The notes under the pieces were generated by a model. The model was given only the letters and a program-made list of their open reading frames with translations, was not told the DNA's origin and did not search any database. This document shows positions 1 through 40,151 of a DNA stretch of 40,151 nucleotides, in pieces. The translations under genes and the position numbers were made by a program. The DNA is taken from assembly GCA_021740245.1 (NCBI GenBank), contig JAIPAE010000010.1, forward strand, positions 1 through 40,151, in the 5' to 3' direction. The DNA comes from Bacteroidales bacterium (GTDB lineage Bacteria > Bacteroidota > Bacteroidia > Bacteroidales > PWNQ01). The first letter of the stretch is position 1. Every line of letters begins with the position of its first letter.

Positions 1-397
1 TATTATTTTCTGCCATAATGCCACTTTACAGAGCTTTGTAGTATCCTGGAATTTACTATTCACTACATAAAAGACACTTCAGGAATTCCTTTGCGGTTCT
101 TTGCTCCTTAGCGGCCCTTTGCGGTATAAATCTAAAGGCGACTTTGTACTTCAAACAAGGGGTTGCAACCCTTTGTTTAATAACCACTAAGTTTTTCACT
201 AAGGCGCTCGAATAATTTTACAAATCATTAGTATGGGTTCATATAAATTAACCGGACAACAATGATATTTAATATTTACTATCAAAAGTTATTAACAAAA
301 TCGGCTAATTACTTGTCGGTTTTTTTTTAATATTTTTTTTTTCGGCCTTTAAATGATCCTTATATTTACTACAAATTTTTAACCCCCAGGTGAAGGC
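1..397. other. Intergenic region with repeat-like sequence, no gene seen
   Basis: No convincing coding sequence is present on either strand. The left part carries a degenerate, low-complexity run built from ctttgcgg / ttagcgg / ctaaggcgc words (about 88-210) and a near-perfect hairpin at 153-178. The right part is AT-rich and leads into the gene at 398; a loose TATATTTA box near 360-367 could be its promoter but does not match TAnnTTTG fully. Confidence 0.5.
88..178. repeat. Degenerate ctttgcgg/ttagcgg intergenic repeat plus hairpin
   Basis: Positions 88-130 contain reiterated words (cctttgcggtt, ctttgct, ccttagcggcc, ctttgcggtataaa). Similar word families occur as noncoding dispersed repeats in many Bacteroidota genomes (general recollection, not searched). 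Positions 153-178 form an inverted repeat with 13-nt arms around GGGTTGCAACCC, with one arm position not Watson-Crick paired, ending in GTTT; it could be a terminator for a gene left of the window or part of the repeat. Confidence 0.4.
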
Positions 398-1669
398 ATG
401 AAACAAGATTACAACAAGGTAAGTCTAAAAGATTTTGCCGATCTCGAAGAAAAGGACATTTTTCAAAGAGCAGACATCTTTCAGGACTATCTGAATTATT
501 TTCGAAAGGAGAAGCAGGTAAATTATCGTATACGTTCCACTCGCGGAGCTGAACCAGTAGCTCATATTCTTGACCCTGATACAGGTGAGGAAAAAGAGGT
601 TTTTAGTTTTATTTCCAACGATTATTTAAATTTGACTAAAAACCCTGAAGTTATTCAGGCCGGTATTCAGGCTTTAATAAAATATGGCAGTGGTGCCGGA
701 GCATCTCAGTTAATAGGAGGAAATCTTGACATTCATGAAGAGCTTGAAAAAAAGATAGCAGCTTTTAATCATATGGATGATTCCATCATTTATACTTCCG
801 GTTTTGGAGCTAATGCGGGTTCAATCCTGGCTATGATGCAGGAAAAAGACGTCGTAATCATGGATCTGTTTGTGCATGCCAGTGTTATAGATGGTACTTT
901 CAATACTAATGTGAAATGGTTTTTGCACAATGATATGGAATCATTGGAAAAAGTGTTGAAAGATGTTCAGCATAAATACCGTACCAAAATGATCATTGTA
1001 GACGGTGTTTATTCACAAGAAGCAGACCTTGCTCCGCTGCGTAAAATTATGGCATTAGCCAAAGCTTATGAAGCCTATGTGATGGTTGATGATGCCCATG
1101 GACAGGGAGTATTTGGTAAAAACGGGAAAGGGACACCGGAATATTTTGATGTGCTTGGCCAGGTGGATGTACTTACCGGAACATTTTCCAAATCTTTTGC
1201 CGGTGTAGGTGGATTCCTGTGTGCAAAAACAGAACTTGTGGATTTATTGAAATATTATGCACGTACGAATATCTTTTCGGCAGCACCAACACCGCAGGTG
1301 ACAGCCTCAATACTAAAAGCAATAGAGATTACTGAAAATAAACCTTCGGTGAGACAAAGGCTTTGGGATAACATTCATTATCTAAAAGAGAATTTAATAG
1401 AACTTGGGTTTAATATAGGCAATACAGAATCGGCAATATTTCCTATTATTATTGGTGATGATGTTAAAGTAAGAGAGTCAGCGCAATTATTGCTTGAGCG
1501 GGGAATTTATGTGAACCCGATTTTATACCCGGCTGTACCAAGACGTGTTACCAGGTTGAGAATAAGCCTGATAGCCACTCACCGTAAAGAACATTTAGAT
1601 CATTTATTAAACAACCTGGAAGATATAGCTAAAAAGCTTAATCTGCCACGTCATCAATATGTTTCTTGA
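398..1669 (+). CDS. Alpha-oxoamine synthase (PLP-dependent; serine palmitoyltransferase/KBL/BioF-like)
   Basis: 423 aa, fold-type I PLP enzyme of the alpha-oxoamine synthase family, which condenses an acyl-CoA or acyl-ACP with an amino acid with loss of CO2. Visible marks: a 70-residue N-terminal extension, the YGSGAGASQLIGG substrate loop (96-108), His160 in FVHASV that stacks on the PLP ring, VDDAHGQG (230-237) where the usual motif is DEAH, and GTFSKSFAGVGG with the PLP lysine at Lys265. Family members in Bacteroidota include serine palmitoyltransferase (sphingolipid synthesis), 2-amino-3-ketobutyrate CoA ligase and 8-amino-7-oxononanoate synthase; the long N-terminus and overall character favour a serine palmitoyltransferase-like or uncharacterised paralogue, but the substrate cannot be read from the sequence. 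The gene stands alone; its last 32 bp overlap the 3' end of the opposite-strand histidine kinase gene. Start at ATG 398 is preceded by a purine-rich aggtgaagg. Confidence 0.85.
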   Translation: MKQDYNKVSLKDFADLEEKDIFQRADIFQDYLNYFRKEKQVNYRIRSTRGAEPVAHILDPDTGEEKEVFSFISNDYLNLTKNPEVIQAGIQALIKYGSGAGASQLIGGNLDIHEELEKKIAAFNHMDDSIIYTSGFGANAGSILAMMQEKDVVIMDLFVHASVIDGTFNTNVKWFLHNDMESLEKVLKDVQHKYRTKMIIVDGVYSQEADLAPLRKIMALAKAYEAYVMVDDAHGQGVFGKNGKGTPEYFDVLGQVDVLTGTFSKSFAGVGGFLCAKTELVDLLKYYARTNIFSAAPTPQVTASILKAIEITENKPSVRQRLWDNIHYLKENLIELGFNIGNTESAIFPIIIGDDVKVRESAQLLLERGIYVNPILYPAVPRRVTRLRISLIATHRKEHLDHLLNNLEDIAKKLNLPRHQYVS

Positions 1670-4613
1670 TCATATTCAGCAGATCATCCAGATTCATAGG
1701 TTTTGCAATGTAGTCATCAAACCCGGCATCAATAATCTTTTCTTTATCCCCTTTCATGGCATAGGCTGTTTGGGCAATGACAGGAATTGATTCGCGAAGT
1801 TTCTTCATTTCCACTACTACTTCATATCCACTCATAGAGGGTAACCGTATATCCAACAGGACAAGGTCGATATCCTGATTATCACGAAAGCTGTTCAACC
1901 CTTCTTGCCCTGTTTCTGTATGGATTAATGTAACCCCTGTATTTGCCAAAGCAGCTCGAATGTAAAGATAATTAGTGTAAGTATCCTCAACCAGTAAAAT
2001 CTTATGCCCGGCCAGGTTTGGCAAGTTTGTTTTCTTTTTTTCTTTTTTAGGATAGTTGGATTTTTGTTTTTCTGCCGGAAAGAGCGTTCTGGTATTTTCT
2101 TCATCAGAAGCGCTGTCAGTCTTGTCTAATGGAAGCTTTAAATAGAAAGCTGAACCTTTGCCTTTTTCCGATTCCAGTAATAACTCCCCGTTTATCAGAT
2201 TTGCAAGGCCCTTAGAAATAGAAAGTCCCAGGCCTGTTCCACCATATATTTTGTCTGCAGAATGTGATGCTTTCCGAAAACGTTCAAAAACAATACTCTT
2301 CTCTTCTTCACTTAGGCCAATTCCGGTATCTTTTACACAAATTAATACAAAATTGTTTTGTTGCTCGGCAGAAAGCTCAATGTACCCCTTCTCCGTAAAC
2401 TTAATAGCATTACTGTATAAATTACGAATAATTTGTCTAACCTTTTGCGGATCACTTCTGATAAACTGCGTATTTAAATTATACTTAAATCGAAATTCAA
2501 TATTATTATGATTTCCTTCTTTAAAACTGATGGCTTTAGAATTGGAATGCATTTCTTCCATCAGGTTGTAAAGATCAAAATGTTTAAACTTACTTTCCTG
2601 CTGCCCTGCTTCAATGCGTGCAAGATTGATGATGTCATCAACCAGATGAAGCAAGTCCTGCCCATTGCTGCGGATAAGATCGATATAATTTCTCATTTGC
2701 TCAGCATCAATATCCGAATCATCCAACAAAGATGAAAAACCAATGATGGCATTCATCGGTGTCCGGATTTCATGTGACATATTTGCCAAAAATGCTGATT
2801 TTAATTTATCCGATTCTTCTGCTTTTTCTTTGGATTCAAGCAATTCCGAAGTTCTTTCTTTTACCAGATTTTCCAGGTTTTTCCTGTGTTTTTCAAGCTC
2901 TGCTTCAGAATTTTTCCGATCAGTTATGTCGCGGGCAATAATCATAATGGACGGATTCTTCTGATATGTTATTTTTCCCACACTCAATGAAACCGGGATG
3001 ATCCTTTTATCCTTACTGATGAAATTTGTCTCAAGATTTATATTATCCTTACCAGAATTAAGAAAATTATCATAAAGTCGCTTAAATGCTTCCGGCCGCT
3101 CCATGAAAATGTAAAACGGCTTGTAAAGCAATTCTTCTTTTGTATAAGACAATACACTATTGGCAGCATTATTAACCAGTACAATTTTACTTTTTTGAAC
3201 CATTGCGATTACATCGGAAGCCAGGTCTACAACACTTCGGTATTTTTCTTCGCTTTCACGGAGCAAGCGAGTTTGATAATCACGCTCCCTCATTATCTCA
3301 CGGAAGTCATCCTGAAGTAATTTGATTGTCTTTAATACATCCCCAAACAAAGTGTCTCCCGAAGTAGAAGCCTCATGGTCAATCAACTGATCAAAAGATT
3401 CATTTAAAGACATCTGGCCGGTGATTTTCTGAAGTGTTTCCAGTTGGCGTGCTTTTTCTCGTTTTTCTTTTTGGAGTGCCTGATGTTGTTTTTTAACCAG
3501 AGCAACCAGCTCTTTTTTGCTTTCAGGTATTTCGAGAGTTTCTTCATTTTTAGATTTATCCCTGAAAATTTTCTTGTCTATAGAGAGATTATGAGAATGA
3601 TATTTTTTCAAAAAGGCAAGCGAACCCTCCAAATCTTTCATGATTACCCATAACTTATATTGTTTTGGATAAAGCTTTTTGTACATTTTTATAAGAAAAG
3701 TTGCTATACCTGAAGGGATAGAAATTAAGATATGCGAATAATTCTGGAATTTCACTTCATAAAGCGTTGTCTTTTTCCTTGCTTTAAGTGTAATTCCTTT
3801 CATTTTCCTTAAATCATTGATGCTATAAAATTTATTCCTCTTTTCATCATAATGCATCGTATTGATAATGCGCCTCAGAATGTCATACGTATGATCTACA
3901 TCAATGGGATAGGCAAATCCCACAAAGTTAATATATACAATATTAGTCTCAATAACAGTCATATTGACATGGAAGCGTTCATCTCTCGAGGTATACTGCC
4001 ACTCGTCAAGCATTACTTTGCGATATTCGTAGCCCCCGATTTTAATCGTTTCTTTCTTTTCATTCCAAAGTTGATCAAACACTACACATGATTCCGGTTC
4101 ATTTGATTTTAATTTTTCCGGTTGATGAACCTCTTTATTATCATTCACCCTTTTCCCAATCTGATGAAAAACGTAATGCAACGCATCAGTCTCATCCTGT
4201 TTTATAATAAGATTAGGCTTCTTTAATTTATTTAATGAAATATATGCTAAACGACGCTTAATACTGCTGGGGACATTATATAAAACAAAAACTAAATTTT
4301 TCTGGCTTTGAAATTGTAATATTTCTGTACTGGCTTTGAATGAAATATTTCGCAAATGATCCACATCAACAATGAAATAAAGTGTTTTCCCGGGATTTAT
4401 ATTACGGTATTGATCAAAAATCTTTTGACCGATAGCCATCATTCTGTTTAGACATTTTTTATCAAGCTGCCCAATAATACGTAATTTGAATATCTGTTTA
4501 TCAGTATAATCATAGTAAATAGAGCAGGAATCAGATGTAAACTCCAATTCCTCGGGATATAATTGCATATCTTCAAAATCATTCATGGCATCAGCAGATA
4601 AATTTATATTCAT
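1638..4613 (-). CDS. Hybrid sensor histidine kinase/response regulator with duplicated N-terminal STAS-like module
   Basis: 991 aa, no transmembrane segment seen, so probably cytoplasmic. Order: an N-terminal module of two related alpha/beta domains (about 20-155 and 175-345) resembling STAS-like folds; a coiled coil (about 362-400); a linker; a PAS domain (about 452-565); a second coiled coil; HisKA with NMSHEIRTPMN and phospho-acceptor His614; HATPase_c with N-box NLYSNAIKF, DTGIGL and GGTGLGLSI; and a C-terminal receiver domain with acidic site ED (876-877), phospho-acceptor Asp921, Thr949 and Lys971. It should autophosphorylate at His614 and pass phosphate to its own receiver; no output domain is present, so an Hpt protein elsewhere or protein-protein output is inferred. 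The signal is unknown. The upstream neighbour at 5063-6115 encodes a stand-alone copy of the first 345 residues. Its stop codon lies inside the alpha-oxoamine synthase gene. Confidence 0.93.
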   Translation of the reverse strand: MNINLSADAMNDFEDMQLYPEELEFTSDSCSIYYDYTDKQIFKLRIIGQLDKKCLNRMMAIGQKIFDQYRNINPGKTLYFIVDVDHLRNISFKASTEILQFQSQKNLVFVLYNVPSSIKRRLAYISLNKLKKPNLIIKQDETDALHYVFHQIGKRVNDNKEVHQPEKLKSNEPESCVVFDQLWNEKKETIKIGGYEYRKVMLDEWQYTSRDERFHVNMTVIETNIVYINFVGFAYPIDVDHTYDILRRIINTMHYDEKRNKFYSINDLRKMKGITLKARKKTTLYEVKFQNYSHILISIPSGIATFLIKMYKKLYPKQYKLWVIMKDLEGSLAFLKKYHSHNLSIDKKIFRDKSKNEETLEIPESKKELVALVKKQHQALQKEKREKARQLETLQKITGQMSLNESFDQLIDHEASTSGDTLFGDVLKTIKLLQDDFREIMRERDYQTRLLRESEEKYRSVVDLASDVIAMVQKSKIVLVNNAANSVLSYTKEELLYKPFYIFMERPEAFKRLYDNFLNSGKDNINLETNFISKDKRIIPVSLSVGKITYQKNPSIMIIARDITDRKNSEAELEKHRKNLENLVKERTSELLESKEKAEESDKLKSAFLANMSHEIRTPMNAIIGFSSLLDDSDIDAEQMRNYIDLIRSNGQDLLHLVDDIINLARIEAGQQESKFKHFDLYNLMEEMHSNSKAISFKEGNHNNIEFRFKYNLNTQFIRSDPQKVRQIIRNLYSNAIKFTEKGYIELSAEQQNNFVLICVKDTGIGLSEEEKSIVFERFRKASHSADKIYGGTGLGLSISKGLANLINGELLLESEKGKGSAFYLKLPLDKTDSASDEENTRTLFPAEKQKSNYPKKEKKKTNLPNLAGHKILLVEDTYTNYLYIRAALANTGVTLIHTETGQEGLNSFRDNQDIDLVLLDIRLPSMSGYEVVVEMKKLRESIPVIAQTAYAMKGDKEKIIDAGFDDYIAKPMNLDDLLNMIKKHIDDVAD

Positions 4614-5062
4614 TGCCTAAAAAATAGGAGCTTGATGTTGTAATTTAGCTTTTTCTACAACTCAAATCAATGCAACCTTTAAATTCGATCTTTTCTTATA
4701 GAAATATGTGGTCAAAAATAACAATAATAATAAGGTTATGTCCAGTGGGTATAATGCATTTCTGATAATATTTTTAGGTTTAATGCCTGCTTTTCACCTT
4801 TAATTCATGAATAAACTACTGTTCTAAGCTGATGCAAAGGGGCTTTCTGCAATCACTCCAGTTCAATCTGATAAATATTAGTAAATTTTTTTTTTTTACC
4901 CCTGTGACTTATTTTTGATCAATGCAGTAATCTCTTTTTTTCGATGGAATAAAACCGCTGTTATTTTTTCTAACCTGTATTACTCATGCTATAAGTTTAG
5001 GTCAGATACAAAGCTATCGAATCGCAGCAGATGGCCTGAAATTATAGCATGAATAGTACAGG
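4614..5062. other. AT-rich intergenic gap, nothing recognised
   Basis: 449 bp between the kinase gene and its N-terminal-module paralogue, both read leftward. It must hold the kinase promoter, but no good TAnnTTTG box near the start codon is evident. A run of nine or more T around 4887 is the only striking composition. Confidence 0.4.
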
Positions 5063-6115
5063 CTAATCATCTGCGAGCCTTAAATGATTTTTGTCTATTG
5101 AAAGATTATGAGAGTGAAATCGTTTAAGAAATGAAAAAGCATGGCTAAGTGTATTCATGATAATCCAAAGTTTAAACTGTTCCGGATATAACTTCTTAAG
5201 CATCTTAACAAAAAGTGTTGCAGCCGGCGATGGAATAACGACTAAAATATGTGAATATTGCTGAAATTCAGATTCATAAATTGCCGTTTTTTTTCTTGCT
5301 TTAAGAGTTATCCCTCTCACCTGACGCAAGTCAATTATGCTGTATAGCTTGTTTTTTTTATTATTAATCCTGAATGTTTCAATAATCTGGTTTACAATGT
5401 TATAGGTGTGATCAATATCTAAGGGCTTTATAAAACCTTTTACAGTTATCAACAATATATTACATTCAATAACAGAAAAATATACACTGAATTGATTGTT
5501 GGCAGAAGTATAAGACCATTTCTTTTCATTGATTATTCTGAATTTTTCAGTCCCGATAGTAATCATGTCCATATCTTTCCCCCAGAGTTTGTCAAAGATC
5601 ATCCATGATTTCAAAACTTTCGTTGTTATACTCCTTATGCTTTCAGATTCCTTATCAAAAGGTATTATCGTTTGTTCTTCATTTAAATATTTCACAACTT
5701 CTTGCTCATCATTTTTGATAATAATTTTGCTTTTTGAACTGCGGGGTAACATCAATGATAACTGGTTACTGACCAGAAAATTCAAATTATAAAGGATCAG
5801 GATCGATGAATCGCGTATATTGTGATTTCTCATTTTATGAATAGCCCGGATAGAAATACTTTGAACATATTTCAGGTCTATCAGGTAATAAACTGAGTCT
5901 TTCCTCTTTGAAAAACTACTTTGTTCATAGATTTTCTGGCTTAAATCAATCATCCTAAGAAAGGTATACTCATTAATATGCCCGATAATCCTGATTTTAA
6001 ATTTTTGTTCGTCAGCATGATCAAAATAAACAGAACAGGAATCTGATATGAATTCCAGCTCATTATTGTTTAAAGTGCAGTTCCTTAATTCGTTTATTTC
6101 TTTGGTTTTAAACAT
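5063..6115 (-). CDS. Stand-alone double STAS-like protein, paralogue of the adjacent kinase N-terminus
   Basis: 350 aa, soluble, no signal peptide. Aligns over its whole length with residues about 10-350 of the hybrid kinase downstream: shared blocks include LEF.SDSCS.Y near residue 20, FK.RIIG, DHTY.I, GITLKARKKT, the FQ.YSHIL..IPS..AT block and FLK..HSHNLSIDK at the C-terminus. It ends just after that last block, where the kinase continues into coiled coil and PAS. The second domain's strand-helix pattern (..YSI.DLR...GITLKA) resembles that of the first (..Y.ID.......SI.A), suggesting an internal tandem. No catalytic residues can be named. Likely origin is duplication of the kinase's sensory part; it may dimerise with, or compete with, the kinase module. 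I do not recognise a named family with certainty. Confidence 0.8.
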   Translation of the reverse strand: MFKTKEINELRNCTLNNNELEFISDSCSVYFDHADEQKFKIRIIGHINEYTFLRMIDLSQKIYEQSSFSKRKDSVYYLIDLKYVQSISIRAIHKMRNHNIRDSSILILYNLNFLVSNQLSLMLPRSSKSKIIIKNDEQEVVKYLNEEQTIIPFDKESESIRSITTKVLKSWMIFDKLWGKDMDMITIGTEKFRIINEKKWSYTSANNQFSVYFSVIECNILLITVKGFIKPLDIDHTYNIVNQIIETFRINNKKNKLYSIIDLRQVRGITLKARKKTAIYESEFQQYSHILVVIPSPAATLFVKMLKKLYPEQFKLWIIMNTLSHAFSFLKRFHSHNLSIDKNHLRLADD

Positions 6116-6456
6116 GCTTCTTTATTCTATATGATAAATGCTATTTTAAGAAAACAGCTAATATAATAATAAGCACAGAAGAAACATAGTTAGATAATTA
6201 AAATTATTTGAGCTACCCATTTTAAAAGCATAAAATGCGTATAATCACTATCGTAAGGATTTGTTAAAATTTAGAAATGAAAGATAAAGCCTGAACCCAT
6301 ATTGAAAGAAACAGGCGATTTGGAAAAGTTTATTCTACCAGATATACTAAATATTTAGGTTAAATTACTTAATGGTATGATTTTTTTATGCCTAAGAATA
6401 AAATTGTATAAATCAGCGCCAAATTGCAAATTTGAAAAGATAAAAGCATTGAGATA
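6116..6456. other. Intergenic gap, nothing recognised
   Basis: 341 bp of AT-rich sequence between the start of the STAS-like gene and the tRNA-Asn terminator. No open reading frame, RNA or repeat is supported. It should contain the promoter of the leftward gene, but no clear -7 box is seen. Confidence 0.35.
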
Positions 6457-6490
6457 TAAAAAAGCACTCTCTAACTAATGAGGGAGTGCA
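6457..6490 (-). terminator. Rho-independent terminator of tRNA-Asn
   Basis: On the minus strand a stem GCACTCcCTC / GAGAGTGC (one bulged C) with an 8-nt loop is followed by TTTTTT. It sits 8 nt beyond the tRNA 3' end and reads in the same direction. Confidence 0.8.
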
Positions 6491-6497
6491 TTTGATG

Positions 6498-6571
6498 CTC
6501 CTCCTCTTGGACTCGAACCAAGGACCCTCTAATTAACAGTCAGATGCTCTAACCAGCTGAGCTAAGGAGGA
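6498..6571 (-). tRNA. tRNA-Asn (anticodon GTT)
   Basis: 74 nt on the minus strand. Seven-bp acceptor stem TCCTCCT/AGGAGGA, D arm with AGCTCAGCTGGTTAGAGC, anticodon loop CTGTTAA with anticodon GTT, T stem CTTGG/CCAAG around TTCGAGT, discriminator G. CCA is not encoded. A TAnnTTTG promoter lies upstream and a terminator downstream, so it is a single-gene transcript. Confidence 0.97.
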
Positions 6572-6593
6572 AAGTATTTCCTTAAAAGTGGTG

Positions 6594-6623
6594 CAAATAT
6601 ACAGTAAGTTTTTAAAATAGCAA
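6594..6623 (-). promoter_or_regulatory. Bacteroidota-type promoter of tRNA-Asn
   Basis: Minus strand: TTG (6623-6621), 19-nt spacer, TATATTTG (6601-6594). This matches the Bacteroidota sigma-70 pattern (TTG around -33, TAnnTTTG at -7). Transcription would begin about 15-20 nt upstream of the tRNA 5' end. Confidence 0.7.
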
Positions 6624-6631
6624 TACCTTTG
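6624..6631 (+). promoter_or_regulatory. -7 box TACCTTTG, likely promoter of the PfkB kinase gene
   Basis: TACCTTTG on the plus strand, 90 bp upstream of the kinase start. No clean TTG at -33. It begins one base beyond the upstream element of the opposing tRNA promoter, so the two promoters overlap back to back. Confidence 0.5.
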
Positions 6632-6720
6632 CAAAAATTATGTTTCATTAAAAGTATTGCCTGTTCAGACCTGTAATATTTTGAGAAACATAAACTTATT
6701 TGATTAAAAATTAATGACTT

Positions 6721-7695
6721 ATGAAAAGTGTTTTAGGAATAGGGAATGCCCTGGTAGATATACTTGTAAGAGTAGAAAACGAAGAAATGCTAAAAAAGTT
6801 CAAGCTTCCAAAAGGCAGCATGCAGCTTGTATCACATGAACTGGCTAATGAGGTGGATTTAGCTACATCAGGTTTAGCTAAATCACAGGCTTCAGGTGGC
6901 TCTGCATCCAATACTATGCACGGTTTAGCCAAATTAGGAATACCTGCCGGTTATATTGGAAAAATCGGGCACGATCATTTAGGAGAATTTTTCAAAAATG
7001 ATCTTCTGAAAAATAATATTCAGGCTCACTTGCTGGAAGGGTCCAAAGGCACAGGACGTGCATTGACCTTGATAACCACCGATACAGAGCGAACTTTCGC
7101 AACACACCTGGGTTCAGCTATAGAATTGCAGAAAGAAGAACTAATTAAAGAGATATTTGAGAAATACTCATTGATCCATATTGAAGGATATTTGCTGCAA
7201 AATCATTCCTTGTTACAAAAAATTGCAGAACTGGCAAAAGCCACAGGTGCGGAAATTTCTCTTGATCTGGCAAGTTATAATATCGTTGAAGAAAACCTGG
7301 ATTTTCTAAACGATTTTATCCAGGCAAATGTGGATATTGTTTTTGCAAATGAAGAAGAAGCAAAAGCATATGGAAAAGGAAATACAGAGGAAGGGTTTTA
7401 CCATTTGGGCAAACAGACATCAATTGCTGTTGTAAAAACAGGTAGAAACGGATCAGTTATACATTCAAACGGAGAATTATATGAAATTGGATCAATTCCG
7501 GCAGAAGTAATTGATACCACAGGTGCCGGTGATCTATATGCATCAGGTTTTTTATATGGTTACCTGAATAACTATAGTCTTAAAAAATGTGGTGATATAG
7601 GCTCATTGCTTGCGGCAATGGTTATAGAATTGGTTGGAGCAAAAATAGATGAACACAGGTGGACAGAAATTAAGACCATGCTCAAGCATCTGTAG
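6721..7695 (+). CDS. PfkB-family carbohydrate/nucleoside kinase
   Basis: 324 aa, full length for the ribokinase/PfkB family of ATP-dependent sugar or nucleoside kinases. N-terminal strand MKSVLGIGNALVDI, PfkB signature 1 region GGSASNT (59-65), and the C-terminal signature DTTGAGD (265-271) with catalytic base Asp271 and the anion-hole GAG. The N-terminal GNALVDI and the size resemble Bacteroidota proteins annotated as adenosine kinase or 2-dehydro-3-deoxygluconokinase, but substrate cannot be assigned. The next gene downstream starts 235 bp away after two small hairpins, so it is probably monocistronic. Start at ATG 6721 is the first Met in frame and opens the conserved first strand. Confidence 0.9.
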   Translation: MKSVLGIGNALVDILVRVENEEMLKKFKLPKGSMQLVSHELANEVDLATSGLAKSQASGGSASNTMHGLAKLGIPAGYIGKIGHDHLGEFFKNDLLKNNIQAHLLEGSKGTGRALTLITTDTERTFATHLGSAIELQKEELIKEIFEKYSLIHIEGYLLQNHSLLQKIAELAKATGAEISLDLASYNIVEENLDFLNDFIQANVDIVFANEEEAKAYGKGNTEEGFYHLGKQTSIAVVKTGRNGSVIHSNGELYEIGSIPAEVIDTTGAGDLYASGFLYGYLNNYSLKKCGDIGSLLAAMVIELVGAKIDEHRWTEIKTMLKHL

Positions 7696-7842
7696 GCCCT
7701 GTCTATGCCATGATAATGTTCTTATATAAATAATTTTATCAGTTTTTTATAAGATATTCAGCCTAAATTTTATACTTTTATCCGCCCTTTATAAAAGGTT
7801 AATAATCAAAACAACCAATACAGCCATATGAAACCTCCATGA

Positions 7843-7885
7843 TCCGCCTGAGGCGGACACAAGAAGATGACCCGCCTTAAGCGGG
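7843..7885. repeat. Pair of short GC-rich palindromes (REP-like)
   Basis: TCCGCCTGAGGCGGA (7843-7857) and CCCGCCTTAAGCGGG (7871-7885) lie 13 bp apart in an otherwise AT-rich gap between the kinase and the EF-G paralogue. Both are near-perfect palindromes with related halves. This type of doublet occurs as a dispersed element in Bacteroidota; neither is followed by a T tract, so termination is not obvious. Confidence 0.6.
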
Positions 7886-7930
7886 CTATAGCAGGGGTTC
7901 CATATCACCGAATTAATAAAATTTAATCAT

Positions 7931-10066
7931 ATGAAAGTATTTGAAACTAAAGACATCCGGAATGTAGCACTGATAGGAAGTGCAAAAGCAGGGAAGACAA
8001 CTATGACAGAGTCCATGCTTTATCATGGAAAAGTGATCAATCGGAAAGGAAATGTAGAGGCTAAGAATACTGCCTCAGACTACAGACCGATTGAATTAGA
8101 TAAAGGAAACAGTGTTGTCAGTAGTGTTCTTCACACCATTTATGACAATACGAAAATAAATATCCTTGATACACCTGGTTCCTCAGACTATATCGGTGAA
8201 CTGTTAACCTCACTTTATGCAGCAGATACAGCGGTCATGACAGTGAATGGCGCAAATGGTGTGGAAGTTGGAAACGAAATTGGCTGGAGATATGCTACAA
8301 AAGCAAATATACCAACCATGTTTGTGGCCAATTTTATGGATAATGAAAATGTTAAATTTGATGAGCTCATTCAACAGTTAAGAACTTATTTCAGCGAAAA
8401 AGTTATTGCAGCACAGTATCCTGTAAATATAGGTCCCGACTTTAATGCAATCATCGATTTGGTATTGAATAAAATGATCAAATTTGACGATAAAGGAGTA
8501 TTTGAAATTCTTGATATACCGGATGAGGAAAAAGAGCGGGCCGAAGAAATGCAACTGAACCTAATTGAAGCTGCAGCAGAAGGCTCTGAAGAGCTAATGG
8601 AAAAATATTTTGAATCGGAAACTCTCACACTGGATGAAATGCGCCAGGGATTGAATCTGGGTTTGCAATCACGTGCTGTTTTTCCTGTTTTTGTGACTTC
8701 TGCCAAAAATGAGGTTGGCATTACAAGATTAATGGAATTTATTAAAACTTCCACCCCCTCTCCACTCGAATCTAAACCGGCAAAAACAACAGCAGGAGAT
8801 GAACTGAATTATAATACAAATGAGCCTTTTACTGCCCAGATATTTAAAACCTCTATTGAATCTCATCTGGGTGAAGTTGCCTACATGAAAATTTTTTCCG
8901 GCAAAATTCAGGAAGGTGCTGATGTGATAAATGGAAAAACAGGGAATAAAGAACGGATCACCCAATTATATGTTATGGCCGGCAAGAACCGTGAAAAAGT
9001 GGAGGAAGCTGTTGCCGGTGATATTATTGCTACCATCAAACTCAAAGATGCAAAAATCAATACTACACTGAATGAGCCTGCTAAAAGCGACCGCGTAGTT
9101 CAGCCAATGGAATTCCCAAGCCCTTTGTATACAACTGCTATTAAGGCTGTCAACAGCTCAGATGATGAAAAAATGGGTACATTCCTGCAGGATATTGTCA
9201 ATATGGACCCTTCCCTTGAACTGGAATACTCCAAGGAATTACGCCAGATTATTTTACGGGGTATGGGCGAGCAACATCTGAATAATGTAAAATGGATATT
9301 TAAAAATATTCATAAGTTTGATATTGAGCTTTATACAGCTAAGATTCCATACCGCGAAACGATCACCAGGAAAGCAAAATCCACATATCGCCATAAAAAA
9401 CAATCTGGAGGTGCAGGGCAATTTGGTGAAGTTTATATCATGATCGAACCTTTTTATGAAGGTAAAGAACCTCAGAAAGAATATCCTATCAGAAAAACTG
9501 ACGAATATGAGCTGAAATGGGGCGGGAAACTCATCTATAACAATTGTATCGTAGGTGGTGCTATAGATGCTAAATTTATGCCTGCTATTCTGAAAGGGAT
9601 CATGGAGAAAATGGAAATTGGTCCATTGACCGGTTCCTATGCCCGCGATATTGTTGTTAATGTATATGATGGTAAAATGCACCCGGTAGATTCCAATGAG
9701 GTTTCATTTAAAATTGCCGGTAGAATGTCATTTAGTGATGCTTTCAAAAAAGCCGGCCCGCAAATACTGGAACCTATTTATGATATGGTGGTTATTGTCC
9801 CTGAAGAAAAGATGGGTGATGTTATGACTGACCTGCAGGGACGACGTGCTATCATTATGGGCATGGAAGGCGAAGGTATTTACCAACGTATTAAAGCAAA
9901 AGTGCCTTTAGCTGAAGTTGCTAAATATTCTACTGCCCTCAACTCTCTTACCAGCGGAAGAGCATTTTATACCCTGGATTATGCTGAATATGCTCCTGTT
10001 CCAGGTGATGTGCAGGATAAACTACTTAAAGAATATGAAGAAAGTCTTAAAGAGGAAGAATCCTAA
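7931..10066 (+). CDS. EF-G paralogue (EF-G2 type) with degenerate GTPase motifs
   Basis: 711 aa, all five EF-G domains by length and order: G domain (1-275), domain II (about 295-385), III, IV with the YRETITRKAKS start near 477, and V ending about residue 690. The P-loop is GSAKAGKTT (16-24) instead of AHIDAGKTT; the switch I RGIT is KGNS (58-61); the G3 motif is DTPGS (80-84), so the catalytic switch II His is Ser84; the G4 NKxD is NFMD (134-137), losing the Lys. The LepA encoded at 36461-38251 keeps all of these. EF-G2 of Bacteroides thetaiotaomicron has been reported to promote translocation without GTP hydrolysis during starvation and gut colonisation; this protein appears to be of that type, by motif inspection only. 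It is followed by a strong terminator and is monocistronic. Confidence 0.88.
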   Translation: MKVFETKDIRNVALIGSAKAGKTTMTESMLYHGKVINRKGNVEAKNTASDYRPIELDKGNSVVSSVLHTIYDNTKINILDTPGSSDYIGELLTSLYAADTAVMTVNGANGVEVGNEIGWRYATKANIPTMFVANFMDNENVKFDELIQQLRTYFSEKVIAAQYPVNIGPDFNAIIDLVLNKMIKFDDKGVFEILDIPDEEKERAEEMQLNLIEAAAEGSEELMEKYFESETLTLDEMRQGLNLGLQSRAVFPVFVTSAKNEVGITRLMEFIKTSTPSPLESKPAKTTAGDELNYNTNEPFTAQIFKTSIESHLGEVAYMKIFSGKIQEGADVINGKTGNKERITQLYVMAGKNREKVEEAVAGDIIATIKLKDAKINTTLNEPAKSDRVVQPMEFPSPLYTTAIKAVNSSDDEKMGTFLQDIVNMDPSLELEYSKELRQIILRGMGEQHLNNVKWIFKNIHKFDIELYTAKIPYRETITRKAKSTYRHKKQSGGAGQFGEVYIMIEPFYEGKEPQKEYPIRKTDEYELKWGGKLIYNNCIVGGAIDAKFMPAILKGIMEKMEIGPLTGSYARDIVVNVYDGKMHPVDSNEVSFKIAGRMSFSDAFKKAGPQILEPIYDMVVIVPEEKMGDVMTDLQGRRAIIMGMEGEGIYQRIKAKVPLAEVAKYSTALNSLTSGRAFYTLDYAEYAPVPGDVQDKLLKEYEESLKEEES

Positions 10067-10085
10067 TATCTTTCATATTATACAA

Positions 10086-10117
10086 AAAAAAGGGGCTCCA
10101 TTACAGGGCCCCTTTTT
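10086..10117 (+). terminator. Rho-independent terminator after the EF-G paralogue
   Basis: AAAAAGGGGC and GCCCCTTTTT form a 10-bp stem around an 11-nt loop about 20 nt after the stop codon. The A and T tracts flank the GC core on both sides, so it could act bidirectionally. Confidence 0.9.
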
Positions 10118-10448
10118 CTTTCATGGGTAAATCGTGCTACCTATAGTCCGGTAAAACAGATTGTGCACTTTATATTATGATGACACATTTTGATTTATCG
10201 ATGTTGCCTGAAAAATTATTTTTTCCCTCTTTTCTTCTTTTTTTTTAATGATCCGAGCCATGAGCCGGTTGGCGTAACGCACACGGGTATGATTATAAAG
10301 AAACTAAAAAAAGGCAGTGCCGGATATTATTTTTTCGTAAAATATAGAATGATTTGATTTAAACCGGAAGCCAGGATGAACAAAGAAATAAAAATAACTT
10401 CAACTATTTATAAGAATAACTCTGACACTTATGTAGTTATCAGATTTG
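10118..10448. other. Convergent intergenic gap, nothing recognised
   Basis: 331 bp between the rightward EF-G terminator and the leftward membrane protein terminator. It contains a T-rich stretch near 10225-10245 but no coding sequence or RNA I can support. Confidence 0.35.
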
Positions 10449-10880
10449 TTATAAAAAAACCCAGGCTTGCCTGGACCTGCCTCGTAATAAATGATCCAAA
10501 CCAATCAACAATCCAAGCGCTGATGCTACAATTATAAAAAGATTATTGCCAAATAATGAGGAAAGTAGAACCATTATACTTTCAGATACAATTTTGAGTT
10601 GTTTAATGGCAAATGCGGCACCCTGTGTATCAAAAATGTTTTGGAACGACTCCATCAAAGGAATATCAAAAAATACAACGCTCAGCATAAAAGCGCTGAG
10701 GAGTATAAGTGCAGAAACCCAGTAAACAGGTTGTATAGCAGGGCTTTTCCCTGTATCAGCAACTTCTTGCATTTGAATTTTTCCCATGACTTTATGAGTG
10801 AAGTCATGAGAAGGTTGCTGCAACTTGTGATCTTTCATTAATTCTTTAAATGGATCATGTTGTGTTGAGGTCGTATTCAT
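10449..10880 (-). CDS. Small membrane protein, candidate anti-sigma factor
   Basis: 143 aa. The first 50 residues are polar and predicted cytosolic (FKELMKDH, HDFTHKVMGKIQ); membrane segments follow at about 53-72 and 98-128. The start overlaps the ECF sigma gene by 4 bp (ATGA-type coupling), and it is the only gene co-transcribed with it. A cytosolic N-terminus plus membrane anchor next to an ECF sigma factor is the usual plan of an anti-sigma factor; no canonical zinc-binding HxxxCxxC motif is present, so the assignment rests on context. The last five sense codons and the stop are also the stem and T tract of the operon terminator. Confidence 0.75.
   Translation of the reverse strand: MNTTSTQHDPFKELMKDHKLQQPSHDFTHKVMGKIQMQEVADTGKSPAIQPVYWVSALILLSAFMLSVVFFDIPLMESFQNIFDTQGAAFAIKQLKIVSESIMVLLSSLFGNNLFIIVASALGLLIGLDHLLRGRSRQAWVFL
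10452..10474 (-). terminator. Terminator embedded in the end of the membrane protein gene
   Basis: Minus strand CCAGG-caag-CCTGG (10474-10461) followed by GTTTTTTT. The stem and T tract encode the last residues (QAWVFL) and reach the stop codon, so termination and coding share the same bases. Confidence 0.75.
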
Positions 10881-11455
10881 AGTTCTTTGCTGATTAGATT
10901 TTCTTTCATTAATACATACATTAATCTTTGCATTTTCGACCGTGTCCGGTGCAAAGTTACTTTAACATTCGACTCACTCATTCCGGTGATCTTGCTGATC
11001 TCTTTTACACTAAAGTCTTCTTTATAATACAAAGTTATGATGATATATCCGTTTTCCGGTAATTTTTGCAATACTTCTTCCAGTAATAGTTTTTGTTTGT
11101 CGCTACTTAATTCATATAATGATTCCGTTGCTTTATCTTTGGTATAATTTTCAATAATGTCATTTTCCAACCCCTGAATTACATGCTTTCTCTTTCTTGT
11201 TTTTGTTATAGCCTCATTATAAGCAATGCGATATATCCAGGTTGAAAATTTTGATTTTCGTTTGAATGTGCCCAATGACTTGTAAACCTTTAAGAAAACT
11301 TCTTGCGATAAATCTTCAGCATCTTCTTCATTGCCCAAAATCTTAACAATGATTGTAAAGACCATATTTCTGTATTTATCCACCAAATACGAATAAGCCC
11401 GCGTGTTACCGGCCAATACTTTTTCTACATATTCCAGGTCCTTATTCATTGCCAT
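10877..11455 (-). CDS. ECF-family RNA polymerase sigma factor
   Basis: 192 aa. Sigma region 2 at about 21-90 (YRNMVFTIIVKIL, DAEDLSQEVFLKVY, FSTWIYRIAYNEA) and region 4 at about 125-178 with the helix-turn-helix FSVKEISKITGMSESNVKVTLHR; regions 1 and 3 are absent, as in extracytoplasmic-function sigma factors. It directs RNA polymerase to stress or envelope promoters, held in check by the coupled membrane protein encoded immediately downstream. A GTAACC-N15-CGTC promoter lies right in front of the gene and an identical arrangement drives the divergent gene, implying autoregulation. Transcription from that promoter would begin only a few bases before ATG 11455, so either a near-leaderless mRNA or initiation at the second Met (ATG 11449) is likely. 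Confidence 0.93.
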   Translation of the reverse strand: MAMNKDLEYVEKVLAGNTRAYSYLVDKYRNMVFTIIVKILGNEEDAEDLSQEVFLKVYKSLGTFKRKSKFSTWIYRIAYNEAITKTRKRKHVIQGLENDIIENYTKDKATESLYELSSDKQKLLLEEVLQKLPENGYIIITLYYKEDFSVKEISKITGMSESNVKVTLHRTRSKMQRLMYVLMKENLISKEL

Positions 11456-11465
11456 ATATATTTGT

Positions 11466-11490
11466 GACGATGAAATGGGTTGTTGGTTAC
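11466..11490 (-). promoter_or_regulatory. ECF-type promoter of the sigma factor operon
   Basis: Minus strand GTAACC (11490-11485), 15-nt spacer, CGTC (11469-11466). ECF sigma factors typically read an AAC-containing -35 and a CGT-containing -10 element. The same words and exact spacing occur on the plus strand 75 bp away. Confidence 0.75.
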
Positions 11491-11565
11491 TAATAAAATA
11501 AAAAAATCTGATTTATGAAATGTAATACTTATAAAAAAAGCGAATACGCTTTTAATAAAAAAAAT

Positions 11566-11590
11566 GTAACCTGGTTAAAATGCATGCGTC
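11566..11590 (+). promoter_or_regulatory. ECF-type promoter of the divergent membrane protein gene
   Basis: GTAACC (11566-11571), 15-nt spacer, CGTC (11587-11590), matching the opposing promoter of the sigma operon in both boxes and spacing. The upstream ATG at 11580 lies within the spacer, so it cannot be the start codon; the first downstream ATG is 11622, giving a leader of about 25 nt. Confidence 0.75.
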
Positions 11591-11621
11591 AAAGCAGTGT
11601 AACCAAGAAAAAACAAGAACA

Positions 11622-11987
11622 ATGGAATGGACCCCAATTCTTATAATGGCAGTTATCAGCGGAGCAATTGTTGGTATTGTATATCTGCAAATCAGGAAAA
11701 AAGAACGGTTGGCTTTACTGCAATATGATAAAGATGCCTCGGTTTTTGAAACAAGACATCGATGTGGTAAAAGTTCTATAAAATATGGTTTACTGCTCAC
11801 TGGTGTAGGGCTGGGTATTTTACTGGCCAATATATTTGTGAGTACGGGAGTTCTCAGCGAAGACGTAGCCTATTTTTCAATGATCTTTATTTTTGGTGGC
11901 ATTGCTTTATTGATTGATTTTTATCTTCAACGTAAAGAATACAAGCATAACCAAAAAGAAAAGCAGGAAGAGGACAATCAGGAATAA
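11622..11987 (+). CDS. Small inner-membrane protein (DUF6249-like), ECF regulon member
   Basis: 121 aa from ATG 11622. Membrane segments at about 4-23, 53-74 and 80-98, with a cytosolic loop of basic and charged residues between the first two and a very hydrophilic, Lys/Glu-rich C-terminal tail. Resembles small three-helix proteins of the DUF6249 type that sit next to ECF sigma genes in Bacteroidota (recollection, not searched). A longer reading from ATG 11580 would add 14 polar residues before the first helix, but that codon is inside the ECF promoter and is rejected. It is divergent from the sigma operon and likely one of its targets; its biochemical role is unknown. Confidence 0.75.
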   Translation: MEWTPILIMAVISGAIVGIVYLQIRKKERLALLQYDKDASVFETRHRCGKSSIKYGLLLTGVGLGILLANIFVSTGVLSEDVAYFSMIFIFGGIALLIDFYLQRKEYKHNQKEKQEEDNQE

Positions 11988-12767
11988 ACTATTTATAGGT
12001 GATTGTTCTATCCAGTACTATTCATAAAGAATAAATAAAAAGTTACATTTAGTTATATATCAATGTATAACACAAGTTTACAGATAAACTAAAGTTTTTA
12101 TTTGTTTTTTACGAGTGCAATAATTTCAGGCGAATAGCAAACAACTTTATTCAATATACACGATACTCCTTATCTGCAAAGCGTGTTGGCTGAAGAGTTG
12201 TAATTGAAACCAGATCATACCTGAAACCTGCAAGTATGATTCGGGACATTAATAGTCTTAAAAATCAATAATTCAACCCGTAATTTGCTTATATAGAAAA
12301 ACCCTTATAGATTAGCAAAAATCTAAAAATGAAGCTTCTGAATGGCTTTACTGATGGTTTCCAATTTTTCGAAGCTTGTTATCGAACATTTGGGCTTAAT
12401 TTGCTGTTTTTACTTTTATGATAGCTTTCAATGTGTTTAATCGAAATTCAAAAAACTACTTATTTGGAAAAAGTTCATTAATCTTGTTATTATGATTTTA
12501 GCTTTATAATTAATATCTTTGTGCCATGAAACGAGAATACACCCCAAAGTAACGGGATAAATAACAATAACTTAATGAAATTTAATCAGATAAATTGAGG
12601 AAGCGATTATTAAAGATAATCCAAATCGTTCATTAATTTTGGCAAAACAAATGAGCATTACTATGCCTGACTACTCATAAATACTATTTGATTATTTATT
12701 ATGAACCGGAAAACAAATAAACAAATCAGGCTGAAAACACGTAATTTTTATTCAGAAAAAGAACACC
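11988..12767. other. Long AT-rich gap with a probable promoter near its right end
   Basis: 780 bp without a supported gene on either strand. Its left part holds the end of the membrane protein transcript with no clear hairpin-T terminator. A TATCTTTG box at 12514-12521 probably drives the KAS III gene with a leader of about 240 nt; an eight-codon reading frame (MKREYTPK) begins at 12526 in that leader, without other support. No structured RNA was recognised. Confidence 0.4.
12514..12521 (+). promoter_or_regulatory. -7 box TATCTTTG upstream of the KAS III gene
   Basis: Exact TAnnTTTG match 247 bp before the start codon of the condensing enzyme. The nearest upstream TTG is 27 nt away, longer than the usual 18-20, so the -33 element is weak or different. 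Confidence 0.45.
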
Positions 12768-13850
12768 ATGAGCAAAAGTATTTATAGTGTAATTACAGGT
12801 ACAGGCAGCTATATTCCAACAAAAAGAGTAAAAAACGAGGACTTTTTAAATAGCGAATTTTACGAGGCAAACGGTGAGAGAATTGACAAATCCACCGAAG
12901 AAATTATCCAAAAGTTTGCTGAAATCACAACTATAGAGGAACGCCTGAATGTTAGCGATGATTTTTTAACTTCGGATATTGGCTATTTTTCAGCTCTTGA
13001 AGCCATTAAAGATGCAAATATCAACAAGGAAGAACTTGATTATATCATTGTTGCTCATAACTTTGGAGATATAGTTCCCGGAACGAACCGTACAGATATA
13101 GTTCCTTCGCTTGCAGCTCGTGTAAAACAAAAGCTTGAAATTGAAAATCCTTATTGTGTAGCTTATGACTTGCCTTTTGGTTGTCCGGGATGGCTGCAGG
13201 GAATTATCCAGGCCGATTATTATATCAAATCAGGTGATTCAAAAAAGATACTGGTGATCGGAGCGGACATTTTATCCCGGGTTTCCGATCCACACGACAG
13301 AGACAGTATGATCTATGCTGATGGTGCAGGAGCTACTGTTCTTGAAGCTAAAGAAAGTGATCAACCGACCGGCATACTCGCTCATAAAACCCGTTCGGAT
13401 ACAAAGTATTATTCCCAGATGCTTTATATGGGAAAATCCAATAACCCCGATTATGAAAATCCGGAAGACTTGTTTTTGAAAATGAATGGCCGGAAATTAT
13501 ATCAATATGCTCTGGAAAATGTCCCCAATGCCATACAGGCTTGTCTTCAAAAAAGCAATACTCATCTGGAAGATGTAAAAAAAGTTCTTATCCATCAGGC
13601 TAATGGGAAGATGGATGAGGCAATTCTTAAACGTTTGTACCGGCTTTACAAGATAAAAAGCGATCCGGAAGTGAATATGCCCATGAATATTTCCTGGATG
13701 GGAAATTCCTCCGTAGCAACAATACCGACCTTATTCGATATGATCCTGAAAGGAAAAATGAAAGATCATAAAATCAAACCGGGTGATATTATTGTTTTTG
13801 CTTCCGTTGGAGCAGGAATGAATATCAATGCTTTATCGTATAAGATGTAA
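12768..13850 (+). CDS. 3-oxoacyl-ACP synthase III (FabH/KAS III) family protein
   Basis: 360 aa thiolase-fold condensing enzyme. The KAS III triad is visible: Cys139 in LPFGCPGWLQG, His276 in LIHQANGKMDEAI and Asn313 in SWMGNSSVATIP. It would transfer an acyl group to Cys139 and condense it with malonyl-ACP or a similar extender. The insertion between 20 and 60 and the aspartate-rich AHNFGDIVPGTNRTD loop (96-110) differ from housekeeping FabH, and no other fatty acid synthesis gene is near, so it may be a paralogue with another substrate. It lies alone after a long leader. Confidence 0.9.
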   Translation: MSKSIYSVITGTGSYIPTKRVKNEDFLNSEFYEANGERIDKSTEEIIQKFAEITTIEERLNVSDDFLTSDIGYFSALEAIKDANINKEELDYIIVAHNFGDIVPGTNRTDIVPSLAARVKQKLEIENPYCVAYDLPFGCPGWLQGIIQADYYIKSGDSKKILVIGADILSRVSDPHDRDSMIYADGAGATVLEAKESDQPTGILAHKTRSDTKYYSQMLYMGKSNNPDYENPEDLFLKMNGRKLYQYALENVPNAIQACLQKSNTHLEDVKKVLIHQANGKMDEAILKRLYRLYKIKSDPEVNMPMNISWMGNSSVATIPTLFDMILKGKMKDHKIKPGDIIVFASVGAGMNINALSYKM

Positions 13851-14060
13851 CAGCTCTGGAGCGATTCATAATTAATTTCTGAATTCGATAAAATAAGCGA
13901 ATTCTTGTCGTGATATAGCCACTTAATCCTTCTCATCTGTGTTTGGTGATTATTTTACTATTCAACCATTCATGATTTCTCATTACCTCCTTTGCTTTTA
14001 AAAAGAATGTTACAAAAAAATAAATCACATAAGATGTAAAGAAATCACCATATAAGATTG

Positions 14061-14090
14061 TTTGATTTTTCATTTTCCATACTATCTTTG
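14061..14090 (+). promoter_or_regulatory. Bacteroidota promoter of the dtd operon
   Basis: TTTG (14061-14064), 18-nt spacer, TATCTTTG (14083-14090). This is the cleanest sigma-70-type promoter in the window; transcription would start about 10 nt upstream of the ATG at 14107, with a short aaaagga purine tract as ribosome site. Confidence 0.8.
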
Positions 14091-14106
14091 CTAATAAAAG
14101 GAAAAT

Positions 14107-14559
14107 ATGAGAGCAATTTTACAGCGCACAAGTCGTGCAGAAACACGTGTAGAAGGTGAAGTAAAAGGTAAAATTAAGAAAGGGCTGGTTATTCTTCTTG
14201 GGGTTGAAGATGCTGATACACTAGAAGATATTCAATGGCTAAGTGGAAAGATAGCCAGGATGCGTATATTTGAGGATGAAGAAGGAAAGATGAATAAATC
14301 ACTCTCTGATGTTGGCGGACACATCCTCTTGATCTCTCAGTTTACCCTCCATGCCAGCACAAAAAAAGGAAACAGGCCCTCGTTTATAAAAGCAGCTAAA
14401 CCAGAAACAGCTATTCCTCTTTATGAAGCCATGAAAAAACAACTGGAAAAAGATACAAATACTAAAGTGGAAACAGGTGAGTTCGGTGCCTTTATGCAGG
14501 TGGAGTTTATAAATGATGGCCCGGTTACCATTTTTATAGACAGTAAAAACAAAGACTAA
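14107..14559 (+). CDS. dtd: D-aminoacyl-tRNA deacylase
   Basis: 150 aa, standard length for DTD. It hydrolyses D-amino acids and glycine mischarged on tRNA, protecting translation in the cytoplasm. Family marks: MRAILQRTSRA at the N-terminus, SQFTLHA (77-83), GNRPSF (88-93) and the NDGPVT motif (136-141) containing the cross-subunit Gly-cisPro pair Gly138-Pro139. The stop codon shares its last base with the start of the next gene (TAATG), indicating translational coupling. Confidence 0.96.
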   Translation: MRAILQRTSRAETRVEGEVKGKIKKGLVILLGVEDADTLEDIQWLSGKIARMRIFEDEEGKMNKSLSDVGGHILLISQFTLHASTKKGNRPSFIKAAKPETAIPLYEAMKKQLEKDTNTKVETGEFGAFMQVEFINDGPVTIFIDSKNKD

Positions 14560-14885
14560 TGGAAATAAGTAAAGCTCAAAAAATAATAGATGAGTGGATT
14601 CATGAAAACGGAGTACGTTATTTTAATGAACTGGCAAATATGGCTTTGCTTACCGAGGAGGTTGGTGAACTGGCCAGGATAATAGCCCGCCGTTATGGTG
14701 AACAATCCTTTAAAGAAAGCGATAAAAACTATGATCTTGACGATGAAATGGCCGATGTCTTGTGGGTTTTAATATGTTTAGCCAATCAAACCGGGGTGGA
14801 TATGACAGAGGCATTAACAAAAAATATTGAAAAGAAAAGCAGGCGGGACAAACAACGACATAAGAACAATAAAAAACTGAGCTAA
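14559..14885 (+). CDS. MazG-like nucleotide pyrophosphohydrolase
   Basis: 108 aa all-alpha NTP pyrophosphohydrolase of the MazG family, hydrolysing (d)NTPs to monophosphate and pyrophosphate, probably for house-cleaning. The metal-binding residues are visible as LLTEEVGELAR (31-40; E33, E34, E37) and DDEMADVLWVL (61-71; E63, D66). The C-terminus is a basic Lys/Arg tail. It overlaps dtd by one base and shares its promoter; the dtd-mazG pairing is common in Bacteroidota. Confidence 0.92.
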   Translation: MEISKAQKIIDEWIHENGVRYFNELANMALLTEEVGELARIIARRYGEQSFKESDKNYDLDDEMADVLWVLICLANQTGVDMTEALTKNIEKKSRRDKQRHKNNKKLS

Positions 14886-14921
14886 GTATAAGCAAACAGC
14901 CTTAACCACTGTCCGGGAATT

Positions 14922-15687
14922 ATGATTTATTCCCGAAAAATCAACCGAAAACTTTTATTAGCTATCCTTTTTATTCTGGTCTTTATCCAGGCACAAGCGC
15001 AAACGTTTGTAAAAGGCCGGATCATTGATACATTAACCCGTGAGCTACTATCATTTGCCAATGTGGCTGCCCCTGGGACAGGACAAGGCGACATGACTAA
15101 TATTGATGGTGATTTCAATATCCGGTTATCTGGTTGGCCTATATGCGGGGATAAAATGCTGATAAAAGACAACTGGAGTATCAAAAAATTAATGTTCAGA
15201 TAAAAAAACATTCTATACCAGATATGTGGGAAGTACGGATATTATGATACGGGGAGGAAAGGTCACAGAAAGAATATCGGTTTCCCTTCAATATGCAGGT
15301 TTTGGAAGTTATTATGACTTTACTATTACCTGTCCCGGCACTTTCAACACAATGCGTATCAATGAGTTTGCTGCAGAGCAATATATTGCGGTACATCTGG
15401 AATATAATTTCAAAAAACACCTGGTGCGGTCAAAATAATTTCAACCTTCAATTGCTATTACTACTTCTGCATTATGGGGGAAAAGGAAAGGCCAGGAATT
15501 ACACCGTAACCTGAATTTCAAACAACCGGATAGAGGCTATTTTGAATCAGGTATAAGGATACAGAATATCCTGAAATGCAGCTTTACAACTTTGGGAGTG
15601 GCCTTTTATTACCGTTACGGAACTTATGAATCTGATCGATTTAAAGATAATCTCTCTGTAAAGCTGATGAGCGGGATTAGTTTATAA
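14922..15687 (+). pseudogene. Remnant of an outer membrane protein with carboxypeptidase-regulatory domain (DUF5686-like)
   Basis: Two pieces of one gene. The first (14922 to about 15125) has a signal peptide ending FIQAQA/QTF and a CarboxypepD_reg-like domain (VKGRIIDTLTRELLSFANV, then GTGQGDMTNIDGDFNI); its frame then becomes nonsense and stops at 15203. The second (about 15199-15687) is in another frame and encodes beta-barrel-like sequence (FYTRYVGSTDIMIRGGK, FNTMRINEFAAEQYIAVHLE, YFESGIRIQNIL, then GVAFYYRYGTY) with one in-frame TAA at 15436-15438. The middle of the barrel, several hundred codons in intact relatives, is missing. Family assignment rests on the plug domain plus the FNTMRINEF-like block; a TonB-dependent receptor is the alternative. 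It follows the mazG-like gene by 36 bp. Confidence 0.8.
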
Positions 15688-15693
15688 GTAAAC

Positions 15694-16302
15694 TTATGTT
15701 TTTGAATAAATTCTGAGTGCAATAGTGTTCCCATAAAAATAACGGGTCTCGGTTGGATTCAGGTTGAAATCCTGAACCAGAGATTGCATTTGCCCCAGCT
15801 TAATGTACTTTCTGAAGTTCCTGTAGTGTTTTCCTCCAACAAAGTATTCAATCATCTTCATTCCTGATTTCATCAAATTTGAGGAGTGTTCTGTAAAATC
15901 ATAATCGATGATCATCAACTGTCCATCGGGTTTTACCACACGTATCATTTCTTGAATAATCTCACGGGCATTTTGATAAGGCATTTCATGTAACGAAAGG
16001 GAGGTTAAAGCCATATCAAAATGATTATCGGGATAGTTTGTTGACCGGGCATCGCCTTTATTGCATAAATCCTTGCTGTTATTACGCCCTGCTTGCCGGA
16101 TCATCAAATCATTTAAATCAACACCTACGGATTTTATGCCGGCATTTTCCAGGTATTTTAACTGATGACCAGTGCCACAACACATGTCTATTACTTTTTC
16201 TGATTTGTGTTTTAAAACCATTGCTACAACACTCCTCCTTAACTGGTGAATAAATGGTTGTAACAAAAAATCATATACCGGTGCAAAATAATACTCATTC
16301 AT
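15694..16302 (-). CDS. Class I SAM-dependent methyltransferase (UbiE/Methyltransf_11-like)
   Basis: 202 aa. Rossmann-type SAM site: motif I VIDMCCGTGHQ (37-47), acidic residue after strand 2 in VGVDLND (about 58-64), post-motif GDARSTNYPDNHFDMALTSLSLHEM, and the strand 5 region VKPDGQLMIIDYD. The N-terminal MNEYYFAPVYDFLLQPF helix is typical of small Bacteroidota methyltransferases of the Methyltransf_11 group. The substrate is unknown. It is convergent with the outer membrane protein remnant, ending 6 bp from it. Confidence 0.88.
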   Translation of the reverse strand: MNEYYFAPVYDFLLQPFIHQLRRSVVAMVLKHKSEKVIDMCCGTGHQLKYLENAGIKSVGVDLNDLMIRQAGRNNSKDLCNKGDARSTNYPDNHFDMALTSLSLHEMPYQNAREIIQEMIRVVKPDGQLMIIDYDFTEHSSNLMKSGMKMIEYFVGGKHYRNFRKYIKLGQMQSLVQDFNLNPTETRYFYGNTIALRIYSKT

Positions 16303-16469
16303 GCTTAACTAACAATTCAGATATTAAAAGTTTAACCAGAATCAATTAGTTTTTGAACTCGGTTTCATCTTTGTATATATGATACGAAAGCTGCCTAGCT
16401 TATAATTACATTGATAATCAATATTAAAAGAGGTTTTATTATAAATAATCCGGATTCTTTTAAAAAAAT

Positions 16470-16495
16470 GTAACAAAACAAATAATGAAGTCGTC
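16470..16495 (+). promoter_or_regulatory. Possible ECF-type promoter, weaker match
   Basis: GTAACA (16470-16475) and CGTC (16492-16495) with one base more between them than in the paired sites at 11466-11590. It lies 62 bp before the start of the small secreted protein gene. It may be a third target of the ECF sigma factor or a chance match. Confidence 0.35.
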
Positions 16496-16556
16496 ACAAT
16501 AACAAACAAACAAGTTATCAAAAAATAAATAACCTAAACCTAAAAATAAAATAGTC

Positions 16557-16886
16557 ATGAACGCAAAATTATTCACACTCGCAGCAATTATCGGCTTACT
16601 GACATTCACTTCTGTTTACGCCGATGAAGACAAAAACCTGGTTAAACAAACCGTACGTCAGCAAATTGATTATCCCGAATTTGCCATAGAAGAAAATCTT
16701 GAAGGAACCGTATGGGTAGAATTTACAGTAAATGAAAGCGGTAAGATCAAAGTTGGGCAAATTAACTCTGCCTGCATTCCTCTGAAAAATTATGTACTGA
16801 ACAAGCTCGAAGGTATGGAAGCCTTCAAACTGGTGGATGCATCCAAAGAAAAGTATCAGATGTATTTCGATTTCCATCTGCTCTAA
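16557..16886 (+). CDS. Small secreted protein with TonB C-terminal-like domain
   Basis: 109 aa. Signal peptide MNAKLFTLAAIIGLLTFTSVYA followed by DEDKN. The mature part (about 23-109) has the TonB-C pattern: RQQIDYPEFAIEENLEG near the start, TVWVEFTVNESGKI in the middle, and a final strand QMYFDFHLL. Classical TonB has an N-terminal anchor and Pro-rich linker; this is a free periplasmic domain, so a role in TonB-type energy transduction is not implied. The gene is single, with its own terminator and a possible ECF-type promoter. Confidence 0.8.
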   Translation: MNAKLFTLAAIIGLLTFTSVYADEDKNLVKQTVRQQIDYPEFAIEENLEGTVWVEFTVNESGKIKVGQINSACIPLKNYVLNKLEGMEAFKLVDASKEKYQMYFDFHLL

Positions 16887-16914
16887 AGTTTAAGAAAACC
16901 TGTAATTATAAATG

Positions 16915-16946
16915 AAGGTCGTCCTTTTAGGGGGCGGCTTTTTTTT
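16915..16946 (+). terminator. Rho-independent terminator after the TonB-C-like gene
   Basis: Stem AAGGTCGTCC / GGGGCGGCTT with G-U pairs and a short TTTTA loop, followed by eight T. It lies about 30 nt after the stop codon. Confidence 0.8.
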
Positions 16947-17056
16947 ATCCTTATTTTTGATTTAAAAGTGTTTGCCTTGATCAAGGGATAACAGAAAAAC
17001 TAAAATTCAGCGAACAATTTTGCCCCGTAAGAAGTATTATATGATAAACCTGTTAT

Positions 17057-17461
17057 ATGGAAACTTATAAGATTACATACAATGGCGATTTACGAACGGA
17101 AATCATACATGATCGTTCAGGAAAATCAATTAAAACAGATGCTCCGGTAGATAATAAAGGAAAAGGAGAATATTTTTCTCCAACTGATATGGTATCGAGC
17201 GCCCTGTGTAGCTGTATTTTTACCATCATGGGGATAAAGGCCCGTGAAAATGGTTTTAACATTGACGGTGCTACGGCCACTGCTAAAAAGATTATGAGAA
17301 ATGACCCACGGCGCATCGCAGAAGTTCATATCGAATATGACTTTTCCAAACATGATCTGACTCCAGAACAAAAAGATATACTGGAAGGGTTAGCCCATGC
17401 CAGTCCGGTACCCAGAAGTTTACACCCGGATATTAAGCAAAATGTGACGTTAAAGTTTTAG
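17057..17461 (+). CDS. OsmC family protein
   Basis: 134 aa OsmC/Ohr fold, a family of thiol peroxidases acting on organic hydroperoxides. The first reactive Cys region is SALCSCIFTIMG with Cys51 and Cys53; the second, normally a CPV motif near the C-terminus, reads HASPVPRSLHPDI with Ser116 in place of Cys. Either Cys51 and Cys53 replace the usual pair or the peroxidase activity is altered or lost. It stands alone between opposite-strand genes. Confidence 0.9.
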   Translation: METYKITYNGDLRTEIIHDRSGKSIKTDAPVDNKGKGEYFSPTDMVSSALCSCIFTIMGIKARENGFNIDGATATAKKIMRNDPRRIAEVHIEYDFSKHDLTPEQKDILEGLAHASPVPRSLHPDIKQNVTLKF

Positions 17462-17523
17462 ATGACAATTGCTTGCTATATTCGAAACAATTGACTAAAA
17501 TGGTATTATACAGAATAGCATTA

Positions 17524-18948
17524 TTATTTTTTATAGGCTAATTTTTTGATAAGGCCTTCGAAAATCGACGCATGTAAAGGATAAATTCCTATCCAGTATA
17601 ATCGCCCGGTAAGGCCTTTTGGCCGGAATGTAGCTGTTTGTATAAGCTCATTGCCTTCCATGCGGAATTCCAGCCATGCTTCACCCGGCAACTTCATTTC
17701 CGCAAATAATAGCAAGCGGCCTTCTGATTTATCGGCATATAAAACTCTCCAAAAATCCAGAGCGTCACCGGAGTTAATGTCATCCACGTTAGTTCTGCCT
17801 CTGCGCAAACCAACCCCTCCGGCTAATTTGTCCAAAAAGCCCCGTATTTTCCAAAGCCAGGTAGCGTAATACCAGCCTGTTTCACCACCAATGCGCCAGA
17901 TTTTTTCAAGACTGGCATCTGCATCGTCCATTTGTTTTATACGCTTATCAACATAGCACCCGAATGTTGGCACTGTCATAAACTCAGAAATTTTATAATT
18001 GATCCTTCCACTCACAGTTGAATCTTTCCAACTGGATAATATCTCATTTTGTTCTATTTTTTTAAAGGCTCTTTGAATAGATGCCCTGTATGATAATGGT
18101 TTGAGCTGTAAGATTTCGTACAGATTATTTCCAGTTGCAATAGCTTCCACTTTCATGCTGTCGACCAAGGCTGTGGCAAGCTTATATGAAGTCGATGTGA
18201 TAAAGTATAACCAGTAAGACGAAAGCCTTGGTGTCATTACAGGTACTGTTCGGATAAATCGTTTTAAGCCCCGCTCCTCGGCAAATTGTAAAAGCATTTG
18301 CTTATAAGTTAAGGTATCTTTTCCATAAATATCATAACTCTGATCAAACGTTTCTTCCAAATTAATTACGCCAGTCATGACTTTTATGACATCACTTATA
18401 CCCACAGGCTGGCATTTCGTATTTAACCATTTTGGAGCTACCATTACAGGCAATTTTTCCACTAAATCCCGAATAATCTCAAATGAAGCGCTGCCGGAAC
18501 CAATAATTATGCCTGCCCGGATTGTCGTTAAGGCGAAATTCCCTTTACGCAGTTCCATTTCAACAGTTTTCCGGGAGCTCAGGTGTTTGGATAGTTTTTC
18601 CGCATTGACTATACCACTCAAATAAATCACCTGTTTCACATTTGTATGCTGAAGGCTTTCTCTGAAATTGATCGCCGATCGCTGTTCCAGTTCACCATAA
18701 TCACGGGAGGTGGACATTGAATGGACCAGGTAAAAGGCAATATCAAGATCGGAAGGTATATTGTTTAGTGTATGCTTATCCGTCAGATCATTTTCAATGA
18801 CTTCTATTTCTCCTTCTTTGATGAAGTTATCAGCGTTAAATTTGTTCTTGTCTCGTACCGAGCAAACGACTTTGTATCCTTTTGAAATTAAGACGGGTAG
18901 CAATCTTTTCCCAATATATCCTGTTGCACCTGTTAGTAATATTTTCAT
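17524..18948 (-). CDS. SDR-type NAD(P)-binding protein with DUF2867 domain
   Basis: 474 aa. The N-terminal 230 residues are an extended or atypical short-chain dehydrogenase Rossmann fold with GATGYIGKRL (7-16); YLSGIVN and the following residues lack a clear YxxxK, so catalysis by the classical SDR triad is doubtful. From about 325 to the end there is a DUF2867 domain (WRIGGETGWYYATWLWKIRG, then GRLLLFAEMKLPGEAWLEF). This two-domain form is widespread in Bacteroidota and usually of unknown substrate. It ends 62 bp from the OsmC gene, convergent with it. Confidence 0.92.
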   Translation of the reverse strand: MKILLTGATGYIGKRLLPVLISKGYKVVCSVRDKNKFNADNFIKEGEIEVIENDLTDKHTLNNIPSDLDIAFYLVHSMSTSRDYGELEQRSAINFRESLQHTNVKQVIYLSGIVNAEKLSKHLSSRKTVEMELRKGNFALTTIRAGIIIGSGSASFEIIRDLVEKLPVMVAPKWLNTKCQPVGISDVIKVMTGVINLEETFDQSYDIYGKDTLTYKQMLLQFAEERGLKRFIRTVPVMTPRLSSYWLYFITSTSYKLATALVDSMKVEAIATGNNLYEILQLKPLSYRASIQRAFKKIEQNEILSSWKDSTVSGRINYKISEFMTVPTFGCYVDKRIKQMDDADASLEKIWRIGGETGWYYATWLWKIRGFLDKLAGGVGLRRGRTNVDDINSGDALDFWRVLYADKSEGRLLLFAEMKLPGEAWLEFRMEGNELIQTATFRPKGLTGRLYWIGIYPLHASIFEGLIKKLAYKK

Positions 18949-19595
18949 AGCATTTTATTGTAGTCCGTATAATCTGATCTTAACGTTAATAATTCGGATT
19001 AAATGATTTGTGTACTTTGATCAATTTAACAAAATTAAACTTCTTTTGATTTTAATAATTTGACATATCGTTATAACTGATTTTTAAAATGATAAGTTGG
19101 ATGTTTGTATTCCGCTTCATAATCATTTTGGTAAAACAGACATGATTTAAAGGTGTGTAAATGCAATATAATGATTATGGACTAAGTGGTTTAATAAATG
19201 ACAAGTTCATAGAATTTCAAATATTTAAAGCTTTTATTAACCTGTGTATGATTGCAAAAAGCTGTGATCAACTTTCATTCATTTACTAATTAGTAACATA
19301 AATCGAAATAAACACAAAAGTTAATCATTTAATTTAAACTAAAATGGGTATTTATTTGTTAATGAAGGCTCTTATAAACAGTATTTCAATAAATACAGGC
19401 ATTTTTGTGATTACATGTATAATTAAAATAAAATTATATCTTTGCCCTTTTTTGAAATATGAGGGTTCGTATATTTCTCATGCTTTTAAATTGATAAAGT
19501 AATGTAAAACAGTAACTAACAAATATTCTGCCGGATGGTTCCCAATAAACGGCCATTCGAAAGACTCAATAATAACATAAGTTAATAGTGTTCAT
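18949..19595. other. Long AT-rich gap between divergent genes, one promoter box
   Basis: 647 bp with no supported gene. It should contain promoters for the SDR gene (leftward) and the AbgT gene (rightward). Only a TATCTTTG box at 19437-19444 stands out. The sequence 19520-19570 (gccggatggttcccaataaacggcc) has short inverted words but no convincing riboswitch. Confidence 0.4.
19437..19444 (+). promoter_or_regulatory. -7 box TATCTTTG upstream of the AbgT gene
   Basis: Exact -7 match, giving a leader of about 145 nt. No TTG at the expected distance upstream. Confidence 0.45.
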
Positions 19596-21146
19596 ATGAA
19601 GAAAATCATTCAACGAATAGGTCGCTTTTTTAATAAAGGTTTTAAGAAGTCATTGGATTATGTGGAGGTAATTGGTAATAAGCTACCACATCCGGCAACC
19701 TTATTTGCTATTTTGGCATTACTTGTAGTTCTTTTCTCGTGGATATCATCCATGATTGGTACACAAGCTGTGCATCCGGTAGACGGTACGGTGGTTCAGG
19801 TAAAAAGCCTATTGTCAGGAGATGGAATTCGCTGGATGTATACTAATTTGATACAGAATTTTTTGGATTTTCCTCCCCTGGGATATGTGTTGGTTGTGAT
19901 GATTGGTATTGGTGTTGCAGAGGGGTCTGGTTTGTTTACGACTATGATTCGCTCACTGGTTCTGAGTGCTCCACCAAAACTTATCACAGGTGCCATAGTA
20001 TTGGCAGGAATTCTGTCGCATCTGGCATCAGAAGCCGGGTATGTGATTCTGATTCCTTTAGGAGCCATGATTTTCCATGCGCTGGGCAGGCATCCTATGG
20101 CAGGTTTAGCTGCTGCTTTTGTAGGTGTTAGCGGAGGTTTTGGTGCCAATCTGTTTATAGGATCCATTGATCCGGTGTTGGCAGGTATTTCTCAATCTGC
20201 TGCTCAAATTATCCAACCAGATATCAAGGTCAATCCGGCAGTGAACTATTACTTTATGTTTTTCTCCAGCTTCCTGATTGTTGTTGTCGGGACATGGGTT
20301 ACTGAAAAGATCGTGGAACCCCGGTTGGGAAAATACGAAGGAACTGCAGAACGTTTGCCAATCGAACGACTGACGAAGCTGGAAAAGAAAGGAATGAGAT
20401 ATGCCGGACTGGCAGTATTGTTTACTTTAGTTCTTCTGGCCCTTAGTGTTATTCCTGAAAATGGTATACTCAGGGATCCCGAAACCGGATCGGTGTTGCA
20501 TTCTCCATTTATGGACGGAGTGATTATCGGAATACTACTGATCTTTTTTATTCCAGGTCTGGTTTATGGTATTGTTGTAGGTACTATAAAAAATGATAAG
20601 GATGTGGCAAAACATTTGGGTAAATCGATGTCCGGTATGGGCGGTTACATTGTTTTAGTATTCTTTGCTGCTCAGTTTGTATATTTCTTCAATTACAGTA
20701 ATTTAGGGATTATCCTGGCCATTAACGGAGCTGCCGGATTACAAAATGTCGGGCTTACGGGAATATCCCTGATTGTTGTGTTTGTGTTATTGTCAGCGCT
20801 TATCAATATGTTTATGGGTAGCGCCTCAGCCAAATGGGCGATCATGGCTCCCGTGTTTATTCCTATGCTGATGCTGATCGATCCGGCTTATCACCCGGCC
20901 TTAACGCAGGCAGCTTTCCGTATTGGGGATTCTGTGACGAATCTGATTACGCCTATGATGAGTTATTTTGCACTCATCGTGACCTTTGCTCAAAAATATG
21001 ATGAAAAATATGGCATCGGAACCATCATTTCATCCATGCTGCCATATTCGATATTCCTGTTAATCGCCTGGGTAGGCTTCCTGGTGCTATGGATGTTGCT
21101 CGGATTACCCTTAGGCCCTGACGGTCCGATCCATATTGGTGGATGA
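19596..21146 (+). CDS. AbgT family transporter
   Basis: 516 aa inner-membrane protein with about 11-13 hydrophobic segments. The family contains p-aminobenzoyl-glutamate importers (E. coli AbgT) and sulphonamide/antimetabolite exporters (MtrF, YdaH). Typical blocks are visible: VEVIGNKLPHPATLFAIL near the N-terminus, the HLASEAGYVILIPLGAMIF hairpin, GFGANLFIGSIDP, a central SGMGGYIVLVFFAAQFVYFF and the C-terminal GDSVTNLITPMMSYF repeat partner. A role in folate precursor or peptide uptake versus drug export cannot be decided. Single gene, no peptidase (AbgA/B) neighbour. Confidence 0.95.
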   Translation: MKKIIQRIGRFFNKGFKKSLDYVEVIGNKLPHPATLFAILALLVVLFSWISSMIGTQAVHPVDGTVVQVKSLLSGDGIRWMYTNLIQNFLDFPPLGYVLVVMIGIGVAEGSGLFTTMIRSLVLSAPPKLITGAIVLAGILSHLASEAGYVILIPLGAMIFHALGRHPMAGLAAAFVGVSGGFGANLFIGSIDPVLAGISQSAAQIIQPDIKVNPAVNYYFMFFSSFLIVVVGTWVTEKIVEPRLGKYEGTAERLPIERLTKLEKKGMRYAGLAVLFTLVLLALSVIPENGILRDPETGSVLHSPFMDGVIIGILLIFFIPGLVYGIVVGTIKNDKDVAKHLGKSMSGMGGYIVLVFFAAQFVYFFNYSNLGIILAINGAAGLQNVGLTGISLIVVFVLLSALINMFMGSASAKWAIMAPVFIPMLMLIDPAYHPALTQAAFRIGDSVTNLITPMMSYFALIVTFAQKYDEKYGIGTIISSMLPYSIFLLIAWVGFLVLWMLLGLPLGPDGPIHIGG

Positions 21147-21340
21147 TTCAGATTTTGGAAAATAGTGAATGATCTTTAAAACTATTTATTATTTAATGGG
21201 CAGTTGGTAACTCTATCTATTTTGTTTACATGTATTTATGCTTATAATAATCATGCTTCCCGCTGTCGCGGAACAGGCTGTGGAAGCTACGCCAACCAGC
21301 AGACCATGGCTCGGTTCATCTGTTTAAAATTATTTTTTAA

Positions 21341-22750
21341 TTAATGAGCATGCCCACCATGTCCGCTGCTGCCTTTTTTCATTTCGGATAATATTGCCTG
21401 GGCATTGCTGAGGGCAAACCTGGCTTTGTCCATATTCTCAATATCAGCAGAAAAACCAGAAAATCCGGCCTGGTTGATTTCCGTGTTCACCTGCACTTTT
21501 TCAAACACATAAAAATGTCTGCCCTCAGCGTGCGCCTCTTCAGCATGTTTATCATACCGTTCTTCATGTTGATGGCTATGTCCTTCTTCTCCTGAATGCA
21601 ATTCATGTTCTTTCTCGTCTTGATGAGCATGAATTTTTTCACCAGTATGTTTTTCTTCAACTTCACCTTCTCGTTTCAAAATGAATACATAATTTTTTCC
21701 TTCATCGGAAACAATAGCAGCTCCGGGTAGTGTACTGTGCATTTCGCCACCGGTCTGGATGTAAGCAACAACCGACATTCCGGGAAGCATATTATCCTTT
21801 ATTTCTTTTATGCCGGCATGAACGATTGCTGTACGTTGCTCCGTGTCGAACCTTTTGCCCATTTTCATAACTTCACCTTCCAGAGTTTGCTCCATAGGGT
21901 TATTGGCCAGGGTGAAGGTGATTCTTTGCCCGGGCACTATTTTATTAATGTCTTTTTCATACACCTTTAAATCAATATGTGCCTTTTCATTTGCTGTAAT
22001 ATGAAAAAGGGACTGCTGAGGAGTTATATGGTTGCCTGTATTGATTTCCACCTGAGCTACATAACCGGATATTGGCGCTTTTAATGTATAAGCGTCCTGG
22101 ATATTTTCCGGTGTTAAATTCTCCGGATTGATGTGGATAAGCTGAAGCTTTTTCTTTAGGCTTTGCTTCCTGGCCCTGTTTGATTGGAATATGGCTCTGG
22201 CGCTTTGAACTGTCTTTTGGGCATTCACACTGTCTTCGAGCAATCTTTTTTGCCGCAGATATTCGGTTTTTAGATATTCATTCTGATTACGTGCATCCAG
22301 ATAATCCTGTTGCATATCCACTATGTCAGGATGAACAATGCGGGCGATAATTTCCCCTTTTCGCACATAATCACCTTCCATTACATGAATATCTTTGATA
22401 ATTCCTCCAATAAGTGCACTTACCGTGGCCTCATCAGATGGGGCAAGCACAAGCTCGCCAAAGGATTTGACGATATCAGACAATTGTTGCTCCGTAATAT
22501 TCCCCAACTGAATACCAGCAGATTTCATCTGTTTTCCAGTAATCAGTATTTCATTTTCCGCCAATTCCTCTTTTATGGCATGAAGGGCTTCATTGTGTAC
22601 ATCCTCTTCTTTTTCTGCTTCATGATTGTGCCCTGCGTGTTCTTCTTTTGTGTTTTGCTGATCTGATGAATTGTTGTTCGATGAACAGCCGTATAAAGTC
22701 ATTCCAAACAGCAAGACCAGGACGATTGCTTTTATTTTTATTGTATTCAT
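21341..22750 (-). CDS. RND efflux periplasmic adaptor (CzcB/CusB type) with His-rich segments
   Basis: 469 aa. Lipoprotein signal MNTIKIKAIVLVLLFGMTLYGC, lipidated at Cys22. A His/Glu-rich stretch follows (about 37-57), then the barrel-sandwich and hairpin of membrane-fusion proteins (GGIIKDIHVMEGDYVRKGE, a coiled coil around 150-195, then APISGYVAQVEINTGNHI), the beta-barrel domain, and a distal domain interrupted by a second His-rich insertion (367-412) with about a dozen His; the C-terminus ends GHGGHAH. These segments probably bind the metal. It is the last gene of the efflux operon, 48 bp after the pump gene, and would link the inner-membrane pump to the outer-membrane channel. Confidence 0.94.
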   Translation of the reverse strand: MNTIKIKAIVLVLLFGMTLYGCSSNNNSSDQQNTKEEHAGHNHEAEKEEDVHNEALHAIKEELAENEILITGKQMKSAGIQLGNITEQQLSDIVKSFGELVLAPSDEATVSALIGGIIKDIHVMEGDYVRKGEIIARIVHPDIVDMQQDYLDARNQNEYLKTEYLRQKRLLEDSVNAQKTVQSARAIFQSNRARKQSLKKKLQLIHINPENLTPENIQDAYTLKAPISGYVAQVEINTGNHITPQQSLFHITANEKAHIDLKVYEKDINKIVPGQRITFTLANNPMEQTLEGEVMKMGKRFDTEQRTAIVHAGIKEIKDNMLPGMSVVAYIQTGGEMHSTLPGAAIVSDEGKNYVFILKREGEVEEKHTGEKIHAHQDEKEHELHSGEEGHSHQHEERYDKHAEEAHAEGRHFYVFEKVQVNTEINQAGFSGFSADIENMDKARFALSNAQAILSEMKKGSSGHGGHAH

Positions 22751-22798
22751 GTTATTTGATATTTAAAGTTTTATATTTGATGATTCATCATTCAACAT

Positions 22799-25700
22799 TC
22801 ATTGTCCGATAAGATATTGAAGTTCAATGATATTTTGATTATACGTTTTCAGGATATCCAGGTAATTCAACCGGATTTGTGTAGCCTGGTCAAAAAATTG
22901 GATAAATTGCAAATAATCAATGTTTCCGGCTTTGTATTGCTTCGAAGCGCTTTTTATGATCATATTGGCCTCCTTCAAGCGGCTTTCTTCAAAGTAATCC
23001 AACTGCCGGCTGTATGTTTCCAGATTTTTGATGTTGTTGTTATAAGCAGTCATCATATCATTTTTAACCCGCAGGAAATTTTCGTAAGATGCTTCTGCGG
23101 CAATTTTTGCAGCCTGGTTTCTTCCTTTTTCAGCCCAGATATCAACGGGAATACGAACACCTAATTCAATTGCTGAGAAACTTTCGTTACCTGCAAATTC
23201 ATTCTGACTGTATCGGAAGAAAGGGTCAGGCCATGAAATGGATTTAACCGCTTTACTTTCTGCCTGCTTAGTTTTCCATTGTTGCTTAAAAAGCGCTATA
23301 TCCGGATTTGAATTCAACGAATCCATTCCGTTGTAACTTTCTTCCATAGCTATTTTATTTAATTGGGTTTCAGCAAGACTCACCGTATCATCCACAAACA
23401 GCTTGTTCATCAGGGTATTTGTGTTGCGGGCCAGCAGGCTTAGCGCCTCTTCTTCAGCTACTTTTATTGCCTTGTATTTTGCCTGGGCTGATACTTTTTC
23501 CAGATAAGAGACATCACCGGTTTCATAACGGAGTTTTCCTGCTTTGCTAAGTTCACTGAAGATATTTTTTAAATCTGCCAACAGCTTTACTTTTTCTTTT
23601 GCATAAAGCACATTGAAGTAGGCTGAACGTACATCCTTTATCAGTTGTATTTTTCGCTTTTCCAGGTTTGTTTTGCTTTGAGCAATGCGTTGATTAGCCA
23701 GTTTACTTCCGGCAATATATTCCGCCGGATTCTTAATCTCCTGTTCAACAGACCAATTTTCCCTGCTTGCTGCATTGTTTTCTTTTTCATACGCCAGCTT
23801 AGTATCCGGCAAATCCCAGGTCGTTTTTTTCAGCTTTTGCTTCTGTTTCACCTGTAATACCCCTTCTTTGATATACGGATTGTTTTCCAGGGCAATTTCT
23901 ATGGCATCCTCCACATCATTAATCTGAGTGGTTTGTTTCCCTGATTCCTGGGCCTGGATGGTTCCCGGGAGCATTAAACCTGTTAGTACCAAGCCCACCA
24001 TAAGCGATTTATTATTGATGCGTTTTCCGGTACGCCCCACTATTTGACCCAGGGAAGGAATATTTCGTATCCTTTCACTGAATGAATAAATGATGGGTAA
24101 CATTATCAGGGTAAGCAAAGTAGCTGTAACCAGACCACCCACAACAACTGTAGCTAATGGCCTTTGCACTTCGGCTCCCGATGATGTGGACATAGCCATA
24201 GGCAAAAATCCCAGGGCATCGGTTAGCGCTGTCAGGATAACCGGGCGCAACCTCATATCCGTTCCATGATAAATTCGTTTAAAAACACTATGCATACCTT
24301 CTGATTTTAACTCATTAAAGAAACTCATTAACACTAAACCATTTAGTACAGCTATACCAAAAAGCGCAATAAATCCTACACCTGCCGAAATGCTAAATGG
24401 CATTCCCCTGATCCACAAGGAAAAGACGCCTCCAATAGCTGCAAGTGGAACTGCCGAGAACACAAGTAAAGCTTGTTTGAACGAATTAAAAGTGAAATAC
24501 AACAAGGTAAAAATGAATGCCAACACTAACGGTACTATCCAGGACAGGCGTTTTTTTGCACGCTGCAGGCTTTCAAATTCGCCCTCGTAGGCAATGTTGT
24601 ATCCTTTCGGTAAATCAAGCTTATCACCAAGCTCTTGCTGAACGGCTTGAATGAAGGATTCGGTATCCCTGTCACCTATATTGATATCCAATTCAATTTT
24701 TCTTTTTACCGCTTCACGTGAGATAGAAGCCGGGCCTGCCTGCATCCTTATGTCAGCCACTTCTTTAAGTTGTACTTGTTGTCCATTGGGCCTCATAATA
24801 AGCAATTCGCCCATAGAACGGGGGTTGTTGCGGAATTCCTCTTTCAATCGTACTACTTGAGAAAACTGCCTTTCACCTTCGTAAATAATCCCGGCTTTTG
24901 CACCGGAATATCCTGCCTGAATAGTCCGGTTCACCGTTTCAATATCAAGTCCGTAACGGGCCAGCTTATCGCGGTCATAATCAATCACAATTTGCGGCAG
25001 ACCAATAACTTTCTGAACATTCAGGTCACCTGCTCCGGGAATATCGCTGATGATTCCTTTTGCCTTTTGCCCGTATTGGTATAAGGTATCCAGGTTGTTA
25101 CCGTAAATATTCATAAGAATATCTGCAGTAGAACCTGTTGTTAAATGTTTGAACAGCATCTCAATAGGCTGTGAAAAGAAAAAACTAACCCCGGGAACAG
25201 TCGCCGACATTTCCTGTTTCATCATATTTGCCAGTTCATCTTTGGTTTCAGTCCGTTTCCATTCCTCCTTCGGCTTCAGATTAATGATCATTTTGGCCAT
25301 TTCAAGCGACATCGGATCGGTGGGGATTTCGCCTGCCCCGATTTTGGTAGCCACCTGTTCCACTTCATCAGGAAATTCATTGAGCAGGACATTTTCCAGT
25401 TTCGTATTGATTTCCACTGTTTCCGAAAGGGATGTGCCTGGTTGTAAGATTGGGTGAATCGCAAAATCTCCTTCATCCAATTGAGGAATAAATACCGAAC
25501 CCAATCTTCCAAAAATAAAGATTGCACTTACCAGCAGAAGAAGAATAACAGAAGTTACTGCATATCGATATCGAAGCATTTTACCTAAAACAATCCGGTA
25601 TCCGTTGCGCACGCGTCCAATAATCTTATCCGCAATTTTAGGCTTATCCGATTTTTCCGGACGCAAAAAAAGCGCTGACATCATGGGCACGTATGTCAGG

Positions 25701-27187
25701 CATAGAATAATGGCGCCTACTAGTGCCGAACCAAATGCAATAGCCATGGGCCGGAACATATCGCCTTCCTGTCCGGTAAGCGTTAGTATGGGGATAAAAA
25801 CAATCAGAATAATCATCTGACCGAAAAAGGCTGTCCGCATCATCCTCCCTGAAGACCAGATGGTAATTTCATTGAGCTTAGCCTGTAATTCTTTCCCTTT
25901 AAGGTTTCTCAACAATTTTACATGCCGGCTGATTTGGAACACAGTAAACTCGATGATAATCAATGCCCCGTCAATAATAATCCCAAAATCGATAGCCCCG
26001 AGACTGATCAGGTTGGCCGAAAAATCAAAAGTATACATAATCCCCAAAGCAAAAAGCAGGGAAAGAGGGATCACCGATGCAGTAATCAATCCCGAGCGCA
26101 AGCTCCCCATGAGCATGATTAAGACAAAAATGACGATTAAGGCTCCCAATGCCAGGTTTTCACTCACTGTGTTCGTGGTTTTGCTAATCAGCGAAGAACG
26201 GTCGAGAAAGGGCTTCATTTGCACGCCCTCAGGTAGTGCTGCCTTAAGCTGTGGCAAGCGTTCTTTTACACTGCCAATTACTTCTGCCGGATTTTCTCCC
26301 CGCAACATCATGATCTTTCCCCCCACAGCTTCACCTTTTCCGTTGTATGTAAAAGCACCAAAACGCGGAGCATATCCATACTTTACATTAGATACATCTC
26401 CAATTTGCAAAGGTGTGCCATTATTGTTTTTAAGGACGATTTTGCGAATATCGTCCAGAGACTGCGTTAAACCCTGTCCCCGAACAAAATAAGCGCGTTT
26501 GTTTTTCTCAATATAGCTTCCACCTGTATTGGCGTTATTTCTCTTTAACGCATTATAAATATCTGTAATAGAAAGGTTATAACTTTGCAGCCGGTCCGGA
26601 TTCACAGCCACTTCGTATTGTTTCAGATAGCCGCCCATGGTGTTGACACCAACCACACCAGGTATATTGATTAATTCCTTTTTCACAATCCAGTCTTGTA
26701 TCTCTCTTAATTCCATGGCATTATAAACTGTATCATAGCCTGGTTTTGTGGATAAAACATACTGGTAAATTTCTCCAAGTCCTGAAGTCATTGGGCCCAT
26801 AGTTGGTTCACCAGCACCTTCAGGCAATTTGGCTGCTGCGCTTTTTAATCTTTCCTTAACCAACTGCCGGGGCTTATACATGCCCATATCTTCCTCAAAA
26901 ACCAAAGTAATATCGGACAATCCGAATTTTGAAACAGACCTTATTTCCTTTAAACCCGGCAAATTTCCCATCTCAAGCTCAATGGGATAGGTGATAAGCC
27001 GCTCTACTTCCTCGGTTGCCAAATCAGGTGTGTAGGTGGTTACTTTTACCTGGTTATTGGTTAAGTCCGGCAGGGTATTCAACGGTAAATTTATTGCTGA
27101 AAAAATGCCCCATCCAATCCAGACCAAAATAAACAAGCCGATTATGAATTTATTCCTGACTGAAAATGCTATGATTCTGTTTATCAT
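22799..27187 (-). CDS. CzcA-type heavy-metal RND pump fused to a TolC-type outer membrane channel
   Basis: 1462 aa. Residues 1-1050 form a full RND pump with two porter loops and about 12 membrane helices. The TM4 proton-relay motif is DFGIIIDGALIIIE (400-413; Asp400, Asp406, Glu413), the form found in divalent-cation exporters (Zn/Co/Cd/Ni) rather than in Cu/Ag pumps such as E. coli CusA. Residues 1080-1462 are a TolC/CzcC-like outer membrane factor of long helices with short strands (FRYSQNEFAG, FSAIELGVRIPVDIW). Between them, 1055-1079, is a complete signal-peptide-like segment, KRINNK then a hydrophobic core and GTIQA/QES. Such fusions are frequent in Bacteroidota. The segment may serve as a thirteenth membrane helix or be cleaved to release the channel. 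Middle gene of the metal operon. Confidence 0.95.
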   Translation of the reverse strand: MINRIIAFSVRNKFIIGLFILVWIGWGIFSAINLPLNTLPDLTNNQVKVTTYTPDLATEEVERLITYPIELEMGNLPGLKEIRSVSKFGLSDITLVFEEDMGMYKPRQLVKERLKSAAAKLPEGAGEPTMGPMTSGLGEIYQYVLSTKPGYDTVYNAMELREIQDWIVKKELINIPGVVGVNTMGGYLKQYEVAVNPDRLQSYNLSITDIYNALKRNNANTGGSYIEKNKRAYFVRGQGLTQSLDDIRKIVLKNNNGTPLQIGDVSNVKYGYAPRFGAFTYNGKGEAVGGKIMMLRGENPAEVIGSVKERLPQLKAALPEGVQMKPFLDRSSLISKTTNTVSENLALGALIVIFVLIMLMGSLRSGLITASVIPLSLLFALGIMYTFDFSANLISLGAIDFGIIIDGALIIIEFTVFQISRHVKLLRNLKGKELQAKLNEITIWSSGRMMRTAFFGQMIILIVFIPILTLTGQEGDMFRPMAIAFGSALVGAIILCLTYVPMMSALFLRPEKSDKPKIADKIIGRVRNGYRIVLGKMLRYRYAVTSVILLLLVSAIFIFGRLGSVFIPQLDEGDFAIHPILQPGTSLSETVEINTKLENVLLNEFPDEVEQVATKIGAGEIPTDPMSLEMAKMIINLKPKEEWKRTETKDELANMMKQEMSATVPGVSFFFSQPIEMLFKHLTTGSTADILMNIYGNNLDTLYQYGQKAKGIISDIPGAGDLNVQKVIGLPQIVIDYDRDKLARYGLDIETVNRTIQAGYSGAKAGIIYEGERQFSQVVRLKEEFRNNPRSMGELLIMRPNGQQVQLKEVADIRMQAGPASISREAVKRKIELDINIGDRDTESFIQAVQQELGDKLDLPKGYNIAYEGEFESLQRAKKRLSWIVPLVLAFIFTLLYFTFNSFKQALLVFSAVPLAAIGGVFSLWIRGMPFSISAGVGFIALFGIAVLNGLVLMSFFNELKSEGMHSVFKRIYHGTDMRLRPVILTALTDALGFLPMAMSTSSGAEVQRPLATVVVGGLVTATLLTLIMLPIIYSFSERIRNIPSLGQIVGRTGKRINNKSLMVGLVLTGLMLPGTIQAQESGKQTTQINDVEDAIEIALENNPYIKEGVLQVKQKQKLKKTTWDLPDTKLAYEKENNAASRENWSVEQEIKNPAEYIAGSKLANQRIAQSKTNLEKRKIQLIKDVRSAYFNVLYAKEKVKLLADLKNIFSELSKAGKLRYETGDVSYLEKVSAQAKYKAIKVAEEEALSLLARNTNTLMNKLFVDDTVSLAETQLNKIAMEESYNGMDSLNSNPDIALFKQQWKTKQAESKAVKSISWPDPFFRYSQNEFAGNESFSAIELGVRIPVDIWAEKGRNQAAKIAAEASYENFLRVKNDMMTAYNNNIKNLETYSRQLDYFEESRLKEANMIIKSASKQYKAGNIDYLQFIQFFDQATQIRLNYLDILKTYNQNIIELQYLIGQ

Positions 27188-27333
27188 TTCATAATAATTT
27201 TATTTCTACTCACTTCATTATTTTATTTTCCCAATACAGAATTATTTCTTACATATCTTCTTCTTTTTCACATCAAAAGAATTAAGTAAGAAATTAGACC
27301 TGATTTGTTTGCCGGTCTGTTAATAAAAAAAAA

Positions 27334-27753
27334 TTAATAGATTGCGGGAGGTGCCCGAAGTGAGTGGGCGATAGAGAGAAATTGTTTTAAGAATATAGCC
27401 CGATAGTCAAAAATTGACGTAATCAGTTCCTTGATCGGCGGAATCTCAATATTGTTAGTGATTCTCGCTATGTAAAAAATAACATTTTCGGATATAGACT
27501 TATTAAAAGAAGAATTGTTTGTCCTCTCTGAAATCAGAATATTAAACGCACGGCAATGGGAATCATGGTCTTTAGGTGTTTTATCCTGAATAGGGGTTTC
27601 ACAGGTTGTTTCGTGCTCTGATGAATGCGTTAACCCAAAATGATGATGGTGCGGCACAGCAGCATGAGCCAAAATAATCAACCCAGCTAATAAAGTAAAT
27701 AATTTTCCTATGTATTGTACTTTTATATCCACTTGTTTACAAAAATAAAACAA
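27334..27753 (-). CDS. Small His-rich membrane/periplasmic protein at head of metal-efflux operon (DUF6769-like)
   Basis: Up to 139 aa. One N-terminal hydrophobic segment (about 15-33, acting as signal or anchor), then VPHHHH (34-38), Cys50 and further His residues (HDSHC) before a C-terminal amphipathic part ending RAPPAIY. Such proteins precede CzcA-TolC genes in Bacteroidota and probably bind or sense the metal. The start is uncertain: TTG at 27753 opens the longest frame, while GTG at 27732 gives a better signal-peptide n-region; a TAttTTTG word overlaps the TTG start at 27740-27747, and a better TATCTTTG box lies just upstream. 146 bp separate it from the pump gene. Confidence 0.7.
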   Translation of the reverse strand: MFYFCKQVDIKVQYIGKLFTLLAGLIILAHAAVPHHHHFGLTHSSEHETTCETPIQDKTPKDHDSHCRAFNILISERTNNSSFNKSISENVIFYIARITNNIEIPPIKELITSIFDYRAIFLKQFLSIAHSLRAPPAIY

Positions 27754-27773
27754 TCAATCAATAAAAAGAACAG

Positions 27774-27781
27774 CAAAGATA
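27774..27781 (-). promoter_or_regulatory. -7 box TATCTTTG of the metal-efflux operon
   Basis: Minus-strand TATCTTTG, 21 bp before the TTG start of the His-rich protein. No standard -33 TTG at 18-20 nt. A second word, TATTTTTG, at 27747-27740 is an alternative. Confidence 0.5.
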
Positions 27782-28373
27782 TAAAAATGTTGATGCAAAC
27801 GGTTTTAAATTTTGTATCCCTTTGCCCCTGTGGATATTGCATGAATCAACAACAGGCTTATTTTTGCCCGGACAAAAGTTCATGCAGGTCTTTAGCGGGA
27901 TATTCCATCGCTTTTCAGGGTTTTCCTGAGCCATTAGAAAGGTCTAACGTTATTGATTTTGAAGGCCAGAGGAAAAGAGAATCCTCCTTAAGGTTCGGTT
28001 GGCAGTTTCTGAGTATGTGCTATGATGCCGAAAAAGAGCATTACGAGCGTAAGTGATTCCTTCATGATTTTTACTTGTTGTTTTGAAACATGCAAAAATT
28101 CTTTATTAAAATTGTTGTGGATAATACTTCAAAAACCAAACCAAAAATATAGGTATACAGGAAAAGCCAAACGGAAGCTCATCCGGCATTATCCCGGACT
28201 TTGTTTTTGCCCCAATTATGGCCCCGAGACTCACATAAATGACGGAAAGTGCATAGCAAGAGTATGAAATTGATTTCCGGCTTGAACACATTTCCGGAGT
28301 GTTTCGATAGCTGGCGCGAAACTCGCTGGGTGCTTCGTGCAGCTCATATTCCTGTATATTATTCAGTAATTTA
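27782..28373. other. Gap between metal operon and restriction island
   Basis: 592 bp. A plus-strand frame from 27715 to 28056 (113 aa) has several Cys but unconvincing composition and overlaps the metal operon promoter, so I do not call it. The right part (about 28240-28370) carries copy A of a repeat shared with 30480-30600. The rest shows nothing recognisable. Confidence 0.4.
28322..28360 (+). repeat. Direct repeat, copy A, left flank of restriction island
   Basis: 39 bp beginning CTCGCTGGGTGCT and ending TATATT, matching 30561-30599 with 3 differences, same orientation. Weaker similarity extends about 80 bp to the left (gtgcatagcaagagtatg versus atgcatagccagggtatg). Copy A ends 14 bp before the stop of the endonuclease gene. 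Confidence 0.75.
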
Positions 28374-29124
28374 TTACTGTCTGCCTGAATTGAATTCTAC
28401 AAGTTTAGCCCAATCTATTTTTCCCTCATCGTCACAGAAATCATTTGCAAATTCTTTAGTAAATTTATTTATCATTGTTGAGTATGATTCGAGGAAGGCA
28501 TCATTTTTCTCTTTAGCCTTATGTCCTAAAGGCTCAATAATGTCTTTATATAAGTTCTCTTGTCCAGAAATAAATTCCCAAAAATATTGACCACAATATT
28601 TATAATAGTCACCTTTATCCGGTTTATTATCACGTCCATAGCAACAACCATTAACAGATGTAACTATAAGACCAGAACTACTTGTCCTTAGAGTCCTTTT
28701 AGCCGTATTAAAATCAGATTTCATCTTAGCAATCTGTCCACTATTTCCCCAGTTTGGTCCTGATTTTATCGTTACGATATATCTTACATTATCTTTGTCA
28801 AACTCTAAATCTATACCTGTGATGCCAGATTTCCATCCACCATATACTTTTTCGTTAATAATTCGCCAGTCCTTCTAACCAGTCACCAAATAAAGCTTCC
28901 TCATTAGATGAAATATAAGCATCAGTAAGTTTTCTAATTATTTGTTCGGCCGTCAGGAGATATTTTGCTTTGAAAAGATAGGGGTTTTTTCTTCTCAAAA
29001 CCGTTTTAAGCTTAAGACTTTTAAGGCTTTCAATTCTTTTTGTATGGAAAATTCCAATGTTATCTTCAACGTATTGAGTTAGGTCTTGTATTTTTAATTG
29101 AATCATATTCATGATTTGGTTCAA
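28374..29124 (-). pseudogene. PmeII-like type II restriction endonuclease, frameshifted
   Basis: The first frame (29124 to 28855) encodes 89 residues: IQLKIQDLTQYVEDNIGIFH, RKNPYLFKAKYLLTAEQIIR, ISSNEEALFGDWLEGLA, then stops. A second frame continues at once (28862 to 28374, 162 residues): IINEKVYGGWKSGITGIDLE, YIVTIKSGPNWGNSGQIAKM, TSVNGCCYGRDNKPDKGDYY, then YCGQYFWEFISG. Joined, they give about 249 residues with the character of PmeII-type endonucleases, the catalytic core being the ID...TIKSGPNWGN segment. An indel near 28856-28866 (one base gained or two lost) breaks the gene; no slippery heptamer is visible, so programmed frameshifting is unlikely. The start overlaps the methyltransferase gene by about 40-59 bp, as in a coupled M-R operon. 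Family name is from recollection of conserved blocks. Confidence 0.8.
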
Positions 29125-29944
29125 ACAATACTAATTTTTTAGGGTCAATTTGCTTTTTAACATAATCATAATATTCTTTATATATATCTATTCCAATTGA
29201 GTGTCTATACATTCTTTGAGCAACAAAATTTGTGGTTCCAGAACCTGTGAATGGGTCAAGGACTGTGTCTCCTTGTTTGGTAAAAAGTTTTATAAACCAT
29301 TCTGGTAAAGCTTCGGGGAATGCAGCGCTGTGTTTTTTATTATTACATTCGGTTGATAAATGAAGCACATTTGTTGGATATGCCTTATCTCTATCTACCC
29401 AATTGGATATGTTTTTACCAAATCCACTCCCAACTTTTGATTCATCACGTCTTTTATCTGTATCACTTAATTTTTTAAATCTAGACTTTGCCCAATCACC
29501 AATCGGCACCATTACCTCTTCCTGGTACATGTTAAATTTCTTATTCTTGTTAAATTGAAGAAGCCTTTCCCAAGCATCTCTGAATCGATTTGGCCATTTT
29601 CCTGGGTAAGAATTCTTTTTATGCCATATAAATTCTTCAGTCCATAGCCATCCTTGTTTCCTCATCTCAAGAATTAGCTCCATCACATAAATACTTCTTT
29701 CACCTTTTACTACTTTTTCTTTAATATTTAAGACAAAAGTACCGGTAGGTTTAAGAACTCGCAATAATTCTTTTGAAATCGGTAGAAACCAATTAACATA
29801 TTCATTTGGATGAATTCCTCCATATGTGCTCTTTCTTTGGTCAGCATAAGGTGGTGAAGTAAAAATCAAATCAACAGAGTTATCAGGTAATTCTTAAAGA
29901 ATTACCTGACTATCTCCTAGTTTTATATCTGTCCTTATTTCCAT
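29066..29944 (-). pseudogene. Beta-class DNA methyltransferase (N4-cytosine/N6-adenine), interrupted by one stop codon
   Basis: Reading from ATG 29944 gives MEIRTDIKLGDSQVIL, a TAA at 29896-29894 (codon 17), then ELPDNSVDLIFTSPPYADQR in the same frame and on to 29066, 292 codons in all. The catalytic motif IV is TSPPY (residues 29-33) and the SAM motif DPFTGSGTT lies near the C-terminus, the order of beta-class enzymes. Relatives read GDSxxxLKELPDNSVDL here, so the TAA stands where Lys (AAA) is expected. Restarting at TTG 29869 would give 267 residues with both motifs but without the GDS segment, so some activity cannot be excluded. The stop is the centre of a perfect palindrome. It would protect DNA from the endonuclease encoded just downstream. 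Confidence 0.85.
29883..29909. repeat. Perfect 27-bp odd palindrome centred on the premature stop
   Basis: Arms of 13 bp (TCAGGTAATTCTT and its exact complement) flank the single base A29896. On the coding (minus) strand that base is the T of the TAA stop at codon 17 of the methyltransferase; the opposite base would give AAA (Lys). Confidence 0.9.
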
Positions 29945-30924
29945 ATGAATGGATGTTTCCTTAATTCTTAAAATTCAGAATACAAATTTAGTCAATTTTG
30001 TTGTCAATTTTAATATGCTGCTTCTTTATTAAATATTGTACATAAAGGCCGTCCGTCTATAAATCTTCGTTATTTTATATATTCATTCTTACTTGATTTG
30101 TAAAGGTAAGGGAAAAATATTGTATTTAGTGAGAGCTCAAAACAATGATCATGAAAATTCAAATGTAAAAAGTATAGCCAAAAGCTGTGATCTTGGTTTT
30201 CAAAAATTTACGAAACCCCTTTATAATGACGTATAAGATCAGGTTTTGGTTATAGCATTCATTCTCCTGCCATAAACATATGTCTTCGCTAGTGCTTAGC
30301 GCTTGTAAGACTGAATTCCTGTTTTCGTAGTCTGTTGCGAATCGGATTTGTATAAACCTAATCCAAAAAATCATTGATAAATAGCGAAAAGTAGAAAAAT
30401 GATGATGTTGAATAAGCCTACTTAGCAAAGATTCTTGCTTCTACTGCTTCAAAACACCTTCCACATAACATACAAAAACATCGTAAAATGCATAGCCAGG
30501 GTATGGATTTCGTTCAACCCTGTTGAATAAAAAAAGATTCCACGTGGTAAACCGGGAATACTCGCTGGGTGCTGCGTGCAGCTCATATTTCTATATATTG
30601 CATACTGTCTTTTATTATTATATCACAGTGGGTTAATAACTCATCCAAAGTTAAAAAATACATCTGAATAGAGCAAAAAATGTTTTCGGATTGATGTTAT
30701 TCCTTTTTAAAGCGATTTTTTTTGACTACTACAAATTTCCATTTTGCCTACCATAAACCCCAAAAAAGTCCGGGCACAAGCACCGGCAAAAGAGCGCCTA
30801 AAAGCATGAAGCTTAATTCATTTCAAGTACTTTAGCAATTTTCCAATACGCACAGTATTGTTTTGGGTATAAACCTCGTGAATCTATGGCTAAATCACGC
30901 TCATCCAGTTTCTCCCTGCACCCA
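29945..30924. other. AT-rich gap upstream of the methyltransferase, repeat copy B
   Basis: 980 bp without a gene I trust. A minus-strand frame at 30159-30428 (89 aa) has the composition of a spurious reading. A TAAATTTG word on the minus strand near 29980-29990 could be the methyltransferase promoter. Copy B of the flanking repeat is at 30561-30599. The right part (30600-30920) holds a poly-T run near 30715-30723 and nothing else recognised. Confidence 0.4.
30561..30599 (+). repeat. Direct repeat, copy B, right flank of restriction island
   Basis: 39 bp matching 28322-28360 with 3 differences and in the same orientation; looser similarity extends leftwards to about 30490. The pair brackets roughly 2.2 kb holding the broken restriction-modification genes. 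Confidence 0.75.
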
Positions 30925-30959
30925 AATAAAAAAGGCCCGTGCGTAATACACAAGCCTTT
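30925..30959 (-). terminator. Rho-independent terminator of tRNA-Arg
   Basis: Minus-strand stem AAAGGCTTGTG / CGCACGGGCCTTT with two G-U pairs, followed by a T tract; it begins 10 nt past the tRNA 3' end. Confidence 0.75.
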
Positions 30960-30968
30960 AATGCATTG

Positions 30969-31042
30969 CGACTCAGAGAGGAATCGAACCCCCAACCTTC
31001 AGAACCGGAATCTGACGCTCTATCCAATTGAGCTACTGAGCC
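30969..31042 (-). tRNA. tRNA-Arg (anticodon CCG)
   Basis: 74 nt on the minus strand. Acceptor GGCTCAG/CTGAGTC with one G-U pair, D arm TAGCTCAATTGGATAGAGC, anticodon stem TCAGA/TCTGA with loop TTCCGGT (anticodon CCG), T arm GGGGG/CCTCT around TTCGATT, discriminator G. CCA is not encoded. It has its own promoter and terminator and lies next to the restriction island, a common setting for integration. Confidence 0.97.
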
Positions 31043-31054
31043 AGTTTTGGAGTG

Positions 31055-31062
31055 CAAAGATA
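31055..31062 (-). promoter_or_regulatory. -7 box TATCTTTG of tRNA-Arg
   Basis: Minus-strand TATCTTTG placed so that transcription starts about 6 nt before the tRNA 5' end. No TTG at 18-20 nt upstream. Confidence 0.65.
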
Positions 31063-31338
31063 ATAAAAGCAACAATTCTTTTTCATGATCTGCTTATAAT
31101 TGATCTTTTTCTTTCTTATCTGCATTTAATAGTATGAATTATTCAGGCATGCCTGCTGATGCCTATGTGGTTGACTAAAAACTGACAAAACACACTATCA
31201 GCTTAAAACCAGAAGTTCAGAATTTTGAGTTAAATTTATTGAGGCCGGACTTTTTATTCATTTTATAAAATTAAAAGTTAATTTTGAATAATTATTGCGA
31301 AAACTGGATTGCAATGATTGGAATAATAAAACCTAAAC

Positions 31339-32634
31339 ATGAAAAAAATTACCTTATTAATCATCTCAATAATTTTGAGTCTGGCCACTCAGGCTCAGGA
31401 TTATAAGATTGACTTCACTGCTTCGGGTGCAAGCAACACACTGGATAGTGTGCATGTTATTAATCTTACCCAAAACAAAGAACTAATGCTTAACGGTACA
31501 GACACCCTGCATTTGTATAAGAACACCGGTATTGGTGAAGAGCATAAAGAAAAGAATGAAATAAGCTTCTATCCAAATCCTTTGAAAAATGGTGAAGGGA
31601 AACTGAGTTTTTACCAAAGCAAAAGTGGTGAAGCGAAAGTAGAAATTTATGATATGGAAGGGAAGCTGCTTTTGTCAAAGCAAGGTAATTTGCAAAGAGG
31701 CCATATTGAATTTATGTTTACCAGCATGCCTACCGGTTTTTTTATGGTTCATGTGAAAAGCTTACGCTTTTCACTTAGTCTGACAATAATCAGTATCGAT
31801 GGCAAGCAGGGAACTCCGGAAATGGAGTTAGTTCAAAACGTTCAAAAAAGTTCAAGCCAGGCGGCAGTGAACAGTACAAAGCTCGTCAAAAGCATCATCG
31901 GTATGCAATACAATGACGGGGAAGCATTAAAACTTACAGGATATGCTGGCAGTTTGACTTCTGTTGATACCATCATTCCCACCCAATCGCAAACCGTGAA
32001 TTTTCTTTTTGGTTCGACTTATCCATCCGGTACCGTCCATTGCATTTCAGGCGGAGCGGCTATTGTGGATGTAACCAACCCAGCCACCGGCAAAACCTGG
32101 ATGGACCGCAATCTCGGGGCAGCACAGCAAGCTACTTCCAGCACCGACAGCCAAGCCTATGGAGACTTATACCAGTGGGGCAGATTTTCCGATGGTCACC
32201 AATGCCGCAATAGTAACACAACAAATAGCCAATCCAATAGTGATACTCCGGGACATGATGACTTTATATTAGAAAGTGGTGATTGGCGATTATTACCAAA
32301 CAACAATTTATGGCAGGGTGTAAATGGCACCAACAATCCTTGCCCTAATGGTTATCGATTACCTACTTATACTGAACTAAACAATGAGCGAAAATCTTGG
32401 TCTACCTCCGATGCAGCCGGTGCTTATGCATCTGTTCTTAAAATGCCCTTAACAGGTCGCCGAAACAACTACAGTGGTTCGCTCAACAATGTTGGCACAC
32501 AAGGCTTCTACTGGAGTAGTTTTGTTGAAAGTTCCTCTGATAATTCCTATTTTCTGGGAATCTTCAGCAACGTTGCCTATGTGAGTGCCAGTATCCGTGC
32601 TTTTGGCTACTCTGTTCGCTGCATCAAGGATTGA
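31339..32634 (+). CDS. Secreted FISUMP-domain protein with an internal T9SS-like sorting module
   Basis: 431 aa. Signal peptide ending LATQA/QDY. Residues 74-141 look like a type IX secretion C-terminal sorting domain (ISFYPNPLKNGEGKLSFYQ, VEIYDMEGKLL, MPTGFFMVHVKS), but here it is internal, not terminal. A linker (160-225) leads to a C-terminal FISUMP domain (about 243-431; VTNPATGKTWMDRNLGA, YQWGRFSDG, NPCPNGYRLPTYTEL, GFYWSS, then YSVRCIKD), a C-type-lectin-like fold found in surface proteins of Fibrobacter and Bacteroidota. Presumably surface-exposed or secreted; ligand unknown. A TAATTTTG word at 31279-31286 may be its promoter. A palindrome-rich repeat follows the gene. Confidence 0.88.
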   Translation: MKKITLLIISIILSLATQAQDYKIDFTASGASNTLDSVHVINLTQNKELMLNGTDTLHLYKNTGIGEEHKEKNEISFYPNPLKNGEGKLSFYQSKSGEAKVEIYDMEGKLLLSKQGNLQRGHIEFMFTSMPTGFFMVHVKSLRFSLSLTIISIDGKQGTPEMELVQNVQKSSSQAAVNSTKLVKSIIGMQYNDGEALKLTGYAGSLTSVDTIIPTQSQTVNFLFGSTYPSGTVHCISGGAAIVDVTNPATGKTWMDRNLGAAQQATSSTDSQAYGDLYQWGRFSDGHQCRNSNTTNSQSNSDTPGHDDFILESGDWRLLPNNNLWQGVNGTNNPCPNGYRLPTYTELNNERKSWSTSDAAGAYASVLKMPLTGRRNNYSGSLNNVGTQGFYWSSFVESSSDNSYFLGIFSNVAYVSASIRAFGYSVRCIKD

Positions 32635-33059
32635 TCCCGTTGAATATTTGCTTCACTGCGTTACTCAAATTAAACATTGCAAGCTCTCTGCTTTTGAAAT
32701 ATTTTTTTAGTTTTGTATAATAATACTCATTGGGATAAAATCAGAAGGGCTAAAGCCCTGAGATTTTTTCCGGGTAATCAAATCATATAATCTCTGCCCT
32801 AAAGGACAGAGCAATTAAGGGCTGAGCAATTAAAGGACAGAGCAATTAGGGGCCAAAGCCCCAATTGCCCCGGCCTTTAGGCCGGGGATTGAAATTAAGA
32901 CCCCAACTGCCTCTCCGGCCTTCAGGCCACAAAGTCACAGATAGAGCACAGAGAAAAATCAGAAAAACAATTTTCATTTATCGTGGATAGACATCCGTTA
33001 ATGCAGAGAAGTCCCGAAAATTTTTATAATTTTATATCAGAAAAAAGCGAAGTACAAAA
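32635..33059. other. Intergenic gap holding repeat copy A
   Basis: 425 bp between the FISUMP gene and the thioredoxin-fold lipoprotein. Positions 32746-32887 are a palindrome-rich repeat; around 32900-32960 there are further palindromic words (ccggccttcaggcc) and ccacaaagtcacagata, another word typical of Bacteroidota intergenic repeats. No gene is seen. Confidence 0.5.
32746..32887 (+). repeat. Palindrome-rich (REP-like) repeat, copy A
   Basis: A string of hairpins: AGGGCTAAAGCCCT, TCTGCCCTAAAGGACAGA, GGGGCCAAAGCCCC and CCCCGGCCTTTAGGCCGGGG. The same order, with extra sequence in the middle, recurs at 35407-35576 in the same orientation. Confidence 0.85.
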
Positions 33060-35393
33060 ATGAAAAAGTATTTTACCCTAATTATTCTATTGCTAACAGG
33101 AATCACGGGATGCTCCCAAGATTCAAAACCCACTGAAATTCACGGCTCCTATAGAAAAGCAATTCAGCTTTTACAACAAAGCAAAAAACAATTGCCGGCA
33201 GATAGCTTACTTATTGAGAAAGAATACAACAGGGTTCTGCGAGCGTATGCTAATGTTTCCGACAGCTTGAAAAACCATGCCCCGGAATCCAGTTTTATCG
33301 GCTTTGAAACACAGCGGCTTATCAATTTATGCTATGCAGCCGAAAGTATTGAAAAACTGCAACATCAGCAGAGAAACCTGTTTAAACATCTGGGGAAACA
33401 TCAAGATAAACTACCTAATCCGGATTCGATTCATAATGAAGTGGCAAAGTGTATCGTAAATAGTTATGAAAAGCAGTCCATCTGGTTTGAGGATACGTTA
33501 TTGCATTATGTAACCACAGCCATGCAACAGCATTTAAACAGTCTGGATGCCGAATCCTGGAAGCCAGGGCGTAAGCAGGCTTTTGTAAATATGTATGCTG
33601 CTCAATACTACAAAAGGGGTATTGTTTCCATGGCAGAACCGGTTTTCCGGCATTTCCGAAGGTTTTATCAATATGAGAAAACATCTGCAGAACAATTGCT
33701 GCTTTCGGAGAATTACAGGTTGTACTCATCGGATTTAAAACCCACAGAAAAAAAGATAGGTCAACTTATCAAAGGGAAAAGCATGCTTCTCTTCGTGAAT
33801 GAAGAAAGCCCTTTAAACCTGATTTACCTGATAAAGTTTATTCGGACAGCTCCACAATCCTTCCCATCAACACCGGTTGTTGTGCTTTGGGATGATTCCG
33901 CGGTGAGCAGTGCCTATATGAAAGCACTGAGAAGGAACCTGTCCAAACCGAAATATTACATTGCCGGTTTATCGGATAAAGATTGCAAGTCAGCCGAAAA
34001 ATACGCCTCTTTTACTGCTCAGGGAAAAAATGGAAAGCTTCAAATTGCTACCAACAATCCCATCGATTTTCAGGAATGGCTGGAAAAGCCTTTGGCAAAG
34101 CAAATGCAATACCAAAAAGAAAAGTTGATTAAGAATTATGAAAAGTTGCAGGCACGGAAAAAACGGCAGGAAAATCTGCCCCGGGATAGCAGCCTGAAGT
34201 ATCAAATTCAGGAAGGGAAACTAAAAGTGGAATGCAGGGGATACTGGGATTTTAATCCGAATTTGAAAGTTAAGCAATATGCATTTACCCAATCTTCACA
34301 GGGCGCGCTCAAATCGCAAAAGCAAATGGTTAAACTGGAAGTTTATCAGGAACATAATCCGATTTATTCGGTAAACTTTATTAGTGAAGGGAACCCGGTT
34401 GAAATCACACTTACAGCCGGACCACAGCATAGTTTTTCGGCAAGTTTTAAGGATAAAGAAAACCGTATTTGGAATCGTTTGTCACGAGAAACAGACAGTT
34501 TAATGCAAAAATCACAGGTTTATAATCACCTTATCAATAATTACCCATTTTCCAAAAGTGAGTTTATTCAAAAGCTTAGCTCTAAACAGCGGGAAATACA
34601 AAATTTAATAAATGATAAAATCGATAGTACATTACCTTTATTCAAACCTTTAGTTGAATTGAGAACAATTATTATTAAATTAAATAGCACAGAACCGGCC
34701 AAAGAAATTGGCTTTAATGATATCAATAAATATTATCCAACGGCCACTTTTGATTCTGTTATTTGGCGAAGCCCTCTTTATGGGAACTGGATTGATTCCT
34801 GGATGTTATACGGATCAAAAGACATGGTAAACGCCATTGATCAGGCTTTTGGTTACTGGAAAGTAGTTCCGGAAGCAGCCACTGAAGAGGTAGGACAATA
34901 CATCTGGGATCGCCTCAATGCCATGGGCCGCTTCGATGCATTGGTGCATCTGGATACCACCTGGCTGGCCGGTTGCAAAGGGGAGGAAAATCCGGATGTC
35001 AGAAAACGGATAGAAGGATACAAGCGCATGGCACCGGGCAAAAAAGCGCCGAATATAAGCTGGGAGAGCAAGGGAAAAACAAAGGATTTATACAGTTTGA
35101 AAGCAGATACGGTTATGGTAGTGTTTTGGTCAGATGATTGCAGTTATTGCAAAGAAAAATTGCCGAAGCTATATCAAAAATACAGCGATTCAAAACATGC
35201 AGAGGTGATAGCGGTTGCTGTGGATAAAGATGACAGCAGCCTGAAAGCCGGAAAAAAGTTCATGCCCAACTGGCATCATGTGTGGGCTGAAGATGGTTGG
35301 GAGGATGATTTGATTGAGCTATATAATGTGTTTGGGACCCCTGAAATGTATATCCTGGATGGGGATTTTAAAATAATTAGGAAATCTATTTGA
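33060..35393 (+). CDS. Lipoprotein with C-terminal TlpA/thioredoxin-like domain
   Basis: 777 aa. Lipoprotein signal MKKYFTLIILLLTGITGC (Cys18). A helical region (about 25-215) is followed by a segment (about 230-350; GKSMLLFVNEESP, PVVVLWDD, KPKYYIAGLSD) that looks like a second thioredoxin-type fold without cysteines, a beta-rich region (380-460), a helical region and a C-terminal thioredoxin domain (about 663-777) with the active site WSDDCSYCKEKLP (Cys694, Cys697) and a probable cis-Pro761 in FGTPEMY. It ends abruptly at FKIIRKSI, where TlpA-like proteins usually have another helix. Probably a periplasmic or outer-membrane-attached thiol-disulphide protein. Two copies of a palindromic repeat flank the gene. 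Confidence 0.88.
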   Translation: MKKYFTLIILLLTGITGCSQDSKPTEIHGSYRKAIQLLQQSKKQLPADSLLIEKEYNRVLRAYANVSDSLKNHAPESSFIGFETQRLINLCYAAESIEKLQHQQRNLFKHLGKHQDKLPNPDSIHNEVAKCIVNSYEKQSIWFEDTLLHYVTTAMQQHLNSLDAESWKPGRKQAFVNMYAAQYYKRGIVSMAEPVFRHFRRFYQYEKTSAEQLLLSENYRLYSSDLKPTEKKIGQLIKGKSMLLFVNEESPLNLIYLIKFIRTAPQSFPSTPVVVLWDDSAVSSAYMKALRRNLSKPKYYIAGLSDKDCKSAEKYASFTAQGKNGKLQIATNNPIDFQEWLEKPLAKQMQYQKEKLIKNYEKLQARKKRQENLPRDSSLKYQIQEGKLKVECRGYWDFNPNLKVKQYAFTQSSQGALKSQKQMVKLEVYQEHNPIYSVNFISEGNPVEITLTAGPQHSFSASFKDKENRIWNRLSRETDSLMQKSQVYNHLINNYPFSKSEFIQKLSSKQREIQNLINDKIDSTLPLFKPLVELRTIIIKLNSTEPAKEIGFNDINKYYPTATFDSVIWRSPLYGNWIDSWMLYGSKDMVNAIDQAFGYWKVVPEAATEEVGQYIWDRLNAMGRFDALVHLDTTWLAGCKGEENPDVRKRIEGYKRMAPGKKAPNISWESKGKTKDLYSLKADTVMVVFWSDDCSYCKEKLPKLYQKYSDSKHAEVIAVAVDKDDSSLKAGKKFMPNWHHVWAEDGWEDDLIELYNVFGTPEMYILDGDFKIIRKSI

Positions 35394-35406
35394 GGAAGGG
35401 CTTAAA

Positions 35407-35576
35407 AGGGCTAAAGCCCTGAGACTTATTCAGGGTGATCAAATCATGATAATCTCTGCCCTAAAGGACAGAGCAGTTAAAGGACAACTAAAAGACAAAG
35501 CTCCAATTACCCCTGCTTTCCAGGATTAAGGATTAGAGTTCCAAATGCCCTAATTGCCCCGGCCTTCAGGCCGGGG
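35407..35576 (+). repeat. Palindrome-rich (REP-like) repeat, copy B
   Basis: Starts 14 bp after the lipoprotein stop codon. It repeats the hairpins of copy A (AGGGCTAAAGCCCT, TCTGCCCTAAAGGACAGA, CCCCGGCCTTCAGGCCGGGG) and the interhairpin words atcaaatcat and atctctgcc, with a different centre. Confidence 0.85.
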
Positions 35577-35639
35577 AAGAAATGAGGAAAAGCAAATTTT
35601 CATTTCCTCATTTCCTTATTCCTTTTCCCTTCCTTTTCT

Positions 35640-35647
35640 TATCTTTG
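35640..35647 (+). promoter_or_regulatory. -7 box TATCTTTG of riboflavin synthase
   Basis: Exact -7 match 24 bp before ATG 35672. Upstream is a pyrimidine-rich tract without TTG at the usual distance. Confidence 0.6.
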
Positions 35648-35671
35648 CCGGAAACTTGAAAAACGAAAATT

Positions 35672-36280
35672 ATGTTTACTGGAATTGTAGAGAAAACAGG
35701 AAAAGTAGTTAAGGTTGAGCGTGATCGCGGCAACATTAACTTTACCATAGAAGTACCTTTTGGTGATGAGCTGAAAGTGGACCAGAGCATGGCACATGAC
35801 GGTGTTTGCCTAACGATTACCGATGTATATCCGGAGAAAAAACAATATGTGGTTACAGCTATTCAGGAAACCCTCGATAAAACGAACCTCAGCGAATGGA
35901 AAGAAGGTTACGAAGTGAACCTGGAGCGCAGCATGCCGATGGGTGCCCGTTTTGATGGTCATATTGTACAGGGCCATATCGACCAAACCGCTACCTGCAC
36001 TTCCGTAGAAGAAACCGACGGAAGCTGGTTGTTCTGGTTTGAATATGATCCAAAGGAAAACAATATAACCGTTGAAAAAGGTTCCATTTCTGTTAACGGT
36101 GTAAGCCTTACTGTTGTTGATTCCAAACCGAATATGTTCTCTGTGGCGATTATTCCGTTTACTTATGATGTTACTAACTTTCACAATTTCAAAAAAGGAA
36201 GCGTCGTCAATATCGAGTTTGATATATTTGGAAAATATGTAGCCAAGCTGCTGAAGCAGTACATGGAAGATATGAAATAG
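35672..36280 (+). CDS. ribE: Riboflavin synthase, alpha subunit
   Basis: 202 aa. It dismutates two 6,7-dimethyl-8-ribityllumazine molecules into riboflavin and 5-amino-6-ribitylamino-uracil, the last step of riboflavin synthesis, in the cytoplasm. Two lumazine-binding beta-barrel repeats are visible: MFTGIVEKTGKVV with SMAHDGVCLTITDV (first) and MGARFDGHIVQGHID with GSISVNGVSLTVVD (second), plus the C-terminal trimerisation helix. Standard length. Not beside other rib genes, and no FMN riboswitch is seen in front. Confidence 0.96.
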   Translation: MFTGIVEKTGKVVKVERDRGNINFTIEVPFGDELKVDQSMAHDGVCLTITDVYPEKKQYVVTAIQETLDKTNLSEWKEGYEVNLERSMPMGARFDGHIVQGHIDQTATCTSVEETDGSWLFWFEYDPKENNITVEKGSISVNGVSLTVVDSKPNMFSVAIIPFTYDVTNFHNFKKGSVVNIEFDIFGKYVAKLLKQYMEDMK

Positions 36281-36445
36281 GCTTCAAGTTTTAATGTTTA
36301 CCTCTTGTAGTTAATTACTTCGGATTTCACAGGGCAGACTGTGAAATTTGACTTTAGTAGCACAATTCAGCGGAGATGTAAGGTAAAAGAATTATTTTTC
36401 TTTTGGATAATAAACAACTCAAGTATTACTGACGTTTAATAATCG

Positions 36446-36453
36446 TATTTTTG
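36446..36453 (+). promoter_or_regulatory. -7 box TATTTTTG of lepA
   Basis: TATTTTTG only 7 bp before ATG 36461, implying a leaderless or near-leaderless mRNA. No TTG at -33. Confidence 0.5.
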
Positions 36454-36460
36454 CATTAAA

Positions 36461-38251
36461 ATGAAGAACCTGAGAAATTTTGTCATCATAGCCCATATTG
36501 ATCATGGGAAGAGCACATTGGCGGACAGGATGTTGCAGCATACCGGTACGATTTCTGAACGTGATTTTCAGAATCAGATGCTGGACAGCATGGATCTGGA
36601 GCGTGAGCGTGGAATTACCATAAAAAGCCATGCCATCCAAATGGATTACAAACATACTGATGGTGAAAAGTATCGTTTGAATTTGATTGATACACCGGGG
36701 CATGTTGATTTTTCCTATGAGGTGTCCCGCAGTATAGCCGCCGCTGAAGGTGCCTTGCTTGTGGTTGATGCTAGCCAGGGGATACAGGCACAAACGATTG
36801 CCAACCTTTACATGGCCATTGATCATGATTTGGAAATAGTCCCCGTATTGAATAAAATGGATTTGGAGGCAGCGCAACCCGAAGAAGTAAAAGACCAAAT
36901 CGTTGATTTGATAGGTTGTGAGCGTGATGATATTGTTGAAGCAAGTGCCAAAACGGGACTTGGAACACAGGAGATTTTTAATGCGATTATAGATAGAATC
37001 CCCAATCCTTCCGGAGACCCGCAAAAACCTTTGCAGGCAATGGTTTTCGATTCTGTTTATAACTCATACCGGGGGGTGGTGGTATATTTTCGTATTTATG
37101 ACGGAATCCTGAAACCTGGCGATAAACTTAAGTTTGTCAATTCTGAAAAAACCTATGATGCCGAAGAAATTGGAATTCTCAGACTCAAGCAGATTCCAAA
37201 ACAAAAAATGGAAGCCGGAGATGTTGGGTATTTGATATCAGGGATAAAGACTTCTAAAGATATTAAAGTTGGAGATACCATAACGCATGTTGAAAATCCA
37301 TGCAAAAACATCGTCTCTGGTTTTGAAGAATCAAAGCCAATGGTATATGCAGGAGTTTACCCCATTGATACGGATGATTATGAGGAGCTTAGGAATTCTT
37401 TAGAGAAGTTACAGTTGAATGATGCCTCCCTGGCCTTTGAACCGGAGTCCTCTATGGCGCTGGGTTTTGGCTTCCGTTGTGGATTCCTGGGCATGTTGCA
37501 TATGGAAATTGTGCAGGAACGGCTCGACCGCGAGTTTGATATGGGCGTGATTACTACAGTCCCGAATGTTTCGTACAAGGTTTTTACAACAGACAAAGAG
37601 GTTATAGAGGTTCATAACCCTTCCGGTTTACCGGAACCTACTTTGGTTGATCATATCGAAGAACCGATTATACATGCACAGATTATTACTAAAGAGGCTA
37701 CCGTCGGGCAAATTATGAAGCTATGCATTGATAAACGCGGGGCTTTGAAAAATCAGGTTTACCTGACTGCCGATCGCGTGGAGCTTACATTTGATATGCC
37801 CCTTAGTGAAGTTGTTTTCGATTTTTATGATAAGCTGAAAAGCATTTCACGGGGATATGCGTCACTGGATTATTATACAAAAGGATATCAGACCGCCCGC
37901 CTGGTGCGCCTGGACATCCTTATTAACGGTGAGCAGGTGGATGCATTATCTACCTTAACCCATTTTGATAATGCGTATGGTATTGGGCGAAAAATGTGTC
38001 AGCGCCTTAAAGAATTAATCCCGCGTCAGCAATTTGATATTGCCATTCAAGCTGCCATCGGAACAAAAATTATTGCCCGCGAAACCGTGAAAGCTGTGCG
38101 CAAAGATGTTACCGCCAAGTGTTATGGCGGTGATATTACCCGTAAACGTAAGTTGCTGGAAAAGCAGAAGAAAGGTAAAAAACGTATGCGGCAGGTCGGC
38201 AATGTAGAAATACCCCAAAAAGCCTTTATGCAGGTGTTGAAGATGGATTAG
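36461..38251 (+). CDS. lepA: Elongation factor 4 (LepA)
   Basis: 596 aa, standard length. Ribosome-bound translational GTPase involved in back-translocation or 30S assembly. Intact GTPase motifs: AHIDHGKST (11-19), RGITI (50-54), DTPGH with catalytic His81, and NKMD (131-134). Domains II, III ([16 protein letters not shown]), V and the LepA-specific C-terminal domain ([54 protein letters not shown]) are present. It provides an internal contrast to the EF-G paralogue at 7931. Single gene with a very short leader. Confidence 0.98.
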
Positions 38252-38343
38252 GCGAATAAAAATGCCTCGAATGCACGAATTTAAGGTGAATGTTTACAGG
38301 GAAGATATGATGCTCTTTTTTTAAATACTCCTATAGATATTTC

Positions 38344-38372
38344 TTGATACATTCAAGATAATGTTAATTTTG
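38344..38372 (+). promoter_or_regulatory. Promoter of the secreted protein gene, decides its start
   Basis: TTG (38344-38346), 18-nt spacer, TAATTTTG (38365-38372). Transcription would start near 38379, downstream of the ATG at 38361, so translation must begin at ATG 38391. Confidence 0.65.
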
Positions 38373-38390
38373 TTAAGAAATACAATTGAA

Positions 38391-39026
38391 ATGAAAGCAC
38401 TACTTATTCCTGTTTTTGTACTGTTCCTGTTTAATTTAAATGCTCAATCAAAAGATAAGAATGATAGTACTTCCTTTTTCAACCCTGATACCATTAGCGT
38501 GCAAAATTCCACAAAATCACCTCCCCAGGAAGGATTCAACTCATTTGAAATTCTTTCGGATTTTCAATATGAGGATAATCCTATTGCAATTAGACCTATC
38601 GATTATGGGAGCCTTTTGGTTGATCATCCCAAAAAAGAAATATTAGCTAAATTAAAAGTCAAATCAGATTCCCTGGATACTTACATTAAATCTCTGAGGG
38701 CGCTTTTGGATTCCTTCCCCCATGACAACTATACAGAGGTAAGCAAGATAATGATTGAGGAAAAGCAAGCCAATACATTAAAAAAGAAACTTGTTAGTTA
38801 TAAGAAGTTCATTACCTGCCATTTCACTGATTATTTTTCAGAAAACCAAACAGATGCAATATTAAATACTGATTTGCCCGAAAACTCATATAGTAACAGT
38901 TGGGAAGAATATAATTTTCACCAAACTATCAGAGTCGCTGCGCAACTAATGCTTGATAAAATCAGATATGAGGTCCATGAAGTCGAGAGAATCATCGTTA
39001 AAAATATGAATCCAACAGAAGAATAA
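38391..39026 (+). CDS. Secreted protein of unknown function
   Basis: 211 aa from ATG 38391, which opens a good signal peptide (MKALLIPVFVLFLFNLNAQ/S). An upstream in-frame ATG (38361) would add ten residues before the signal peptide and precedes the probable transcription start, so it is not used. The mature part begins with a Ser/Asn-rich linker, then helical segments (about 85-140, Lys/Leu-rich) and a C-terminal helix. One Cys in the mature part. I do not recognise the family. Confidence 0.8.
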   Translation: MKALLIPVFVLFLFNLNAQSKDKNDSTSFFNPDTISVQNSTKSPPQEGFNSFEILSDFQYEDNPIAIRPIDYGSLLVDHPKKEILAKLKVKSDSLDTYIKSLRALLDSFPHDNYTEVSKIMIEEKQANTLKKKLVSYKKFITCHFTDYFSENQTDAILNTDLPENSYSNSWEEYNFHQTIRVAAQLMLDKIRYEVHEVERIIVKNMNPTEE

Positions 39027-39219
39027 AGCTATATTCCGTAAAAAATTCTTTTATCTGTTAATTTTTTTCAATGGTTAGATAGGAACATCCATTGCAAACA
39101 TTATCGTGTATGCTAGCCATAATTATCATGGTTGCTTCATTCATTTGTCAAAACAATCTATTTTTTTATCAAAACCATATTTTTATTAGCTTTACGCTTC
39201 ATTTTCAAAATCTCAGAGT

Positions 39220-40151
39220 ATGCGTATATTATTATTTATCGCTTTGTTTGTGAGCTGCTTTCAGCTATCCGGGCAAGACATTTCTGATAAAGCAAATCAG
39301 GAAAAATATCAAGATTATGATGCTGTCACCATTTATGACAGTACAACAGTAGAAGTAAAGCCCAGTGGGTTGAGTTATGTGAACAACCACAAATTAGTCA
39401 GGATCAACTCCTTAAAAGGGGCTAAGCAAAATCATACGATTCGCTTCGATTATGATCCTCAGTCAGCTTTTGTAAGAGTGGATGAAGTCATCATCCATCG
39501 TGCTGATGGAAGTAAGGAAAATATCGATACATCAAAAGTCAAGGACTATCCAGCAGCCGCCCGTATGATTTATTGGGGAGCCCGCAAAAAAATGGTTCCG
39601 GTAGGACGCTTAAATCCGGGTGACATGGTAGAATATAAAATGTTCCGAAAGGGATTCACTTATGCTTTACTCAGAAATGATGATGACCGTTATGTGCCGC
39701 CGATGAAAGGGCATTATTACGACATAGTGGAATTTTGGAGTAAGCAGCCGGTTTTAAGAAAAGTCTTTGAAGTTTCTGCTCCCAAAGACAAACCCATGCA
39801 ATATGAGTTTTATCACGGAGAAGTGAAGGTTTCTTCCCGTTTTAAAAATGATCATATCGTTTATAATTTTACAAAGGAGGACATAATGCCTATGAAGCGG
39901 GAGCCTCATATGGTAGCTATGTCCAATGTAGCACCCAAGCTTCTTTTATCCACCAGTCCGGATTGGGAAGCTAAGTCAATGTGGTTTTATGGAGTGAATG
40001 AAGAATATGGCAGTTTTGAAACCACAACTGAGATCACAAAAAAGACCAATGAAATATTGGAAGGCGCCACTTCCGAACTGGATTCCATCGCCCGTCTAAC
40101 ACATTGGGTAGCTGATGAAATCCGTTATTCCGGTATATCCATGGGAGAAGG
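39220..40151 (+). CDS. DUF3857 / transglutaminase-like secreted protein (3' end outside window)
   Basis: 310 codons to the window edge, open to the end. Signal peptide MRILLFIALFVSCFQLSGQ/D. A DUF3857 domain covers about 35-230 (YDAVTIYDSTTVEVKPSG near its start, VDEVIIHRADGSKENI, VGRLNPGDMVEYK), with the beginning of a transglutaminase-like fold after about 280 (LDSIARLTHWVADEIRYSGI). The catalytic Cys-His-Asp triad would lie beyond the window. Such proteins are exported in Bacteroidota; function is unknown. No clear promoter box; ATG 39220 is the first start and opens the signal peptide. Confidence 0.88.
   Translation, partial: MRILLFIALFVSCFQLSGQDISDKANQEKYQDYDAVTIYDSTTVEVKPSGLSYVNNHKLVRINSLKGAKQNHTIRFDYDPQSAFVRVDEVIIHRADGSKENIDTSKVKDYPAAARMIYWGARKKMVPVGRLNPGDMVEYKMFRKGFTYALLRNDDDRYVPPMKGHYYDIVEFWSKQPVLRKVFEVSAPKDKPMQYEFYHGEVKVSSRFKNDHIVYNFTKEDIMPMKREPHMVAMSNVAPKLLLSTSPDWEAKSMWFYGVNEEYGSFETTTEITKKTNEILEGATSELDSIARLTHWVADEIRYSGISMGE

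Follow-up and report, generated by a model that had tools for sequence, protein, structure and literature searches.

What does an ECF sigma factor recognize, and what does it control, when the same promoter words stand in front of its own operon and, facing the other way, in front of a neighboring membrane protein gene? Many ECF sigma factors of Bacteroidota have unknown sequence specificity and purpose, and the locus described here lies in a 40,151-nucleotide stretch of Bacteroidales DNA that was analyzed as a whole (the window). Within the 167-bp intergenic region between the sigma and DUF6249 genes, we verified GTAACC-N15-CGTC on both strands, with the words, spacing and positions given in the initial annotation. 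The predicted promoter of the sigma/anti-sigma operon, GTAACC-AACAACCCATTTCAT-CGTC, occupies 11466–11490 on the minus strand, and the predicted DUF6249 promoter, TGTAACC-N15-CGTC (i.e., GTAACC-TGGTTAAAATGCATG-CGTC), occupies 11566–11590 on the plus strand; both appear in the footprint of the relatives described below. The two had been called identical, which is correct for both words and for the spacing and incorrect for the flanks, which read AGTAACC..TCGTCA on the minus strand and TGTAACC..GCGTCA on the plus strand. From base composition, ~0.03 copies of GTAACC-N15-CGTC would be expected in the whole window when both strands are counted. An inverted repeat between the promoters, AAAAGCG-AATA-CGCTTTT at 11536–11553, was also considered and rejected; it is without conservation in relatives.

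The leftward gene (10877–11455, minus strand, with an alternative in-frame ATG at 11449) encodes a 192-aa protein in which Pfam finds Sigma70_r2 (residues 24–90, 67.3 bits) and r4_2 (residues 124–175, 46.3 bits), each above its cut-off. The presence of regions 2 and 4 and the absence of region 3 give it the layout of an ECF sigma factor, as it was first designated, and its NCBIfam sigma70-ECF score is 111 bits (cut-off 42.9). Its best NCBIfam equivalog resemblance is to SigW, at 116 bits against a cut-off of 209, which leaves it outside that family. Overlapping the sigma stop codon is a gene for a 143-aa membrane protein (10449–10880, minus strand), the putative anti-sigma factor. This protein contains no cysteine anywhere and so no HxxxCxxC, in line with the earlier remark that the membrane partner lacks a zinc-binding anti-sigma motif, and it matches no Pfam or NCBIfam family above cut-off. 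It carries the N-terminal motif PSxxFTxxVM, and its predicted structure consists of helices only, two short ones at the N-terminus and longer ones after them (mean pLDDT 78). The overlap with the sigma gene, in an arrangement that is conserved, makes it a candidate for co-transcription, while its role as the sigma inhibitor is putative; a consensus scan placed an intrinsic terminator-like hairpin over the 3’ end of the gene (10457–10478, minus strand).

The rightward gene (11622–11987, plus strand) encodes a 121-aa inner-membrane protein of the DUF6249 family (Pfam PF19762, 51.2 bits against a cut-off of 33). An alignment of 28 relatives starts with the methionine encoded at 11622 rather than at 11580, where a longer frame opens, which supports the start proposed before. 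This small membrane protein is all-helical, shows conserved KERL and glycine motifs but no enzymatic signature, and is predicted to contain three long helices (mean pLDDT 88). Fold searches with the DUF6249 and anti-sigma models gave no structural match, and a literature search for DUF6249 gave no relevant paper.

To place the locus among its relatives, we gathered loci by protein similarity, either to the sigma factor (80 loci) or to DUF6249 (60 genomes of the same order), and never by the promoter. In the majority of loci, which range from Bacteroidales to Flavobacteriia, profile searches located the sigma gene with the small membrane protein gene behind it and a divergent DUF6249 gene. The small membrane protein gave 88 profile matches in ~100 loci and is encoded downstream of the sigma gene in most relatives. 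At the level of predicted gene content, the module is not a one-locus curiosity and recurs across the Bacteroidota phylum. Cultured species that carry it include Parabacteroides goldsteinii and Phocaeicola vulgatus.

The wider set comprised 81 distinct relative loci having divergent sigma and DUF6249 genes. GTAAC-N16/17-NGTC lies upstream of the sigma gene in 81/81 of these (exact CGTC in 72) and upstream of DUF6249 in 75/81 (exact CGTC in 70). A first set of 49 intergenic regions contained GTAAC-N16/17-CGTC 44 times toward DUF6249, 40 times toward sigma and 40 times in both directions, with a shuffle rate of 0.0002 per promoter. The spacer after GTAAC is mostly 16 nt and is 17 nt in Flavobacteriia and a few others, and its length is equal on both promoters in 70 of 75 loci (53 at 16/16 and 17 at 17/17). 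A −10 that departs from CGTC has often changed alike on the two sides (AGTC/AGTC three times, TGTC/TGTC once). The matching of spacers and −10 variants is partly a matter of shared ancestry, yet recognition of both sites by a single protein would also predict it. The footprint makes autoregulation, with DUF6249 as a predicted direct target starting at 11622, well supported, and the sigma factor very probably activates its own operon together with its DUF6249 partner.

The initial annotation had also suggested a genome-wide search for the motif. In the window’s own genome, of which 1.98 Mb was examined (66.6% complete), we found no enrichment: there are three GTAACC-N14/17-CGTC sites, two of which are the module promoters, against 16 for a reversed control pattern. 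Because a sigma factor with very few targets yields no genome-wide excess, the enrichment test is uninformative, and for such a small regulon it is conservation across genomes that is informative. The third site (G000:C13:13338-13363; L131, L397), TGTAACCTTTTGGTTACTTTTGCGTC, lies before a TetR-TolC operon and was not counted as a target; it is more likely a TetR operator because it has the perfect palindrome GTAACC-TTTT-GGTTAC within it.

The footprint also has a bearing on translation. In the window, the ATG of the sigma gene is 10 nt downstream of CGTC and that of DUF6249 is 31 nt downstream. Among the relatives, the GTC-to-ATG distance has a median of 11 nt on the sigma side (quartiles 10–11, n = 85) and 44 nt on the DUF6249 side. 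Since the sigma ATG lies ~11 nt past the promoter GTC, the sigma mRNA would be nearly leaderless, with a leader of about 3–6 nt if transcription begins at the usual 6–7 nt past the −10. With its fixed 11 nt between −10 and ATG, the sigma gene would be a natural candidate for testing how nearly leaderless mRNAs are translated in bacteria without Shine-Dalgarno leaders.

The closeness of the two divergent genes admits another reading of DUF6249, in which it is a second sensor or co-regulator acting with the anti-sigma factor and not an output, the paired promoters serving to fix the proportions of sigma, anti-sigma and DUF6249. DUF6249 is found within 700 bp of the sigma gene in 81 loci, a link far stricter than that for any other target, and the concerted change of the sigma-side and DUF6249-side spacers as well as the small helical membrane protein with its KERL and glycine motifs and no enzymatic signature are consistent with such a role. 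However, three loci (L041, L044 and L077) have sigma and anti-sigma genes with no DUF6249 detected nearby, which suggests that it is not always needed, although contig ends may explain some of them. We hold the co-regulator role of DUF6249 to be a plausible but tentative alternative.

The reading that we favor, and consider quite likely as a whole, is that of an autoregulated envelope-stress switch with inner-membrane protection as its probable output. In the resting state, the membrane protein encoded at 10449–10880 would use its short N-terminal cytoplasmic helices to keep the sigma factor encoded at 10877–11455 at the inner membrane; the families, the N-terminal motif and the structure model lead us to infer that it is the anti-sigma factor holding sigma in this way. 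A membrane disturbance would then release sigma. Because the anti-sigma factor is short and consists mostly of membrane helices, such a disturbance seems a more natural signal than a periplasmic ligand, and the switch is probably activated under membrane stress. Once freed, sigma together with RNA polymerase would recognize TGTAACC-N15-CGTC in both directions, as the footprinting supports. Leftward transcription would yield the nearly leaderless sigma/anti-sigma mRNA, providing positive feedback as well as fresh anti-sigma factor for switching off, and rightward transcription would yield the three-helix DUF6249, which may act at the membrane or feed back on the switch. In relatives, the same promoter likely also drives PspC-LiaF and DUF2807 genes, so that the output would probably be inner-membrane protection of the phage-shock/Lia type.

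This last step draws on promoters found away from the module. We scanned 60 genomes of the same order for TGTAACC-N15/16-CGTC and read out 20 places, which included PspC-LiaF operons in six genomes, DUF2807 genes in two, signal peptidase I, SppA and unexplained places; the target genes were assigned with Pfam (PspC, LiaF-TM and DUF2807). Across 247 genomes of the order, TGTAAC-N16/17-CGTC lies upstream of 35/52 short PspC-LiaF genes, at a shuffle rate of 0.0001. The long PadR-linked PspC genes have no such promoter. Three genomes that have the module sigma, and in which the second sigma family described below was not found, also have such targets. The target in G059 is PspC; in G005, the PspC and sigma promoters share a 15-nt spacer and there is a DUF2807 target too; and in G017, the sigma, DUF6249, DUF2807 and TM2 promoters all have a 17-nt spacer. 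Targets beyond DUF6249 probably exist, judging from these predicted promoters, and the original proposal of autoregulation plus one local target, of which autoregulation and the divergent target are strongly supported by the footprint, was probably too narrow in counting a single one. The PspC-LiaF and DUF2807 promoters suggest that the module is an inner-membrane stress switch.

Two further attempts to assign the PspC promoter to a sigma factor were unsuccessful. The promoter is independent of the presence of DUF6249 (24/35 with the module, 11/17 without), and this test by co-occurrence gave no association; we keep the link as likely. The base after TGTAAC was not a significant predictor of the sigma factor serving PspC (Fisher p 0.72). 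Because the PspC promoter does not track DUF6249, a second sigma factor may serve PspC in some genomes. A PspC gene was not found in the window’s genome, of which 67% was examined and 33% is missing, and a search for PspC-LiaF operons of this type found none in Flavobacteriia, which nevertheless retain the module.

It may also be asked whether the main signal is outer-envelope or oxidative stress, as reported for EcfO and P. gingivalis RpoE, in which case the inner-membrane reading would be wrong. The same promoter stands upstream of CarboxypepD_reg-like outer-membrane genes in Phocaeicola, Parabacteroides and Dysgonomonas (L201, L184, L204, G061:C1:2096204). In addition, the relevant passages on characterized Bacteroidota ECF systems describe responses to outer-envelope or oxidative stresses (PMC13114119, PMC9308784), and EcfO-Reo and Das/Dma (ECF21) of Bacteroides and Phocaeicola are presented there and in a further paper as ECF/anti-sigma pairs responding to envelope stress (PMC13114119, PMC9308784, PMC13088901). 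The Reo and Dma anti-sigma factors, according to the same passages, span both membranes and end in a C-terminal barrel (PMC9308784, PMC13088901, PMC13114119). In contrast, the module anti-sigma factor has 143 aa, helices only and no barrel, which sets it apart from the ECF21 type, and among the additional targets in Bacteroidales relatives, the PspC-LiaF operon is the commonest. We therefore consider an outer-envelope or oxidative signal unlikely. In the portion of the literature that describes it, the EcfO regulon includes nigD genes, and DUF6249 is not named there.

One of the closest known systems lies outside the phylum. Autoregulation of an ECF sigma factor with its anti-sigma factor is textbook knowledge, and SigW/RsiW of B. 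subtilis is an autoregulated pair whose targets include small membrane proteins and Psp/SppA-like proteins. The module resembles it in that SigW is the top-scoring NCBIfam equivalog, the −35 is of the AAC type and the −10 contains CG; it differs in that its sigma factor scores below the SigW cut-off and its partner is cysteine-free, with no zinc anti-sigma motif. We know of no counterpart of DUF6249 in the SigW/RsiW system.

Within Bacteroidota, CirY-CirZ of Phocaeicola vulgatus is described, in the passage devoted to it, as a small ECF/anti-sigma pair that is strongly upregulated in colitis and followed by a Spy chaperone gene (PMC13114119). In P. vulgatus ATCC 8482, in contrast, the module locus (L048) lacks an adjacent Spy gene and has a divergent DUF6249-like gene. 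SigW-1 of B. thetaiotaomicron (BT1817-BT1816) and RpoE of P. gingivalis (PG1660-PG1659), both ECF251, likewise combine an ECF sigma factor with a small membrane partner, and it is possible that SigW-1 and PG1660 are orthologous to the module sigma. The motif given for SigW-1, in the part of the report that presents it, has a TGTT −10, not CGTC, and was non-significant (PMC12596196). The likely targets in relatives, PspC-LiaF-TM operons and DUF2807 (Toastrack) genes, recall the phage-shock/Lia systems with their PspC, LiaI-LiaF-TM and Toastrack components. The pertinent sections of a PSP survey list LiaRS and PadR-HAAS as regulators of PspC/Toastrack genes, together with a sigma factor linked in the operon in the case of one operon type, and these sections mention neither DUF6249 nor an unlinked ECF sigma factor as a Bacteroidota regulator (PMC11237479).

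The module sigma is not the only one with such a promoter. A second, unlinked ECF family of ~160 aa (L289/L290 in G001:C10 and 26 relatives), whose gene is followed by that of an unrelated 350–440 aa protein starting M.INRNNYE, occurs in 41/60 genomes of the same order. It has TGTAAC-N16/17-NGTC upstream of its own gene in 21/27 loci, and members with TGTAAC-N16/17-CGTC in this position contradict the earlier statement that a single locus defines the recognition sequence. We considered whether this look-alike, and not the adjacent sigma factor, mainly reads one or both module promoters. The base following TGTAAC is C in 145/156 module promoters versus T or A in 20/21 second-family promoters (Fisher p ~1e-17, relatedness ignored), and the core TGTAAC..CGTC is common to both families, with this base apparently discriminating their own predicted promoters. 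Moreover, the module promoters are also present in G005, G017, G021, G025, G047 and G059, none of which yielded the look-alike, and it was not found in the examined part of the window’s own genome. Reading of the module promoters mainly by the look-alike is therefore very improbable. A last rival would see coincidence in the two motifs and have the genes transcribed from the housekeeping promoter TAnnTTTG; one similar box, TATATTTG, is located at the sigma start codon, on the plus strand. This rival is hardly conceivable, as one site per direction arose in none of 20,000 dinucleotide-shuffled versions of the 167-bp intergenic region and the motifs are conserved in 75–81 of 81 loci.

With adjacent sigma as the preferred reader of both sites, the module supplies a testable promoter code, TGTAACC-N15/16-CGTC versus the TGTAAC[T/A] of the sister family. 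It would also place DUF6249 in a functional context for the first time and put forward a candidate for the regulator of the PspC-LiaF envelope-stress genes of Bacteroidota. We suggest, with reserve, that it may represent an undescribed, phylum-wide inner-membrane stress response of Bacteroidota, combining an ECF sigma factor, a minimal cysteine-free anti-sigma factor and a near-obligate DUF6249 with paired promoters that co-evolve; a nearly leaderless sigma mRNA; control of PspC-LiaF/Toastrack genes in Bacteroidales that replaces PspF, LiaRS or PadR; and a single base after TGTAAC that separates the regulon from that of the sister sigma. We claim novelty for this combination and not for the idea, because the ECF Hub may already list the group with a predicted motif.

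Both promoter classes are present in the window’s own genome, TGTAACC at the module and TGTAACA upstream of small secreted proteins and an SppA protease. In the window, TGTAACAAAACAAATAATGAAGTCGTCACAATAACAAACAAACAAG at 16469–16495 (plus strand) is a predicted promoter of the second class (TGTAACA..CGTC) ahead of the ORF at 16557–16886, which encodes a secreted protein of 109 aa similar to a TonB C-terminal domain. In G000:C18, paralogous small secreted proteins are preceded by two near-identical leaders. At G000:C99:20671-20696 (L402), TGTAACAAATTACATAAGCGAACGTC is located upstream of an SppA-like signal peptide peptidase, and in the relative G036 an SppA gene has TGTAACC..CGTC instead (L139).
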